NCBI RefSeq assembly: GCF_030056575.1
Contig: NZ_JASHHX010000001.1
Coordinates: 1 to 64,000 of the forward strand
DNA length: 64,000 nucleotides
Direction: 5' to 3'
Source: Rhodoblastus sp. 17X3
GTDB taxonomy: Bacteria > Pseudomonadota > Alphaproteobacteria > Rhizobiales > Beijerinckiaceae
Made by a program: the position numbers and the translations under genes. Positions 1-64,000 of the stretch are shown piece after piece. Under the pieces are notes generated by a model. It made no database searches and was not told the DNA's origin. It worked only from the letters and a program-made list of their open reading frames with translations. Position 1 is the first letter of the stretch, and the number at the start of each line of letters is the position of its first letter.

Positions 1-654
1 CGATAGTTGACGCCGCGCGATCGCAAGATCCGGGGCGTTTTCTTTTTGCGCGGCTCCCGCGCAGGCCGCGAGAATCGCCGCGAGGTCGCCGTGAAGAATA
101 GCGTCGTGCTCCTTGGCTTCCGCGCGAGGGTGAAGGTCGATCCGATCGATCATCGAACGGATAAGATCCATGGCCTCGACCCGGTCCGGCCCCTCTAGGA
201 TCGCTTCCAGTCGTTCGACCTTACGGCGGTAAAGCTCCGGCAGGTTCGGGTTCGCAAGGATCGTCATCTCGGTCTCGGCCGCCGCAACGTCACCGACATC
301 GAGCGCCTGGCGTTCATTCTGAAGGGTCTTCAGCCGTTCCTTCATGGAAGGTTCGTAAAGGCCATTCTCGATCGCCCGCATCATTCCGGATATCTTGCGA
401 TCGATCTCCGCGCATTTACGCGCTCGTTTTGCGTCATTTGCCTTGCGTGCACGGCGCAGGGAGGCGACTTGGTCCTGCATCGCCTTGATGAACTCCGTGA
501 CGAGATCGGGCGCCAAAAGCCTTTCCTTGAGCCCGTCAAAAACGCGCGCCTCAATTTCTTGCCGTGTGATCGTGCGATTGTTGTCGCAGGCTCCCTTCTG
601 CTTTCGCGTGGCGCAGCCGTAGCGGTTCTTGCCAATGATCGTGTATCCGCATGG
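1..654 (-). pseudogene. Large serine recombinase, C-terminal remnant (runs off left edge)
   Basis: Read on the minus strand, codons 654 down to 1 are open and give the C-terminal part of a large serine recombinase. It begins inside the zinc beta-ribbon (YTIIGKNRYGCA, then KGACDNN) and continues with RTITRQEIEARVFDGLKERLL and the long coiled-coil helices typical of the family. Upstream, an in-frame TGA (655-657) and a garbled stretch replace the first half of the zinc ribbon (the usual LLxCxxCGG). No catalytic resolvase domain is found in 660-980. The 3' end lies beyond position 1. I infer the decayed tail of an integrase or resolvase from a former mobile element. Family assignment is good. 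Whether any product is made is doubtful. Confidence 0.75.
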
Positions 655-982
655 TCAAGGATTAGGGAGGGCTTATTTGGCGGCCAAGAAGGGGGCGGAC
701 CAGCAGGGAGGACGAATGACGCCTTTCCGCGGAAAGCGTCCATCGCCGAAGCGGCGGCATGCGGCTCGAAGCCGACTTTCCCAAACAAGCCCGCGACGGT
801 CTCAAGTTGACCCGTTCCGGTCGTCCGTCGATATCACCTGGTGCAGCAATTGTTAGCGGAAAGCTGACTTTATCAATTGACGGGCGACATCGGTTAGCCT
901 GACCCGCTTCTACAACGTGGCAAGTCCCGCTTTCCGCGACGATTGTACTCGATTGGCAAACAACCAATGCACGACGGTATGG

Positions 983-1303
983 CTAAATCCCCGATCCGCT
1001 GTCCTCGCTCAGGAAGGGAGGCTCAGGCAAATCGGCATCCAAAAGAGCAGCGCGGCGCGTCGGAAAATTCGTCGGCAGCGGCATCCAGAAAACCAACTCC
1101 GTATCAGTATAGACGAACTGGCATTCCGCATCCGAATCCACTGCGATCCAGCAGTCGTCGCTCGAATGCTTTGGACGTCCCCATTTGACGACATCGACTT
1201 CGCCCGCCCCTTGCTCCGAGGCGCGAATGATCACGAGAAGCCGCGCGCCGTCCCTTGGTGCTGTGGCGATGGGCCGCCACGTACCGAAATCTGTTCCGCT
1301 CAT
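983..1303 (-). CDS. DUF551-like small protein
   Basis: A 106-residue protein that starts with WRPIATAPRDGARLLV and later carries ELVFWMPLP. This matches the small phage- and island-associated proteins that begin W-x-P-I-x-x-A-P-x-D-G and end near W-M-P-L-P (DUF551-like). It has no signal peptide or membrane segment. Function of the family is unknown to me. It sits between the recombinase remnant and the chromate-like cluster, fitting an accessory origin. The start is the ATG complementary to 1301-1303. The tail after WMPLP is poorly conserved in character and could be extended by mutation. Confidence 0.55.
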   Translation of the reverse strand: MSGTDFGTWRPIATAPRDGARLLVIIRASEQGAGEVDVVKWGRPKHSSDDCWIAVDSDAECQFVYTDTELVFWMPLPTNFPTRRAALLDADLPEPPFLSEDSGSGI

Positions 1304-1960
1304 CGCTAGATCCCTTCGAGGCTTTCAAAGTCGCACGAAGCTTATGAAATTAGATAGGACGCGCAAGACCCTTGTGCTGGATCTTAAGCCGCAAAGGGCC
1401 GGAGCGCTGAAACGCGGCCAGTTGTTAGCTGACTGCTTCGCGGACTGCGCCGATATCTTCGATCGCAAGGAAAGCGCCGAAGTCAGTTCTGGCCGAATAA
1501 TATGTCAGTGCTGAACGGCGCCGATTTGATCGGTTCACGGCCCTTCGTTCCCGCAGGCGCTATCAAATCCATTCGTTGGAATTGAGGGGATGTTGCCGTT
1601 TGTGATCGTTTCCGTCGATGAGGTCGCACGATCGCTTTTTGCTGAAGGCGGGGGTCGGTTCGACCATAGCCGAACTCACCAGGGTCGATGGCGCCGAGCA
1701 GCGGCTTTGACAATGGCGTCGAGGCTCCAAAAAACGCCATCGGAACGCCAGGCCAGAGATGGGAGCGGTCATTCGGGCAAATGGAGCCCCTTTAACATAT
1801 TTGTCCCACGACCAGCAGAAGCGGGCGCTTTGGGCGAGGGAGGGACCAATATTGACAAATGCGCGGCGTGGAGTTCTATTCCGCGCCATGGGGAACGCGG
1901 TCTCCCCACGAGGCGACATGCCGAAGAATCGCGTCCCGCTCTTTAAGCCGAGGACGCTGC
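1304..1960. other. No convincing gene
   Basis: Several overlapping short open frames exist on both strands, but none shows a recognisable domain, a good ribosome binding site or a consistent codon pattern. One plus-strand frame from 1759 reads through the chrB-like start in another frame. I interpret this stretch as degraded accessory DNA plus the leader of the cluster starting at 1961. Confidence 0.4.
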
Positions 1961-2785
1961 ATGTCTGCCTATACGACGATATCTCCCGATAAGCTCTCGC
2001 GCCTGCTGGGCTCGCCCAAGGGGCCCACTCTGATCGATACCCGCCAGGAAGCGGAATTCGCCTCCGACCCGCGCCTAATTCCCGGTGCAGTCCGTCGAGA
2101 CGCCGGCGCCATCCCGCTCTGGGGGCGAACTCTCGCAGGAACGGCGACGATCGTGATCGGCCAACGAGGGGCGGATCGCAGCCACGGCGTCGCGGCCTGG
2201 CTTCGTCACGAGGGCGTGCGCGCCGAGACGCTGGAAGGAGGCCATGAGGCCTGGGCGGCGGCAGGTTTGCCGCTGGTTCCCGAAATGAAATTGCCCCCGC
2301 GCGACGTGCAAGGCCGCACCATCTGGGTGACGCGCGCGAGGCCGAAGGTCGACCGGATAGCCTGTCCCTGGCTGATCCGCCGCTTCGTCGATCCCAACGC
2401 CGTGTTTCTCTTCGTTCCCCCAGCGGACGTTCTCGGCGTGGCCGAAACGTTCCAGGCGGCGCCCTTCGATGTCGAAGGCGTGTTCTGGTCGCATCGCGGC
2501 GCCAATTGCGTCTTCGACGCGATGGTCGACGAACTCGGCCTCAAAACGGAGCCGCTGTTGCGGCTGGCGGCCATAGTGCGCGGCGCAGACACCGCGCGGC
2601 TCGATCTCGTTCCCGAGGCCGCCGGACTGCTCGCGGCCTCGCTCGGCCTGTCGCGCCTTCACGCGGACGATCTGGACCAGCTTGAAGCCGGGCTCGCGCT
2701 TTACGACGCCTTCTACCGTTGGTGTCGCGACGCCGTCGACGAATCGCACGCCGCGCACGCCGCCGCGCCCGGGAAAAGGAAATGA
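1961..2785 (+). CDS. chrB: Rhodanese-like plus ChrB C-terminal domain protein
   Basis: 274 residues. Residues ~10-105 look like a rhodanese fold (LIDTRQEAEF near the start, LEGGHEAW at the end). Residues ~125-260 match the chromate-resistance ChrB C-terminal domain (WVTRARPKVDRIACPWLIRR, then FWSHRGANCVFDAMV). In the rhodanese part the position where an active-site Cys is expected reads VIGQRGADRS, so sulfurtransferase activity is unlikely. The ATG at 1961 is preceded by GAGG at a good distance; an upstream in-frame start at 1859 has no such signal. ChrB proteins act as chromate-responsive regulators or accessory factors. Here it is the first gene of a rightward cluster with an SOD and an MFS transporter but no ChrA, so the inducer is uncertain. 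Confidence 0.8.
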   Translation: MSAYTTISPDKLSRLLGSPKGPTLIDTRQEAEFASDPRLIPGAVRRDAGAIPLWGRTLAGTATIVIGQRGADRSHGVAAWLRHEGVRAETLEGGHEAWAAAGLPLVPEMKLPPRDVQGRTIWVTRARPKVDRIACPWLIRRFVDPNAVFLFVPPADVLGVAETFQAAPFDVEGVFWSHRGANCVFDAMVDELGLKTEPLLRLAAIVRGADTARLDLVPEAAGLLAASLGLSRLHADDLDQLEAGLALYDAFYRWCRDAVDESHAAHAAAPGKRK

Positions 2786-2851
2786 CGGAATTGACGACGC
2801 TGCTGCTTCTAACCGGGTGGCCGCATATTCGCCGCAGTTGGAGGAACTGCC

Positions 2852-3577
2852 ATGCCACATCCAATCGAACGTCGAAGCTTTTTGCAGGGCGCCGGAGCGC
2901 TTTCGGGGGCCGCAATCCTCGCCGTCAACGCTGAAGCCTCCGCTCGCGCTGAAACTGTGTCCATTCATGGGAAGAAGCCGATGTCCTATGAACCAAAACC
3001 GATGTCTTTCGACCCCAAAAACGTCAAAGGCATTTCAGATAAAGTCCTCGTCAGCCATTACGAGAACAATTACCTTGGCGCGGTGAAGCGCCTCAACGCC
3101 ATCGGCGTGCAACTGGCGGAACTCGATTTCGTTAAGGCGCCGAATTTTATCGTCAACGGCCTCAAGCGCGAAGAACTCATCGCCCTGAATTCAATGATCT
3201 TGCATGAGGCCTATTTCGACAGCCTCGGCGGCGGCGGCGCGCCCTTGGACGCGCTCGCCGACGCGATCGACCGCGACTTCGGCAGTTTAGATCGCTGGCG
3301 CTCGGAATTTTCCGCGATGGGCAAGGCCGAGGGCGGCGGGTCCGGATGGGTCATCCTCGCTTTTTCTCCGCGCGACAAGAGGTTGGTCAATCAATGGGCC
3401 GCCGACCACACGACGACGATCGCCGGCGGTCGGCCAATTCTCGTACTCGATATGTACGAGCACGCCTATCACATGGATTATGGAGCGAAAGCTGGCGCCT
3501 ATGTCGACGCCTTCATGGAGGCGATCCGCTGGGACAACGCCGCCAAGCTCTTCGACCAATATAGCCGCGAGGAGTGA
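2852..3577 (+). CDS. Exported Fe/Mn superoxide dismutase (ChrC-like)
   Basis: 241 residues. The N-terminus has a twin-arginine-type signal (ERRSFLQGAGALSGAA), so export to the periplasm is likely. The SOD fold follows, with all four metal ligands recognisable: His in SHYENNYLG, His in LHEAYFDSLGG, and Asp and His in LDMYEHAYHMDYG. It would dismutate superoxide. SODs (ChrC) accompany chrB genes in several chromate loci, where chromate reduction creates oxidative stress; that is family knowledge, and its use here is inferred. It lies 66 bases after chrB on the same strand. Confidence 0.85.
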   Translation: MPHPIERRSFLQGAGALSGAAILAVNAEASARAETVSIHGKKPMSYEPKPMSFDPKNVKGISDKVLVSHYENNYLGAVKRLNAIGVQLAELDFVKAPNFIVNGLKREELIALNSMILHEAYFDSLGGGGAPLDALADAIDRDFGSLDRWRSEFSAMGKAEGGGSGWVILAFSPRDKRLVNQWAADHTTTIAGGRPILVLDMYEHAYHMDYGAKAGAYVDAFMEAIRWDNAAKLFDQYSREE

Positions 3578-3634
3578 GCCCGACGCCGTGCTCCTCTTCG
3601 CTGCGATCGAAAGGCGCCGCTGGACGACGATCCC

Positions 3635-4687
3635 ATGAAACCTCACTCAGGCTACGTTGTTGGCGCGCCGGCCCTTATGCTGGCCGCCGCGGCTGCGTGC
3701 TTCCCGATCTGCGTGCTGTTCGCGACCGATGTGGCGACGGCGCTTGGCCTCGGCGAAGCTCCCGCCGCGACAGTTCCGGAATTGACCCTGGCGGAAGCTA
3801 TTCCGCTCGGCGCGGTCAAAGGCCGACTCGACCATATGGCCATCGATTTGCGCCGCGGACGGCTGTTTGTCGCGGAACTGGCGAACAACTCCCTCGCCGT
3901 CATCGACTTGAAGGCGGGCAAATTGGCTCAGCGGATAAAAGGACTGAGCGAGCCGCAGGGCGTCGCTTATGCGCCGGAAACGGATCGCTTGTTCATCGCC
4001 AATGGCGGCACGGGCGTCGTCCAGATGCGCAAGGGCGATGATCTCGCGCTCATCCGGGAAATCGCCTTGGGCGAGGATGCCGACAATATCCGCTTGGACG
4101 GTCCTGACAGGGTCATCGTCGGTTATGGCGGCGGCGCCCTCGCAGTGCTCGACGCGGCAAGCAGCGAGAAAACCACGGACATTCCGCTTGCGGCGCATCC
4201 TGAGGCTTTTCTGCCCGAGCCGGGCGGCGACCGCATTTTTGTCAATGAGCCGCGCGTCTTGCGGACCGCCGTGATCGCGCGCGCGTCCAGACAGGAGACG
4301 GCGCACTGGGGCGCGCCGGGCGCGGCGGCCAATTTTCCGATGGCGCTGGACGTGAAGGGGCGCCGGCTATTCATCGTCTACCGCTTGCCAGCCCTGATCG
4401 CAGCCATCGACACAAGCAGCGGCGCGCTTTCGAGCCAGTTCGCAACCTGCCGCGACGCCGACGACGTCTTTCACGACGCCGCGCGCGACCGCGTTTACGT
4501 TATCTGCGGCGAAGGCGCGATCGCCGTGCTCGACGCCAGCCATGGCGGCCTTCGAAGCCAGTCGCTGCTGCAAACCCGCTCTGGCGCGCGCACCGGCCTG
4601 TTTGCGCCTGAACGCGACCGTTTGTTCGTCGCCGTTCCAGCCCATGCGGGCCGACCAGCCGAAATCCGGGCCTATCGGCCGAAATGA
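3635..4687 (+). CDS. Exported YncE-like beta-propeller protein
   Basis: 350 residues with a hydrophobic N-terminal segment (ALMLAAAAACFPICVLF) acting as signal peptide or anchor. The rest consists of repeated blades of the type GRLFVAELANNSLAVIDLKAG, RLFIANGGTGVV and DRVYVICGEGAIAVLDASHGG. This is the YncE/YVTN seven-bladed propeller type. Such proteins bind ligands or partners in the periplasm; no catalytic site can be assigned. It lies 57 bases after the SOD gene and appears co-transcribed. Confidence 0.7.
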   Translation: MKPHSGYVVGAPALMLAAAAACFPICVLFATDVATALGLGEAPAATVPELTLAEAIPLGAVKGRLDHMAIDLRRGRLFVAELANNSLAVIDLKAGKLAQRIKGLSEPQGVAYAPETDRLFIANGGTGVVQMRKGDDLALIREIALGEDADNIRLDGPDRVIVGYGGGALAVLDAASSEKTTDIPLAAHPEAFLPEPGGDRIFVNEPRVLRTAVIARASRQETAHWGAPGAAANFPMALDVKGRRLFIVYRLPALIAAIDTSSGALSSQFATCRDADDVFHDAARDRVYVICGEGAIAVLDASHGGLRSQSLLQTRSGARTGLFAPERDRLFVAVPAHAGRPAEIRAYRPK

Positions 4688-4736
4688 CGCGCTCTTGGGC
4701 GCGGAACAGCAACCAAGTGGGAACGAATTGATCGCA

Positions 4737-5096
4737 ATGCGGAAAATGACCGGAATGGGGCTATTCGCCACGAGCCTCATAGTCTGCTCTGCGGCCTTCG
4801 GCGCTTCACCGCAGAGCGAAGGGTTTCGACAGCTTACAGGTCCCCAAATCACGCAGGCGCTCGTCGGCAGGACGTTTTCCGATGACATCCATTTCTCCTT
4901 TCGCTATCGCCCCAAGGGCGTGATCGAGGGGATGAGCATGGGCCGCAAAGTCACGGACAAATGGGTGATCCAGGGCAATCGCCTCTGCGTGACCGACAGT
5001 TTTGGTCAGAGCTGCTATGTCGTCTGGAAGAAGGGCGCCGCGGTGAAGCTCGTCGTCGAAGGGACGGAAGTCATACTCGACGGTTTTGTGCGGTGA
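4737..5096 (+). CDS. Small exported protein of unknown function
   Basis: 119 residues. MRKMTGMGLFATSLIVCSAAFGAS looks like a cleavable signal peptide. The mature part ends in a beta-rich pattern (KWVIQGNRLCVTDSFGQSCYVVWKKG) with two cysteines that could pair in the periplasm. I do not recognise a named family with certainty. The start at 4737 gives the signal peptide; the same frame is open further upstream inside the preceding gene. The stop overlaps a possible GTG start of the following transporter gene. Confidence 0.6.
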   Translation: MRKMTGMGLFATSLIVCSAAFGASPQSEGFRQLTGPQITQALVGRTFSDDIHFSFRYRPKGVIEGMSMGRKVTDKWVIQGNRLCVTDSFGQSCYVVWKKGAAVKLVVEGTEVILDGFVR

Positions 5097-5134
5097 CCAA
5101 ACAACGAGCAACAAGCGGCTCCCGATTGCAACCA

Positions 5135-6325
5135 ATGGGCGCGCCGCTAACGCTTCTCTTTTTGGCGCGTGGAACGCGCGACTTCGGCGATGGCTTCGTC
5201 GCGGTGCTGCTGCCGCTTCACCTGCTGCGCCTCGGCTTTTCGGCATTCGAAGTCGGCGCGCTGGCGGGGACGGCGCTGCTCGGTTCCGCCTTGCTCACCT
5301 TGGCGATCGGCCATCTTGGAACGCGCCATGATCTCCGGCGCTTGCTGCTCTGCGCCGCCGGCCTGATGACGGCGACCGGTCTGGCCCTGTCGCTTGTCGA
5401 CGCCTACGCGCCCCTGCTCGTCGTCGCCTTTGTCGGGACCATCAACCCCTCCGGCGGCAGCGCCAGCGCCTTCGTCCCGATCGAACACGCCGTCATGACG
5501 CGCGAGGCGACGGACGCGGATCGCACGCGGGTGTTCGCCCGCTATAGCCTCGTCGGGGCCTTGGCCGGGGCCGGAGGCGCTCTCGCCGCGTCGCTGCCCG
5601 ACTTTCTCGTCAGAGCTGGCGCGTCGGAGCCATCCGCCACAAAAGCGATGTTCCTTCTTTATGCGGCGCTCGGGCTTGGCGGCGGTCTTCTCTATGCTTG
5701 CGTTCCGCGCCGCCCGCCGCCGCCCGAACAGGCGGCAGGCGCAGCGCTCGGTCCGTCGCGCAAGATCGTCTACAAGCTCGCCGCCTTGTTCAGCCTCGAC
5801 GCTTTCGCTGGCGGCTTTGTCGTTCAGTCCCTGTTGGCTCTTTGGCTATTCCAGCGTTTCGATCTGTCGCTTTCTCAAGCCAGCCTGTTCTTCTTCTGGA
5901 CCGGCGTGCTCTCCGCATTCTCGTTTCCGGTCGCCGCATGGCTGGCGGCCCGCATCGGCCTCGTCAATACGATGGTGTTCACCCACATTCCGTCGAGCGC
6001 CTGCCTCATCGCAGCCGCCTTCGCGCCGTCGTTGCCCTTGACCCTGGGGCTGTTGCTGGCGCGAGCGGCGCTCTCGCAGATGGACGTGCCGACACGCTCA
6101 TCCTATGTCATGGCCGTGGTCACCCCGCCTGAACGCGCGGCCGCCGCGAGCTTCACTTCTGTTCCGCGCAGCCTCGCCTCATCGCTGAGCCCGGCGCTCG
6201 CCGGCGCGCTTTTCGCCTTGTCCTGGCCGGCGGCGCCGCTCGTCATCTGCGGCAGCCTCAAGATCGTCTATGACCTCTTGCTGCTGCGCCAATTCCGGCA
6301 TCTGAAACCGCCAGAGGAATCTTGA
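5135..6325 (+). CDS. MFS transporter
   Basis: About 396 residues, nearly all hydrophobic, with roughly 12 membrane segments. The start of the protein carries FLARGTRDFGDGFVAVLLPLHL and a loop TRHDLRR after the second or third helix, in line with the major facilitator superfamily. The ATG at 5135 has no clear Shine-Dalgarno sequence. An in-frame GTG at 5093 overlaps the previous stop (GTGA), giving 14 more residues through translational coupling, and is a real alternative. As ChrA is absent, this is the only inner-membrane transporter in the cluster and could be the exporter for whatever ion or compound the cluster handles. The substrate is not known. Confidence 0.75.
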   Translation: MGAPLTLLFLARGTRDFGDGFVAVLLPLHLLRLGFSAFEVGALAGTALLGSALLTLAIGHLGTRHDLRRLLLCAAGLMTATGLALSLVDAYAPLLVVAFVGTINPSGGSASAFVPIEHAVMTREATDADRTRVFARYSLVGALAGAGGALAASLPDFLVRAGASEPSATKAMFLLYAALGLGGGLLYACVPRRPPPPEQAAGAALGPSRKIVYKLAALFSLDAFAGGFVVQSLLALWLFQRFDLSLSQASLFFFWTGVLSAFSFPVAAWLAARIGLVNTMVFTHIPSSACLIAAAFAPSLPLTLGLLLARAALSQMDVPTRSSYVMAVVTPPERAAAASFTSVPRSLASSLSPALAGALFALSWPAAPLVICGSLKIVYDLLLLRQFRHLKPPEES

Positions 6326-6566
6326 GTTCGACATGGCGCATGGTGAAAGCGCGACCTCCCGATGTTCAACTTGGCGATCGACTGCAAACTGAGACGCCGC
6401 GATCTTGCCTGCCTGAAAATCGACGATTGGTGTATTGGCGGCAGACTGCGCGACCGCGCGACGATCATCCAAAATTGACGGAAAGTGCGGTTCAATTCGA
6501 ACGCACGTAACAGACCCCTCGAAATTGGAGAGAATCGGCGAGCGCCACGCAAAGGTCTCCTTCGGT

Positions 6567-6896
6567 TCAGGGGGCAATATTCAGCGCGCCTTTCATTCCA
6601 GGATGAAAGCGACAAAAGTAATGGATGTCGCCTTCTCGCTTGAGCATAGTCCTGCCTTTCGCACCGGGCGGCAGGTCAATATCGAAACTGCCGTCCGTGG
6701 CGGTCGCTGTATGCCGGAAGATATCGGCGTTGTTCCATTCAATGACGTCGCCGACCCGCAGTCCCTCTGGCGCCTCGCCATAGGCGAGATGATTCACGAC
6801 GATCGAATGCACCGACGGATCAGCCGTCGCGCCGCCCGTCGCGATCAAGGCTACGAGCGAGGCTGTCAGCGTCCTTGTGACCATAGATTTGATCAT
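6567..6896 (-). CDS. Exported cupredoxin (plastocyanin/amicyanin-like)
   Basis: 109 residues with a signal peptide (TLTASLVALIATGGATA). The mature part is a single cupredoxin domain. Type-1 copper ligands are visible: His in DIFRHTATA, and Cys, His and Met in the loop YFCRFHPGMKG near the C-terminus. It should bind one copper and act in periplasmic electron transfer or copper handling. It is the second gene of a leftward pair, 9 bases after the DUF4142 gene, divergent from the ECF sigma gene. Confidence 0.85.
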   Translation of the reverse strand: MIKSMVTRTLTASLVALIATGGATADPSVHSIVVNHLAYGEAPEGLRVGDVIEWNNADIFRHTATATDGSFDIDLPPGAKGRTMLKREGDIHYFCRFHPGMKGALNIAP

Positions 6897-6905
6897 GCAA
6901 GCAAC

Positions 6906-7433
6906 CTATTTCAGCTCGCCAACGAGATGTTCGGCGTGCTTTTCATGTTCCGTAAAAAGCTTCAATCCAGTCTCCAGGAGTCCCTTCAGTTCGGTGTTTT
7001 TCGCTGAAGGAATCAAGCTGCCGGCAAGGGCGCCGTTGACAGTCTTGTGATAGGCGACTTCGTTCTCGGCATAGGCCTTGTCGAAAGCGGAACCGCTCAG
7101 CTTAGCCAATTCCCCTCTTTTCTTGTCGGCCCCTTGCACGAGGGATTGACTGGTGGCGTTGTCCTCGGGCTTGACATTGAGCTTCTTGACCAGCGCAAGC
7201 GCCTGATTATTGACGGCCGCATGATCTCTGGCCATTTCTTCCGCGAATGCGCGGACGTCTTTATCCTTCGACTTCTGCAGCGCCTGGTTCGCCGCCTCAA
7301 TGTCGATCTGTCCCGCAGTATAGGCGATGTGAGCGATTTGCGGGTCGGTTAGCGGTGAAGGCGATTGCGCTTGCGCGCCGATCGCCAAAGCGCACAGGGC
7401 CGCGCCCGCGAGGATGCTTCGTGCATGGATCAT
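6906..7433 (-). CDS. DUF4142 exported protein
   Basis: 175 residues. Signal peptide (ILAGAALCALAIGAQAQS), then a helical ferritin-like DUF4142 domain (LTDPQIAHIAYTAGQIDIEA; FAEEMARDHAAVNNQA; late FTEHEKHAEHLVGELK). The start is the ATG complementary to 7431-7433, preceded by AAGGAG at good spacing; the frame is open further upstream but without such a signal. DUF4142 proteins are periplasmic and often stress- or sigma-factor-linked; no enzymatic role is established. It is first in the pair with the cupredoxin gene. Confidence 0.85.
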   Translation of the reverse strand: MIHARSILAGAALCALAIGAQAQSPSPLTDPQIAHIAYTAGQIDIEAANQALQKSKDKDVRAFAEEMARDHAAVNNQALALVKKLNVKPEDNATSQSLVQGADKKRGELAKLSGSAFDKAYAENEVAYHKTVNGALAGSLIPSAKNTELKGLLETGLKLFTEHEKHAEHLVGELK

Positions 7434-7515
7434 GGTTGTTCTCCTTGGGGAGACGGAGGCCAACAAGCTCCGCCCCTTTTTGACGGCGGCCATTGGATGC
7501 CGGTCCTGAAAAAAG

Positions 7516-7547
7516 GTTCCCGGGAACTTTTTCCCGGCGCGACCGTC
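7516..7547 (+). promoter_or_regulatory. Probable ECF-sigma promoter with divergent GGAAC boxes
   Basis: The plus strand shows GGAAC at 7523-7527, 17 bases, then GTC at 7545-7547, matching the GGAAC-N16/17-GTC pattern of many ECF sigma promoters. It lies 85 bases before the sigma gene. The reverse box GTTCC at 7516-7520 forms a palindrome with it (GGTTCCCGGGAAC), so a leftward promoter may share the centre, though its -10 match is weak. Confidence 0.55.
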
Positions 7548-7631
7548 AATTCTCTGACGGACGCTGCGGCGCGCTTTTTTGTGCGTCGCGGGCGGATCAA
7601 CATCGCAGGCCAGGCAGTTCGGAGCATTCAA

Positions 7632-8330
7632 ATGAAAGAAAGCACGACCCGGGCCACGATTCTTGACGCCGTATCAGACATCGAACTGTTGGCGCGCACG
7701 GGAGCCGGCGACACGCAAGCATTTGTCGCGTTGATGCAGCGGCACAATCGCCGCCTTTATCGGGTCGCGAGAGCGGTGGCGGGCAATGACGTCGAGGCCG
7801 AGGACATTGTCCAGGCGGGCTGGACGCATGCCTTTGCGGCCGCAGGCGGCTTTCGCGGCGAATCCCAGGCGTCGACCTGGCTCGTGCGGATTGTCCTCAA
7901 CGAAGCTTTCGGGCGGCGAAGGAAGCAACGTCCCATGATCGAGATCGAAAAGCTGGATGACCGATTGGAGGCCGAGGTCATCGCCTTCCCTTCAAACCGA
8001 AGCAATCCGGAAACAGACGCCGAACGGGCGCAGATCCGTAAAATGCTCGAAAAAGCCATCGACGACCTTCCGCCGCCGTTTCGTACGGTCTTCATGATGC
8101 GCGCCGTCGAGGACATGACCATCGATGAGGTGGCCGCCGCGCTGAATTTACCGCAGGCCACAGTAAAGACCCGGCTGCATCGCGCTCGCGCCAGGCTCAG
8201 ATGGACGCTCGAACAACGCGTCGGAGCCAACCTGAACGAAGCGTTCTCATTCGAGGGCGCGAGGTGCCGCAGGATCACAGAACGAGTCTTGGCCGCGCTT
8301 GCGCTCACAACGCCGGATGGAGCCCCATGA
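7632..8330 (+). CDS. ECF-family RNA polymerase sigma factor
   Basis: 232 residues. Region 2 (LMQRHNRRLYRVARAVAGNDVEAEDIVQ) and region 4 (IDDLPPPFRTVFMMRAVEDMTIDEVAAALNLPQATVKTRLHRARARL) are intact. The start ATG at 7632 places region 2 at the usual distance; the frame is open upstream but without support. No anti-sigma gene follows. Instead the divergent neighbours are DUF4142 and cupredoxin genes. The promoter-like element between them suggests autoregulation and control of these two. The signal may be copper or envelope/redox stress, which is inferred. Confidence 0.88.
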   Translation: MKESTTRATILDAVSDIELLARTGAGDTQAFVALMQRHNRRLYRVARAVAGNDVEAEDIVQAGWTHAFAAAGGFRGESQASTWLVRIVLNEAFGRRRKQRPMIEIEKLDDRLEAEVIAFPSNRSNPETDAERAQIRKMLEKAIDDLPPPFRTVFMMRAVEDMTIDEVAAALNLPQATVKTRLHRARARLRWTLEQRVGANLNEAFSFEGARCRRITERVLAALALTTPDGAP

Positions 8331-8354
8331 ATTTCCGACTGATTGCAAAGTTCT

Positions 8355-9863
8355 TCATCCGGCAGGATATGAACCAGGATCTCGCCGCTGGACAAGTTCC
8401 TGTCCGAAAAGGAATGGATCCCCGAGGGCGTTAAACAGTCCAATTTTTTCCGCCATTTTATCGATTAGCCCTGTTAACAGCGGAGACAATCGCTGTGCCG
8501 AGGAACAACAGAGCACGCTGATAGCGTCGCGATATTTTTCGCAGTAAACGGGGCCGATTCCGGCGATCGGCGCCATGCCGAGCCGGGTCAGCATCCTGTC
8601 TTGACGATCTCTTGTTCCCGCGCCGCAAATCGCGAAGCCATGCAACGTGCCGGAAGCTTTCCCGATAGCGTCAGCAACGGCGGCCGATGCCGCCGCCAAC
8701 TGAACGCTCAGTCCGAAATCGCGATTTTTCGCGCGATATTCAGGGTCGACGACCCATCTCCCGATTTCCACAATTTCATCGTGTCTTGCTCCCAATATTC
8801 GCAGCATCTGCGAAAACATTTCCGCGCCGAGAGTTTTTTCGGTGAGACACGCGGGTCCATCACGATCGAGGTGATAGAGCCGCACGCAACCGACGAGTTT
8901 GGACCCGTCATAGGCCAGGACATGAAAGGCGTGGCGATCAATTGGATCAGGATCGAGAAAGGCGCCGGCCGGAGTCCTGAACGCCGGCCGGCGGCCGCCT
9001 TCGTAAAAAGCCTTCCCGCGAAGAGCCCTGACCTCTGCGAGCCAATCGAGAGTTGACCTGTTATTGTCCCGATCCAGTTTCCAACCGGGCGGCTCTTTCA
9101 GCCGCCAGCTGAGCGACGCGCGAGGGACGCAATGGCTTTGGGCGCCCTTCGCTTGCATATCGGCGAGCCGCACGCAGTCGCCAAGAAAGCTTGGATAAGC
9201 CACTAGAGACGCATCACCCGCTGCTGCGAGCGCGGAAAGACTCCAGGGCGCGCGCTCGATCAGATCGTTCAGCGCTCGCGCATTGAGGGCCGTGTGGGCG
9301 CCATCCAGAATGATGTGCTTCGTGATAAAACTAAGGCAGGAAATAATGTCGGGACCGAGCAATTCGATGCAACGCCCCACAACCAGCTGGCCGTAACGCA
9401 AGGGCAGCATCTCGATTTCATATTCGATCGCGACCTGAGCGAATGGCGTTTCGCCCGCGATGTTTTCTTCGTGCATCTGGCAATATGTCATGACGCCGGG
9501 GCTGGGCGCCTGATCGAGCATGTCATCGGCGTCCACGGAGGGCGCGTGGGTTGCGTTCCATCGCGCGGCGAGAGACCGCAGATCGGCGATCATCAAGAGG
9601 TGATGATCAGCCTCCGCGGAGGCATGACGGGCCAATGCGCGTCCGACCTGCGTGAACCCGATCTGCTCGCAACGAACGCCCGCACGGCGAATCCAGCCCT
9701 CTACCGGCTGAGTCATATGCGCGCCCAAGGCGCAGAAATTCATCAGGAACAGTTCCGCGCGGGTCGCATCCTCCATTGCCTGCAGGCTTTTCACGCCAAA
9801 GCTTTCGTCGAAGCGTTGGCGAGCGGGGGCGAGAAGAATTTCGTAGTCTGACAAAGACGCCAT
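8355..9863 (-). CDS. Fusion: haem-oxygenase-like (HDO-type) domain + GNAT N-acyltransferase
   Basis: 502 residues in two parts. Residues ~25-210 are helical and resemble iron-containing redox enzymes with a haem-oxygenase-like fold. Candidate metal ligands are E37, H80, E84, H87/H88 (ARHASAEADHH), E147-E151 (EYEIE) and D187/H190 (DGAH). Residues ~270-455 resemble the FeeM/exosortase-associated GNAT acyltransferases related to autoinducer synthases (FHVLAYDGSKLVGCVRLY, EIGRWVVDPEYR). The ATG at 9863 has GAGGAG upstream. It is the last gene of a leftward operon with an ABC exporter and an MlaC-like protein. I infer synthesis and oxidation of an N-acylated small molecule. Substrates are unknown, and the redox assignment rests on motif spacing only. 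Confidence 0.6.
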   Translation of the reverse strand: MASLSDYEILLAPARQRFDESFGVKSLQAMEDATRAELFLMNFCALGAHMTQPVEGWIRRAGVRCEQIGFTQVGRALARHASAEADHHLLMIADLRSLAARWNATHAPSVDADDMLDQAPSPGVMTYCQMHEENIAGETPFAQVAIEYEIEMLPLRYGQLVVGRCIELLGPDIISCLSFITKHIILDGAHTALNARALNDLIERAPWSLSALAAAGDASLVAYPSFLGDCVRLADMQAKGAQSHCVPRASLSWRLKEPPGWKLDRDNNRSTLDWLAEVRALRGKAFYEGGRRPAFRTPAGAFLDPDPIDRHAFHVLAYDGSKLVGCVRLYHLDRDGPACLTEKTLGAEMFSQMLRILGARHDEIVEIGRWVVDPEYRAKNRDFGLSVQLAAASAAVADAIGKASGTLHGFAICGAGTRDRQDRMLTRLGMAPIAGIGPVYCEKYRDAISVLCCSSAQRLSPLLTGLIDKMAEKIGLFNALGDPFLFGQELVQRRDPGSYPAG

Positions 9864-9930
9864 TTCATTCTCTCCTCTCGTTTTGCGAGCAGTGTGTCCG
9901 GGGCGGTCGCCTCGCCGCGACGGCCAGGAT

Positions 9931-11049
9931 TCAAGGTCTCCGCAGCGCCTCCGCCGGGCTCATCGACGCCGCGCGCCAGGCAGGATAAAGCGATCCGACC
10001 GCGCAGAGGGCGATCGACGCCAGCAGCGTCGGCGGCGTCATCGAGAGGCTGGGGTGAAAAGATAAAATATCGCCAATGGCCGGGAGGTATTTGAACAGCA
10101 GGGATATGGCGTAGGACAGCGGAATCCCGATGATACAGCCCGCTATCCCGATCAGGACGCCCTCGAACACGATCGACGCCATTGTTCGCGCCCTGGACCA
10201 TCCGATCGCCGATAGGATTCCGATCTCCCGCGTACGCTCCTGCACCGCCATCAGCAGTGAATTGAGGACGCTCAGCCCCCCCATCGTGAGCGCGATCAGC
10301 GATACCGATCGCGATATGGCCTTCATGACCAGAAGATTGCGGTCGCGCTGGAGCAATTGATCTGTCGGCGTGGCGAATAGCAAATCCATTCGCCCGATCT
10401 CCGACTTGATCGCCTCGATCGCAGCCGGCGGAAGCGTCGGCTGTAGCTTGATCTCAAACATCGTGACCTGATTTTGCCTGTAGGCGATCTCCTGCATTTC
10501 GGACAAGGCCATGTAGATCATCGAGCGGTTGAGCGCGGACTGATAACTCGCGATCCCGACGACGCGGAACCTTGTGTCGAGGATGTCGAGCGTGTCTCCG
10601 ACATCCTTGTGCAATGCTTCCGCTGCTCCCGCCCCAAGGACGACGCCCCTACCTTCGTGCGGCCCGGGAACATGGCCGCTGGCGATTGGCATTCCTTTCC
10701 AGAAGAAGCTGTCTGCGGCCCAGCCGGTCAGGACTTTCTGTTGATCGTGATCCACCGGCGCATACATCAAGAGCTCGCCTGCGACAGCCTTGACGCCGTG
10801 GAGCGACGCAAGCTTGTTCTGGACATCTTCGGCAATGAAGCCGGAAAAAATATCGGAGGCGTTGCGTGAGAGAACGGTGAGATCGGCGCCGCGCTCATCC
10901 ACCCCTTCTGCGACGCCACGGCTGACGCTGTCTGCAAGCGCGACCAAACTCAGAGCAGAGGCGACAGCGAGGCCGACGCTGAACGAGACGACCGCCGTAC
11001 GCGTGGCTCTTCGTTGCAGGTTGCGAAGCGCGAGCGTGAACAGATTCAC
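9931..11049 (-). CDS. ABC transporter permease, MacB/FtsX type
   Basis: 372 residues. One N-terminal membrane segment (~18-40), a large periplasmic domain (~41-240), then three membrane segments. The C-terminal half has the FtsX signature (QERTREIGILSAIGWSRARTMASIVFEGVL) and ends with YPAWRAASMSPAEALRRP. This topology is that of mechanotransmission exporters (MacB, LolC/E). Its start overlaps the stop of the ATPase gene (ATGA), so the two are translationally coupled. The HDO-GNAT gene follows after 67 bases. Confidence 0.85.
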   Translation of the reverse strand: MNLFTLALRNLQRRATRTAVVSFSVGLAVASALSLVALADSVSRGVAEGVDERGADLTVLSRNASDIFSGFIAEDVQNKLASLHGVKAVAGELLMYAPVDHDQQKVLTGWAADSFFWKGMPIASGHVPGPHEGRGVVLGAGAAEALHKDVGDTLDILDTRFRVVGIASYQSALNRSMIYMALSEMQEIAYRQNQVTMFEIKLQPTLPPAAIEAIKSEIGRMDLLFATPTDQLLQRDRNLLVMKAISRSVSLIALTMGGLSVLNSLLMAVQERTREIGILSAIGWSRARTMASIVFEGVLIGIAGCIIGIPLSYAISLLFKYLPAIGDILSFHPSLSMTPPTLLASIALCAVGSLYPAWRAASMSPAEALRRP

Positions 11050-11786
11050 GGCGATGTCCCCATCGTTCGTTGCTGACGCGCTTTCCCAATTTCAACGGCC
11101 GCCAGCGGTGCGCTCGAGTCGTCGACAATGCGCCCATCCATGATCGTGACGCGGCGGCGACAACGCCCGGCGAGATTTTCGTCATGGGTCGCAATGACCA
11201 GAGCCATGCAGTGCGTTTGCTGGATTTCCAGCAGGAGCTCCGTGATCGATGCGGCATTGGCGGAATCGAGGTTGCCTGTCGGCTCGTCTGCGAGCAGCAG
11301 GGCCGGCGTGTTCGCCAGACTTCTGGCGATCGCGACGCGCTGACGCTCGCCACCTGATAGAGCCGCCGGAAGGTGGCGCATGCGCGCTTCCAATCCAACC
11401 CTCGCCAGCAGTTCGGCGGCGCGGCGCCGGCGCTCGCGCGAAGAGCGTCCATCCATCAGCGCCAATTCGACATTTTCCATCGCGGTTAATGTCGGCAGCA
11501 GATAAAATTCCTGGAACACGATGCCGATATGGCGCCCGCGAAGTCTTCGCCACCCACGCTGGTCGCACACTTCTTCCTCGCGCCAAAAGACTTTGCCGGT
11601 CGTCGCTTCGTCGCAGCCGGACAGCATATGAATGAGAGAGCTCTTGCCGCTGCCGCTCTTGCCCAAGAGGGCGATGCAGTCGCTCGCATAGGTCGAGAGG
11701 CTTACGTCGCATAATGCGACAACCGCGCCGTCATCAAATTTGCGGCTGACATTCTCGAGGCGGATCAACGGAGACAAAGCCGTCAT
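11046..11786 (-). CDS. ABC transporter ATPase, MacB/LolD type
   Basis: 246 residues. Walker A GKSGSGKSS, Q-loop GIVFQEFYLLPT, signature LSGGERQRVAIARSL, Walker B LLLADEPTGNLD and H-loop ATHDE are all present and complete. The DEPTGNLD wording is typical of LolD/MacB/FtsE ATPases. The start at 11786 is chosen because the ABC domain begins directly after it; the frame upstream is open but lies in the MlaC-like gene. It pairs with the FtsX-type permease that overlaps its 3' end. Confidence 0.88.
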   Translation of the reverse strand: MTALSPLIRLENVSRKFDDGAVVALCDVSLSTYASDCIALLGKSGSGKSSLIHMLSGCDEATTGKVFWREEEVCDQRGWRRLRGRHIGIVFQEFYLLPTLTAMENVELALMDGRSSRERRRRAAELLARVGLEARMRHLPAALSGGERQRVAIARSLANTPALLLADEPTGNLDSANAASITELLLEIQQTHCMALVIATHDENLAGRCRRRVTIMDGRIVDDSSAPLAAVEIGKARQQRTMGTSP

Positions 11787-11817
11787 ATCGAAAGGTCTCT
11801 CAAACACGATCCCGCAT

Positions 11818-12435
11818 TTAGCGGCCCAGCATCTCCGTCGCGACGTCAATGTCGTCATTGTTGCGGCCGAGAAGAGCCTTCGTTTCGTTCCGCAGTGAAA
11901 TGACCGCGCTGCGACCATCGACCACGACATCCACTGCCTGTGCTTTTCCGACGCCGTGAAGACGCCAGATAATCATGTGGGCCGGCTTGCTGGAACGCGT
12001 GGCGAGGAGACGCGCGCTGTCCTCGCCCCGCTTCAATCCAAGCAATTCGAGAAGGTTTCCCTCGGCCCCCTGGTTTTGCCGAATACAATCGCGGATCGCC
12101 CATCGTCGCGCAGCCGCGCGAAAGGCGACGCGCTGCTGGGGCGACATGCGGACCCAGACCGGTCCCGTCGCGCTCTGGGCGACGGCGTCCATATTGATCG
12201 CCGTCGTCACAATCCGATCGCAAGCGTGATGGGTCTGCGCTGCAGGATGGGCTGCGGATTCCGTGATGATCCTATTGATGGTGGCGAGAAATTCGGCGTC
12301 CTGCGGATCAATCTCAGCCGCAGCGGCGCTGAAGCGTGCGGACGATCCCACGACGACGCCTACGCCAATCGCGGCTGCCAGGGCGAACGACGCCCAGTGA
12401 CCGGCCTTTGAGCGCCAACAGCTCCGTCCAGGCAT
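11818..12435 (-). CDS. MlaC/Ttg2D-family periplasmic lipid-binding protein
   Basis: 205 residues. A hydrophobic N-terminal segment (HWASFALAAAIGVGVVVGSSA) is a signal peptide. The mature protein has the MlaC layout: a helical part with NMDAVAQSATGPVWVRMSPQQRVAFRAAARRW, and a C-terminal strand part with IIWRLHGVGKAQAVDVVVDGRSAV. MlaC proteins carry phospholipids or other acyl lipids across the periplasm, normally with MlaFEDB. Here the neighbours are a MacB-type ATPase and permease, an unusual partnership. The ATG at 12435 has AGAGG upstream; GTG 12483 and ATG 12465 are weaker. It is the first gene of the operon, 31 bases before the ATPase gene. Confidence 0.7.
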   Translation of the reverse strand: MPGRSCWRSKAGHWASFALAAAIGVGVVVGSSARFSAAAAEIDPQDAEFLATINRIITESAAHPAAQTHHACDRIVTTAINMDAVAQSATGPVWVRMSPQQRVAFRAAARRWAIRDCIRQNQGAEGNLLELLGLKRGEDSARLLATRSSKPAHMIIWRLHGVGKAQAVDVVVDGRSAVISLRNETKALLGRNNDDIDVATEMLGR

Positions 12436-12532
12436 CGTCAAGCCTCTGATCGTGAGCACGGACATAGTCGATTTCACCTGCACACGAGCGCCGGCGTCCG
12501 AAGGAAGCCTGGGTCATCGCCGGTCGGGCGGC

Positions 12533-12943
12533 TCAATAGCCGTAGTCATTACAAATGTTGGCCCATTGCCAGCCGTAATAAGTCCATATGCGGCGCCAGC
12601 ACGTATCCCCATAATAGCCTGCGCCGACAAAGGGCGCGCCGACGAACACGACATTGTTGAAACGGTGATGCCGCCGGAAGGCGAAATTATGGAAGGCGAC
12701 GCGCTGGTGAACAAATGGCGCTCCGGCTCTTGGGCCAAACGCCATGCCCCCGCGAAATCCGCCGCCGCCAAAATGCGCCGGGCCGCCACGCATCGCGCCG
12801 AAGCCGCCGCCGCCGAAATGCATTCCGCCGCCGTGCATGCCCCCAAAGCCCCCGCCGCCGCGGAACGCCGCAGCCGGCGCCGCAACCATCATCGCCCCGC
12901 CGAGCGCCGCAGCGGCCAAGCCAATCAACCGTCGGTTTTTCAT
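12533..12943 (-). CDS. Gly/His-rich small exported protein
   Basis: 136 residues. Signal peptide (IGLAAAALGGAMMVAAPAAA), then Gly-rich repeats of the type GGGGFGGMHGGG/MHFGGGGFG with many Met and His, and a C-terminal aromatic segment with two cysteines (CWRRIWTYYGWQWANIC). Such proteins are common in Hyphomicrobiales and have no known function. GAGGA lies upstream of the ATG at 12943. The gene is divergent from the response regulator, with the repeated regulatory element A between them. It could also be the leader gene of the MlaC/ABC/HDO-GNAT operon, 97 bases downstream. Confidence 0.7.
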   Translation of the reverse strand: MKNRRLIGLAAAALGGAMMVAAPAAAFRGGGGFGGMHGGGMHFGGGGFGAMRGGPAHFGGGGFRGGMAFGPRAGAPFVHQRVAFHNFAFRRHHRFNNVVFVGAPFVGAGYYGDTCWRRIWTYYGWQWANICNDYGY

Positions 12944-13013
12944 GATCCGATCCTCGATAAGCGAGACGGGCGCACCGGCGCTCCAAGATCGCGGGATCCG
13001 ATGGAACCAGAAT

Positions 13014-13076
13014 AGTCAAATTATTTCAAATGACTAATGCGACAGTTTCTGACAAAAAAGTTAGTTTTCGGATGTC
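13014..13076 (+). promoter_or_regulatory. Regulatory element A (copy of element B, with GAC direct repeats)
   Basis: The stretch 13024-13076 recurs almost exactly, in inverted orientation, at 15288-15341. Within it GACTAATGC, GACAGTTTCT and GACAAAAAAG form tandem half-sites spaced 9-10 bases, as expected for an OmpR-type regulator. TAGTCA (13013-13018) and TGACTA (13031-13036) form an extra dyad. The element lies between the divergent Gly-rich gene and the response regulator gene, so autoregulation is likely. Confidence 0.55.
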
Positions 13077-13138
13077 TATTGTTGTGACAGGATCATCATC
13101 GCAAGCAGCTTCCGGCGCAAACTTAGAGATGCCGCGAA

Positions 13139-13831
13139 ATGATCGGCAAACCATCACGCATTCTTGTCATTGAAGACGACTGCGAGACGGCTGAGCAGCT
13201 CGTGGATTCGCTTGCGACGCATGGCTACGAAGTCGACCTCGCCCTCGACGGCGATCAAGGTCTGAAGCTCGGTCGTTCAGTCAATTACGCCGCAATGACG
13301 ATAGACCGCATGCTCCCGGGCATTGACGGAATTTCACTGATCCGACTGCTGAGGGACGAGGGTGTTTTCACGCCCGCCCTGATCGTGAGCGCACTTGGCG
13401 AGGTTGACGATCGCGTACGCGGCCTGCGCGCTGGCGGAGACGATTATCTCGTCAAGCCCTTCGCCTTCGCGGAACTACTTGCGCGTGTCGAGGCCCTCTT
13501 GCGTCGAAGTGAAAGCCCCGGCAAGGAAATCGTCTTGCGCGTCGGCGACCTTGAGCTCGACCTGGTGTCGCGGGAAGTCACCCGCCGCAACCAGAAGATC
13601 GACTTGCTGCCAAGAGAGTTTCAGGTGCTTGAATTTCTCGTGCGCAATCAGGGCCATGTCGTCCCACGGGCGATGCTTCTGCAACATGTGTGGGATCTGC
13701 ATTTCGACCCCATGACCAACATCATCGACGTCTATGTTGGCCGCGTGCGCCGGAAGATCGAGGCCGGTCAAGCATATCCACTCATTCACACCATAAGGGG
13801 CGTAGGCTTCTGTGTCCGAGCTCCTGGCTAA
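13139..13831 (+). CDS. OmpR-family response regulator
   Basis: 230 residues. Receiver domain ~6-120 with acidic pair IEDD near residue 11, phospho-acceptor D56 in TIDRMLPGIDG and the conserved Lys in DDYLVKPFAF. C-terminal winged helix ~130-228 (LLPREFQVLEFLVRNQGHVVPRAML, TNIIDVYVGRVRRKIE). It is a DNA-binding regulator phosphorylated by the kinase whose GTG start overlaps its end by 20 bases. It probably binds elements A and B. Confidence 0.92.
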   Translation: MIGKPSRILVIEDDCETAEQLVDSLATHGYEVDLALDGDQGLKLGRSVNYAAMTIDRMLPGIDGISLIRLLRDEGVFTPALIVSALGEVDDRVRGLRAGGDDYLVKPFAFAELLARVEALLRRSESPGKEIVLRVGDLELDLVSREVTRRNQKIDLLPREFQVLEFLVRNQGHVVPRAMLLQHVWDLHFDPMTNIIDVYVGRVRRKIEAGQAYPLIHTIRGVGFCVRAPG

Positions 13832-15209
13832 AACGCTTCGATCCTCGACATTCCGGCAGGCCCTCGCTGCGATCCTGATCTTTGGCGCGGTCGTCGTCGG
13901 GCTATTCGCTTATGTCTTTTGGGCGACGACGAATTATGTCCTGGATCACTCGACGCGCGCGACCGAAACCGAGATGGGCGAGTTGCGGGACGTCTTTGTG
14001 ACGAAGGGGCGAGATGCGTTGATCGCCGCACTGTCGCAAAAAGCCTCCGTCCCGGCATCCAAAAGCAATGTCTATCTGCTCGCCGATCCGTCTTTTGCGC
14101 CTGTTGCCGGCAATCTCGCTGGGTGGCCGCCGTCCGCGAAAACATCGGTCGGATGGGTGGAATTCAGAATGCGTAATGGCGCGCCTTTGTTGGGCGCCGT
14201 CGCCGCGACGCTGCCCGATGGCAGCCACCTGCTTGTCGGTCGGGACATTGCCGAGCTCGACCGTTTCACCGAAAAAATCAAGGCGGCCTTTGTTTTCAGC
14301 CTGGCGTTCATTTTCGCGCTTGCAGTTTTCGCCAGCGTGGCTGTGACGCGGCGAACGGTGGGGCGCATCGAGGCTGTCAATGCGACCAGCCGCGCCATCA
14401 TGCAATGCGGTCTGGGTCAGCGAATTCCGCTGCGCGGGACACATGACGAATGGGATGAACTGGCTGCAAACCTCAATCGGTCGCTCGACCGCATCGAAGA
14501 ATTGATGGAGCAAGTGAAACAGGTGAGCGACAATGTGGCGCATGATCTCCGTACGCCGCTCGCCCGCATGCGCGGACGGCTCGAAAAAGCATACCATGGG
14601 GAGCGCGAAGCCGCGCGCGACCAGTCCGTGATTGGGGAAGCTATCATCGAACTCGATGGCGTCCTGCGCATGTTCGCCTCGCTTACGCGAATTTCCCAAA
14701 TCGAAGCAAATGAAGGATCGACGCCGCTTCGGCCGGTCAACTTGTTCGCCATAGCGAATGAGGTCGTCGAATTATTCGACGCCGCCGCCGAAGAATCCGG
14801 AGTTCATCTCAAAGTCATTGGAGATCCCGACGTCGTCGCGATGGGCGACCGAGATCTCCTGTTCGACGCCGTCGCCAATCTCGTCGACAACGCCGTCAAG
14901 CATGGTCGCCCCAAGGGCCAGGTGTCGGTGGAAGTCAAAAAAAGCGACGGCGATTCGGTTGTTTCCGTCGCCGACGACGGACCGGGAATTCCATTATCCG
15001 AACATCAGCATGTTTTCGAGCGCTTCTACAGGCTCGAGCGAAGCCGCCAAAGCCCGGGCAACGGGTTAGGCCTCAGCCTCGTCGCCGCGGTCGCGCGTCT
15101 TCATGGGGCGCGTGTCGAACTTATCGACAAAGCGCCGGGACTTGTCGTGCGACTTAAGCTTCAACAATCCGGCGAGTTGCGTCCTTTCAGTTCGGAAGGC
15201 GCCGGCTGA
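13812..15209 (+). CDS. Sensor histidine kinase
   Basis: 465 residues, GTG start inside the end of the response regulator gene. Membrane segments at ~17-38 and ~159-179 enclose a periplasmic sensor of about 120 residues. Then HAMP, HisKA with H244 in NVAHDLRTPLARM, and HATPase with N-box LVDNAVKHG, DDGPGIP and GNGLGLSLV. The layout matches classical EnvZ/QseC-type kinases. The ligand is unknown. The MacAB-like operon downstream and the acyl/ABC operon upstream are possible targets. Confidence 0.92.
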   Translation: MSELLAKTLRSSTFRQALAAILIFGAVVVGLFAYVFWATTNYVLDHSTRATETEMGELRDVFVTKGRDALIAALSQKASVPASKSNVYLLADPSFAPVAGNLAGWPPSAKTSVGWVEFRMRNGAPLLGAVAATLPDGSHLLVGRDIAELDRFTEKIKAAFVFSLAFIFALAVFASVAVTRRTVGRIEAVNATSRAIMQCGLGQRIPLRGTHDEWDELAANLNRSLDRIEELMEQVKQVSDNVAHDLRTPLARMRGRLEKAYHGEREAARDQSVIGEAIIELDGVLRMFASLTRISQIEANEGSTPLRPVNLFAIANEVVELFDAAAEESGVHLKVIGDPDVVAMGDRDLLFDAVANLVDNAVKHGRPKGQVSVEVKKSDGDSVVSVADDGPGIPLSEHQHVFERFYRLERSRQSPGNGLGLSLVAAVARLHGARVELIDKAPGLVVRLKLQQSGELRPFSSEGAG

Positions 15210-15636
15210 TTCAAAAATGGACGTCAAGGCGAAACCGGTCAGATCATCTTGCCGATAAGTATTTCCACGTTTTCGTGATCCAAATTCGGATATTCCGAAA
15301 CTAACAATTTTGTCAGAATCTGTCGAATTAGTCATTTGAAAATACACGTGTTTTCTGCCTGAATCCGTTCTCGCGACGTTGGAGCGCCTGCGAGACCGGC
15401 GATCAGGAACCATTGATCGCCATGCGATCGTCTGCGTAATGCGCCAGCCTGCTGTGGCCTTGGCCTCGTAGCGCAAAACCCGTGGTCGGAGAATCTGACG
15501 TTCTTGTGATATTTGCCTCCATTGCTGCTCCACTGCGGCCGTTGGCCTCATGCGTCGGTTAGCGAAGGGCGCAGCGGCGTCTGTTATGACAGATATAGCT
15601 CTGCGACCTGATCGGAATTGCGAAAGGAGCTTAGGC
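15210..15636. other. Intergenic region holding element B
   Basis: No gene with support. The left part, 15288-15341, is the inverted copy of element A. The remainder is GC-rich sequence with antisense open frames that show no domain. AAAGGAG at 15623 is the ribosome binding site of the next gene. Confidence 0.5.
15288..15341 (-). promoter_or_regulatory. Regulatory element B (inverted copy of element A)
   Basis: On the minus strand this segment shares blocks CAAATGACTAAT, CGACAG, TTCTGACAAAA and GTTAGTTT with element A in the same order and spacing, differing in about five bases and one indel. It lies 79 bases after the kinase gene and about 300 before the small exported protein gene. It is probably a second binding site for the response regulator. 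Confidence 0.5.
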
Positions 15637-15945
15637 ATGAAAACCATCATTACATCTTTTGCGGTCGGTGCTGTCCTTGCGTTATCGGCTGCGCAACCGG
15701 TCTTGGCCATGGGACAACCGGGCACGTCAGCGGGCGTGAATTGTGGATCCGGCTCCGCCTTATTGACGCCCGGCCATTCGGCGGCGTCGCCAGGTGCGCC
15801 GTTCAACGAGCCATCGGCGACGAGTTCGGGCGGCAAGGCCGGACAGGTTTACGCCGGATCGGGTCCGTCGGCCATCCATGCCGGAAGTCCGAACGCGGTC
15901 TCCCAATATGACATCGCCTGTCAGAATGTCACACAGAAGCCCTAA
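15637..15945 (+). CDS. Small exported protein of unknown function
   Basis: 102 residues. Signal peptide (MKTIITSFAVGAVLALSAAQPVLA), then a low-complexity Ser/Gly/Ala-rich mature part with two cysteines (GVNCGSG and DIACQN). AAAGGAG lies upstream of the ATG at 15637. No known function. It lies between the two-component system and the MacAB-like operon; element B is upstream. Confidence 0.65.
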   Translation: MKTIITSFAVGAVLALSAAQPVLAMGQPGTSAGVNCGSGSALLTPGHSAASPGAPFNEPSATSSGGKAGQVYAGSGPSAIHAGSPNAVSQYDIACQNVTQKP

Positions 15946-16017
15946 CGCAGCGTGTCACTTTGCCTCAGCCCCCTTTGGCTAAAGGGGGCGGTCGGCATCC
16001 GCGAGAGGTATGGCGCC

Positions 16018-17382
16018 ATGCCTTTCCTGAAACTCGCTATTCCGGTCGGCGTCCTGATCGCGGGGCTAGGCTTTTTTTACGACCAGACGGGCTCGGCGCC
16101 GACCTACCTCACCGCTCCAGTCCGGCCGGGGAGGATCGCGACTTTTGTCAAAGCGAGCGGCTCCGTAGAGGCGGTAGTCACTGTCGATGTCAGTTCGCAA
16201 CTCTCGGGCCGGATTGCCGACGTCTTTGTCGATTTCAATGATTCTGTCAAAGCCGGACAGCCGATTGCACAGCTCGACCAAGACATTTACGCAGCCCGAG
16301 TGAACGAGGCGGGCGCCGCATTGCGCGTCGCCCGCGCGACCGCACTGGTGCAAGATGCGGCGCTCGAACGGGCGAAAGTCGAGGTGACAACTGCGCAAAC
16401 CGCCAAATCGCTTGCGGAAGAGCAGGCGGTCGCGATCAAGACGAAACAAGGCGAACTGGAAAGGGATTTCCAAAGGAAGGTCCAGCTGGAGCGAACGGGC
16501 AGCGGTTCGGAACGAGATTTGAGCCAGGCGCGGGCGCTGCGCGACACCGGAGCCTCCGATTTGCGCGCGTCGCTTGCGCAAATTCAGATGAAAGCGGAAG
16601 CCATTGCGATTGCTGAAGCAGAAACGCATATGGCCGAGGCAAATCTGGACAATGCGCAAGCGGTCGTCGAGCAAAAACAGGCAGCGCTCGATCAGGCGAA
16701 GGTCGACTTCGATCGCACCGTCCTGCGCGCTCCGATTGATGGAATTATCATCAAACGAGACGTCAATCCGGGCCAAACAGTCGCTGTCAGCCTCGAAGCG
16801 AAGACATTGTTCAAAATCGCGAATGAGCTGCGGGAGATGGACGTCCAAGGAAAGATCGACGAGGCTGACGTTGGGCAGCTTCGAATTGGCCAGATCGCCA
16901 GGTTCACCGTGGACGCCTATCCAGACCAGACCTTCGGCGGCAAAGTCATACAGATCCGCAAAACTCCCGAGGTCGTCCAAAACGTCGTCACTTATACGGC
17001 GATCATCTCCGCCCCAAATCCGGATCTCCTGCTCTTACCGGGAATGACGGCCCAGCTTCGGATCGCAGTGAGCGATACCGGCGAGGTTCTCAAAATCCCC
17101 GGTCAGGCGTTGCGGTTCCGGCCAAAAATCGAGGGCGGCCAAACGGGAAGCGGATTGGCCGGCAGCCGACTCGGGAACCAAACCCCGCCCCGTTCGAGCG
17201 CCATCGTGTGGGTGCTCGGCAGCGATGGACGGCCGAATCCGCTCGCCGTGAAGCTGGGCGCCAGCGACGACACCGGCGCGGCGTTGCTTGACGGCCCGTT
17301 GACCAAGGGCCAGGCGTTAATCATCGGGTTCGCGAATTCGCAGAAGCGGAAGGATTATTTCGGGTTTCGGTTGGGGTTCTGA
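16018..17382 (+). CDS. Membrane fusion protein, MacA/HlyD type
   Basis: 454 residues. N-terminal membrane anchor (LKLAIPVGVLIAGLGFFY), biotinyl-lipoyl-like part (VDVSSQLSGRIADVFVDFNDSVKAGQPIAQLD), a long alpha-helical hairpin (~90-230, Ala/Glu/Lys/Gln-rich), the second lipoyl half (VDFDRTVLRAPIDGIIIKRDVNPGQTV), then a beta-barrel domain. It is the periplasmic adaptor of a MacAB-type tripartite exporter. The ABC ATPase gene starts one base after its stop. No outer-membrane TolC gene is in this window. Confidence 0.88.
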   Translation: MPFLKLAIPVGVLIAGLGFFYDQTGSAPTYLTAPVRPGRIATFVKASGSVEAVVTVDVSSQLSGRIADVFVDFNDSVKAGQPIAQLDQDIYAARVNEAGAALRVARATALVQDAALERAKVEVTTAQTAKSLAEEQAVAIKTKQGELERDFQRKVQLERTGSGSERDLSQARALRDTGASDLRASLAQIQMKAEAIAIAEAETHMAEANLDNAQAVVEQKQAALDQAKVDFDRTVLRAPIDGIIIKRDVNPGQTVAVSLEAKTLFKIANELREMDVQGKIDEADVGQLRIGQIARFTVDAYPDQTFGGKVIQIRKTPEVVQNVVTYTAIISAPNPDLLLLPGMTAQLRIAVSDTGEVLKIPGQALRFRPKIEGGQTGSGLAGSRLGNQTPPRSSAIVWVLGSDGRPNPLAVKLGASDDTGAALLDGPLTKGQALIIGFANSQKRKDYFGFRLGF

Positions 17383-17383
17383 C

Positions 17384-18115
17384 ATGCCGCCACTCATCAG
17401 CGCCCGCCGACTTTCGAAATTATACCCCTCAGGCGGGACGGTCATTCATGCAGCTTCGGACGTTTCAATGTCCGTCGAAAGCGGCGAATTTATCGCCATT
17501 CGCGGGCGATCGGGCTCCGGGAAATCGACCTTGCTCAATATTCTCGGTCTTTTGGAGCGGCCGGATTGCGGCGAATACGTTTTGAGCGGTCGCGCGGTGG
17601 CCAGTTTGAGCGAGTCTGCCCGCGCCGTACTAAGGAACCGGGAAATCGGCTTTGTCTTCCAATTGCCAGCCCTCTTGCCGCGGGCGACCGCGCGGGAGAA
17701 CGTCGAACTGCCGCTGATCTATGCGGGCGCGACCCGCCGCGAGCGGCGCCACAGAGCGGAATCCGCGCTGGATCGGGTTGGTCTGTCCGATCGCATCCGC
17801 CACTACCCCAACCAGCTGTCCGGCGGAGAACAGCAGCGGGTCGCCATTGCGCGCGCGCTTGTGAACGATCCAGCGCTCATTTTGGCCGACGAACCGACCG
17901 GCGCGCTGGATAGCGTCACCAGCGACCAAATCCTGTCCTTGTTCCAAGATCTTCATCGCGAAGGCCGCACGATCATCATCGTCACGCATGGCGCTGAGGT
18001 CGCGCGGCGCGTTGAACGCCAGATCACCTTGCATGACGGGAAGATCATCAAGGATGACGCGGCGCCGAATGAGGGACCGAAACCCGACGATCTTATCCTG
18101 AGCGAAAAGCTATGA
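17384..18115 (+). CDS. ABC transporter ATPase, MacB type
   Basis: 243 residues. Walker [11 protein letters not shown]-loop [12 protein letters not shown], signature [15 protein letters not shown], Walker [13 protein letters not shown] and H-loop VTHGAE. In MacB proper ATPase and permease are one chain; here they are separate genes with a 4-base overlap (ATGA). It powers the permease encoded by the next gene. Confidence 0.9.
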
Positions 18116-19347
18116 ATCTATTGGAAAGCCTGCGCATCGCCACGACCGCGCTGCGCGCCAACAAGCTGCGAAGCGCATTGACGGCGTTGGGGATCGTCGT
18201 CGGGGTAGCGGCGGTGGTTTGCATGGTGTCGGTCGGAGCAGGCGCTCAGGCGGAAGTTTCCGAAAAGATCCGCACCCTTGGCGCCAACCTCCTGTTCGTC
18301 GTCCCCGGGGCGCAAAGTTCCGGCGGAGTCAGGCTGGAAGCGGGAACGCGGCCAACATTGACCGAAGAAGACGCGGCGGCAATTCGCCGCGAACTGACGG
18401 ATGTACAAGTCGCCGCCCCCTTATTGTCGCGCTCCATGCCCCTTGTTGCCGGAAACAGAAACTGGAAGACGCTGGTTGCCGGGATCAACACCGACTATCT
18501 GGTGGCCCGTGAATGGCAGATAACAGCGGGCCGCACGTTCGCGGACAGTGAGATGGAATCCGGCGCGAAAGTCGCGATAGTCGGATCGGCCATTGTCGAG
18601 GCCTTGTTCGAAGGCCGCGATGGAATCGGCGAGACGGTCCGGATCGGCGCCGCGCCCTTCACGGTCATTGGCGTGTTGGACAAGAAAGGATTAGGCGCGG
18701 CCAACCGTAGTCAGGATGATGTCGTCTTCATTCCCCTCTCGACCGCGAAAAGCCGTGTTCTTGGCGCCGTGCGAGGCGCCTCCCGTGACGCCATGGATTT
18801 CATTGCGGTCAAGGTCACGGACGCGGCGGCGATGGCGGATGTGACCGGCGAGATACAAATGTTGCTGCGGCAGCGGCATCGCGTTCAGCGTGACGAGCCT
18901 GACGATTTCGGAATCGAAAATCCAGCTGACGTCCTGAATGCGAGAGGGGCTTCGGCGCAGATCCTGGGCATTCTGTTGACCGCCGTGGCGTCGGTTTCGC
19001 TCGTTGTCGGCGGCATTAGCATCATGAACATCATGCTGGTGTCGGTTACCGAACGCACCAGAGAAATCGGCCTGCGTATGGCGGTCGGGGCGAGCCGCAG
19101 CGATGTAAGAAGCCAGTTTCTGATCGAGTCGTCGCTGTTGGCCCTGGTCGGCGGCGTGAGCGGGGCATTACTCGGCGCCGTCGCGGCGGTCCTGATCGCA
19201 TGGGAGGCCGGCTGGCCTGTCCTGATCAGTCCGCAGTCAATTTTTGTGGCCTGTGGCTTCGCCGGATTGATCGGGACGACGTTTGGCCTTTATCCCGCTC
19301 AACGCGCCGCGCGGCTGGATCCGATCGTCGCATTGCGTTTCGAATAG
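18112..19347 (+). CDS. ABC transporter permease, MacB/FtsX type
   Basis: 411 residues. N-terminal membrane segment (LTALGIVVGVAAVVCMVSVGAG), a periplasmic MacB domain (~45-265), then three membrane helices with the FtsX region VTERTREIGLRMAVGASRSDVRSQF and the end LYPAQRAARLDPIVALRFE. With the adaptor and ATPase it forms a MacAB-like exporter of peptides, lipids or drugs. The substrate is not determinable. It is the last gene of the operon. Confidence 0.9.
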   Translation: MNLLESLRIATTALRANKLRSALTALGIVVGVAAVVCMVSVGAGAQAEVSEKIRTLGANLLFVVPGAQSSGGVRLEAGTRPTLTEEDAAAIRRELTDVQVAAPLLSRSMPLVAGNRNWKTLVAGINTDYLVAREWQITAGRTFADSEMESGAKVAIVGSAIVEALFEGRDGIGETVRIGAAPFTVIGVLDKKGLGAANRSQDDVVFIPLSTAKSRVLGAVRGASRDAMDFIAVKVTDAAAMADVTGEIQMLLRQRHRVQRDEPDDFGIENPADVLNARGASAQILGILLTAVASVSLVVGGISIMNIMLVSVTERTREIGLRMAVGASRSDVRSQFLIESSLLALVGGVSGALLGAVAAVLIAWEAGWPVLISPQSIFVACGFAGLIGTTFGLYPAQRAARLDPIVALRFE

Positions 19348-19918
19348 GAACCACGCGCCGACATTGTCCCACGAGTGGCGTTTGGCCAAGCCGGAAACGC
19401 CGGCCGCGCAGACGCCGGAGACGCTTATCGCTCGCCAGTGTCTTCTCCGAAAGACTGCTTCGATCCGATTCCGGAAGATAGCCATAGTGCCCGGCAATGT
19501 CCGGACTTGGCGCCGAGTTGTCCTTCCTCATTGGACCGCCACTTTGGAGATAGCAGACTCTGGATTCAGCGAACGAACCGGTAATAATGACCCAAGGCGG
19601 AAATTCGCGCCGGGAATCCTCATCGGCTCAAATGGGCGGGAACAGGTCCTAGGCCGAAAGGCAGAGATTAAATGGAAAGGGGCCTGAGGGGCTATCATCG
19701 CGTCAAGTTGCGAACCAATCGCCGCTTACCAATCCTTCACGGCTTGGGGAGCAGTCTCCTTCAGGGACAAGAAGACCAATGCGAGCTTTCGGCAGTTGCT
19801 AGCGGCGATTTCGAAGTTGTGCATCTCACAACCGTCGATATCGACACGAGGCTCTATATTTATCTCCCATTGTCGACGTGCCGTAATTTTAGTGTAACTA
19901 CTTACCGGGAATCTCAAA
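19348..19918. other. Intergenic, no supported gene
   Basis: About 570 bases between the MacAB-like operon and the spermidine-synthase-like gene. Open frames here are short or run out of frame into the next gene, and none has a recognisable domain. The last 60 bases are AT-richer and likely contain the promoter of the next gene. Confidence 0.4.
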
Positions 19919-21994
19919 TTGAAATTGACGTTCGCTCGGAATTCGCCTCAGCGGGGTTTGACATATTCTACCGCCGCCATGGTTTTCATAGGCGCGTTTC
20001 TTACGTTTGTGATGGAGCCAATCGTCGGAAGAATGGTGACGCCGTTTTTCGGCGGCGCCGTCCATGTCTGGGCCGTCAGCCTGATGGTCTTTCAGGCGCT
20101 GCTCCTTGCGGGATATCTCTATGCACACCTTGTAGCGCCTCGAATTGGCGGTTGGCACCTTATTATCGTTCTAATGCCAATCGTTCAGTTGCCGTTGAGC
20201 TTCAGTTCCGCCGTGGCGCCTCAAGCCCCGATTGCGGCATTGACGTTCGGATTGTTCAGTCAGATATCGCTGCCCTTTGTTGTTCTCAGCTCGACCGCCG
20301 TCGTCGCGCAGGTTTGGTGGTATCGGACCTCAACCGCCGAGAGCTTGTCGGAGCCATTTTTCCTCTACGGCGTTTCGAACTTCGGGGCGATGGTCGGGCT
20401 GCTCGGCTACCCATTCGTGATCGAACCTTTTTTGGGCGTAACGGCGCAACGCTGGATATGGAGCGTCATCTATTTAGCCTATATCGGAGCAACAGCCCTC
20501 ACATGGCTGATGCTGCGGCCTCGACGAGAAACACGCAGCGTGATTCCACCCGCCAACACGGATCGCGTCGCCTGGACCGTCGTCGGTAGATGGTTGGCGC
20601 TGAGCACGGCGTCTTCCGCATTGCTCGTCGCCACGACGAATGTCATCGCTTATGAGGTTGGCTCAATCTCGCTGATATGGGTCTTGCCGCTGGCTTTATA
20701 TCTCGGAAGCTTCATCGTCGTATTCGCGAGGAGGCCCATCGGTCTCGTTCGCGTCCTGGACGCCTACGCGATCGAAATCGCAATTTGCGCGTTGATATTC
20801 GGCCGTATCTTTTTCTTGGGCATATGGGCAATCGCTGGAGTTTTGATTTTATTTTTTGCACTATGTCTCATTGCGAATAGATGTCTCTATCTCCTCCGGC
20901 CTCCTTCCAGCCAACTGACTGCATTTTACCTGACGATTGCAGTCGGCGGCCTGATTGGTGGCATGGTGGTCAGCCTTGTTGCGCCCGTCGCCTTTACGAC
21001 CGTGGCGGAATTCCCGATAGCCGCTCTCGCAGTCGTCGCCGCTAGTTGGCGTTCCAACCGCATCCTGAGATGGTGGCGCTTGCCGATTCTTAAGGGTGGG
21101 ATGCGATTTACGCTGTTAACGCTGCTGACGGTTGCCTGCATCGGCTTTCTTGTCGTTGCAGATTGGGTAACGGGGCATAGTCAGCATTTTCGCAATTTCT
21201 ACGGGGTCAAAACCGTCCGGGATATGGCAGCAAAGAACGATGTGCCGGCATATCGCACACTTGCGTATGGGTGGACGATCCATGGCGCGCAGTTCCTGAA
21301 CGCCGCGCGTCGCGACGAATCTGTTACCTACTATTATCACGGAGGCGCCTTACAGCAAGCGGCAAGCATCAGAGTGCACCCGTCGCGCAGCGCCGTGATT
21401 GGTCTGGGCACAGGCGCGAGCGCGATATGGTTCGAAGCGAACGAGCATGTGGACTTCTATGAGATTGATCCGGGGATCGAGGCTTTGGCCCGGGAGCGAT
21501 TTACGTATCTAAAGGACTCCGTTGCCCGGCTTGAGGTTATTATCGGCGACGCCCGACTGAATTTTGCCGCCCGCGACCGCAATGCGGAGCCATATGACTT
21601 TATTCTAGTCGACGCCTTCTCCGGTGACGCCATTCCAACCCATCTTGTGACGCAGGAGGCGTTGGACGTCTACCTCTCTCACCTAGCCGCGGACGGCGTG
21701 ATCGTATTTCATGTTTCCAATCGGTTTTACGACCTGAGGCCCATAATCAAAGCCATCGCGTTGAGACGAGGTCTCTCAGGCGCGGTGACCGTGACGCTTG
21801 ATAGATCGAACGTCATCCACACCTCCTCGTCTGTGGTCGTCTTGGCGCGCCAGCCTGAACGTTTGGCGCCTTTGCTGACGGAAAAGCGGTGGTCGGCGTT
21901 GGGACGAGATGACAATCTTCCAACGATTGCGCCGTGGACGGACGATTACATTAATATGATTGCTGCGCTTAGAGGTTCGGGATATGGCCGATAG
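19919..21994 (+). CDS. Multispanning membrane protein fused to spermidine-synthase-like domain
   Basis: 691 residues. About the first 400 are hydrophobic with ten or more membrane helices, beginning with FVMEPIVGRMVTPFFGGAVHVW as in fused MFS/spermidine synthases. Residues ~480-690 form a Rossmann domain like spermidine synthase: GLGTGASA, FYEIDPGIEALA, ILVDAFSGDAIPTHLVT. The C-terminal part could bind decarboxylated AdoMet or AdoMet, but activity of this fused family is poorly known. The start is probably TTG 19919; the next Met (19979) would cut the first helix. Confidence 0.75.
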   Translation: MKLTFARNSPQRGLTYSTAAMVFIGAFLTFVMEPIVGRMVTPFFGGAVHVWAVSLMVFQALLLAGYLYAHLVAPRIGGWHLIIVLMPIVQLPLSFSSAVAPQAPIAALTFGLFSQISLPFVVLSSTAVVAQVWWYRTSTAESLSEPFFLYGVSNFGAMVGLLGYPFVIEPFLGVTAQRWIWSVIYLAYIGATALTWLMLRPRRETRSVIPPANTDRVAWTVVGRWLALSTASSALLVATTNVIAYEVGSISLIWVLPLALYLGSFIVVFARRPIGLVRVLDAYAIEIAICALIFGRIFFLGIWAIAGVLILFFALCLIANRCLYLLRPPSSQLTAFYLTIAVGGLIGGMVVSLVAPVAFTTVAEFPIAALAVVAASWRSNRILRWWRLPILKGGMRFTLLTLLTVACIGFLVVADWVTGHSQHFRNFYGVKTVRDMAAKNDVPAYRTLAYGWTIHGAQFLNAARRDESVTYYYHGGALQQAASIRVHPSRSAVIGLGTGASAIWFEANEHVDFYEIDPGIEALARERFTYLKDSVARLEVIIGDARLNFAARDRNAEPYDFILVDAFSGDAIPTHLVTQEALDVYLSHLAADGVIVFHVSNRFYDLRPIIKAIALRRGLSGAVTVTLDRSNVIHTSSSVVVLARQPERLAPLLTEKRWSALGRDDNLPTIAPWTDDYINMIAALRGSGYGR

Positions 21995-22354
21995 CGGCGC
22001 GAGCGGATAGCCAGTTCCGGGTGGCCGAGATCGTCAACATGGATCGCGCCATGTCGCCTTTAGCCCATGATCGAACATTCTGTCCTACGACTCGACGCTC
22101 GTGCAACCGCATCGATCAGGGCATGAGCAAATCGATCATCTTCGACACCAATACATGACAATCCTGACGTCGCCTGCCGAATGTTCCACACCGCCGAGAC
22201 AAGTTCCTCGGGAAGGTCCGCAATGTCCCCGACGGCAGCCGCTGGCGCACCTGCCGCCAACTTCCGAATTGGGTCGACTGCGGTCAACTGCAACACGCCA
22301 CGGCCGTCTGAGACGTTCGGCGATCGAAATTTCGTTGGCGACCTTAGGCTTTGC

Positions 22355-22446
22355 AATTAAGCGTCAATTTTCGGTGGTTGCGCCCCCTCGCAACCAAATG
22401 GATTTGCTCAACCAAAAGCTCCGGCCCTCCAGCCGGAGTTTTTTTT
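22355..22446 (+). ncRNA. Candidate small RNA with two C-rich hairpin loops
   Basis: Two stable hairpins lie close together in a stretch with no gene. The first pairs TGGTTGCG (22375-22382) with CGCAACCA (22389-22396) around the loop CCCCCT. The second pairs CTCCGGC (22419-22425) with GCCGGAG (22432-22438) around CCTCCA and is followed by eight T. Loops rich in CCUCC can pair with Shine-Dalgarno sequences and are seen in several alphaproteobacterial sRNAs. The 5' end is a guess. Confidence 0.4.
22419..22446 (+). terminator. Rho-independent terminator
   Basis: Perfect 7-bp stem CTCCGGC/GCCGGAG with a 6-base loop followed by TTTTTTTT. It could end the candidate sRNA or transcripts from the gene ending at 21994. 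Confidence 0.75.
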
Positions 22447-22637
22447 CGTTTAGACCTCCCGAAGGAGGCAAATCAGGGTGCGCCCACGATCGCCGCGGTG
22501 GTTGACGGCAATGATTTGCCGTTAAACGGATGCTTAAAGTCATGGCGCACGCGGCTTCTCCTTGAGGGCCGGAGCATGACGCGCCTTCCGGACCCGAAGA
22601 GGCCATCATGCGGGCGGCGGAGTTTTGGGCGGATCTG

Positions 22638-23051
22638 CTATTTTTGTCCGCTCAGGTTCGCGTCTGGCGACTTGGGTCTGAGCATTCCGCTCGCGACAAT
22701 CTGGTCGGCGCTGGCGGAGTTGAAGGCGCAGGGCGTGTCGTAGACGAGGGCGAGCCGCAGGAGCGCCTTCACATCGACGTCATGCGGCATGGACGTGAGC
22801 GGGTCGGGGAAGAAGACCAGAAGATCAATCTTTCCTTCCGCGATCATGGCGCCGATTTGCTGGTCGCCGCCGAGGGGACCTGACTTCACGAGATCGATGT
22901 GGAGGTCCGGGCAGGACTCGTGGAGCAATGTTCCGGTCGACGCCGTGCCGATCAACCGATGGGCGCGCAAATGCGCCTGATGGCGGATGACCCATTCGGC
23001 GAGGACCCTTTTCTTTTCGTCATGGGCGATGACGGCGATAGTCAGGGGCAT
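22638..23051 (-). CDS. mgsA: Methylglyoxal synthase
   Basis: 137 residues, normal for the family. It converts dihydroxyacetone phosphate to methylglyoxal and phosphate. Visible motifs: [10 protein letters not shown] at the N-terminus, [23 protein letters not shown], the catalytic Asp in [18 protein letters not shown], and NSASAD. The ATG at 23051 overlaps the last 10 bases of pgi, so it is coupled to sugar-phosphate metabolism. It likely relieves triose-phosphate or phosphate imbalance. Confidence 0.9.
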
Positions 23052-24727
23052 GGCGAGACCTCGGCGGGGCGGGAATATTGCGGCGTCGGCGATGCAAGCG
23101 TTCGAAGATGCGCGATCAGGCCGAAGGTCGACGCATCCTTGCCGGTCGCAGTCTCGACGCCCGAAACGATGGGAAGGAGGTTTGTCGCGAGTTCCTTGCC
23201 GAGTTCGACGCCCCATTGATCGAAGGCGTTGATATTGAAGATGGCGGCTTCCACGAAAACGCGATGCTCGTAGAGCGCGATCAGACGTCCCAGCGCATAG
23301 GGGTCGAGTTTGCGATAGGCGATTGTTGTCGACGGGCGATTGCCGGGAAAGGCTTTATGCGGCGCGAGCGCTCGCGCCGCCGCCGCGTCGCCTGTTTTTG
23401 CAAGATGGATCGACTCGGCTTCGGCGGCGCTCCTCCCAATCATCAGCGCCTCAGATTGCGCGAGGCAATTTGCGACCAGGAGCAAATGGTGGTGGGCGAG
23501 ATCCGCTTCGTGTCCCTGCGCCGCGACAATGAATTCGCACGGGATGACGTCGGCGCCCTGGTGCAGCAGTTGATAGAACGCGTGCTGGCCGTTCGTGCCC
23601 GGTTCGCCCCAGATGATCGGGCCGGTCGGCCGCGTCACGGGCGCGCCGCAAAGGGTCACGCCTTTACCGTTCGATTCCATGTCGAGTTGTTGAAGATAGG
23701 CGGGCAGGCGGTGAAGCCGCTGGTCATAGGGAAGGATGGCCCGCGAGGGATAACCGCAAATATTGCGATGCCAGATTCCGACCAGGCCGAGCAAAACCGG
23801 TAAATTTTCATGCAAGGGCGCGGACCGGAAATGTTCGTCCATCGCGAAGGCCCCAGCGAGAAAAGCTTTGAAGCGCGCCTCGCCGATGGCCAGCATCAAG
23901 GGGAGGCCGATAGACGACCAGATCGAATAGCGGCCGCCAACCCAGTCCCCGAAACCGAAGATTCGATCTGGCGCGACGCCAAATTCGGCGGCTCGATCGA
24001 CCGCATTGGAAAGGGCCACAAGATGCGCGGTCGTCGCCGCGTCGCCAAGCGTGTTCGCGAGCCAATCGCGCGCCCCATTGGCGTTGGTCATGGTTTCGAT
24101 TGTCGTGAAGGTTTTGGAGGCGGCGATGACGAGCGTCCGCGCCGGATCCAAATTTTTGATCGTATCCGCGAGATGGGCGCCATCCACATTCGAAACGAAG
24201 TGCAGACGCGGCCCGTCATGATAGGGAGCGAGCGCCTGCACGGTCATGACGGGGCCCAGATCCGAACCGCCGATGCCGATGTGGATCACATCGGAAAAGC
24301 TTTGTCCGCGCGCGGTCTTGATCGAGCCGGAGCGGACGCCTTCGGCGAAACGGCCGAGGCGCACGAGTTCGTCGCGTATTCCCGGCATGACGTCCTTGCC
24401 GTCCACGACGACCGGACGATCTGTTTGATTTCTCAGCGCCGTATGCAGCACGGCGCGATTTTCGGTGATGTTGATTGGCGCGCCATCGAACATCGCTTCC
24501 CGCTTTTGGGCGACTTCGCAGGCCTCGGCCAGTTGAAGGAGAAGTTCGAGCGCGGGCTTGCTCAGCGCGGTCTTTGAAAAATCGAGCAGCAGATCGTCCA
24601 GCCCGGCCGAGAAGGCTTCGAAGCGGGTCTCGTCGTCGGCGAAGAGATCGATGAGCGAATGATGCGCCGTTCTCTCATGCTCGATTGCAAGCTGCTTCCA
24701 GATCTTTTCGATTGCATCGCTTTTCAT
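23042..24727 (-). CDS. pgi: Glucose-6-phosphate isomerase
   Basis: 561 residues, typical length. Interconverts fructose-6-P and glucose-6-P in the cytosol. Motifs: [39 protein letters not shown], and the C-terminal signature [15 protein letters not shown]. It links fructose uptake (genes to the right) to the Entner-Doudoroff operon at 33-38 kb, because fructose-6-P must become glucose-6-P. It is transcribed leftward, 136 bases after the fructokinase gene, and overlaps mgsA. Confidence 0.95.
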
Positions 24728-24863
24728 GGTTTTGAAGCCTCATTTGGGTCATCGGGCGGCTAATCCGAGGCAGCCGAAAGCCGCCGCCGTCTCGCGAACG
24801 TCGTGATGGACTGCCTCTGTCTTGCTTTGCACGCGGGCGAGCGAGCGCCGGATGTCGCGTCGT

Positions 24864-25814
24864 TTACCCGCTGACCATCGCCGCGACGTCCGTCTTGCTC
24901 GGCAGGTCCGCGCCTTGCCGGGAACAGGTGATGGCGGCCGCCGTCACCGCGAAATCAATGGCGCGCCCGACTTCCTGCGCGGTCAGACCGGCGACGCCGC
25001 TCTTGCTCAATTGCCCGGACTTGTTGAGATAGCTCAGGATCGCGGCGTGAAAGGTGTCGCCCGCGCCGACCGTATCAACGACATCGACCCGTTTTCCGGG
25101 GACGGCAATTGTCTCGCCGCTTTTCAGATAGCCGGTCGCGCCGTTGCCGCCGTGGGTGACGAGCACCAGCGTTGCGCCCGCCGCGAACCATCCGGCGACG
25201 ACCTCGTCGATCGAGGCCTCTTCCCCATAGGCTAGGGCGATGTCTTCCTCACTCGCCTTGACGATGTCGGCCAGCGACAGAAAGGCGTCAAAGCGTCTCT
25301 TCCAGGCTGCGAGATCGGGCGTGACGGTCAGGCGAAGATTGGGATCGACCGATATGACCCGGCGCGCGGCTTCCCGCTGCGCCAGCGCGAGATAGGAATC
25401 CGCAACCGGCGCCACAGCCAATGTGTAGGAGCCGAAAGTCAGCGCGTGAACGTCGTCCGGCAAGCGGTTTGGCATCATCGAGAAGGCGACTTCCCGGTCC
25501 GCCTTGCCTTCGCCGTGAAACGAATAGCTGGGCTGGCCCGAGGAATCGGTCGTGATGACTGAAATGGTCGTCAGCCGGTCCGAGTCGATGACGAATTTGA
25601 GGTCGACCCGCTCGGCTTCCAGCTTTCGCCGCAGGGCCAGGCCGAAACGGTCGGAGGAAATCCCGCCGCAAAAGGCGACCTTTTCGTCGAGACGGGCGAG
25701 GCCGATCGCGACATTCATGGGCGAACCGCCGAGCGTGACCCGCGCCGCCAGTCCTGAATCCGGATTTTCATCGACGAACAGATCGACCAGGGCTTCGCCG
25801 CAAACGAGGATCAT
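24864..25814 (-). CDS. PfkB-family sugar kinase, probable fructokinase
   Basis: 316 residues. N-terminal GEALVDLF and GGSPMNVAIGLARL, C-terminal VDTVGAGDTFHAA with the catalytic Asp, as in PfkB/ribokinase fructokinases. It would phosphorylate imported fructose at position 6. Its start overlaps the stop of the FucU gene (ATGA), and a ROK regulator and Frc transporter genes are adjacent; this gene takes the place of frcK in rhizobial frc loci. Other ketohexoses cannot be excluded. Confidence 0.85.
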   Translation of the reverse strand: MILVCGEALVDLFVDENPDSGLAARVTLGGSPMNVAIGLARLDEKVAFCGGISSDRFGLALRRKLEAERVDLKFVIDSDRLTTISVITTDSSGQPSYSFHGEGKADREVAFSMMPNRLPDDVHALTFGSYTLAVAPVADSYLALAQREAARRVISVDPNLRLTVTPDLAAWKRRFDAFLSLADIVKASEEDIALAYGEEASIDEVVAGWFAAGATLVLVTHGGNGATGYLKSGETIAVPGKRVDVVDTVGAGDTFHAAILSYLNKSGQLSKSGVAGLTAQEVGRAIDFAVTAAAITCSRQGADLPSKTDVAAMVSG

Positions 25815-26302
25815 TGCGCAAGCCTTTCGATCTGGCGGGGCCGCCGGCCCTTTTCGGTTACGTCGTCGCGCGCCTCGACGTCTTCTTCAATGACGCCCTT
25901 GCGCAGGATGATATTGCCGTAAAGACGCCGTTCGCCGGTCGCCAAAATCAGATAGGCGGATTTGACGCGTTCGTAGAACGACTCGCCCAACAGTGGCGCG
26001 ACAGGGAGTCCCGGCTCATAGGCGGCGACGAGTTCGTCGAATTCAAAATGGATTGCATGCGCGGGGCGATCGGGCGGGACGGGTCGGAAGGCTGCTGCTT
26101 CAACCATGCGATCGAGCGGCAACACGGTCAGGATGGCCTCGAGCATGGCGGTCGCCGAATGGCCATCGGCGCGCAGGCAGCGTTTGGCGTGGGCCTGCGC
26201 GGGATAGTTGGCGTCCACGATGGCGATTTCATCGCCATGCCCCATCGCGCGCAACGCGCACAACAGTTCGGGTCCGAGCAAGGGATCGATGCCCTTGAGC
26301 AT
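25811..26302 (-). CDS. fucU: RbsD/FucU-family sugar mutarotase
   Basis: 163 residues. [35 protein letters not shown] is the FucU/RbsD start with the catalytic His; a late YGNIILRKG matches the family's active-site Tyr region. These enzymes speed interconversion of sugar anomers or pyranose/furanose forms. Two consecutive ATGs (26305 and 26302) follow GGAG; the second has better spacing. It overlaps the regulator gene on one side and the kinase gene on the other. Here it probably prepares the imported sugar for the kinase. Confidence 0.85.
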   Translation of the reverse strand: MLKGIDPLLGPELLCALRAMGHGDEIAIVDANYPAQAHAKRCLRADGHSATAMLEAILTVLPLDRMVEAAAFRPVPPDRPAHAIHFEFDELVAAYEPGLPVAPLLGESFYERVKSAYLILATGERRLYGNIILRKGVIEEDVEARDDVTEKGRRPRQIERLAQ

Positions 26303-27531
26303 CATGCGTCTCCTTTGAAAAGAACATTCTGGTCGAGCAGAAAACGGGAGAAGAAAGGGAGGCTCGCGGCGCCCATGGCGCGGGCGGTCGCGCCGATCGA
26401 CCCTTCGTCGATCTCGAAAGGCGAAAGCCCCTGAAGATCGGAGGCGCGCGCTTTTTCGCGCACCAGAGCGACGAGCCGCTGCCGTATTTCGGCGGGAAAG
26501 CCGCCGTCGATGATCACACGGCTGAAATCGAGTACGGACACCGAGGCGACGATGGCCTGGGCGAGGGCGTCCGAAGCTTCCTCGAGCCAATCGTCAAGGA
26601 TCGAGCCGAGGCCATCCCACGCCTGGGATTTGAAGAAGGCGACCGGATCGATGTTGGCGGCGATCAGACGTTGCTCCAGGCTGTGCAGCGAAGCCGAATG
26701 GATCAGTTGTCGCTTTTCCAAAACGCCGGTCTTTCTGTTCCTGACGAGGACAGGCATCGAGCCGAGCGCGCCGGCGTTGCCCTGACGCCCCGGATAGAGT
26801 GAGCCATTCAGAACGATGCCGCCTCCGGCGAAATAGCCGATGAAGAAATAGAGGAAGTCTTCGTGTTCGCGGCCCTTGCCGAACGTCAGCTCGGCGCCGC
26901 AGGCGGAGGTCGCGTCATTCGAGATTGAAACCGGCAATCCCGACAGGGTTTCGAGGTCGGTTTGCAGATTGCAGTTCCGCCAGGCCTCGAGTGCTGCGTC
27001 GGGAGCCCCGACTTCGCTGCACCAGTTCCACAGTTCGAAGGGAACCGCGACGCCAAGGCCGGCGATCCTTTGCTGCTGCGCGCCGCTCAATTTGCTGGTC
27101 AGCTCGTTGAGGCCCTTGGTGGTGAACGTCAGAATTTCGCCAACATCCGGATAGGCGTAGGAGCAGCGGATCTGGTCGCGAACGGAGCCGACAAAGTCCA
27201 TCAGCATGAGGTGGGCGGTGCGGCGGCCGATGTGGAGCCCGAGCGCATAGGCGCCGTCGGGATTGAGTTTCAACGGCACCGAGGGCTGGCCGACCCGGCC
27301 GCGGCTGGGCTCCATGCGCAGCAGCAATCCATCCGCTTCAAGCGACCTCACGATGACGGAAGCCGTCTGCGCCGACAGGCTGGTCATCCTGGCGATTTCG
27401 GCCTTTGGCAGATGGCCGAAACGGCGCACGAGGGAAAGGACGAGCCGCTCATTATAGGCCCGAACTCCGAGAAGATTGGTGCCGCGAGATTTCTCTCCGG
27501 CCAGGGGCGTCGCAGCTGCGTCAAATATCAT
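26302..27531 (-). CDS. frcR: ROK-family transcriptional regulator
   Basis: 409 residues. N-terminal winged helix (~20-85; [29 protein letters not shown]), then a ROK sugar-binding fold ([31 protein letters not shown]). It is divergent from the FrcABC-type transporter genes, as frcR is in Sinorhizobium meliloti, and is first in the leftward series regulator-fucU-kinase-pgi-mgsA. It probably represses both arms without sugar. The symbol is by synteny. Confidence 0.85.
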
Positions 27532-27654
27532 CAGGGCTGTCCAGAAACGAAGAAACGCGGAAATTCTCTATTGTGGCTTGGCGCGGCGCAAGCGCCGCCT
27601 TTTGGCGTCGAGGCCTGTGCGTTGTTCTCAACATGCACCAGATCGGCGTCTGCG

Positions 27655-27687
27655 TCAATTATTAAACCAAAATGATTTATCTATTGA
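27655..27687. promoter_or_regulatory. Candidate operator for the ROK regulator
   Basis: An AT-rich imperfect inverted repeat with arms TCAATTATTAAA and TTTATCTATTGA lies in the 271-base gap between frcR and frcA. It is the only AT-rich dyad there and is well placed to control both directions. Inferred. Confidence 0.35.
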
Positions 27688-27802
27688 CAAGGGAGCGAAC
27701 TGGTGGGAGGTTGGATCACCAGAACAGACACAGAGGCGCGACAAACAGCGTCCGATCGATGAGCAAGGCTCATTCAAGACCGTGTCAGTCGGGGAGGGAA
27801 AC

Positions 27803-29407
27803 ATGTCGGAGATCGAATTGCGATCGGCTGGCCCGATCCTGGAGATGCGCAATATCTCCAAGACGTTCGGCAAGCTCAGGGCGCTGCGCAATGTGCAATT
27901 CAGCGTCGCCCAAGGCGAAATCCACGCCTTGATGGGCGAAAACGGCGCCGGGAAATCGACGCTCATGAAAATTCTCGCCGGGGCCATCCGCCCCGACGCC
28001 GGATCCGAAATTTCAATCGGCGGAACCTTGGTCGCCATGACCGGGCCAATGGCCGCAAAGGCGCTCGGCGTCGCGGTCATTTACCAGGAGCTTTCGCTCT
28101 CTCCCAATCTGAGCGTCGCCGAGAACATCTATCTCGGGCGCGAGCTTCGGGGGAAAGGGCTAGCCGCCGGCTGGCTCGATCGGGCGGCGATGATCGAAGG
28201 CTCGGCCGATGTGCTTCGCCGCCTCGGAGCTTCGTTCACGGCGGACGCCAAGGTTTGCGATCTCACCCTTGCCGAGCGGCAGCTCGTCGAGATCGCGCGC
28301 GCCGTCCATTCCAATTCGAAAATCCTGATCATGGACGAGCCGACGACGACGCTTTCCGAGCGCGAAACCGAACGGCTTTTCACGATCATTCGCGCGCTGC
28401 GCGATGAAGGTCTCGCCATCGTCTACATCAGCCACCGCATGGAAGAGATCTATGAGCTCTCCGATCGGGTGACGGTCTTGCGTGACGGAACCTATGTCGG
28501 AACGCTCGAAACGCATGCGATCAGCCCCAGCGCCATCGTGCAGATGATGGTCGGGCGCGACATTTCGACCTTCTACAAAAAGAATCACGACGCCCATAAT
28601 CTTCGCGGCAAGCCGATCCTTTCGGTCAAGGGAATGTCCGACGCCCGGCGCGTCAAGGGCTGCTCGCTCGAACTGCATGAGAACGAGGTCCTCGGCATCG
28701 CCGGACTGGTTGGCGCCGGACGCACCGAATTGGCGCGCCTGATTTACGGAGCCGACAAAGCGAGCGCCGGGAGCGTCGCGGTCGATGGCGTCGTCAAGCG
28801 GATCGCGACGCCGCTCGACGCCATTCGCGCCGGCATTCTCTATCTGACCGAGGATCGCAAGGAGCTTGGGCTCTTCCTCGACATGTCCATCTGCAACAAC
28901 ATCAATGTCGGGGTCGCCAGCCGGGACGCGCGGATGGGCGGACTGCTCAATTTCCGCAGAAGCCGGGAACGAAGCGCCCAGGCGATCAAGGATCTCAACA
29001 TCAAGGTGTCTTCGCCGAAGGGACTCGTCGGCGCGCTTTCGGGCGGCAATCAGCAGAAGGTCCTGCTGTCGCGGCTGCTGGAGTTGAATCCTCGGGTGCT
29101 GATCCTCGACGAGCCCACGCGGGGCGTCGACATTGGCGCCAAATCCGAGATTTATCGCCTGATCGACAATCTGGCCCAGCGAGGCATCGGCGTCATCGTC
29201 ATCTCGTCGGAATTGCCCGAGCTGATCGGCATTTGCGATCGGGTTCTGGTGATGCGCGAGGGCTGCATCGCTGGCGAACTAGGCGGTCCGTCCAACGCCG
29301 CGATCAACCAGAACAATATCGCCGCCATTCTGACGGCCGCATCCGAATGCGATGTCCCCGAGCATCGCCACACCCACTATTCAAACCTGGAAAGCCGCGC
29401 ATCATGA
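27803..29407 (+). CDS. frcA: Sugar ABC importer ATPase, tandem domains (FrcA type)
   Basis: 534 residues with two ATPase domains, as in RbsA/XylG/FrcA. First: Walker [10 protein letters not shown], signature [14 protein letters not shown], Walker [12 protein letters not shown]. Second: degenerate Walker [11 protein letters not shown], signature [34 protein letters not shown] precedes the ATG at 27803. It powers import by the permease whose gene overlaps its stop (ATGA). Confidence 0.9.
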
Positions 29408-30441
29408 ACGCATCAACCGGGAATGCCTTGCAGGATGCTTTGAAGAAGCATCAGCTCAATTTCATGCCGCTCATCCAGACGATGGGCATGCTGCCGGTTC
29501 TCCTCATTCTGTGCATCCTGTTCCAATTGGTCACGGGATATGCGGAAACCGCCGATTTCAGCCATGCGTGGCAAAGCGGCCGGTTTCTGAGCTGGCAAAA
29601 TCTATCCATCATCGCCCAGCAGGCTTCCATCAATACGGTCTTGGGCGCCGGGATGACCTTCGTCATATTGACGGGGGGAATCGATCTCTCGGTCGGGTCG
29701 ATCCTTGCAGCCTCCGCAATGGTCGCCGTCTCGATTTCCCTGGTCCCCGGCGCCTCCTTTCTGGCTTTCCCCGCGGCGCTCGCCGGAGGTCTGGTCCTGG
29801 GCCTGTGCAATGGCGGACTGATCGCCTTCCTGCGGCTGCCGCCCTTCATCGTGACGCTTGGGTCGATGACGGCTGTGCGCGGTCTTGCCCGGTTGCTCGG
29901 CAATGACACAACCGTCTTCAATCCCGATCTACCCTTTGCCTTCATCGGCAATGGCTCGATCTTCAACATCCCCTGGCTCGTTGTCATCGCTTTCGCGACC
30001 GTCGTGATCTCCTGGGCGGTCCTGCGCCGTACGGTGCTCGGCCTGCACATCTATGCGGTCGGCGGCAGCCCCGACGCCGCACGGCTATCCGGCATCAGGG
30101 TGCCGCTTGTTCTGCTCTTCGTCTATGGCGTCTCGGGCCTTCTGTCCGGCCTCGGCGGCGCCATGTCCGCGGCGCGCCTCTATGCCGCCAACGGCCTGCA
30201 GCTCGGCCAGTCCTATGAGCTCGACGCCATCGCCGCGGTCATTCTGGGCGGAACCAGCTTCGTCGGCGGCGTCGGTTCGATCTGGGGAACCCTGATCGGC
30301 GCGCTGATCATCTCGGTCCTGACCAATGGCCTTGTCCTGACCGGCGTCTCGGACATCTGGCAATTCATCATCAAGGGCTTCGTCATCATCGGCGCTGTTG
30401 CGCTCGACCGCTATCGCCTGCGCGGCTCCGCGCGGACCTGA
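29404..30441 (+). CDS. frcC: Sugar ABC importer permease (FrcC type)
   Basis: 345 residues, about 8-10 membrane helices. Motifs of the RbsC/FrcC family: [69 protein letters not shown]. Forms the inner-membrane channel with FrcA. The gene overlaps frcA by four bases and is 32 bases before frcB. Confidence 0.9.
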
Positions 30442-30473
30442 AACGACACGAAAAAATCAACGGGAGGAAGAAA

Positions 30474-31403
30474 ATGTCTAAATTGAAAATCGCGGGCGCG
30501 CTGCTTGCCGTCATGCTGACGCTGCCGGCGGAAGCGAAGGAACTCAAGTCGGTCGGCATTTCGCTCGCCTCGCTGGGCAATCCCTTCTTCGTCGCCATCT
30601 CGAAGGGCGCGGCGGCGGAGGCGCAAAAAATCAACCCGGGAGTCAAGGTGACGACCCTGGGTTATGATTACGACCTCAACAAGCAATTCAACCAGATCGA
30701 CAATTTCATCGCCGCCGGCGTCGATCTCATCCTGCTCAACCCGGGCGACCCCCATGCGGTCGCCCCCGCGATCAAGCGTGCGCAAGCCGCCGGCATTGTC
30801 GTGGTGGCGGTGGACACCGCCGCCGATGGCGCCGACATCACGATCATGACCGACAATGTGAAAGCTGGCGAAGAAGCCTGCCAGTTCATTGTCGACAAGC
30901 TTGGCGGGAAGGGCGACGTTATCATCGAAAACGGCCCGCAGGTTTCTTCGGTGATCGATCGCGTGACAGGCTGCAAGAAGGCGTTCTCGGCTGCTCCCGG
31001 AATCAAGGTTCTCTCCGCCGATCAGGACGCCAAAGGCTCGCGCGACGGCGGCCTTGCCGTGATGCAGGGATACCTGACCCGTTACCCCAAGCTCGACGCC
31101 GTTTTCACGATCAATGATCCGCAGGCCATCGGCAGCGATCTCGCCGCCAAGCAGCTCGGGCGCACGAATATTGTCATCACGTCCGTCGATGGCGCGCCCG
31201 ATATCGAAAAGGCGCTGAAGGCGAACACCCTGATCGAGGCGTCCGCCAGCCAGGACCCTTATGCGATGGCGAAGCTTGGCGTGCAGCTCGGCAATGACCT
31301 GCTCAACGGGAAAAAGCCTGCCGCCGCCACCACGCTCATCCCGCCTCAGCTTGTGACCCGGAAAAACGTGTCCGACTATGCGGGCTGGGAATCTCATCGT
31401 TAA
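30474..31403 (+). CDS. frcB: Periplasmic sugar-binding protein (FrcB type)
   Basis: 309 residues. Signal peptide (KIAGALLAVMLTLPAEA), then a type-1 periplasmic binding protein of the ribose/fructose class (VGISLASLGNPFFVAISKGA, LNPGDPHAVAPAIKRAQAAGI, FTINDPQAIGSDLAAKQ, TSVDGAPDIEKAL). It delivers sugar to FrcC. Sugar identity (fructose) is inferred from gene order and the neighbouring kinase; ribose or mannose are alternatives. GGGAGGAAGAAA precedes the start. Confidence 0.88.
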   Translation: MSKLKIAGALLAVMLTLPAEAKELKSVGISLASLGNPFFVAISKGAAAEAQKINPGVKVTTLGYDYDLNKQFNQIDNFIAAGVDLILLNPGDPHAVAPAIKRAQAAGIVVVAVDTAADGADITIMTDNVKAGEEACQFIVDKLGGKGDVIIENGPQVSSVIDRVTGCKKAFSAAPGIKVLSADQDAKGSRDGGLAVMQGYLTRYPKLDAVFTINDPQAIGSDLAAKQLGRTNIVITSVDGAPDIEKALKANTLIEASASQDPYAMAKLGVQLGNDLLNGKKPAAATTLIPPQLVTRKNVSDYAGWESHR

Positions 31404-31430
31404 GCGCAATCGGTCGGGAGGGAGGACGAA

Positions 31431-32870
31431 ATGACACGAGTTTCAATCGCAGCCTTGGCCGGATCGGTGGCGCTGTTCATGGGAGCGCAAGCCTTCGCGC
31501 AGCAAGCGGGTTCGGACAAGGCGGTCGCCACGCCCGGTTTCGGCGCCAGCGCCAGCGACCTTGTCGGCGCGCAGGTGCAGAACAGTTTCGCCAATGTCGG
31601 GCAGACCCTGTACGACCATGGCGTTACCGTGTCGTCCAGCTATACGGCTGAGCCGGCGGGCAATCCGGTCGGCGGAATAAGCCGAGGCGCCACCTATGCT
31701 GGCCAGGTCTATTTCGGCCTGGACATCGACCTCGGCAAAATGCTCGCCTCGCAAGCGGCGAAAGACACTTTTGTCCATTTCGCCATGGTCGATCGGCAGG
31801 GCATCCAATTGTCCCGCTATTATATCGGAAGCTCGATCGGACCTCAGGAAATCTATGGCATCCAGAGCGTGCATCTCGCGGTGTTCACGCTCGAGCGCAA
31901 GTTCTTCGACGATCGCCTGGATGTCACGATCGGGCGCAGCCCCGCCAATATCGCCTTCCTGGATTCGCCGATCTATTGCCATTTCATGGTGAACTCGACC
32001 TGCGGCAATCCGGCGCTGATCTATTTCGCCAGTAATTTTTCCGGCTTTCCGTCGTCGAGCTGGGGCGGCGACGTCAAGGCCTGGCTGACCGACAAGATCT
32101 ACCTCCACGGCGGCGTCTGGGAGGTCAATCCTCTCGATCACGACCAGGCCTATCCATGGGGCATCTGGAGTACGGCCAATGCGACCGGCGCGATCGTCCC
32201 CTTCGAGGCCGGCTATGCGACCAGCTTCAAGAATGACGATCTGCCGCGTCATTACCAGATTGGCGGCTGGGTTGACCGCTCCACCTATACCAGCCCGATT
32301 TATTCCGAAAACGGCGGCTTCGCTGCGATCAATGGCCAGCCCTACGCGACCTTGTTCGGCCGTTCCGGCGTCTGGGCGCGGTTCGACCAGATGATCACGC
32401 GGCCCGATCCCCATTCCAATCGCGGCCTGACCGTTTTCGGCGTCTTCATGAGCGCGACCTCCGGTCAGCCGGTCATGCAGCAATATTACGAACTCGGGCT
32501 GCTGCAGCAGGGAACCTTCGCAGGGCGCGACGCCGATACGCTCGGTTTCGTCGTCAACCTGGAGAAGTGGAGCGACAACGCGCTCAATAATGTCCGGCTG
32601 GCGCGCGCGACGGTTGGCAGCTTCACAAAGCCGCCGCCCTACATGGTCATGATGGAGCTGAACTACGGCTGGCAGATCACGCCGGCGGTCCAGCTTTCGC
32701 CGAACCTGCAGGCTATCATCAACCCGGACAACCTCAACGAGCCGAAGCGGGCGAGCAATATTCCGAGCGCCTTCATCGTCGGCTTCAAATTGAATGTCGA
32801 CCTCGCGAAAGCAGCCGGGATTGGCGCCGAGGATATCAGCAGGAATGAGCGGCAGCTGAAGGTGTTCTGA
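31431..32870 (+). CDS. Carbohydrate porin, OprB family
   Basis: 479 residues. Signal peptide (AALAGSVALFMGAQAFAQ), then an outer-membrane beta-barrel of the OprB type: LGKMLASQA, SVHLAVFTLERKFFDDRLDVTIGRSPA, SSWGGDVKAWLTDKIYLHGGVWEVNP. Such porins let sugars cross the outer membrane. It follows frcB by 27 bases and completes the uptake route. The C-terminal VGFKLNVDLAKAAG may include the last strand; the chain extends a further ~15 residues. Confidence 0.85.
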   Translation: MTRVSIAALAGSVALFMGAQAFAQQAGSDKAVATPGFGASASDLVGAQVQNSFANVGQTLYDHGVTVSSSYTAEPAGNPVGGISRGATYAGQVYFGLDIDLGKMLASQAAKDTFVHFAMVDRQGIQLSRYYIGSSIGPQEIYGIQSVHLAVFTLERKFFDDRLDVTIGRSPANIAFLDSPIYCHFMVNSTCGNPALIYFASNFSGFPSSSWGGDVKAWLTDKIYLHGGVWEVNPLDHDQAYPWGIWSTANATGAIVPFEAGYATSFKNDDLPRHYQIGGWVDRSTYTSPIYSENGGFAAINGQPYATLFGRSGVWARFDQMITRPDPHSNRGLTVFGVFMSATSGQPVMQQYYELGLLQQGTFAGRDADTLGFVVNLEKWSDNALNNVRLARATVGSFTKPPPYMVMMELNYGWQITPAVQLSPNLQAIINPDNLNEPKRASNIPSAFIVGFKLNVDLAKAAGIGAEDISRNERQLKVF

Positions 32871-32883
32871 CCTCGTCCGACGT

Positions 32884-32915
32884 GGCTGAAAATTCTGTCG
32901 TCAAGACATTCAGCC
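32884..32915 (+). terminator. Hairpin after the porin gene
   Basis: GGCTGAA (32884-32890) pairs with TTCAGCC (32909-32915) 13 bases after the porin stop. No T run follows, so termination is uncertain. Confidence 0.3.
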
Positions 32916-33040
32916 GCGCCGCTCCCGAACTTCGCGCAAAATTTTCACCCTACGCCGCCGGGCCGCCTCAGCGCGCCGGCGCCGCCTGAACACGAACATG
33001 CGGATCGATCACCGTGAAACACGAGACAGGTTTCTCTGCA

Positions 33041-34519
33041 ATGACCACACAAATTCTGCAAGTCGAGCCGTTCGATCTGGTGGTTTTCGGCGGGACCGGG
33101 GATCTGTCCTATCGCAAGCTTTATCCGGCCTTGTTCCGCCGCCATATCGAGGGCCAGCTTTCGCCGGGGACACGCATCGTCGGCGTGTCGCGCCAGCGCA
33201 TGAGCCGCGACGAATTCGCCTTCGCCGTCGCCGATGCGCTGAAGCGTTTCGATCCGGCCCACGTCAAGGACTCCGACGCGCTTGAAGCCTTCGTCGCCTT
33301 GCTGGATTACGTCACCGTGGATGCGGGCGGCGACGCAGGATGGGCCGATCTCGGGACAATTCTGGGAGACGATCCGGCGCGCGTCCGGGCTTTCTATCTC
33401 GCCACATCGCCCGAATTATTCGGCAAGATCGCGAACCGGCTTTCAGCGCATCAATTGATCACGCCGGCGGCGCGCGTGATCGTCGAAAAGCCCATCGGCA
33501 AGGATGGCGCGTCGGCCGCCGCGATCAACGACGCCCTGGGCGCTGTGTTCGCGGAAAGCCAGATTTACCGCATCGATCATTATCTCGGCAAGGAGACGGT
33601 TCAGAACCTGATGGCCTTGCGTTTCGCCAACGCCCTGTTCGAGCCGCTCTGGAACTCCGGCCATATCGATCACGTGCAGATCACCGTGTCCGAAAGCATC
33701 GGCGTCGAAAGCCGCGCAGGTTATTACGACAAATCCGGCGCGCTGCGGGACATGGTGCAAAACCATCTCCTGCAACTGCTCTGTCTCGTCGCGATGGAGC
33801 CGCCGGCGTCGCTGACCGCCGACGCCGTGCGCGATGAAAAGCGCAAGGTGCTCCAGTCGCTGCTGAAGATCGACGCGGGCAACGCCTCGGAGCGGACCGT
33901 GCGCGGACAATATCGCGCGGGCGCGGCGTTCGGCGAGGCCGTGCGCGGCTATGTCGACGAAGTCGGCGATCCCGACACCGTCACCGAGACCTTCGTCGCG
34001 TTGAAACTCGAAATCGAGAACTGGCGCTGGGCGGGCGTTCCCTTTTATCTGCGCACCGGCAAGAGATTGCCCGAACGCATTTCCGAAATCGTCGTGGTCT
34101 TCCGCAAAGCTCCGCACGCCTTGTTTCCATCGAGCGCCGGCAAGGTTCACCAGACCAAGCTTGTCATCAGGCTCCAACCCGATGAAGGCATCAAGCTCTG
34201 GCTGATGATCAAGGAGCCGGGGCCGGGAGGCTTCCGCCTTCAGCATGTGCCGCTCGATATGAGCTTCGCCGAAGCCTTCGGCGTTCATACCCCCGAGGCC
34301 TATGAGCGGCTGCTGATGGACGTGATCCGGGGCAACGCCACCTTGTTCATGCGGCGCGACGAAGTCGAGGCCGCCTGGGCGTTCATCGACCCGATCCGTC
34401 AGGCCTGGGCGGAGTCGAAAGAGGCGCCGCGTCCCTATGTCGCGGGCAGTTGGGGGCCGTCGGCCTCGATCGCCCTGATCGAGCGCGACGGCCGGACCTG
34501 GGTCGAGGACGGCGAATGA
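33041..34519 (+). CDS. zwf: Glucose-6-phosphate dehydrogenase
   Basis: 492 residues. Oxidises glucose-6-P to 6-phosphogluconolactone with NAD(P)+. Motifs: FDLVVFGGTGDLSYRKL dinucleotide fold, IVEKPIGKD, active-site RIDHYLGKETVQNL, and GVPFYLRTGKRL. ATG 33041 is preferred; an in-frame GTG lies at 33014. First gene of the Entner-Doudoroff operon; its stop overlaps the pgl start. Confidence 0.95.
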   Translation: MTTQILQVEPFDLVVFGGTGDLSYRKLYPALFRRHIEGQLSPGTRIVGVSRQRMSRDEFAFAVADALKRFDPAHVKDSDALEAFVALLDYVTVDAGGDAGWADLGTILGDDPARVRAFYLATSPELFGKIANRLSAHQLITPAARVIVEKPIGKDGASAAAINDALGAVFAESQIYRIDHYLGKETVQNLMALRFANALFEPLWNSGHIDHVQITVSESIGVESRAGYYDKSGALRDMVQNHLLQLLCLVAMEPPASLTADAVRDEKRKVLQSLLKIDAGNASERTVRGQYRAGAAFGEAVRGYVDEVGDPDTVTETFVALKLEIENWRWAGVPFYLRTGKRLPERISEIVVVFRKAPHALFPSSAGKVHQTKLVIRLQPDEGIKLWLMIKEPGPGGFRLQHVPLDMSFAEAFGVHTPEAYERLLMDVIRGNATLFMRRDEVEAAWAFIDPIRQAWAESKEAPRPYVAGSWGPSASIALIERDGRTWVEDGE

Positions 34520-35238
34520 GCGAGTCCCGGTCCAAAGGCCCAACGCCAGTCGCGCTGCGAACTTTCGAGACAAGCGAGGCGCTGGCCAGCGCGCTGGCCC
34601 GTCGGGTCGCCGCAGCTTTGGCGGAGCGGCTGCAAACTGCCCCCCGTGCTATTCTGGCCGTGTCGGGCGGCTCAACGCCGCTTCAGTTTTTCGAAGCGCT
34701 TTCCGCGCAGCCAATCGACTGGGGCGCGGTCGACATCACGCTGGTCGACGAGCGTTGGGTCGGCGAATTGTCCGGACGCTCGAACGCCCGATTGGTGCGC
34801 AATTGTCTTTTGCGCGGCGGCGCGGCTGCGGCGCGGTTCATCCCGCTGACCAGTCCGAGTCCGTCGCCTGAAGGCGGAATTGAGGAGGTCGCCGCTCGTA
34901 TCGACGCTCTGTCGTTCCCTTTGGCGGTCGCCGTCCTTGGCATGGGCGAGGACGGCCACACCGCCTCGTTCTTCCCGAACGGCGACGGTCTGGCGGAAGC
35001 CCTGAACCCTTCGACCAAGCGGAAAGTGGCGATCGTCCGCGCGCCCGGGGCCGTCGAGCCGCGCGTCACGCTCAACTTTCCAACGCTCAGGAACGCCGGC
35101 CTGATCCTTCTGCACATCGAAGGCGAGGCGAAGCTGCGCGCCTTGCGCGCGGCCGAACAGCCGGGGCCGGTCGAAGACATGCCCATTCGCGCATTTTTGC
35201 GCGGCGACCGGCCGCTGGAGACGTTCTGGCGCGCCTGA
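34516..35238 (+). CDS. pgl: 6-phosphogluconolactonase
   Basis: 240 residues. Hydrolyses 6-phosphogluconolactone. Motifs: VSGGSTPLQFFEAL, TLVDERWV, LGMGEDGHTASFFP, ending RGDRPLETFW. It starts within the zwf stop (ATGA) and lies 39 bases before edd. Confidence 0.93.
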   Translation: MSESRSKGPTPVALRTFETSEALASALARRVAAALAERLQTAPRAILAVSGGSTPLQFFEALSAQPIDWGAVDITLVDERWVGELSGRSNARLVRNCLLRGGAAAARFIPLTSPSPSPEGGIEEVAARIDALSFPLAVAVLGMGEDGHTASFFPNGDGLAEALNPSTKRKVAIVRAPGAVEPRVTLNFPTLRNAGLILLHIEGEAKLRALRAAEQPGPVEDMPIRAFLRGDRPLETFWRA

Positions 35239-35277
35239 CGTTGCTGACGCAAGGCGATCAGAAATCGAGGACAGATC

Positions 35278-37110
35278 ATGGCTATTTTGAACGACAGAAT
35301 TGGCGACGTCACCGGGGCGATCGCCCGGCGCAGCAGGGACGCGCGGACGCGCTATCTTGACCGGATCGCCGCCGCCGCGTCCGCCGCGCCTCAGCGCCGG
35401 CGCCTGGGCTGCGCCAATCAGGCGCATGGCTTCGCCGCCTGCGCTGCCGATGACAAGGAGGCGCTGCGCAAGGGTTCGACGCCAAATCTGGGCATCGTCA
35501 CCGCCTATAACGATATGCTCTCCGCCCACAGGCCCTATGAGCGCTATCCCGAACTGATCCGGTCCGCGGCGCGCGCGTTTGGCGCGACGGCCCAGGTCGC
35601 CGGCGGCGTCCCCGCCATGTGCGACGGGATCACGCAGGGCGAGGCCGGCATGGAGCTGTCGCTATTCTCGCGCGACGTCATCGCCCTGGCGGTGGCCGTC
35701 GCGCTGTCGCATCAGACCTTCGACGCCGTGGCGCTGCTCGGCATCTGCGACAAGATCGTTCCGGGGCTCGTGATCGGCGCCTTGTCCTTCGGGCATCTGC
35801 CGGCCATTTTCATTCCTTCGGGACCTATGCCCTCGGGCGTCCCGAACGCCGAGAAAAACCGCGTCCGCCAGCTCTTCGCCGAGGGCAAGGTCGATCGGGC
35901 CGCACTGCTGGAGGTGGAGGCGCGTTCCTATCATGCGCCGGGCACCTGCACATTCTACGGCACGGCCAACACCAACGAGATGCTCATGGAATTCATGGGC
36001 CTGCATCTTCCGGGCTCATCCTTCGTCAACCCGGATACGCCCTTGCGCGACGCCTTGACCCGGGCTGCGGTCCGGCAGGTCATCGCCCACAGCGCATTGG
36101 GCGCGCAATTCCTGCCTGTCGGCCAGATGATCGACGAGCGTTCCGTCGTCAATGCGATGGCGGGCCTTGCCGCAACCGGCGGCTCGACCAACGCCGTAAT
36201 CCATCTCGTCGCCATGGCGGCGGCGGCAGGATTGACGCTGGACCTGCGCGATTTCGAACAGGTCGCCGAAGTCACGCCCCTGCTGGCGCGGGTCTATCCG
36301 AACGGTCAGGCCGACGTGAACCAGTTTCATGCTGCGGGCGGCACCGTCTATGTCATCCGCGAATTGCTGGGCGCCGGGCTGCTGCATGCGGACGCCGCCA
36401 CCGTTTTTGGCGGGACCTTGGCCTCCTACTGCCAGGAGCCGACCCTCGGCGACGACGGAGAAGTCGCCTGGCGCGAAGGTCCGGCGTCGAGTGGGGACGA
36501 TGCGATCTTGCGCGGCGTGCAGGCGCCCTTCAGCGCCACGGGCGGCTTGCGCATCCTCGAAGGCGATCTCGGCAGGGCGGTGATCAAAACCTCCGCGGTC
36601 GCGCCGGAGCGGCATATCATCGAGGCGCCGGCGCTGGTGTTCCATTCGCAGGAGGCGCTGCAGGCGGCCTTCAAGGCGGGGGAGCTCGAGCGCGATTTCA
36701 TCGCCGTCATACGCTTTCAGGGGCCGCGCGCGATCGGCATGCCGGAATTGCACAAGCTGACGCCGCCGCTCGGCGTCTTGCAGGATCGAGGCTTCAAGGT
36801 CGCGCTCGTCACCGATGGCCGGATGTCGGGCGCTTCGGGCAAAGTTCCCGCGGCGATCCATCTGACGCCGGAAGCTCTGGACGGCGGCCCCATCGCCAAA
36901 GTCCAGGATGGCGACATCATTCGGCTCGATGCTGTCGCCGGTACGCTGACGGTTCTGGTTCCCGCCGAGGAATGGGCGGCGCGTCCGCTCGCCAGCGAAG
37001 ATCTCTCCGCCTCGCATGTGGGAACGGGCCGCGAGCTCTTTTCCCAGTTTCGCGCTTCGGTCGGGTCCGCCGACAGGGGCGCAAGCATCTTCTCAGGAGC
37101 GAAAGCATGA
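35278..37110 (+). CDS. edd: Phosphogluconate dehydratase
   Basis: 610 residues, usual length. Converts 6-phosphogluconate to KDPG using a [4Fe-4S] cluster. Motifs: [75 protein letters not shown]. The cluster cysteines are present. Its stop overlaps the eda start. Confidence 0.95.
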
Positions 37111-37751
37111 CGACGCAACTTCCGCAAGACGGCCTCGAAGACATTCTACGCCGCGCGCCGGTCGTCCCTGTCGTCGTGATCGAGAAGCTGGCTGACGCGG
37201 CGCCATTAGCGCGCGCCCTTGTGGCCGGCGGACTGTCCGCCATCGAAGTGACGCTGCGGACCGAGGCGGCGCTGGAAGCGATCCGCATCATCGCCGCCGA
37301 AGTCGAAGGCGCGGTGGTCGGCGTCGGGACGGTGCTAAATCCGCGTCAACTTGCGGCGGCGCAGGAAGCTGGAGCGCGCTTTGCGGTGTCGCCGGGGGCG
37401 ACGGAAGCTTTGCTGGACGCGGCAGACTCTTCGGGCGCGCTGCTCTTGCCGGGCGTCGCCAATGCGTCCCAGGCCATGGCGTTGATCGAGCGGGGCTACC
37501 GCTTCGCAAAGTTCTTCCCCGCCGAGCCGGCGGGCGGAGCGCCCTATCTGAAGGCGCTGGCTTCGCCCTTGCCGCAATTGCGCTTTTGTCCGACGGGAGG
37601 CGTGACGCTCGAAAGCGCGCCGAGCTATCTTGCCCTTCCGAACATCATTTGCGTCGGCGGCTCCTGGATGCTCAAGCCCGAATTGATTGCGGCGGGTGAT
37701 TGGGGGGCGGTGAAGGCGGCCAGCGAACGGGCGGCGCAACTGACGAATTGA
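37107..37751 (+). CDS. eda: KDPG aldolase
   Basis: 214 residues. Cleaves 2-keto-3-deoxy-6-phosphogluconate into pyruvate and glyceraldehyde-3-P. Motifs: [31 protein letters not shown], the Schiff-base Lys in [10 protein letters not shown], and FCPTGGV. Last gene of zwf-pgl-edd-eda; the ATG overlaps the edd stop. Confidence 0.95.
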
Positions 37752-38061
37752 TGCGCCCGACAAATCTCACGGCGCCATCGCGAAAGTCGTCTCAGTGTTC
37801 GGGAGCCGGATTTCCGCCGAGACAATGGCGGATTGATCAGTCGACCAGCGTCTGGAAGCGGACGCTCTCCTGCCTGCCGCGCCCGGTTTTCGGAGAGGAA
37901 ACTTGACAGCGATATATTCGTCCCCGAATTGAATTGGCGCGCCCAGGGAGAAGCCGACGGACCGGCCGGAAATCGAGGCTTGGAGCGAACCATCTCCTCC
38001 CGGTTCTGCTCGGAAAGGCGGGCCTCGTTCCTGGACAAGGCCCGTCGCGCAAAGGCGCCGA
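37752..38061. other. Intergenic, nothing recognised
   Basis: About 310 bases between the convergent eda gene and the next minus-strand gene. No gene, clear terminator or repeat is seen. Confidence 0.4.
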
Positions 38062-38304
38062 TCACCGCGGATTTATCCGCCTGCCGCCGTCGCCCGTGAT
38101 CAGGTCGAAATGAATGCGGCTCTCAATCTCGTAAATCGAAAAGGAATCCTCGCAGGAGCGCGGCCATATCTGCTGCGCCTGAGCGACTGCGTCGTCGAAA
38201 TCCGGCGCGGACGCCACAGGATATCCGTTGAGGCAGACCAGATATCTGGTCTCGGCGGGATCGCTCGGCGATCGGGTTTGTTGATATGATTTACGCTCAC
38301 ACAT
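38062..38304 (-). CDS. Small hypothetical protein
   Basis: 80 residues, soluble. The middle reads RYLVCLNGYPVASAPDFDDAVAQAQQIWP and then a short acidic/aromatic stretch (IYEIESRIHFDLI). No family recognised. GAGAG upstream of the ATG at 38304 supports this start; a GTG two codons earlier is an alternative. Neighbours are equally obscure, so no role can be inferred. Confidence 0.45.
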   Translation of the reverse strand: MCERKSYQQTRSPSDPAETRYLVCLNGYPVASAPDFDDAVAQAQQIWPRSCEDSFSIYEIESRIHFDLITGDGGRRINPR

Positions 38305-38422
38305 AAGCACTCTCTTTTCTACAAAGGAATTTCAAAAAGGCTGGATTTACTGTCGGCGGCAGGAACAATATCGACGTAGTTGGTATTGAAGGCAGGCTTG
38401 AACTCCCCGTGTCTTGCCGGCG

Positions 38423-38689
38423 TCAGAATTTGAGCCGCTTGAGACGCGGGGCGACGGTGATGATCTGACCGTCGTCGGCGACGACGAGATAGCCGTCGAG
38501 CCGGTCCGCGACCCGCGCATAGGCGTCGGCTCCCAAGGCGTTCCGGGCGCGGCGGCGGGCCGAGCGATCCATGAAGCAGATGTCGGCGCCGTGCCGGCGG
38601 ACGCTCCGGCCATAGTCAAGAAGCGTGGCGACGACTTCGGGGCGGACGCCGCGCTGCTGGCAGCGCATTTCAGCGTGTCTCGTAAGCAT
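38423..38689 (-). CDS. DUF4258-like small protein
   Basis: 88 residues: MLTRHAEMRCQQRGVRPEVV, then a strand-rich end with YLVVADDGQIITVAPRLKRLKF. The His-Ala-x-x-R-x-x-x-R-G start and the final strand pair resemble DUF4258 (RelE-like fold) proteins, so a toxin-like or RNA-binding role is possible but unproven. AAGGAAA precedes the ATG at 38689. It is divergent from the WYL regulator. Confidence 0.6.
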   Translation of the reverse strand: MLTRHAEMRCQQRGVRPEVVATLLDYGRSVRRHGADICFMDRSARRRARNALGADAYARVADRLDGYLVVADDGQIITVAPRLKRLKF

Positions 38690-38886
38690 GGCGATTTCCT
38701 TCATCTGCGTTGAAATGAAAATTGCACGCCGGGACGACAGAAACGGACATCTGAACAAAGCATAAACGGGATATTCAGGGCGTCCTGGACGCCGAATTCG
38801 CCCGCTTGGCGCCCTGCGGCGCTGAAGTCGACCGGCGGCGCCCGCCCCCTGTTGTCCTGTTCAAGGCTTCGCCTGTAGCATGGGGG

Positions 38887-38901
38887 TGACAGATAGTGTC
38901 A
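38887..38901. promoter_or_regulatory. Perfect inverted repeat upstream of WYL regulator
   Basis: TGACA-GATAG-TGTCA sits 13 bases before the ATG at 38915. A dimeric winged-helix protein could bind it and block its own translation start region or promoter. Autoregulation by the WYL protein is inferred. Confidence 0.5.
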
Positions 38902-38914
38902 TGGGAGTGGGTGG

Positions 38915-39910
38915 ATGTCGTTCGCCAAGGCCGATCAGCTTCTCGAACTCGCGACATTGGCGGCTGGTCGCCATACCGGCATCACGCTGGACGATGTGAC
39001 GGAGCGTTTCCGCTGCGCACATCGCACGGCTCAGAGGATGATGGGCGCGCTCGAGGATTCGTTTCCCGACGTCGTCGCCTCGTTTGGCGAGGACGGGCGC
39101 AAACGCTGGCGATTCGAGGGCGGACACCTCCGCGATCTGATGAGCCTCGCGCCTGAGGAACTGGCGGCGCTCGACCTCGCCATCTCAGAACTGGGCCGCT
39201 CCGGATCGGAGCCGGAAGTTCGCGCTTTGCACCGGCTGAAGGACAAGATCCTGACTCTGGTGCCCCGGCGTTCGATGGCGCGGCTCGAAACCGACCACGA
39301 AGCCTTGCTGGAGGCGCAGGGGGTCATCGCCCGGCCCGGCCCGCGGCCCAAGTTCGACGAGGCGGCGGGAGAAGCGATCCTCGAAGCCCTCAAGAGCTGC
39401 CGCATTCTCGAGCTGCGTTACCGCTCCCGGAAGGATGAAGCGGCAAAAATCCGCCTTGTCGCGCCTTATGGGGTCCTTGCCGGCGCGCGCCGCTATATCG
39501 TCGGGCGCCCCGTCAACGACCCGCATGGCGCAATCCGCACCTATCGGCTTGACGGCGTCGACGCGGCGCGCGTCACCGACCAGCCTTTCGTCCGCCCGGG
39601 CAATTTCGATCTTCAGACTTTCGCCAACCGGGCCTTCGGCGTCTATCAGAATGACGCCGAATATGGCGACGTGGCGTGGCGGTTCTGTCCCGAAGCGGCG
39701 GAGCATGCGCGGCTTTACCAGTTTCACCCGGATCAGACGATGGAGGACGAGGCCGATGGCTCGCTCGTCGTTCGTTTCAGGGCGTCTGGCCAGCTGGAGA
39801 TGTGCTGGCACCTCTATGCGTGGGGCGACAAGGTCGAGGTCATTGAGCCCCAGTCATTGAAGCAACTGGTGGCCGCCCACAGGCGGAGCGATTTTCCAGC
39901 CATGCCCTGA
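38915..39910 (+). CDS. WYL-domain transcriptional regulator
   Basis: 331 residues. N-terminal winged helix (~1-75; DDVTERFRCAHRTAQRMMGALEDSF), a middle helical part, and a WYL domain (~135-205; RILELRYRSRKDEAAKIRLVAPYGVLAGARRYIVG) followed by the C-terminal extension (WHLYAWGDKVEVIEP). WYL proteins sense nucleic acids or nucleotides, and BrxR/CapW members control phage-defence loci. No defence genes are visible in this window. Its likely operator is the inverted repeat just upstream. Confidence 0.85.
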   Translation: MSFAKADQLLELATLAAGRHTGITLDDVTERFRCAHRTAQRMMGALEDSFPDVVASFGEDGRKRWRFEGGHLRDLMSLAPEELAALDLAISELGRSGSEPEVRALHRLKDKILTLVPRRSMARLETDHEALLEAQGVIARPGPRPKFDEAAGEAILEALKSCRILELRYRSRKDEAAKIRLVAPYGVLAGARRYIVGRPVNDPHGAIRTYRLDGVDAARVTDQPFVRPGNFDLQTFANRAFGVYQNDAEYGDVAWRFCPEAAEHARLYQFHPDQTMEDEADGSLVVRFRASGQLEMCWHLYAWGDKVEVIEPQSLKQLVAAHRRSDFPAMP

Positions 39911-39985
39911 TCTGCTGAACGCGCGGGACGCGTCAGACGCGTTTCTGTTCATCCGATGCTTCGCCGAAGAAGGCCCCAGCGCCTA

Positions 39986-40231
39986 TCACTCGGGGTTGCA
40001 TTGAATGATCATCTTCGGCGGGGCGCCCTGGGGCTGCACCTCCGCACTCGGCGCATTGCGATCGAGATAGCAATTCTGAATCTTTCCGGAGCGCACATTA
40101 ACGCGCCAGACGAACGGATTGCCATGCGAGTCGGTGCCCGCCGAGATCTGGTATGAATCGCTGACATTCCCGAGAAGGATTGTAAGGGCGATAATCGCCG
40201 CGCCCACGATGACAGCGAACTGGTTGGTCAT
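39986..40231 (-). CDS. Small single-pass membrane or exported protein
   Basis: 81 residues. Hydrophobic N-terminus (FAVIVGAAIIALTILLGNV), then a short polar part with two cysteines (KIQNCYLDRNAP and MIIQCNPE). AGGAGG precedes the ATG at 40231, and this decides the start over the longer frame. Function unknown. Confidence 0.6.
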   Translation of the reverse strand: MTNQFAVIVGAAIIALTILLGNVSDSYQISAGTDSHGNPFVWRVNVRSGKIQNCYLDRNAPSAEVQPQGAPPKMIIQCNPE

Positions 40232-40279
40232 TTGAACAATCCTCCTGTTCCCGGAATGGGCGGCGATGTGGACTTCCAT

Positions 40280-41361
40280 GGTCAGCTGGAATTGGCGCTA
40301 CTTGTCATTTCCCGTTCAGATCCTGTCCAATCTGGCCGGCTTCCTTTCTTGGGGGGCGGCCCTACGGGCCGCCGATTGGCTCTTTGAGAGGAGGCAAACG
40401 CCCGCGACGCGCGCGTCATCAAATCGCTCGCTTGCCAGCGGCCTCACACGAAAACCGAGCGGCTGGCGAATTCGAACCCGGCGCGAGGGATACCCAGGGT
40501 TTTGATCGAGCGTGCTCGAATCCCTACAACGCCTTTCGCAAAGCGTCCGCCGGGCCGTTCTCCGGCATGTGGGGGCACACCAGAAAAGCAATGTCTGAAT
40601 TTGTTTAGACGCGCTGCGAAAGCAAATGGCGCGAGACGCCCCCGAACGTTCTCGATCGCCAATGTTTTACTTCAGCGCCATCTCCCGAATGTCGACGGCT
40701 TTAATCTCGCCGCCGGGCCTGTCGCAGGCGTCAGGACGGCGGATTCACGTTGCTGGCGCGACGTGAGTTGCGCTCCGGCCGATAAGGGACTGCGAAATGC
40801 GCGTGAAATGAACGTCATCGATCCATCTGCCCTTTCACGCGGAACCGCCTTCGAGCAATGCCATGAAGATAAATTACATTAAATTAAGCAGTATGAAAAC
40901 AGCGAAAATAGATTGGGCGACGAAATGAAAGGGACGTGAACGGAATGGGCCGTTGGTTTTCGCCTTTGCGCCTCCTTGGGCTCGTCAAAAGCGATGATTG
41001 GCATATTCAGGCTCGTGCCGGGGCGGCGGCGGCGCGAAGGTTGAGGGCGCGCGACGCCGGCGGCCGATCCTCTCCGCTTAATGGCGCCATTAGCGGATTA
41101 ATCGCGAGGGACTGCGAAGTTTAGCAAGGACAAGTCGTTGCTGCGTTGCGGGATAAAGTGTCGCTGGCACGTTTTTGCCATAGTTGCGATTTAGGTCTGG
41201 AATATATGGCTCGTACAAGTGATTCGTAATCGAGCCTGGTTTCTGGGGCAGCCAAGGGTTGCTTGAGTTGTTGTTGCTGTGGAGGCGCTTCTCGCAACGG
41301 AAACAAATACGCTATTCGGAGTGGGGGCTTCGGATACTTTTCGTCGAACCAAGGAACGAAA
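40280..41361. other. Gene-poor stretch before the GH16 gene
   Basis: About 1.1 kb without a supported gene. Several open frames cross it but none has a domain or a ribosome binding site. It contains a dyad TCGAGC-GT-GCTCGA near 40505-40518 and, at 40850-40930 and 41190-41240, AT-richer sequence that may hold the GH16 promoter. It may be remnant DNA. Confidence 0.4.
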
Positions 41362-44178
41362 ATGTCTGCAAATCTCCCCCCGCCCTCGGGCTTCAGCTCG
41401 AGCGATCTCGTTTTCAGCGATGACTTTTCCGGTTCGGGTTTAAATTCCGCCTATTGGAATACCTATATGACCAGCAATTCCACCCAGGGCGGTCCATGGG
41501 ACAGCAATGGAAATGGTGGAAGCGGGCTGGGCGGCATTTATGATGCCGAATATTTCATGCCCTACGAAGTCTCGGTCAACAATGGCTTGACGCTTAACGC
41601 CGAGCAGAAAAGCGTCCTCGGCGCGAATTATGTGAACGGCGCGGTGGTGCCCCAGACCTTTCCGGTGACGGCGGGTGTCGTCGACACCTATGGCAAGGTC
41701 GAATTCAACGGCGGCTACCTTCAAATCAGCATGAAGCAGCCCGGCGGCGCCGGCTCCTGGCCCGGCCTGTGGCTGCTGCCGGCCTCCGGCGCAGGAAATG
41801 TCGGCAATAATTTTGAAATCGACATCCAGGAAGGCGGCTTTACCAATGGTTCCGCCAATCCGAATGATACGTTCTCCTATCATCTTCATACGCCAGTCGG
41901 CACCTTCGGCGGCGTGATCGATACTGGCGTCGACCTGACGGCCGGCTTCCACACCTATGCGATCAACTGGGTGCCGGGTCAGTCGATCACCTGGTACCTC
42001 GACGGCAAGCAAATGGCGCAGATCACCAGCGCCGAGGCGCCGATCCCTAACGAGCCGATGGAATTGATCATGTGCAATCAGGTTGCGACTTCGGCCGCAT
42101 CCTCATGGCGCACCAGCATGGACAGTTCGACTCCGCAATCGATGCAAATACTGGTCAATGACGTTCAGCTCTATCAAAAGGCGGGCAGCGGCGACACGAT
42201 CATGGGCTCCAATGTGAGCGCCCCGACCGCGACCGTCCCGACGGTGGCGATCACCAGCGCGGGCGGAACGGTCGCGCAGGCGAGCCAGGCGATCTCGGGC
42301 ACGGTTGACATCGCGGACGCCGGTTCGACGGTGAAGATTCTGGACGGAACGGCGCAGGTCGGGACGGCGGTCGTCGGCGCGGACGGAAAATGGTCGACGA
42401 ATGTGACGCTGGCCCATACAGGCGCGAATGTCCTGACGGCGACGGATTCCAACGTCGCCGGGACGGGAACGTCGAACGCCGTGACCTTCAACCTGACGAC
42501 GGCGGCGCCGACAGTGGCGATCACCAGCGCGGGCGGAACGGTCGCGCAGGCGAGCCAGACGATCTCGGGCACGGTCGATATCGCGGACGCCGGCTCGACG
42601 GTGAAGATTCTGGACGGAACCGCTCAGGTCGGGACGGCGGTCGTCGGCGCGGACGGAAAATGGTCGACGAATGTGACGCTGGCCCATACGGGCGCGAATG
42701 TCCTGACCGCGACGGATTCCAACGTCGCCGGCACGGGAACGTCGAACGCCGTGACCTTCAACCTGACGACGGTCGCGCCGACTGCGCCAATTACACCTAC
42801 TGCGCCGGTCACGCCGACGACGCCGGTGGCGCCTGTCGCCACTGTAACCAACATCAACAGCAGTTCCGGCAATCAGACGCTGGCGCTGGGCGATAATCCA
42901 TATGCTGTCAATTTGAACGGTTATTACAATGTCGTGACGGCCGGCGGCGGAAATGACACGGTCATCGGCGGCGGCGGAAATAATAATGTCACGCTTGGCG
43001 ACGGCTCCGACACCGTGACGCTTGGGGGCTATTATAACGTCGTCACCGCCGGCAATGGCAAGAACGCGATCAATGCGGGCGCCGGCAACGCGACCGTCGT
43101 CGCGGGCAATGGCGCGAACTTGGTTACCCTTGCCGGCTGGAACAATTCAGTGACGCTCGGAGGAGGAACGAACGTCGTCAGTGGCGGCCAAGGCAATGCG
43201 ACCATTGTCGCGGGCGGCGGCGCGAACACGATCACCCTTGCCGGCTGGAACAATTCGGTGACGCTCGGCGCGGGCGCAAACGTCGTCAATGGCGGCCAGG
43301 GCAACGATACGATCATCCTGACCGGGGGCGCGGCGACGCTTCGACTGGGCGGCAATAACGAAACGGCGATCCTCGGCGGCGGCGTCAATGCGACCATATT
43401 CGACACCGGCTCCGGCCTGCGCATCGCGGTCGACACCAGTTCCGGCGCCAACGTCATCAATGGATTCGCGCAGGACCGGAACGGCTATATCGAACTTCGC
43501 AACAATGCGGGCGGCTATAGCTCGGTCAGCAGCATCCTGGGCGCCTTGAAGAGCGATGGAAACGGCGGCACGCTGCTCGCGCTGGGGGCTACGGGATCGA
43601 TCGATATCGCGGGCGTGACGCCGGACAAGTTGAGCGCCAATAATTTCAGGATCAGCACAGAGACCGACGCGAGCATGGCCCCCACGCTCACGATCGCCGA
43701 TCCAAGCCTGAACGTCGCCGGGGGCGGCGGAACAGTCCCCCTGGGCGTGAAGGTGGCGGCGTCGGCCTCCGCAACCGACGTGAAGGTCACGATCGCAGGA
43801 CTCCCGTCCTACGAAACCATTTCCGACGGTCTCGGGCATACCTACTCTGGCCAGTCGATCCCGTTGAGCGCGGCCGAGGTCAATAGCGGCCTGACGCTGA
43901 CGTCGCATTATACCGGCTCTCAGCACCCGATCGCGACGCTGTCGGTGTCGGCGAGCGACACGATTGGCGGGGCTGTTGCGACCTCGGCCAAGCAGTCAAT
44001 CGTCGTGGTCGATCCGCCGCCCATGACGCCGGCTTCGACCGCGAACGCCGTCGCGCTGCTGAATCAGTATATCGCTGGCGGCTTCGAGAAGGATCAGGGA
44101 GCAGCGCCGCTGACGACGAAAATGGCGGCGGCGTTCTCGCACGACGAGTCGTTCCTGAGCCGGCCGGGACATTCCTGA
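41362..44178 (+). CDS. Secreted GH16 glycanase with Ig-like and beta-roll repeats
   Basis: 938 residues. No N-terminal signal peptide. Residues ~14-275 are a GH16 beta-jelly-roll with the catalytic EIDIQE (E152, D154, E157) and WPGLWLLPASG upstream. Two near-identical 90-residue Ig-like domains follow (~294-473), then a Pro/Thr linker, then RTX-like Gly/Asn/Asp-rich beta-roll repeats (~510-690; GGNDTVIGG, GAGANVVNGGQGND) and a C-terminal beta domain. The design matches type-I-secreted polysaccharide depolymerases of rhizobia (PlyA/ExsH). AAGGA precedes the ATG at 41362. It likely trims the polysaccharide made by the operon downstream; no type-I secretion genes are seen here. Confidence 0.85.
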   Translation: MSANLPPPSGFSSSDLVFSDDFSGSGLNSAYWNTYMTSNSTQGGPWDSNGNGGSGLGGIYDAEYFMPYEVSVNNGLTLNAEQKSVLGANYVNGAVVPQTFPVTAGVVDTYGKVEFNGGYLQISMKQPGGAGSWPGLWLLPASGAGNVGNNFEIDIQEGGFTNGSANPNDTFSYHLHTPVGTFGGVIDTGVDLTAGFHTYAINWVPGQSITWYLDGKQMAQITSAEAPIPNEPMELIMCNQVATSAASSWRTSMDSSTPQSMQILVNDVQLYQKAGSGDTIMGSNVSAPTATVPTVAITSAGGTVAQASQAISGTVDIADAGSTVKILDGTAQVGTAVVGADGKWSTNVTLAHTGANVLTATDSNVAGTGTSNAVTFNLTTAAPTVAITSAGGTVAQASQTISGTVDIADAGSTVKILDGTAQVGTAVVGADGKWSTNVTLAHTGANVLTATDSNVAGTGTSNAVTFNLTTVAPTAPITPTAPVTPTTPVAPVATVTNINSSSGNQTLALGDNPYAVNLNGYYNVVTAGGGNDTVIGGGGNNNVTLGDGSDTVTLGGYYNVVTAGNGKNAINAGAGNATVVAGNGANLVTLAGWNNSVTLGGGTNVVSGGQGNATIVAGGGANTITLAGWNNSVTLGAGANVVNGGQGNDTIILTGGAATLRLGGNNETAILGGGVNATIFDTGSGLRIAVDTSSGANVINGFAQDRNGYIELRNNAGGYSSVSSILGALKSDGNGGTLLALGATGSIDIAGVTPDKLSANNFRISTETDASMAPTLTIADPSLNVAGGGGTVPLGVKVAASASATDVKVTIAGLPSYETISDGLGHTYSGQSIPLSAAEVNSGLTLTSHYTGSQHPIATLSVSASDTIGGAVATSAKQSIVVVDPPPMTPASTANAVALLNQYIAGGFEKDQGAAPLTTKMAAAFSHDESFLSRPGHS
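42241..42780 (+). repeat. 270-bp tandem duplication inside the GH16 gene
   Basis: Copies 42241-42510 and 42511-42780 differ at only a handful of bases. Each encodes one 90-residue Ig-like domain. Near-identity implies recent duplication or gene conversion. Confidence 0.9.
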
Positions 44179-44193
44179 ACGCGAACTTCGCTG

Positions 44194-44238
44194 GCGTCGG
44201 GCGTTTCGGCTCCCGACGCTGGCGGATTTCGAGCCGCC
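44194..44238. terminator. Tandem hairpins between convergent genes
   Basis: GCGTCGGG (44194-44201) pairs perfectly with CCCGACGC (44212-44219); GGCGG (44221-44225) pairs with CCGCC (44234-44238). They follow the GH16 stop by 16 bases. No T tract, so factor-dependent or bidirectional termination is a guess. Confidence 0.45.
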
Positions 44239-44339
44239 GCGCTATTTCGATTTCTCCGCGGATCGCCTGTCTAGCCGCAGCGTAAACGCACGCACCCGGC
44301 GGCGTCTTTGCTCGGCTGCAACGGGACCCTGCGCCCCGC

Positions 44340-44870
44340 TCAGTCCTTGCCCTTCAACGCTTGAAGAATCTTGATCACGGTCGACCATGACAGGCGCTGG
44401 TTGATTTGCAGCCACGCCTCGCCGCCTGCCAGATCCTCGAGGTGAAACGAAGGAATTGTTCCCGCCGCGTCGGCGCCCGCGAGCTGGGCAAGATCCGGGC
44501 CCGACCCTGAGGCGTCACCCGGAACCTTATGTTCGTCGGTGATGGCCGGCGGCGTGCGAAACGCGTCCTCGGCCGCGGATGGCGCGATATCTTCGAAGCT
44601 GGCCCCAAGCGCCTGCGTCAGCGCGCGCAAGATGCGCGGACGCGGCATGGACCGTCCCGCGCGGTAATGCGAGATATTCACCGGGTTGAAGGTCTCGCCC
44701 GGCAGTTCGTTCTGTACAAGCTTGGCCAATGAAGAAACGGACAGCCGCTTTTCGGCCATGACGGCGCGCAAACGCTCCGCAAACAGGGCCTTCTTCCCAT
44801 CGTTCGAGGGAGTGCCGGAAAGGCCGGGCGTATCAGGAATCAGCATCGCGATTTGCTCTTCATGCTTCAT
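44340..44870 (-). CDS. Xre-family HTH regulator
   Basis: 176 residues. Residues ~28-95 form a Cro/CI-type helix-turn-helix (FAERLRAVMAEKRLSVSSLAKLV, NPVNISHYRAGRSMPRPRILRALTQALG). The rest is low-complexity with a short C-terminal helix (WSTVIKILQALKGKD). It stands between the GH16 gene and the exopolysaccharide operon and may control one or both. A repeated TTTAAGGG motif lies at its own start and further upstream. Confidence 0.75.
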   Translation of the reverse strand: MKHEEQIAMLIPDTPGLSGTPSNDGKKALFAERLRAVMAEKRLSVSSLAKLVQNELPGETFNPVNISHYRAGRSMPRPRILRALTQALGASFEDIAPSAAEDAFRTPPAITDEHKVPGDASGSGPDLAQLAGADAAGTIPSFHLEDLAGGEAWLQINQRLSWSTVIKILQALKGKD

Positions 44871-44882
44871 ATTAAGCGCATT

Positions 44883-45018
44883 CTAATTTAAGGGCAAATC
44901 GCCGCCTGCTAGCCATCCGAACCTCGCCCGCTGATTTTTAAAGGACGCTTTGTTGCGGCGCAATAATGACTATGATAGTGTGGCGATCATATGACTTAAG
45001 TGCCACCCTATTTAAGGG
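44883..45018. promoter_or_regulatory. Repeated TTTAAGGG sites upstream of the Xre gene
   Basis: CTAATTTAAGGG (44883-44894) and CCTATTTAAGGG (45007-45018) are near-identical direct repeats in a region that also holds GTGGC/GCCAC arms (44980-45006). They may be operators for the Xre protein or an AT-binding regulator. Inferred. Confidence 0.35.
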
Positions 45019-45841
45019 TACGCCTTCTTAATTAAAAGTCTTGCTCAAGCGTGTTACAACATGGTTGGGGCGTTCATGATCGTTACGTGCAAATTGGTTG
45101 TCCTTATGAGCGGCGTTCCTGGCGGACATGTCCGTTTCCAGCTGCAGGCGAAAATTCCCAGCAAGGTCGCTCAGCGTATCAAGCGCATTCTCGCGGAATC
45201 CGCGCCGCCGGCTGGTCCTCCGCTATCATTGCCTGCCGATCAGCCGCGGAAAGCCTCACTAAAACGTGATAATTAATTACCGGGCTTGGGATCGTCAAGG
45301 TCAAAGCTTCATTAGTCACATGTTTCCTTATTTGCGCACCGCATGAATAAGCGGCTCCGCCCTTTCCCAGATCATCAAATAAAAACAACGATTTGAATTA
45401 AACTTCCGACCGCCTGCTCCGGAAGGCGCCAGCCTATGGCCGTTGGCGTGAACAGCCGTCCCAAGAGGCGAAACTCTGCCGAATCTGCGAATTGTGCCGC
45501 CGTTTTTGGCCGGATTCCATTGCCTCGTTCCAAAATGATCCGGAAGACGGGAGGCTCGACGAAAAGGCAGCAATTTCAAGGGCGGCGCAGAAATGCAGCG
45601 ATGCTTGCGCTACAGGCTTGAGCCTTGCGAGAGCGGCGCTCAAGGCAGAGCTTAATCCCGAGCGCCTTGACAGCCAAATTAATCAATGATTAGTTAATAG
45701 TTAATTAATGCGCTCATTAAAGGGTGAGGCGCGCAGGCGGCGCTCTCGCCAGCAAGACCGAGATCGCAGCGCGCGACGCCAGCATATTAGTTGGCGTTAC
45801 ACAGAATGCACGGCGTCTTTTCAAGCTTAGACGAGGCTCCA
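45019..45841. other. Leader region of the exopolysaccharide operon
   Basis: No gene with good support; a 71-codon frame at 45061-45276 has no recognisable domain. The part 45675-45720 is very AT-rich with repeated TTAAT/ATTAA words, unlike its surroundings, and is the likely promoter or silencer-binding region. GAGG just before 45842 is the ribosome binding site of the next gene. Confidence 0.4.
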
Positions 45842-48670
45842 ATGGAAAAGTCGGCGACGAAAACTCCTGGTAAGCGCGTGTCGGGCGAGTCCAATTCTGC
45901 AAGCAACTCCCCGGACCGCCTTAATATCCTCCTGGTCGCGCATAAATTTCTGCCTTTTATTGGCGGAATCGAAATGCACACGTTCGAGGTCGGGCGACGA
46001 ATGGCTGCACGGGGCCATAATGTGCGGGTCCTTACGGGCGATCCCACAGGCGAGTTGCCCCGGGAAGAGATCGTATCGGGGATACGCGTGACGCGCGTCC
46101 CGGTCTATCCGCAATCCAGCGACGCTTTCTTCGCCCCGGAGCTTTACCGCGAGGTTTTGCAAGCGGATTCCGACATCGTCCATGTTCAGGGCTTTCACAC
46201 CTTCGTGCCGCCGATCGCGCAATTGGCGGCGATCCGCAAGAAGGCTCCCTTCGTCATGACCTTCCATAGCGGCGGCCATTCGTCGGATTTCCGCAATCTG
46301 ATCCGGGGGGTTCAGCGCGAAGTGCTAAGGCCGCTCATCAAGCGCGCCGACAAGCTGATCGGCGTATCGGAATTCGAGGCGGATCTGTTTTCGCGCACTC
46401 TTCGGATCCCGCGCGAAAAATTCATCGTCGTGCCGAACGGCGCCGAGATCGAGCCGGGGGATGAATCGTCGGCGCTGGATCCGGCGTCGCCGCTGATCGT
46501 GACGATTGGCAGGCTGGAGCGCTACAAGGGACATCATCGGGTCATCCGGGCCTTCGCGGAAGTCCTGAAGACGCGTCCCGGCGCGAGGCTGCGCGTCCTC
46601 GGCGAGGGGCCGTACAAGCAAACGCTGATCGAGACGGCGCGCGAGCTGGGCGTCGAAGACCGTGTGACGATCGGCGGCATCCCGCCCGAAAATCGCCGGC
46701 ACATGTCGAACTTCCTCGCCGGAGCCTCGGCGGTCGTCCTGCTGAGCGACTACGAAGCCCATCCCGTGGCGGCGCTCGAGGCGATTTCGCTCGGACGCGC
46801 CGTTCTGGCCAGCAATTCGACCGGCTTCGTCGAAATGGCCGCCAAGGGCCTTCTGCGCACGATCGATCCCGACGCGCCGCCGGCTGAGATCGCCCACGCC
46901 GTGCTCGATCTCATCGACTGCCCGCCCGGCCGCCCGCCGAATGTGGAGATCGCCAATTGGGACGATTGCACGAGCAATCTCCTCGACATCTATCGCGTCG
47001 TCATCGGGGCCAGATCGGGTCGCGCGGCAAAACCGGCGGCGCCCTTGGCCTCCCTGGCGCCCTTGGCCTCGCTGCCGCCCATGGGCTCCGTGGCCGCCGC
47101 GGAAATCCGCGAGGAATTCCGGCAAGGATTCGCGGATGACATCCCTGCGGCGGCGCCGCAACCGGCTCCCGTCAATGAAGGCGGTTTCATGCCGAAATCC
47201 GCCAGGTCGAACAAGGTGAAAAGCACCTCGCTCGTCGCGCTGGGCCTCGCCGCCGGGTTTGTCCTGATTTGCGCCGACGGAAGGCCGGCCTACACCCCTG
47301 CCATGGCCGGACAGGAAAGCGGAGCCAAGCGTCCCGTTCAGGCGCAGGCGGACCAGTCGTCGCCGGCCGCGCCCGTGACCGCCGTCTCGTCAAACGCAAA
47401 CGCGGCCGCGACGCCAATCGTGTCGCCTGCGCAGGATTGCGCGCAGAAGGATGCCGCCGATCAGACCGGGAACAGCGGCAAGGGCGTCGCGATCGGTCGC
47501 GGCGACAAGGTGAAGATGTCTTTCTACGAAGTGCTGCCGACGCAAGACGGCAAGTGGGGCGGCGAAAGGCAGCATCAGGAGCCAGCGAAAGCCTTCCAGT
47601 TGCGTGCGGAATTGTCCGCCGAATATATCGTCCAGGACGACGGCGCGATCTCGATCCCGATGCTGGGGCAATTCAACGCCGCGGGCCGCAGGACGGGCGA
47701 CTTTCAGCGGCAGGTCGAATGCGCCTTCGACGCCTTTCTGGGGCGTAAGGGCTTCGTCAACGTCCTGAGCGTCGTCAATCCGCCGATCTATGTAATCGGC
47801 CAGATCAAGAACGCGGGCAGCTATGATTATACGCCCGGCATGACTGTGCTGCACGCCGTCGCGCTCGCGGGCGGTTTCGACAAGGCGCCGGTCGAGCCAT
47901 GGGTTGTCGCCGAGCTGACCCGCGAAACAGAACGGCTGCAAACCGCGCTCGACCGCGCCATGCGCATGATGGCGCGCAGCACGGCGATCGAAGCCGCGCG
48001 CACGACGGGGCGGCCGGCCATCCCGGCTGAACTCGCCAATCTCGCCGGCCAGGAGAAGGCGAAAGCGCTCGTCTTCAATGAGTTCGCGCCGCGCCGCGCG
48101 GAAATGCAGGCGCTCGCCTCGGACGAAGCCTCCATGAAGGGCGCGGTCGAATCCGCCTCAGCCGAAATGGAATTGCAACAGGCGCGCCTGCCGATCCTGA
48201 ACCAGTCGATCGAACTGAGGAAGGAGCGCGTCGCCAATCTGAACAAGCTGATGAACTCGGGCACGATCGCCCGGCCGGTGCTGATTCAGGCCCAGACGGA
48301 ATTGATGGAAGTCCAGGATCGCAATCAGCAGACTCTGAATTCCCTCAATCTGGCGCGCGACCGCTACAACCAGGCGCGCCAGCAATTGCAGGCCCGTCAG
48401 GACCAGGCGGAGGTCAACGCCCAGAAGGACGCGAGCGAAGCCCGCGCCGAGGCGACCATCGCGGCGGGAGAAAGCGACGCCGCGGCCAATGTGCTGAGAG
48501 CTATGGCGCGGACGCGGCTTTCGACGCCGGGGGCTCTCGATACGGAATTCGTGATCGTCCGGCGCCAGGGAGAAGGCGTCGCCCAGTTTACCGCCACGGG
48601 CACGACCGTGCTTCAGCCGGGCGATCTCGTCCAGGCGCGGACCCGTCCGGCGCTCAACGCGAAAGACTAG
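45842..48670 (+). CDS. Fusion: GT4 glycosyltransferase + polysaccharide export (OPX) protein
   Basis: 942 residues in one frame. Residues ~25-400 are a GT4 glycosyltransferase (FLPFIGGIEMHTFEVGRRM; E-x7-E in DYEAHPVAALEAISL). After a Pro/Ala linker a membrane segment lies at ~460-478 (SLVALGLAAGFVLICAD), then an OPX (Wza/ExoF-like) domain ~548-640 (IGRGDKVKMSFYEVLP, EYIVQDDGAISIPMLGQF), an SLBB-like part (PPIYVIGQIKNAGSYDYTPGMTVLHAVALAGGF) and a long coiled coil ~690-900. GAGG supports the ATG at 45842. The ATG at 47189, with GAAGGCGG before it, could start a separate OPX protein with its own signal peptide. Either a true fusion or two products from one frame. Confidence 0.8.
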   Translation: MEKSATKTPGKRVSGESNSASNSPDRLNILLVAHKFLPFIGGIEMHTFEVGRRMAARGHNVRVLTGDPTGELPREEIVSGIRVTRVPVYPQSSDAFFAPELYREVLQADSDIVHVQGFHTFVPPIAQLAAIRKKAPFVMTFHSGGHSSDFRNLIRGVQREVLRPLIKRADKLIGVSEFEADLFSRTLRIPREKFIVVPNGAEIEPGDESSALDPASPLIVTIGRLERYKGHHRVIRAFAEVLKTRPGARLRVLGEGPYKQTLIETARELGVEDRVTIGGIPPENRRHMSNFLAGASAVVLLSDYEAHPVAALEAISLGRAVLASNSTGFVEMAAKGLLRTIDPDAPPAEIAHAVLDLIDCPPGRPPNVEIANWDDCTSNLLDIYRVVIGARSGRAAKPAAPLASLAPLASLPPMGSVAAAEIREEFRQGFADDIPAAAPQPAPVNEGGFMPKSARSNKVKSTSLVALGLAAGFVLICADGRPAYTPAMAGQESGAKRPVQAQADQSSPAAPVTAVSSNANAAATPIVSPAQDCAQKDAADQTGNSGKGVAIGRGDKVKMSFYEVLPTQDGKWGGERQHQEPAKAFQLRAELSAEYIVQDDGAISIPMLGQFNAAGRRTGDFQRQVECAFDAFLGRKGFVNVLSVVNPPIYVIGQIKNAGSYDYTPGMTVLHAVALAGGFDKAPVEPWVVAELTRETERLQTALDRAMRMMARSTAIEAARTTGRPAIPAELANLAGQEKAKALVFNEFAPRRAEMQALASDEASMKGAVESASAEMELQQARLPILNQSIELRKERVANLNKLMNSGTIARPVLIQAQTELMEVQDRNQQTLNSLNLARDRYNQARQQLQARQDQAEVNAQKDASEARAEATIAAGESDAAANVLRAMARTRLSTPGALDTEFVIVRRQGEGVAQFTATGTTVLQPGDLVQARTRPALNAKD

Positions 48671-48748
48671 TTTGCCGCGAGCCGCCCATCGCGAGCGGTC
48701 GATACTCGAGGTTTCATCTGTTCTGGAAGTCAAGTGTAGGAGAGCATC

Positions 48749-49525
48749 ATGCAAAACGCGTCATATGCAGGCTCAACAGCGTTAGCGGCGAACCCCGCCA
48801 ATTCCAACTTGACGTCGAATATGCCTTTGCCTCGCGTTTCGCTGGTGGTCCCGACGCTCAACGAGGCGGAGAACCTGGCCTGGCTGTTGCCGCGCCTGCC
48901 GTCCTGGATTTTCGAATTGCTCATCGTCGACGGCTGCTCGACCGATGGCACGGTCGAGGTCGTGCGCCGGCTCTATCCGGGGGCGCGCATCATCACTGAG
49001 AAACGCCGCGGCAAGGGCGTCGCGCTGATGACGGGTTTCGAGGCCGCCGCCGGCGACATCATCGTCATGCTCGACGCCGATGGATCGATGGATCCGGAAG
49101 AGATCATTCTCTATGTCGCGACGCTGATGTCGGGCGCCGATTTCGTCAAGGGCTCGCGTTTCATCCAGGGCGCCGGCACGGTTGACATGACCCTGATCCG
49201 GAAGCTCGGAAACTGGGGCCTCACCATGGCCGTCCGCACGCTCTATGGCGGATCCTTCAGCGACCTCTGCTACGGATATGTCGCCTTCTGGAAACGCTGT
49301 TTCCCTGTGTTGCGCTCGGACTGCTCCGGCTTCGAGGTCGAGACGATCCTGAACATCAAGGCCCTTCAGAACAAGCTGAAGATCGTCGAGGTCGCCAGCT
49401 TCGAATCCGTCCGCATCCACGGCGAGAGCAATTTGCGCGCGCTGCCCGACGGCTGGCGAATCCTGAAAGCCATCCTGCGGGAACGGGTCACGCCAAAGGC
49501 CCTGGCGCCGGCGCCGGCGGAATAG
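48749..49525 (+). CDS. GT2 glycosyltransferase
   Basis: 258 residues. VSLVVPTLNEAENL, LLIVDGCSTDGT, KGVALMTGFEAAAGD and the DXD region IVMLDADGSMDPEEI are typical of dolichol-phosphate-mannose-synthase-like GT2 enzymes; it lacks C-terminal membrane helices. It probably transfers a sugar to a lipid carrier or glycolipid at the inner membrane. AGGAG lies just before the ATG at 48749. Confidence 0.88.
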   Translation: MQNASYAGSTALAANPANSNLTSNMPLPRVSLVVPTLNEAENLAWLLPRLPSWIFELLIVDGCSTDGTVEVVRRLYPGARIITEKRRGKGVALMTGFEAAAGDIIVMLDADGSMDPEEIILYVATLMSGADFVKGSRFIQGAGTVDMTLIRKLGNWGLTMAVRTLYGGSFSDLCYGYVAFWKRCFPVLRSDCSGFEVETILNIKALQNKLKIVEVASFESVRIHGESNLRALPDGWRILKAILRERVTPKALAPAPAE

Positions 49526-49636
49526 CTTCGACCGATTTCGAGGCCATGTCCCGAGTCTTTCTGGTTCCGAGTCTTTCAGGTCCATCGAATTGGCTCGGAA
49601 GATCTTATTGCGCGATGCTTCAGGAATGACGTGAAA

Positions 49637-51667
49637 ATGTCGAGCGCTCGTCGCCCACTTGTTCTGCAGTTCATCGACGGGGCGTTGGGAACGGGCGCTC
49701 GGGCGTCCTACCAGCCGCCCTCCCGTCGCGCGGGAAAGTCTGGCGTCTGGCGGCTGATAATGCGGTGGCTCGGCATTGGCGCGGTTCAGCCCGAGGCGGA
49801 TGCGCAGATCGATTCCGGCGGGCTGATCTGGCCCCAATTGCTGGCGATCAATGTGGCTGCGGCGCTCGTGCTTGCGGCTTGCGCGGCGAACGCCAGCCGG
49901 GTCGGCCAGTCATGGGCCGTCCCCGGGTTTTATTGCTCCATCGCCCTGATGTTCGCGCCCATCGCGGCGCGGCTCGTCCTGGTGAATGTTTCGCGAACGG
50001 AACGCATCGCCAATGTGATGATCGTCACGCTCGGCCTGTTCGCGTTGCGCGTCATCCGGGCGCCCGTCGTCTTCGTAGGCCATGACGAATATCTCCATTG
50101 GGTCGGCGCGCAGCAGATCATGGAAGACCGACATCTGTTTGCGGCCAATGTGCTGTTTCCCATAGGCCCCTATTATCCCGGCCTCGAAATCGTGACGACG
50201 GCCTTCGCCAATCTCTCCGGTCTGTCGTTCTTCGCGTCTGCGATCCTCGTGCTGATGGTTGCGCGCTCCCTGTTCATCGGCGCGCTGTTCCTTATCTACG
50301 AACGGATCTCGGGCTCGGCCCGCGTCGCGGCGCTCGGCTGCCTGTTTTACATGGGTTCGTCCACCTTCGTCTTTTTCGACACGAATTTTTCTTACGCCAG
50401 CCTCGCCATGTTCCTCCTGACCCTGGCGCTGCTGCTGGATCTGAGGCTTGGCGACGATGGCGGCCGCTGGCTCTTGCGCCTGCCGCTGTTCCTGGTCGCC
50501 CTCTTCGCCCTGTCCATGACGCATCATGTCACCGCCTATGCGCTGGGGTTCCTGCTGCTCGGCTTTTTCCTCGTCGAGGCGATCCGGCGCGATCCGGGCA
50601 AGGGGACCTTGTGGCGCTGCGGCGTCACGGCGGCGCTGGCGGTGCTCGTTCCCGTGCTGTGGTCGAAAGCGATGGGCAATCCGGGCGCCGGCTATCTCGG
50701 ACCTGTCTTCCAGAACGGGCTTCGGGAAGTGTCGCAATTCATCCTGCATCTGGGCGAGTCGAACCGCAAATTATTCACCGGCGACGATGGCGTCGTGGCG
50801 CCGCTCTGGCAAAGGGTCCTGACGCTGGGATCGGTCGGCTTCATCTGCGTGGGGCTGGCGCTGGGGTTCTTTCGCAGCCTGTCCTGGGCGGGGCTTTTCA
50901 GCCGCCGCAGTCCCTCGTCATGGCCGGCGATCTTTTGCTGGAGCAACAGCCGGCACATCCTGCTGACGCTCATCACCATCGGCTATCCGGTCAGCATGGT
51001 TTTCCGAATGACCCGAAGCGGATGGGAAATCGGCAATCGCATCGGTCCTTTTGCCTTCCTCGGCGTCGGCCTCGTGCTCGCGATCTGCGTAACGAGCCTG
51101 TTGCAGGGAAAATCTGGCAATGTCCTGCGCGCCGCCGTGATCGGCGCAGCGATGACGGTCATCCTGATCGGCGGAATCATCAGCTCGGAAGGTCCGCGCA
51201 TTCTGGTGCCCGCGCGCTATCAGGTCTCGGCGGACGGCGCCTCGATCGAGCCCATGGGCATCCGCGCGGCGGAATGGACCAAGGAATGGCTCGGCCCCGG
51301 CAATCGTTTCGCCGCCGATCGCGTCAACCGTCTGCTGCTTGCCGGCTTCGGGCGCCAGCTTGTCTCGACGACGCTCCAGCACGGCTATGACGCCGGCGTC
51401 ACGCTGGCCGCGCCGACCTTCGGCGACGAGGAGCTGGACGTCATTCGCAAGCTGGGAATGGAATATCTCTTCGCGGACCTGCGCCTGACCACGGGACGGC
51501 CGGTCGTCGGGGCCTATTTCGACGGCGCGCGCGCCGACGAGATGCTCGACGCGCCGCCTCTGCCCGCCGCGACGTTCAAATATGACTCCATCGAGGGCGT
51601 GAACCGCATCTTCGATAACGGCTATTCGATCATCTATGACGTGAGGGCGCTCAGTGGACGACCGTAA
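49637..51667 (+). CDS. Multispanning membrane protein, GT39/polymerase-like
   Basis: About 676 residues with 10 or more membrane helices (~75-500) and a soluble C-terminal part. After the second helix it has VFVGHDEYLHWVGAQQIM, where the Asp-Glu pair recalls the acidic loop motif of GT-C enzymes (GT39/GT83). LSMTHHVTAYALG lies further on. GT-C enzymes use lipid-linked sugars on the periplasmic side; a role as sugar transferase or polymerase of the polysaccharide is plausible. A GTG at 49631 is an alternative start. The next gene overlaps its end. Confidence 0.65.
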   Translation: MSSARRPLVLQFIDGALGTGARASYQPPSRRAGKSGVWRLIMRWLGIGAVQPEADAQIDSGGLIWPQLLAINVAAALVLAACAANASRVGQSWAVPGFYCSIALMFAPIAARLVLVNVSRTERIANVMIVTLGLFALRVIRAPVVFVGHDEYLHWVGAQQIMEDRHLFAANVLFPIGPYYPGLEIVTTAFANLSGLSFFASAILVLMVARSLFIGALFLIYERISGSARVAALGCLFYMGSSTFVFFDTNFSYASLAMFLLTLALLLDLRLGDDGGRWLLRLPLFLVALFALSMTHHVTAYALGFLLLGFFLVEAIRRDPGKGTLWRCGVTAALAVLVPVLWSKAMGNPGAGYLGPVFQNGLREVSQFILHLGESNRKLFTGDDGVVAPLWQRVLTLGSVGFICVGLALGFFRSLSWAGLFSRRSPSSWPAIFCWSNSRHILLTLITIGYPVSMVFRMTRSGWEIGNRIGPFAFLGVGLVLAICVTSLLQGKSGNVLRAAVIGAAMTVILIGGIISSEGPRILVPARYQVSADGASIEPMGIRAAEWTKEWLGPGNRFAADRVNRLLLAGFGRQLVSTTLQHGYDAGVTLAAPTFGDEELDVIRKLGMEYLFADLRLTTGRPVVGAYFDGARADEMLDAPPLPAATFKYDSIEGVNRIFDNGYSIIYDVRALSGRP

Positions 51668-52436
51668 CGCCGCCGCGACCCCTTATGTTCTTGGCTGGCT
51701 CGTCGCCGCAGCCGGCGCGATCGCGCTTGTCTATTTCGGCTTCAGGCCGGCTCTTGCCGTCGCCCTGGTCTTCGTCCTGCCGGGATTTCTGCTGCTGCAA
51801 AACGTCCGGCCCCAGCCCATGCCCAGTTTTGAAAGCGCCATACTGACGCTTGGCGTGAGTGTCGCCTTGGTCATCATCCTGGCGCTGGTCCTGCACAGGT
51901 TCAACGCCCTCGCGCCTTCAGGATGGGCGCTTCTGCTGCCCGCCTTCTGCCTTGGGGCCTGGCTGCTGTCGCGTCGCAACGCCGCTGACGCGCAAGCGGC
52001 GCCCGAGGGAGCGCCCCGGCGTCGGCTCGCCATCAATCCCTATCAGGCGGCGAGCCTTTTGACGGTGTGCGGGCTGGTCGCGTTTGCGCTTGTGACGGCC
52101 CGCAATGGCGCTCTCGCGCACCAGCAGTTCGCCTATACGGAATTCTGGATCACACCCTACGACGGCCGCGACCATCACCGGGTCGTCATCGGCGTCCACA
52201 ACAAGGAAAGGCAGACGGTTAGCTACGATCTCGAGCTGACGCTCAACGGCAAGATCGTCGCGCGCCACACCAATCTGGTTCTTGCCGACAATGAACAGAT
52301 TGTCGAGCAGATGACGGCGCCCGACGACGAAGCCAGTCCCGAACAGCGAATTGAAGCGCGGCTCTTTCGGAATGGATCACAGCCAGTCCTTTACCGCCGC
52401 GTTTCCTTGTCCAAGCCAACAGTGGGGGTGCGGTAA
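51654..52436 (+). CDS. DUF1616-like membrane protein
   Basis: 260 residues, GTG start within the end of the preceding gene. Four hydrophobic segments in the first 155 residues, then a strand-rich domain: YTEFWITPYDGRDHHRVVIGVHNKE, TVSYDLELTLNGKIV. This matches the DUF1616 plan (membrane helices, then a FTEFY-type domain). The function is unknown; such genes accompany surface-glycan clusters. Its stop overlaps the next start (TAATG). Confidence 0.65.
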   Translation: MDDRNAAATPYVLGWLVAAAGAIALVYFGFRPALAVALVFVLPGFLLLQNVRPQPMPSFESAILTLGVSVALVIILALVLHRFNALAPSGWALLLPAFCLGAWLLSRRNAADAQAAPEGAPRRRLAINPYQAASLLTVCGLVAFALVTARNGALAHQQFAYTEFWITPYDGRDHHRVVIGVHNKERQTVSYDLELTLNGKIVARHTNLVLADNEQIVEQMTAPDDEASPEQRIEARLFRNGSQPVLYRRVSLSKPTVGVR

Positions 52437-53707
52437 TGCGTGTCTTGATGCTCGCCCAATTCTTTCCGCCGGTGATCGGCGGCGAAGAGCGGCATGTCTT
52501 TTCGCTGAGCGAAGCGCTGGTCGCCCGCGGCCACCAGGTGGCGGTCGCGACCATGCCCCACCCGGATCGCGCGCCGGTCGAATATCTGAACGGCGTCGCC
52601 GTTCACAGCCTGCAAGGCTCGATGCAGCGAGCCTCGGCGCTGTTCAGCGAAGAGGAGCGTCCGCATGCGCCGCCCTTCCCGGATCCGGAGCTGACATTTC
52701 GCCTCAGCCGGCTGGTTTCGAAATTCAAGCCGGACGTCGTCCACGGCCATAACTGGATGATCCATCAATATCTGCCGCTGAAGCTGGCCAACAAAGCCAA
52801 GCTCGTGTCGACATTGCATGATTACAGCTTCACCTGTTCGATCAAGACTCTTCTTCGCAATGGCGACTATTGCAGCGGACCGGGGGTGGCTAAATGCCTT
52901 TCCTGCGCGGGCGCGCATTTCGGCCTCGTCAAGGGACAGGTCACGGCGGCCGCGCATTTCCTCACCAAGCCGCTGCTTCACCGCGGCGTCGATAATTTTA
53001 TAGCGGTCAGCCACGCGGTCGCGGAAAAATCGGGGCTGGTCGACGGTTCGACCCCGTATAGCGTGATCCCGACTTTCATCCCGGACGATCTGGGCTCCCC
53101 TCCGGCCTCGATCGATCCGAGATTGCGCCAGCTTCCGCCCGACGGCTACCTGCTCTTCGTCGGCGATCTGAACCGCCACAAGGGCGTGCATATTCTGCTC
53201 CAGGCCTATGCGCGGCTGGAGCGGGCGCCGCCGCTGGTGCTGATCGGAAGGCGCACGCCGGGGACGCCGAACGAACTCCCTCCGAACGTCTTCCTGTTTG
53301 AAAGTTGGCCGCATCACGCGGTCATGCACGCCTGGCAGAGATGCCTGTTCGGCCTTGCGCCTTCCACATTCATTGAGCCGTGCGGCACCATTGTGATGGA
53401 AGCCAATGTGGTCGGCAAGACCATGATCGCCGCCAATCACGGCGGGCTGGCGGAGCTGGTCGAACACGGCCGCAGCGGCTTGCATGTCGTGCCGAGCGAC
53501 GCCGGCTCGCTGGCCGAGACCATGCAACTGCTGATCGACTCCCCGGACCTGCGAAGAAGGCTGGAGGAGGGCGCCCTCGCCAGGGCGGAAACCTTCAAGG
53601 CCAGGTCGGTTGTGCCCAAGATCGAGACGATCTATGGCAGCCCGAACAAGGTCCGGCAGCCTGGAGGCGGCGCAGCGCGCGTCGCGCACATGTCGCATCA
53701 ATCGTGA
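52436..53707 (+). CDS. GT4 glycosyltransferase
   Basis: 423 residues. N-terminal MLAQFFPPVIGGEERHVFSL, acceptor-side VVHGHNWMIHQYLPL, donor-side LFVGDLNRHKGVHIL and the E-x7-E motif in FIEPCGTIVMEAN are those of GT4 retaining glycosyltransferases. It transfers a nucleotide-activated sugar in the cytosol during repeat-unit assembly. A cysteine cluster (DYCSGPGVAKCLSCAG) is also seen in some GT4 members. Confidence 0.9.
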   Translation: MRVLMLAQFFPPVIGGEERHVFSLSEALVARGHQVAVATMPHPDRAPVEYLNGVAVHSLQGSMQRASALFSEEERPHAPPFPDPELTFRLSRLVSKFKPDVVHGHNWMIHQYLPLKLANKAKLVSTLHDYSFTCSIKTLLRNGDYCSGPGVAKCLSCAGAHFGLVKGQVTAAAHFLTKPLLHRGVDNFIAVSHAVAEKSGLVDGSTPYSVIPTFIPDDLGSPPASIDPRLRQLPPDGYLLFVGDLNRHKGVHILLQAYARLERAPPLVLIGRRTPGTPNELPPNVFLFESWPHHAVMHAWQRCLFGLAPSTFIEPCGTIVMEANVVGKTMIAANHGGLAELVEHGRSGLHVVPSDAGSLAETMQLLIDSPDLRRRLEEGALARAETFKARSVVPKIETIYGSPNKVRQPGGGAARVAHMSHQS

Positions 53708-53761
53708 CGGCGCTGACGCCGCCGCCATGATTTCGTCGTTCAGGCATCGGGAATCAAAACC

Positions 53762-56044
53762 ATGACCTCACAGCCGCCACAAGTCAGCGCCGTCGTCTGC
53801 GCCTATACGTTCGACCGGTTGAACGACGTCGTCGAGGCGGTTCAGTCGCTCGAAAGCCAGCAGCCTCGGCTCGCCGAAATCATCGTGGTGGTCGATCATA
53901 ATCCGGACCTCAAGGTGGAAATCCGAAGCCGCCTCGCGGATGAGATCATCGTGATCGAGAATGTCTTCGATCCCGGACTGTCGGGCGCGCGAAATTCGGG
54001 CGTCGCTCAGGCCGGGGGCGACTTCATTTTCTTTCTCGACGACGACGCCGTCGCGGCGCCGGATTGCGTCGCGCTGTTGACGCGCAGTTGCGTTGAGGCC
54101 GGCGCGATCGGCGCCAGCGCGCATATCGAGCCGGCCCTTCTGGCCGCCCGCCCGCGCTGGTTTCCGTCGGAATTTCTCTGGGTCGTGGGCTGCTCCTACG
54201 AGGGATTGCAGCCCGGCCCGACCCGCAATCTTCTCGGCGCGGCGATGTGCCTGCGCCGCGATATTTTCGACAGGGTCGGCGGCTTCGACGCCAGCCTCGG
54301 ACGCTCGCAAAAGGGATTGCCGCACGGCTGCGAGGAAACCGAATTCTGCATTCGCGCCACCAAGGAAACTGGAGGTCATTTCATCCATGAGCCGGCCGCG
54401 CGCATTCTGCACAAGGTCCCCGCCGCGCGGCTGACCGCGTCCTATTTCTCCAAACGTTGTTACGCCGAAGGGATGTCCAAGGCCCGCCTCAGCACGCTGG
54501 CCGGAAGCGAGCGTTCCCTTGCGAGCGAGCGCGCCTATGTCGCGCAAACGCTGACGCGTTCGGTCATGCGAAACCTCGGCGACGTCGCGCGCCGCATGGA
54601 CCCGGCGGGAATGGGTCGGGCCGGAGCGGTTGCGCTGGGTCTGGGATGCGCCGGGGCCGGTTATGCTCGGGGCCGGCTCAGCACTGCGCTGGGCGCTCAG
54701 CACGCGCTGCTGTTCAACGCCGCGCTGCTGTCGCTGGGCACCGGAATCTCCGCGGCGCTCGGCTTCTTCTATTGGTTTCTGGCGGCGCGCAGTTTTCCCG
54801 CCGAGGCGGTCGGCTATGCCGCGGCGGCGATCTCGCTGATGAATTTCATCGGCCATCTTGGCGAGGTGGGGCTCGGCGCGCTGCTGATGGGTAAGGCGCG
54901 CAGCCAGGGCCCCCGCGCGCGAAATTTCATCACCGCCGGCCTATCGCTGAGTTGCGCATTCTCGGCCCTGTTCGCCCTCGTTTATCTCGCGCTCAACGCC
55001 GTTTTCAAGGTGTCGCTCGGCGAGATCGCCAGCTCCAGCGGCGCCGTCGTCTTCATCCTGGCCTGCGGCCTGACGGGCCTGACGCTGGTTCTCGATCAGT
55101 CGCTGGTCGGCCTCATGCGCAGCCAGTTGCAGGTGTCGCGCAATGTCGCCTTCGCCGTGACGAAGCTCATTCTGCTCGCAGGGGCGCCGCTGCTGCTCGG
55201 CGCCGCCGGCCTCGACGAAAAAACCATCTTCCTGACCTGGTTCGGCGGCCAATTGGCCTCGATTGTCCTGCTCGCGGCGTTCCGGCGCAAAAGCGCGGAG
55301 GCGGTCGTGGGCCGTCCCGATTTCCATCTGCTCGGGTCTCATTTTGGCGACGTGCTGAGCCATCACGGGCTGAACATGGCCAATCTCGCGCCGAGCCTGC
55401 TGTTGCCGTTTCTGGTCACGGTGGTGCTCTCGCCATCGATCAACGCCGCCTTTTACGCCTCCTGGACGCTTATCAACGTGGCCTATCTCGCGCCGGCCTC
55501 GCTGGCCACGGTGGTCTATGCCGTCGGCGCGAACAACCCGACCGAGTTGGCCGGGCGCATTCGCACGTCGCTCGGCGTGTCCATGGCCATCGGCCTGGTC
55601 GTCGCGGCGGTCTGCTGGATTGGCGCGGAATTCATCCTGAGCCTGTTTTCGCCGGCCTATGCGGCGGTCGCAGCCGACAGCTTCCGGCTGCTCGGATTGA
55701 GCTTCTTCCTGATCGCGATCAAATATCACTATGTTGCGATCCAGCGGGTCCGCAATCAGATGCTGAGCGCCAGCGTTCTGGTGTCGCTGGGCTGCGCTCT
55801 GGAACTCGGCGGCGCTTTGTTCGGCGGCCGAGGCGGCGACCTGCACGACCTGACGCTCGGCTGGCTGCTGGGCCTCCTGATCGAAACCACGGCCATGGCC
55901 CCCGTCGTCTTTCGCGCCTTGCGGATTGGCGCGACGGCCCAGGGACTTGCGCCGCGCGTCGCGCCGCAACCGGCTTATGCGGTTGCGACGGCGGCGGCGG
56001 GGTCCGAGTATTTTGCTTCGCAGGGGTTGGAGAAGCCCCGATGA
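53762..56044 (+). CDS. Fusion: GT2 glycosyltransferase + Wzx-like flippase
   Basis: 760 residues. Residues ~5-250 form a GT2 domain (VSAVVCAYTFDRLNDVVEAVQSL, GLSGARNSGVAQAGGDFIFFLDDDAVAAPD, RNLLGAAMCLRRDIFDRVGGFD, EETEFCIRA). Residues ~315-735 hold about 12-14 membrane helices of the oligosaccharide flippase (MATE/Wzx) type (FFYWFLAARSFPAEAVGYAAAAISLMNF, GLTLVLDQSLVGLMRSQLQ, FSPAYAAVAADSFRLLGLSF). One chain could add the last sugar and then flip the lipid-linked unit. The following gene overlaps its stop (ATGA). Confidence 0.85.
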   Translation: MTSQPPQVSAVVCAYTFDRLNDVVEAVQSLESQQPRLAEIIVVVDHNPDLKVEIRSRLADEIIVIENVFDPGLSGARNSGVAQAGGDFIFFLDDDAVAAPDCVALLTRSCVEAGAIGASAHIEPALLAARPRWFPSEFLWVVGCSYEGLQPGPTRNLLGAAMCLRRDIFDRVGGFDASLGRSQKGLPHGCEETEFCIRATKETGGHFIHEPAARILHKVPAARLTASYFSKRCYAEGMSKARLSTLAGSERSLASERAYVAQTLTRSVMRNLGDVARRMDPAGMGRAGAVALGLGCAGAGYARGRLSTALGAQHALLFNAALLSLGTGISAALGFFYWFLAARSFPAEAVGYAAAAISLMNFIGHLGEVGLGALLMGKARSQGPRARNFITAGLSLSCAFSALFALVYLALNAVFKVSLGEIASSSGAVVFILACGLTGLTLVLDQSLVGLMRSQLQVSRNVAFAVTKLILLAGAPLLLGAAGLDEKTIFLTWFGGQLASIVLLAAFRRKSAEAVVGRPDFHLLGSHFGDVLSHHGLNMANLAPSLLLPFLVTVVLSPSINAAFYASWTLINVAYLAPASLATVVYAVGANNPTELAGRIRTSLGVSMAIGLVVAAVCWIGAEFILSLFSPAYAAVAADSFRLLGLSFFLIAIKYHYVAIQRVRNQMLSASVLVSLGCALELGGALFGGRGGDLHDLTLGWLLGLLIETTAMAPVVFRALRIGATAQGLAPRVAPQPAYAVATAAAGSEYFASQGLEKPR

Positions 56045-57315
56045 GGGCTTCTCCCAAACATGGCCGTATGTCGCGAGGCGCGACGGTCTCCCATTTGCTC
56101 TGGCTGGGGCTTTTCGCCTGGCTGTCCGCCGGCCAAAACGTCGCGGCGGCGCCCAAGGCGAAAGCGCCGGAAAAGGGATCGCGCGGTTTCGTGACCCGCA
56201 GCGGCCATGAATTCGTGCTGAACGGCAAGACCTTCCGCGTCGCCGGCGTGAACAACCATTACCTGACCTATGGCTCTCGCGTCGAAGTCACGCGCGTGCT
56301 CGATGACGCCGCCGCGATGAACGCCAATGTCGTGCGCATTTTCGTCTCGCCGATCATCGGATCTACTGATGGAAGCGTCGCCAATGTCTTCAATTGGAAC
56401 AGCAAGGCGGATTCGAGCAATCTCGGCGTCAATGGCGTCTATATGGCCTCGTTCAATCCCAGGACGCAGGCGATGGAGATCAACGAAGGCGCGAATGGTC
56501 TCCGGCGCCTCGATTTCGTCGTCAAGGAAGCGTCGAAGCGCAAGTTGCGCCTGATCGTCGCCTTCGTCGATTACTGGGCCTATACCGGCGGCTCGCGGCA
56601 GATCAGCGCCTGGTATGGCAACAAGGGCGACGATCGCTTTTTCGCGGAGGATGCGCGCGCCAAGGCCGATTACAAGCGGCTGGTTCAGGCGATCGTCACG
56701 CGGCGCAACAGCCTGTCCAAGGTGATTTACCGGGACGACCCGACGATTTTCGCCTGGGAGCTCGCGAACGAGCCGGACATCCAGCCCTTTTCGGTGTTCA
56801 ACGGCTGGGTCTTGGAAATGGCGGCTTTCGTCAAGTCGCTCGACAGCCGCCATCTGCTCGCCAGCGGACAGTCCAGCCTCCAGTACAAACTGGCCGAGCT
56901 GCGCTTGCCCCAGGTCGATTTCGGCACCTGGCATGGCTACGCCAGCTATCAGAAAATTTCCGCCGGGCAATTCGCGGATCAGATATCGCAATATTGCGCC
57001 TACGCCGTTTCCTACGGCAAGCCGGTCATTCTGGAAGAATTCGGCGTCCCCCGGTCCGACCCGGAGCGGCCGCAAATCTATCGCAACTGGCTGGCCCGGA
57101 TCGCCGCGGACGACCGCTGCGCCGGCTGGCTGGTCTGGCGGCTGGTTTCGCGCCAGGACAGCAACGAATATCCGCAGGACGATCACGATCAATTCGACAT
57201 CCACAATGATGGGAGTCCGGTGTGGCTCGCGCTTCAGGACAGCGCCGGCCTCATGACCACGGCTCGAACCCGCCACAAGTTCGTTCGTCAGCAAGAGGAC
57301 AGGGGGCAGCCATGA
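56041..57315 (+). CDS. Exported GH5-type glycoside hydrolase
   Basis: 424 residues. Signal peptide near 15-37 (SHLLWLGLFAWLSAGQNVAAA). A TIM-barrel glycosidase follows: VLNGKTFRVAGVNNHYL at the start, acid/base Glu in FAWELANEPD, and nucleophile Glu in PVILEEFGVP, as in GH5 mannanases/cellulases. Within an export operon it likely trims or transfers glycan chains in the periplasm, as seen with other glycan-synthesis operons. It starts in the previous stop and overlaps the next start. Confidence 0.82.
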   Translation: MRASPKHGRMSRGATVSHLLWLGLFAWLSAGQNVAAAPKAKAPEKGSRGFVTRSGHEFVLNGKTFRVAGVNNHYLTYGSRVEVTRVLDDAAAMNANVVRIFVSPIIGSTDGSVANVFNWNSKADSSNLGVNGVYMASFNPRTQAMEINEGANGLRRLDFVVKEASKRKLRLIVAFVDYWAYTGGSRQISAWYGNKGDDRFFAEDARAKADYKRLVQAIVTRRNSLSKVIYRDDPTIFAWELANEPDIQPFSVFNGWVLEMAAFVKSLDSRHLLASGQSSLQYKLAELRLPQVDFGTWHGYASYQKISAGQFADQISQYCAYAVSYGKPVILEEFGVPRSDPERPQIYRNWLARIAADDRCAGWLVWRLVSRQDSNEYPQDDHDQFDIHNDGSPVWLALQDSAGLMTTARTRHKFVRQQEDRGQP

Positions 57316-58997
57316 TCGAAGACGCCAAAACACTCCCGGACAACACATCCATTGATGCCGATATCCTGATTATCGGCGCCGGCGCCGCCGGCATTTCGCT
57401 GGCGACGAATTTCCTCGACAAGGCCGTCAAGGTCGTCATTCTCGAAAGCGGAGGGCTGACCTATGAAAGCTCAACGCAGGCGCTCTGCCGCGGCGAGAAT
57501 ATCGGCCTGCGCTATGAGCCGCTGGATCTTTGCCGGGTGCGAATTTTTGGCGGCAGCACGGATCGGCGCGGCTGGGCGGGCTGGTGCAAGACGTTCAGCC
57601 AGTTCGACCTCGAGAAACGCGACTGGGTTCAGCACAGCGGCTGGCCGATCGCGAAAGGCCATCTCGATCCCTATTACGAAAGGGCGCTGGCGAGCGTCAT
57701 GTTGCCGCCGGACCTCGAGCAGCTCGCGCGGGCAGACGGGAAATCCGCGGATTGCCTGCCGCTGGGCGGCGACTGCGTCAATGACCCGGTCGCCCTGAGC
57801 ACGGCTCCGCATCTCTCCGAAACATTCCTGGAAAGCATCGAGGCGTCAGCCAATGTGCAGGTGATCCTGCATGCGAACGTCACGCAAATCGAAACGGATT
57901 CCGACGGGCGCATCGCGACCGCGGTTCGGTTCGCCACGCTCGATGGGCGGCGACATCGCGTCTCGGCGCGCTTCACGGTGATCGCCAGCGGCGGCATTGA
58001 AAACGCGAGATTGATGCTGCTCTCCAACCAGACCGTGGCCAGCGGACTCGGCAACGGCGGCGGATGGGTCGGGCGCTGCTTCATGGACCATCCGCGCTAC
58101 GCCTGGGGCCAGATCAATTCGGTTCGCAATGCTGCCATTTTGCAACGTTATAACCCGACTCACGGCGTCGGCCAGAGGCGTTATGGCGTGCCGCCGCCGG
58201 GGGCCGCTCCGCTGTTTGGCGCGGGCATTGCGCTCAGCGAAGCCGCTCAAAAACGCGAGAGGACGCTCGCCTCTCGGACCTGGATTTTGCCCGTTGCGCC
58301 GCAAGGCGAACGCGATGGCGGGCGGGAGTTGCGCGAAGTCGTACTCTGGGCGACGCGGCGCCGCATTCCGTCCGACATTGTCTTGAGAGGGAAAAAAATC
58401 ATCGGCGACGTCCCGAATGCCGCAGCGGCGGCGATTGCCCATCTGCGCTCCATCGCCGGACGGAGCAATCATTGGCAATTCCTGACGATTCTCGAACCGG
58501 AGCCCAATCCGGACAGCCGGGTGCTGCTCGACGACCGGACGGACGCCCTGGGCTTGCCGCGCGTAAAACTGGATTGGCGGTTGACGTCCCTGGCGCAGCA
58601 CACGCTGAACGTCACGCAGGAATTGATTGTCGACGCGTTGCGCAAGAACGGTTTGAACGCCTTCGTCGAAGGTTCGGGCGGCCCGCTCGCCAACCAGAAA
58701 TTCGAAACGCCGCGATGGGTCTGGCACCATATGGGGACGACGCGCATGAGCGAAAATCCCTCTGAAGGCGTCGTCGACGCCAATTGCAGGGTTCACGGAA
58801 TGCAAAATCTCTATGTCGCGGGAAGTTCGGTTTTCCCGACCTGCGCGAATGACATGCCGACGCTGACCTTGATGGCGTTGGCGCATCGCCTTGCCGATCA
58901 TCTCCAGACGCAGTTGCAGGCGACTTGCGTCACCGCAGCCGGCGCGGAGGAATTGGCGACGATGGATGGCGGCGCGGAGTCGATGACGCATGCCTGA
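57312..58997 (+). CDS. GMC-family oxidoreductase
   Basis: 561 residues. N-terminal FAD-binding ADILIIGAGAAGISLATNF and VVILESGG; IASGGIENARLMLLS; C-terminal GMC part with WVWHHMGTTRMSENPSEGVVDANCRVHGMQNLYVAGSSVFPT and the catalytic-type His. It oxidises an alcohol or sugar with FAD. No signal peptide is visible, so it is probably cytosolic. In this operon it may oxidise a sugar or precursor of the polysaccharide. The substrate is unknown. Confidence 0.88.
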   Translation: MIEDAKTLPDNTSIDADILIIGAGAAGISLATNFLDKAVKVVILESGGLTYESSTQALCRGENIGLRYEPLDLCRVRIFGGSTDRRGWAGWCKTFSQFDLEKRDWVQHSGWPIAKGHLDPYYERALASVMLPPDLEQLARADGKSADCLPLGGDCVNDPVALSTAPHLSETFLESIEASANVQVILHANVTQIETDSDGRIATAVRFATLDGRRHRVSARFTVIASGGIENARLMLLSNQTVASGLGNGGGWVGRCFMDHPRYAWGQINSVRNAAILQRYNPTHGVGQRRYGVPPPGAAPLFGAGIALSEAAQKRERTLASRTWILPVAPQGERDGGRELREVVLWATRRRIPSDIVLRGKKIIGDVPNAAAAAIAHLRSIAGRSNHWQFLTILEPEPNPDSRVLLDDRTDALGLPRVKLDWRLTSLAQHTLNVTQELIVDALRKNGLNAFVEGSGGPLANQKFETPRWVWHHMGTTRMSENPSEGVVDANCRVHGMQNLYVAGSSVFPTCANDMPTLTLMALAHRLADHLQTQLQATCVTAAGAEELATMDGGAESMTHA

Positions 58998-60039
58998 CAG
59001 ATCGTCTCGCCAAGGGTCGGGCGAGCAATTCACGGCAGGCCGAAATGAAGGGAATGCGTTCGAGGCGGAACTGCGCAGGCCGACAGGCGGCGGGCGGCTG
59101 CTGAATCGACGCCAGTTGATCGCGGCGACCTCGCTCGCTGCGGTCGGACTTGTCGGGGCGGCGACTGCGGTCAACGCCGTGGCGATAGAACCCTTGCTTC
59201 TCCCGCGCATCACCCGCTACCGCATCTCGCCCGAGGGCTGGCCGCCGCAGCTGCGGCTGTCCCTTGCCGTGATCGCGGATCTCCACGCTTGCGATCCGTG
59301 GATGACGGTCGGGCAGATCGAGCAGGTCGTGCATGTGACCAACCTTCTGGGCGCCGACGCCGTCGTGCTGCTCGGCGATTATGTCGCCGGACACAAGAAG
59401 ATCACGGCGGTCGTGCCCGATGCGGACTGGGCGGGCGCCCTTGGGGCGCTGCGCGCGCCGGCCGGCGTGTTCGCGGTTCTCGGCAATCACGATTGGTGGG
59501 AGGACGAACGCGCGCAATTGAGGGGGCGCGGCCCGATCGGGGCGCGCATCGCGCTGGAGCGCGCGGGCATTCCCGTGCTCGAAAACGACTGCTTCAAACT
59601 CGACAAGGGCGGAAGCGGATACTGGATCGCCGGTCTTGGCGATCAGCAGGCTTTTCTTCACGGACGAAGCTTGCGCAGTTCGGCGGGCCCCGGCGTCCAC
59701 GATCTCGACCTGACCCTGAGCAAGGTTTCAGACGACTCGCCTGTTATCCTGCTGGCGCATGAACCCGATATCTTCCCACAGGTTCCGAACCGCGTCGCGG
59801 TGACCCTTTCGGGCCATACCCATGGCGGGCAAGTCCGTCTGCTCGGCCGGCCGATTGTCGCCCCGTCGCACCTGAGCCTCGTTTATAATTACGGGCATTA
59901 CACCGACGAAGGCCGCCATCTGATCGTCTCCGGCGGCCTGGGATGTTCCTGGTGGCCTGTGCGAATCGGCGTTCCTCCCGAAGTCCTCCACATTGTCATC
60001 GAAGGCTCGGACGTCGCGCAGGAAACCGGCGCCGTCTGA
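58990..60039 (+). CDS. Exported metallophosphoesterase
   Basis: 349 residues. A Tat-like signal lies at ~38-65 (LNRRQLIAATSLAAVGLVGAA) after a long polar N-terminus. Metal-site motifs of calcineurin-like phosphoesterases are complete: IADLHACD, LLGDYVAG, LGNHDWW, LAHEPD and SGHTHGGQ (YaeI/YkuE type). It may hydrolyse a lipid-linked or nucleotide diphosphate, perhaps recycling the carrier. Its ATG overlaps the end of the oxidoreductase gene; last gene of the operon. Confidence 0.88.
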   Translation: MPDRSSRQGSGEQFTAGRNEGNAFEAELRRPTGGGRLLNRRQLIAATSLAAVGLVGAATAVNAVAIEPLLLPRITRYRISPEGWPPQLRLSLAVIADLHACDPWMTVGQIEQVVHVTNLLGADAVVLLGDYVAGHKKITAVVPDADWAGALGALRAPAGVFAVLGNHDWWEDERAQLRGRGPIGARIALERAGIPVLENDCFKLDKGGSGYWIAGLGDQQAFLHGRSLRSSAGPGVHDLDLTLSKVSDDSPVILLAHEPDIFPQVPNRVAVTLSGHTHGGQVRLLGRPIVAPSHLSLVYNYGHYTDEGRHLIVSGGLGCSWWPVRIGVPPEVLHIVIEGSDVAQETGAV

Positions 60040-60065
60040 GCTTACACTTCGATCAGGCGCTTCGA

Positions 60066-60686
60066 TCAAACCTGGCGACGAAAGGGCCTGGGAAGAATTC
60101 TGCCGAATTCCGCGATGGCCCCATAGGCCTTCCATCCAATCAAGGCGATCCTGACGCCGTCCTTTTCGCTCAGCCCGGGCGGGATCGGGAAGGCAGCGGG
60201 GGCGCCTTCCAGATATTTCCGCAAAAGGAACTCGATTTCGGCGACGGCGTAATCGGCGCTGCCGTGGACGAAGTCTTTTTGACTGGCGACATGGGTGATC
60301 GTCAGAAGTTCGCCGTCGAGTTCGAATTCCGCGACATGAATCGTCTGCCCGGTCCAACGGCGGCGCGCCACGATGTTGCGCGGCAACATATGGAAAATCC
60401 ACTTGTCGCCATGTTCGCCCGTGGCGAAACTCGTCAGCGCCGAGGGCGGTTCGCGCAGGTGAATCCGGATCGAGCAATTCGCGCTCAAACTGTCGGTCGG
60501 GAGCGGCGTTGATTGCGAGGAGCGGACCATGTCCTCGATCGCGGTCAGGCCCTGCGAGTCGACGATGGGGCCGGTGGCTTCGGCAAGGGCGGCGCAAGCA
60601 GCGCGGCAATCGAGCACGGCGAACGGAAAAGGGTTTTGCGGCGCGTCGGTCGGCAGCCATGCCAATTGCGAATGCCAGCTCGTCAT
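60066..60686 (-). CDS. Hypothetical protein
   Basis: 206 residues, soluble, no signal peptide. It contains a strand-rich middle (SIRIHLREPPSAL, KWIFHMLPRNIVARRRWTGQTIHVAEFELDGELLTITHVAS) and a C-terminal IALIGWKAYGAIAEFG. No family recognised. It is convergent with the polysaccharide operon and separated from it by 26 bases. Confidence 0.55.
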   Translation of the reverse strand: MTSWHSQLAWLPTDAPQNPFPFAVLDCRAACAALAEATGPIVDSQGLTAIEDMVRSSQSTPLPTDSLSANCSIRIHLREPPSALTSFATGEHGDKWIFHMLPRNIVARRRWTGQTIHVAEFELDGELLTITHVASQKDFVHGSADYAVAEIEFLLRKYLEGAPAAFPIPPGLSEKDGVRIALIGWKAYGAIAEFGRILPRPFRRQV

Positions 60687-60857
60687 TTTACGCGCTCCTC
60701 GCCAATAGACCGATCATGCGGGCGGCTCCAGCATAGCGCAAATGCGCCGGTTTCGGTTGAAGGCCAAGGCTTTTGTCGGCGAATGACTCCCGGTTTGTAA
60801 AGGCCGTAGAAAGCTGACCCAGGCCCGCAACGCCAACCGTCGCGCCTTAAGAGCATC

Positions 60858-60886
60858 TTGTCGATAAATTTAATATACTATATAAA
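60858..60886 (+). promoter_or_regulatory. Probable sigma-70 promoter of the ABC operon
   Basis: TTGTCG (60858-60863), 17 bases, TATAAA (60881-60886) in an AT-rich island inside otherwise GC-rich DNA. It leaves a leader of about 100 bases before the gene at 60995, which contains complementary GGCCCT/AGGGC arms. The rest of 60687-60994 shows no gene. Confidence 0.5.
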
Positions 60887-60994
60887 GGTGGCAACGGATG
60901 GCCCTCCCGCTTCCTTGTCGGGGCGAAGGGCTAAGCATGTTTTTGCAACGCGGTCGCGCGAAGCCTTGAGGCGCGGGACCGAAAGGAAAATCGC

Positions 60995-62089
60995 ATGACA
61001 GATCAGAACAATGGCGCCGGAACGCGGTCGCGCCGCGCCTTTCTTGTCGGCGCGGCGACGGTCGGCGCGGCCGCGCCGCTCGGCCTCGGCGTCTCCAAGG
61101 TGTTCGCCACGCCGAAAATCGCCGTTCCCCTGATCGGCGACCTGCCGATCTGCAAGACCGCCGCGACCGACTCCGCCGCCGCGACCGGCCCGCTGAAGAA
61201 GATCTCCTTCGCTTGGAACGCCGGCGCGCCGTGTCTGGTCGGCGTCACGGTGGCGAAAGAAAAAGGCTTCTTCGCCCGCAATGGTCTCGACGTCGATCTG
61301 ATCAATTATTCCGGCTCGACCGATCAATTGCTGGAAACTCTCGCGACCGGCAAGGCCGACGCCGCCGCCGGCATGGCCCTGCGCTGGCTCAAGCCGATGG
61401 AGCAGGGCTTTGACGTCAAGATCATCGCCAGCACCCATGGCGGCTGCCTGCGCCTGCTCGCGCCGACGAGTTCCGACATCAAGGAGCTGAAGGACCTCAA
61501 GGGCAAGATCATCGCGGTCAGCGACATGAATTCGCCGGGCAAGAATTTCTTCTCGATCCGCCTGAAGAAGGCGGGGCTGGACCCGCAGACCGACGTCGAG
61601 TTCAAGCAATTCCCGGGCCCGCTGCTGCGCGTTTCGGTTGAGAAGGGCGAGGCCCATGCGTTGGCCGATAACGACCCGATCACCTTCCTGTTCCAGAAGG
61701 ACGGCGCCTTCCGCGAGGTGTCGAGCAATCTGGACAGCGAATATGCGAACCGCGTCTGCTGCATCGTCGGCGTGCGCGGCAGCCTGATCCGCGACGACAA
61801 GCCGACCGCCGCCGCCATCGCACGCTCCTTGGTCGAGGCGGCGGAATTCGCCGCGCATCACCCGGAAGAAGCGGCTGCGACCTATGTCCCCTATGCGCCG
61901 GGCAAGATCGAACTCGCCGATCTCGTCACGCTGGCGAAATACCACACCCATCATCACCATCCCGCAGGAGCCGACCTCAAGAAGGAGCTGGCCGCCTATG
62001 CCGAGGAGCTGAAGCTCATCTCGATCTTCAAGCCCACGACCGACCCGGCGAAATATGCCGAGCGCATCTATGTCGACGTGTTGAGCTGA
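60995..62089 (+). CDS. Tat-exported ABC substrate-binding protein, NitT/TauT type
   Basis: 364 residues. Tat signal RSRRAFLVGAATVGAAAPLG. The mature part is a NitT/TauT-like binding protein: KISFAWNAGAPCLVGVTVAKEKGFFARNGLDVDL, LLETLATGKADAAAGMALRW, LKDLKGKIIAV. Near the C-terminus a His-rich run (KYHTHHHHPAG) and cysteines in the mature protein suggest metal or metal-complex binding, which fits folding before Tat export. The true ligand is unknown; nitrate, sulfonate or an organic acid are alternatives. AAAGGAAA precedes the start. Confidence 0.8.
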   Translation: MTDQNNGAGTRSRRAFLVGAATVGAAAPLGLGVSKVFATPKIAVPLIGDLPICKTAATDSAAATGPLKKISFAWNAGAPCLVGVTVAKEKGFFARNGLDVDLINYSGSTDQLLETLATGKADAAAGMALRWLKPMEQGFDVKIIASTHGGCLRLLAPTSSDIKELKDLKGKIIAVSDMNSPGKNFFSIRLKKAGLDPQTDVEFKQFPGPLLRVSVEKGEAHALADNDPITFLFQKDGAFREVSSNLDSEYANRVCCIVGVRGSLIRDDKPTAAAIARSLVEAAEFAAHHPEEAAATYVPYAPGKIELADLVTLAKYHTHHHHPAGADLKKELAAYAEELKLISIFKPTTDPAKYAERIYVDVLS

Positions 62090-62098
62090 GGGCTCGCC

Positions 62099-63121
62099 AT
62101 GTCTCTCGCCTCCCTCGATGCGGCGCGCGGCGCGCCGGATGAAGCCGCGTTCGGGGCCTTCGCCTCACGCGCCTCGCTCGGGCAGTCGGCTCTGGCGCTC
62201 GCCGCCGGCGCCGTCTGGCTCGGCTTCGCTTTCCTGACCCTGCGCTGGCCTGATATCGGCGATTGGGGACGCGGCCCCGAATTGGCCTGGGCCGCCGCGA
62301 TCTTCGGCGGTCTGCTGGCAGCAGGCGGGTTGTTCGGCGGCTTGTGGCCCCGCGCGGCGAAACGCCTGCGGCGCTCGACGCCGTGGTTTCTCGTGCTGGG
62401 CCTATTCTTTTCGTTGTGGCAGGCGGCGACGGCGAAATCCACGCTGTTGCCGCAGCCTTTCTTCCCTCCGCCTCACGCCATGCTCGAAGTCTTTGTCGAC
62501 GACTGGGCCAAGCTCGCGGAAAGCGTCGCGGCCTCGATCAGGCTTGAAATGCTGGGCTTCGCCGCTGGCGCGAGCGCGGGCTTCGTGATCGGCGTGCTGC
62601 TCGGCTGGTCAAGGGCGTTCGGCTATTGGGCGCATCCGGTCATGCGGCTGATCGGCCCGCTGCCGGCGATCGCCTGGCTGCCCATCGCCTTTTTCGCCTT
62701 TCCGTCGAGCTGGAGCGCGTCGATCTTTCTCATCGGCCTCACCACGGCTTTCCCGGTCGCGATCCTGACCTGGTCGGGCGTCGCCAGCGTGAACATGGCC
62801 TATTATGACGTGGCGCGCACGCTCGGCGCGAGCCCCGTTTTCCTGATCTTCAAGGTCGCTATTCCCGCCGCTTTGCCGCATGTCTTCGTGGGGCTGTTCA
62901 TGGGTCTGGGCGCGTCTTTCGCCGTGCTGGTCACGGCGGAGATGATGGGCGTGAAGGCGGGCCTCGGTTTTTACCTGCAATGGGCGCAGGGCTGGGCCGC
63001 CTACGCCAATATGTATGCGGCGCTGCTGATCATGTCGCTGATGTGTTCGGGGCTGGTGACATTGCTGTTCAAGCTGCGCGACCGCGTGCTGTCCTATCAG
63101 AAGGCCGACGTGAAATGGTAA
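62099..63121 (+). CDS. ABC transporter permease, NitT/TauT type
   Basis: 340 residues. Two extra N-terminal hydrophobic segments precede the BPD_transp_1 domain (~110-330; ESVAASIRLEMLGFAAGASAGFVIGVLLG, then YYDVARTLGASPVFLIFKVAIPAALPHVFVGL, the EAA loop). It forms the inner-membrane channel. Ten bases separate it from the binding-protein gene, and its end overlaps the ATPase start. Confidence 0.88.
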   Translation: MSLASLDAARGAPDEAAFGAFASRASLGQSALALAAGAVWLGFAFLTLRWPDIGDWGRGPELAWAAAIFGGLLAAGGLFGGLWPRAAKRLRRSTPWFLVLGLFFSLWQAATAKSTLLPQPFFPPPHAMLEVFVDDWAKLAESVAASIRLEMLGFAAGASAGFVIGVLLGWSRAFGYWAHPVMRLIGPLPAIAWLPIAFFAFPSSWSASIFLIGLTTAFPVAILTWSGVASVNMAYYDVARTLGASPVFLIFKVAIPAALPHVFVGLFMGLGASFAVLVTAEMMGVKAGLGFYLQWAQGWAAYANMYAALLIMSLMCSGLVTLLFKLRDRVLSYQKADVKW

Positions 63122-63906
63122 GCGCCGCTCTGAAAACCGCCCCGGCTTCGGCGGGCGTCGAGATCGCCATCCGCGACGTGTCGCACAGTTTCGATCTCGA
63201 AGGCGCGCCTCTGCCGGTGCTGGAGAATGTGGGCCTGACGGCGGCGCGCGGCGAATTCGTCGCGCTGCTCGGACCCTCGGGCTGCGGCAAATCCACGCTG
63301 CTGCGGCTCGTCGCCGGGCTTGAGCCGCCGACCAAAGGCGAGGTCGCCGCCGATGGCCAGCGCATTGCGGGACCCGACCCGTCGCGTGTCGTGGTGTTCC
63401 AGGACCCGACCTTGTTCCCCTGGCGCAATGTCCGCGACAATGTCTCGCTGGGACTGGAGGCGCAGGGGCTGCTCAAGACCAGCGGCGCCCGGATCGACGC
63501 GACCTTGCGCCTCGTCGGGCTGGAGAATTTCGCCAAGGCGTTTCCGCATCAATTGTCCGGCGGCATGGCGCAGCGCGTCGCGCTGGCGCGGGCGTTGGTC
63601 AACGACCCGGATCTGCTGATTCTCGACGAACCGCTCGGCAAGCTGGATTCACTGACGCGGCTCTCCATGCAGGGCGAGATCGTCAATCTCTGGCGGCGCG
63701 CGGGCTTCACCGCTTTGCTCGTCACCCATGACATCGAAGAGGCCCTGCTGATGGCGACGCGCGTCGTCGTGTTCAGTGCGCGCCCGGCCTCGATCAAGGC
63801 CGATATTCGCATCGACAAGCCTTATCCCCGCCATCGCGACGACCCCGACCTCGTGGCGCGCCGCCGGGAAATCCTCACTTTGCTCGGCCTCGACGCTTCC
63901 TGGTAA
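63115..63906 (+). CDS. ABC transporter ATPase, NitT/TauT type
   Basis: 263 residues. Walker A GPSGCGKST, Q-loop VVFQDPTLFPWRNV, signature LSGGMAQRVALARAL, Walker B LLILDEPLGKLD and H-loop VTHDIEEALL. These match the SsuB/TauB/NrtD ATPases. The ATG at 63115 overlaps the permease stop by seven bases. Confidence 0.9.
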   Translation: MVSAALKTAPASAGVEIAIRDVSHSFDLEGAPLPVLENVGLTAARGEFVALLGPSGCGKSTLLRLVAGLEPPTKGEVAADGQRIAGPDPSRVVVFQDPTLFPWRNVRDNVSLGLEAQGLLKTSGARIDATLRLVGLENFAKAFPHQLSGGMAQRVALARALVNDPDLLILDEPLGKLDSLTRLSMQGEIVNLWRRAGFTALLVTHDIEEALLMATRVVVFSARPASIKADIRIDKPYPRHRDDPDLVARRREILTLLGLDASW

Positions 63907-63939
63907 GCGCGCGGCCCGGACGAGAGACAATCAAAACCC

Positions 63940-64000
63940 ATGACCAGCAAACTGATTTCGCTCAGCGAGGCGGCGCGCCGCTTCGCCTGGGACGGCATGC
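63940..64000 (+). CDS. Probable CoA-transferase subunit A (cut by window end)
   Basis: Only 20 residues are in the window: MTSKLISLSEAARRF, then AWDGM. This resembles the start of CoA-transferase alpha subunits (xxLxEAxxxxxxDG). It is 33 bases after the ATPase gene and may share the operon, which would point to transport and activation of a carboxylic acid. Confidence 0.4.
   Translation, partial: MTSKLISLSEAARRFAWDGM

Follow-up and report, generated by a model that had tools for sequence, protein, structure and literature searches.

A putative oxidase and N-acyl synthase fusion encoded beside a Lol-like ABC pair and an MlaC-family protein in two Rhodoblastus genomes

Several described biosynthetic clusters pair an N-acyl amino acid synthase with a second, O2-dependent enzyme. 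The acyl-oxazolone clusters tyz and trz encode an N-acyltransferase (TyzA or TrzA), a flavin-dependent oxidase and a ThiF-like cyclase; as described for them, the GNAT protein acylates an aromatic amino acid and the O2-dependent oxidase then desaturates the product (PMC10404671, PMC12856293). The nas clusters are described as N-acyl dehydrotyrosine clusters (PMC12479983). In a different class of O2-dependent enzymes, the heme-oxygenase-like dimetal oxidases (HDOs), characterised members number only about a dozen according to a 2026 review (PMC13108848), in which the words acyltransferase, fusion and fused do not occur.

Within the window, a stretch of 64,000 nucleotides of a Rhodoblastus genome, we examined a leftward set of four genes (12435-8355) that probably follows the same logic as tyz, trz and nas, as far as those clusters have been described. 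The predicted oxidase here is an HDO domain fused to the synthase, and the set encodes an ABC pair together with an MlaC-like protein instead of a ThiF or nitroreductase family member. Neither of these two families was found in the four proteins or in ten neighbouring ORFs, and the locus is not a member of the tyz, trz or nas type. The features are listed below, with dN/dS values computed against a sister genome.

12533..12943, minus strand: small Gly-rich protein, probably secreted, of uncertain membership in the unit (ORF; no Pfam family found)
11818..12435, minus strand: MlaC-family protein, putative periplasmic lipid carrier, 205 aa (PF05494; dN/dS 0.26)
11046..11786, minus strand: ABC transporter ATPase (ABC_tran; nearest NCBIfam model LolD; dN/dS 0.10)
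9931..11049, minus strand: FtsX/MacB-type permease, 372 aa, with a GTG start inside the ATGA overlap (MacB_PCD, FtsX; dN/dS 0.15)
8355..9863, minus strand: putative HDO-GNAT fusion enzyme, 502 aa (Pfam, AlphaFold, Foldseek; dN/dS 0.27)
9138..9863, minus strand: predicted HDO domain, residues 1-242 of the fusion (AlphaFold, Foldseek, putative ligands invariant in ten aligned proteins)
8358..9134, minus strand: predicted GNAT acyl-synthase domain, modelled residues 244-502 of the fusion (Pfam, structure model, conserved residues)

The ORFs and gaps confirm the tightly spaced leftward array with an ATGA overlap that had been read from the sequence in an earlier note. The MlaC-like gene, which starts at the ATG at 12435 or possibly at a GTG at 12483 in a longer form, is separated by 31 bp from the ATPase gene, the ATPase and permease genes overlap by four bases, and the widest of the gaps among the four genes, 67 bp, lies between the permease and the fusion. 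A distance of 97 bp separates the MlaC-like gene from the gene for the Gly-rich protein upstream of it; the two lie closer together in the sister genome, and the alignment leaves window bases 12455-12514 uncovered. All four genes look to be under selective maintenance, as judged from dN/dS values of 0.10-0.27 between the two Rhodoblastus genomes. Counts from a promoter and terminator scan were not above those in shuffled sequence. Neither the fusion nor the MlaC-like protein matched any defence-system model, and the ATPase and the permease had only general ABC-type matches among these models.

The N-terminal half of the fusion was assigned to the HDOs because of its homology to a Nostoc protein, its AlphaFold model and its Foldseek matches; Pfam listed no HDO model for the fusion at E values up to 1, and sequence searches against solved structures returned nothing relevant. 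This half is 44% identical to the Nostoc protein, which passes PF14518 at 31.8 bits (cut-off 28.9), and the AlphaFold model is confident across residues 1-242. Foldseek matched it to 3dde (E 6.0e-6), to CADD (8vag, E 3.1e-4) and to UndA, including UndA structures with fatty acids. The predicted structure has the seven-helix heme-oxygenase-like fold, and a complete predicted set of three histidines and three carboxylates (3H/3C) was assigned by sequence on core helices 1-3. The putative diiron ligands are E84, H87, E151 (or E147/E149), H183, D187 and H190, and none of these residues, E147, E149 and E151 included, varies among the ten aligned proteins; the pattern E84-x2-H87 / E151 / H183-x3-D187-x2-H190 has the spacing described for AetD. 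The HDO domain named in the earlier note is borne out by structure prediction and by the complete ligand set, and the identification of this half as a predicted dimetal oxidase of the heme-oxygenase-like class is supported. It has the predicted fold and the ligand set in common with CADD, UndA and AetD, but differs from HDOs of that type in that every intact family member found here has a GNAT partner.

Pfam listed three families for the fusion at E values up to 1, among them Acetyltransf_5 (38.6 bits, cut-off 22.4) and FeeM, which was barely over its cut-off (27.5 bits against 27). The autoinducer synthase family is not one of the three, which sets the protein apart from LuxI proper; likewise, NCBIfam listed only TIGR03694, far below its cut-off, and no OlsB model. 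The domains were modelled from alignments A2 and A6, alignment A5 having been discarded for GNAT rows misplaced onto the HDO half. In the full-length model the GNAT half has a pLDDT below 50 and carries no confidence, and the separate model of this domain reached a pLDDT of 75.1 and a pTM of 0.77. Foldseek ranks 1-7 for the separate model are the acyl-homoserine-lactone (AHL) synthases BjaI, RpaI, LasI and EsaI, with FeeM from rank 15, and an RpaI structure with a p-coumaroyl-CoA adduct is among the best matches. Together with the FeeM match in Pfam, the model and these matches place the predicted fold closest to acyl-amine synthases. The domain has the fold and the conserved residues of LuxI-type AHL synthases (BjaI, RpaI), FeeM and OlsB: R282, D306, D309, R328, E366 and R369 are conserved, and 13 examined residues are identical in six of six proteins, two of which are OlsB-like. 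The FeeM-like GNAT proposed earlier is upheld, as a domain of the FeeM/LuxI class, by the Pfam families and the Foldseek results, and structure prediction recovered the folds proposed for both domains.

In the Lol system a soluble periplasmic carrier partners an ABC ATPase and an FtsX-type permease. The ATPase and FtsX-type permease are common to LolCDE-LolA, MacAB and the present locus, and LolA is a soluble partner, as the putative carrier here would be, but this carrier belongs to the MlaC family. The ATPase passes the Pfam model ABC_tran at 110.8 bits (cut-off 25), and the permease passes FtsX at 66.4 (cut-off 25.5) and MacB_PCD at 65.5 (cut-off 27), in keeping with the earlier label "MacB-type". 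That label fits less well at the level of NCBIfam, where the nearest models are LolD for the ATPase (204.9 bits, cut-off 307.75) and LolCE for the permease (71.9 bits, cut-off 362.45) and not MacB (60.7 and 175.7 bits, cut-off 966). All of these scores fall below their cut-offs, and the pair is neither LolCDE proper nor MacAB proper; unlike in MacAB, no HlyD/MacA-type gene is present among the four. The MlaC-like protein, scored in its longer GTG-started form, passes PF05494 at 41.2 bits (cut-off 26). The 205 aa protein that starts at the ATG has a hydrophobic, signal-like N-terminus, with one hydrophobic stretch (11-35), followed by a soluble part. The Pfam MlaC family is common to this protein, the carrier of MlaFEDB-MlaC, and HpnM. 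No MlaE or MlaD family occurs among the products of the four genes, which distinguishes the set from the Mla system proper, and the putative carrier falls short of the HpnM cut-off (25.9 bits against 160.1).

Next to the four-gene set lies a two-component system accompanied by genes for HlyD, an ATPase and a MacB-type permease, and because of these genes we regard the region as rich in envelope transport. Related permeases in three loci (L079, L080 and L082) were judged by eye to be encoded with HlyD and ATPase genes as MacB-type permeases, and no obvious MlaC-like gene was seen by eye in five permease neighbourhoods (L079-L083). The Granulicella tundricola plasmid pACIX901 also encodes a related permease, 30% identical across 80% of the query. 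Its gene stands with those for an ABC ATPase and a soluble carrier, next to an AMP ligase, an SDR and a glycosyltransferase-like gene. The carrier there is LolA_like and not MlaC as in Rhodoblastus, and the names of the 11 annotated features include neither an HDO nor a GNAT.

Only two genomes, that of the window and a sister, both Rhodoblastus, were found to carry all four genes. Among 60 relatives the fusion and the MlaC-like protein occur only in these two (G000 and G003), neither without the other, and close permease homologues are confined to the same two among 41. Close matches of the flanking response regulator are likewise limited to these two genomes, the next best standing at 54%. 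HDO relatives are present in Acidobacteriota, Cyanobacteriota and Actinomycetota. The earlier note had proposed a four-gene operon for biosynthesis and export and had counted regular occurrence of the enzyme without the transporter and MlaC genes against it. This is what we found: neither the window permease nor its MlaC-like neighbour had a homologue at E 1e-4 near the HDO, within the stretches examined, in nine loci, namely L012 (a 4 kb contig whose lack of these genes says little), L015, L019, L063 and five Nostocaceae loci from a scan with two peptide patterns. Of the earlier operon-level reading, the two enzyme domains and a plausible export set stand, and conservation as an operon is not supported. 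Since the other HDO and GNAT loci lack pump and carrier within the stretches examined, the proposed coupling of these two to the enzyme rests on two sister genomes. In each of the 11 loci whose HDO gene is intact, across four phyla, a GNAT is either fused to the HDO or encoded next to it in the same orientation; L020 (a 48-residue match only) and G1654 (a partial match, E 2.3e-5, profile positions 158-233) were left out of this count. As judged from these sequences, the conserved unit is the HDO plus the GNAT.

With the two halves assigned to an HDO and a FeeM/LuxI-class GNAT, chemistry combining acylation and oxidation is supported. The LuxI/FeeM/OlsB-class domain would take an acyl group from acyl-ACP or acyl-CoA and attach it to the amino group of an amino acid or a similar amine. 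The HDO dimetal centre would then oxidise the N-acyl product with O2, the likeliest reactions being desaturation, decarboxylation or hydroxylation. For the enzyme alone, we think this two-step course reasonably likely, and the product is probably an oxidised acyl-amino molecule. The three other genes could provide a pump and a carrier able to cross the envelope with it: the product in Rhodoblastus would be hydrophobic, the Lol-like ABC pair would extract it from the inner membrane, and the MlaC-like protein would then ferry it through the periplasm, presumably as far as the outer membrane. We infer the substrate, the order of the steps and the service of pump and carrier to this product, and we give the complete reading, a two-step fusion enzyme whose product is served by a Lol-like pump and an MlaC-like carrier, a probability of roughly 40%.

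The enzyme and the transporter may instead be mere neighbours, with a soluble or freely diffusing product and with the ABC pair and MlaC-like protein serving envelope lipids or stress in a system of their own. The loci with HDO and GNAT but no transporter genes, the 67 bp that divide permease from enzyme and the abundance of envelope transport genes next door are consistent with separate tasks, whereas the shared restriction of fusion, MlaC-like protein and close permease homologues to two genomes, together with the identical order of all four genes in the sister genome, argues for a common one, and we consider separate tasks somewhat unlikely. A second alternative concerns the enzyme itself: the HDO could act first, its substrate being an acyl chain, free or bound to a carrier, or else a free amino acid, with the GNAT then joining the oxidised part to an amine. 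The UndA-fatty acid structures among the HDO matches and the free amino acid described as the substrate of AetD (PMC11611611) would suit this order, but the order of steps is not readable from sequence, and in tyz desaturation is described as following N-acylation (PMC10404671); we regard an HDO-first order as distinctly unlikely. Least probable is a diffusible signal made by an AHL-like synthase and modified by the HDO, which would agree with the AHL synthases at the top of the GNAT matches, including RpaI with its p-coumaroyl-CoA adduct, and with a possible aryl-CoA supply from the aromatic amino acid lyase and CoA/AMP ligase of Nostocaceae, but which has against it the lack of the autoinducer synthase family among the Pfam families of the fusion, the lack of any LuxR-type gene recognised by Pfam among ten neighbouring ORFs, and a carrier for which a diffusible molecule would have no need.

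Under the preferred reading of acylation followed by oxidation, the fusion of an HDO to an N-acyl synthase hints at the substrate class of this HDO, and a single gene would make both reactions readable by mass spectrometry. If the transport part is true, an MlaC-family protein would partner a Lol-like extruder rather than MlaFEDB. A wider proposal, which we hold to be doubtful, is that a distinct HDO subfamily, always partnered by an acyl-synthase-like GNAT, is the source in four phyla of an undescribed class of N-acyl or N-aroyl amino compounds in oxidised form, with the two enzymes fused in Rhodoblastus and provided with a dedicated ABC/MlaC-family delivery line. The HDO and GNAT pairing also offers a handle on the Nostocaceae cluster, where the pair sits with a DAHP synthase, an aromatic amino acid lyase and an AMP/CoA ligase, and for which no product was found in the literature searched. 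The Nostocaceae pairing may involve a different kind of GNAT, since that protein is below the Pfam cut-offs, and hhalign found no significant alignment between it and the GNAT profile of the window (probability 2.8%).

Searches of mobile elements returned no match for the fusion in a phage collection, and none for the MlaC-like protein or for the Nostoc and Bryobacteraceae HDO proteins in a plasmid collection. The fusion had one match in the plasmid collection, covering the GNAT part only, in a Streptomyces protein that is annotated as ThiF and has an adjoining ketosynthase.

The earlier note had described a leftward set of four genes encoding an MlaC-like protein, an ABC ATPase with a separate FtsX-type permease, and a two-domain enzyme, and the open reading frames and Pfam families at 12435-8355 of the window match that description:

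12435-11818, minus strand: MlaC family protein with a signal-like N-terminus (Pfam, hydrophobic stretch)
11786-11046, minus strand: ABC ATPase (Pfam)
11049-9931, minus strand: permease with MacB_PCD and FtsX domains (Pfam)
9863-8355, minus strand: fusion of a heme-oxygenase-like diiron oxidase (HDO) with GNAT as the C-terminal half, 502 residues (Pfam for the GNAT half)

The designation of the ABC pair as MacB-type holds for the MacB_PCD and FtsX domains, but among NCBIfam models the pair is nearer to Lol than to MacB, with scores below every cut-off, Lol models included. The sister locus (L011, contig NZ_JAGRPM010000038.1, Rhodoblastus sp. BP08) comes from a genome that is placed in one genus with that of the window. 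dN/dS values between window and sister are 0.27 for the fusion, 0.15 for the permease, 0.10 for the ATPase and 0.26 for the MlaC-like protein. At 6906-8330, a convergent ECF-type sigma factor gene, adjoined by one for a DUF4142 protein, ends 24 bp from the fusion stop and has the highest dN/dS among the genes compared (0.37). On the other side, a divergent unit (13139-19347) encodes a response regulator, a histidine kinase, an HlyD-type protein, an ABC ATPase and a MacB-type permease, a fuller MacAB-like set adjoining the Lol-like pair.

The predicted HDO model is confident over residues 1-242, and a Foldseek search with it retrieved the heme-oxygenase-like structure 3dde first, followed by Chlamydia CADD and heme oxygenases, with UndA at rank 12, in agreement with the fold proposed previously. 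All ten aligned proteins share E84, H87, E147, E149, E151, H183, D187 and H190. The spacing in the fusion (E84-x2-H87, with E151 32 residues ahead of H183-x3-D187-x2-H190) parallels that of the AetD ligands (D76-x2-H79, with E140 32 residues ahead of H172-x3-E176-x2-H179; PMC11611611). E55 is also invariant and lies 29 residues ahead of E84, much as AetD F48, the residue that stands in for the seventh SznF ligand, precedes D76 by 28 residues (PMC11611611); therefore a 3H/4C metal site in the HDO domain is possible.

The GNAT half was modelled separately (pLDDT 75.1, pTM 0.77). In its Foldseek listing, ranks 1-7 are taken by AHL synthases (BjaI, RpaI, LasI, EsaI), and FeeM first appears at rank 15, in keeping with the suggestion of a FeeM-like GNAT. 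Thirteen residues are identical in all six aligned proteins, among them R282, D306, D309, R328, E366 and R369, a series of the kind that we take to be the catalytic signature of LuxI enzymes. The alignment includes L003 and L007, the two GNAT-only loci that were scanned, for which OlsB models score best (L003 barely above one cut-off, L007 under).

A scan of species-genome contigs gave 10 loci, the sister fusion L011 among them, which is a lower bound because just two peptide patterns were searched. In two Acidobacteriota loci, L012 (Bryobacteraceae) and L015 (Acidobacteria), HDO and GNAT are separate genes with a 4-base overlap; in L019 (Acidimicrobiia) the GNAT gene starts 3 bases past the HDO stop; and in five Nostocaceae loci, four from Nostoc and one from Amazonocrinis (L013, L014, L016, L017 and L018), GNAT lies directly upstream of HDO. 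A profile search of the family of L013's genome found HDO in 3/172 genomes, those of L013, L014 and a third locus, L063. In 11/11 loci with an intact HDO, the window counted, GNAT is thus either fused to it or its same-strand neighbour; L020, a fragment, was left out. For the window, L012 and L019 the GNAT label rests on a Pfam score above a cut-off, and for L015 on 49.5% identity to the L012 GNAT. The L013 GNAT falls under Pfam cut-offs and the remaining Nostocaceae GNATs are 70-75% identical to it; comparison of the Nostocaceae GNAT with the window GNAT by hhalign (probability 2.8%) gave no support for orthology. HDO is sparse: of 247 genomes sampled from the phylum to which the L015 genome belongs, and of 148 from the class of the L019 genome (one weak partial match excluded in the latter), it was found in just one each time, the centre genome itself. 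L014 carries tandem HDO genes (6681-7433 and 7633-8385) of equal length, with identical beginnings and similar scores.

The transport genes are distributed differently. Homologues of the window permease and MlaC-like protein at E 1e-4 are present in L011, and none was found in L012 (a 4 kb contig, little informative), L015 with its overlapping stretch L066, L013, L014, L016, L017, L018, L063, L019 or L020; the window ATPase retrieved general ABC proteins from these loci at 25-33% identity. The idea of a conserved four-gene operon thus fails in the loci tested, where HDO relatives beyond the sister lack permease and MlaC-like genes at this threshold, an outcome that the earlier note had named as refuting, although the four genes may still form an operon locally in Rhodoblastus, and by these searches we place transporter and carrier outside the conserved HDO and GNAT unit. 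The full-length fusion occurs in 2/60 genomes, those of the window and its sister (2/11 inside the genus). In overlapping samples of the order, class and phylum it matched 3/397, 4/385 and 2/398 genomes, own genome counted each time, and all remaining matches cover part of the GNAT half only. The MlaC-like protein has matches in 2/60 genomes and the permease in 40/41; apart from two orthologues, the listed permease matches are at most 36% identical, as expected for a member of a large family. On Granulicella tundricola plasmid pACIX901, L041:1268-8315 encodes an ABC ATPase, a LolA-like carrier, an AMP ligase, an SDR, an FtsX/MacB-type permease and a glycosyltransferase-like gene, possibly another system that makes and exports a lipid and includes a soluble carrier.

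In 5/5 Nostocaceae scan loci (L013:3417-12041; likewise L014, L016, L017 and L018) genes for DAHP synthase, an aromatic amino acid lyase and an AMP/CoA ligase stand ahead of GNAT and HDO. Further along are tyrosinase and chorismate mutase (L013, L014), prephenate dehydrogenase (L014) and an O-methyltransferase (L016-L018). These neighbours point to aromatic precursors and an aromatic natural-product pathway, and we know of no described counterpart of this cluster. Since the lyase was found in 0/3 Rhodoblastus genomes (window, sister and a third of the genus), the Rhodoblastus substrate may differ from the Nostocaceae one. In L063:5771-7045 a shortened DAHP synthase is in frame with a C-terminal lyase piece, as if two genes had been joined by deletion; ligase, GNAT and HDO are intact.

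Judging from fold, family and residues, the GNAT would N-acylate a substrate, and the HDO, from its fold, ligands and pairing, would oxidize the product with O2. Gene order and families suggest that the Lol-like ABC pair would then extract the product and pass it to the MlaC-like carrier, in keeping with the transport behaviour of Lol and Mla systems. Among known clusters pairing an N-acyl amino acid synthase with an O2-dependent oxidase, in tyz and trz a flavin oxidase desaturates the acylated aromatic amino acids that a GNAT produces (PMC10404671, PMC12856293); nas is a further parallel (PMC12479983). In contrast to these, HDO serves as the oxidase here and a transport set is added, so we class the Rhodoblastus set as a putative variant of the synthase-plus-oxidase pathway. 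Among titles and abstracts in open-licence PubMed Central, a scope that includes PMC11363339, PMC11965152, PMC13185094 and PMC13108848, we found no report of an HDO paired with an N-acyl synthase, or of MlaC with a MacB/Lol-type natural-product exporter, which is weak evidence of absence. On Streptomyces plasmid NZ_CP109497.1 (L043:7890-10804), a protein annotated as a ThiF adenylyltransferase has a GNAT-like part that matches the GNAT half of the fusion; it adjoins a beta-ketoacyl-ACP synthase III and resembles a fused tyz-like enzyme.
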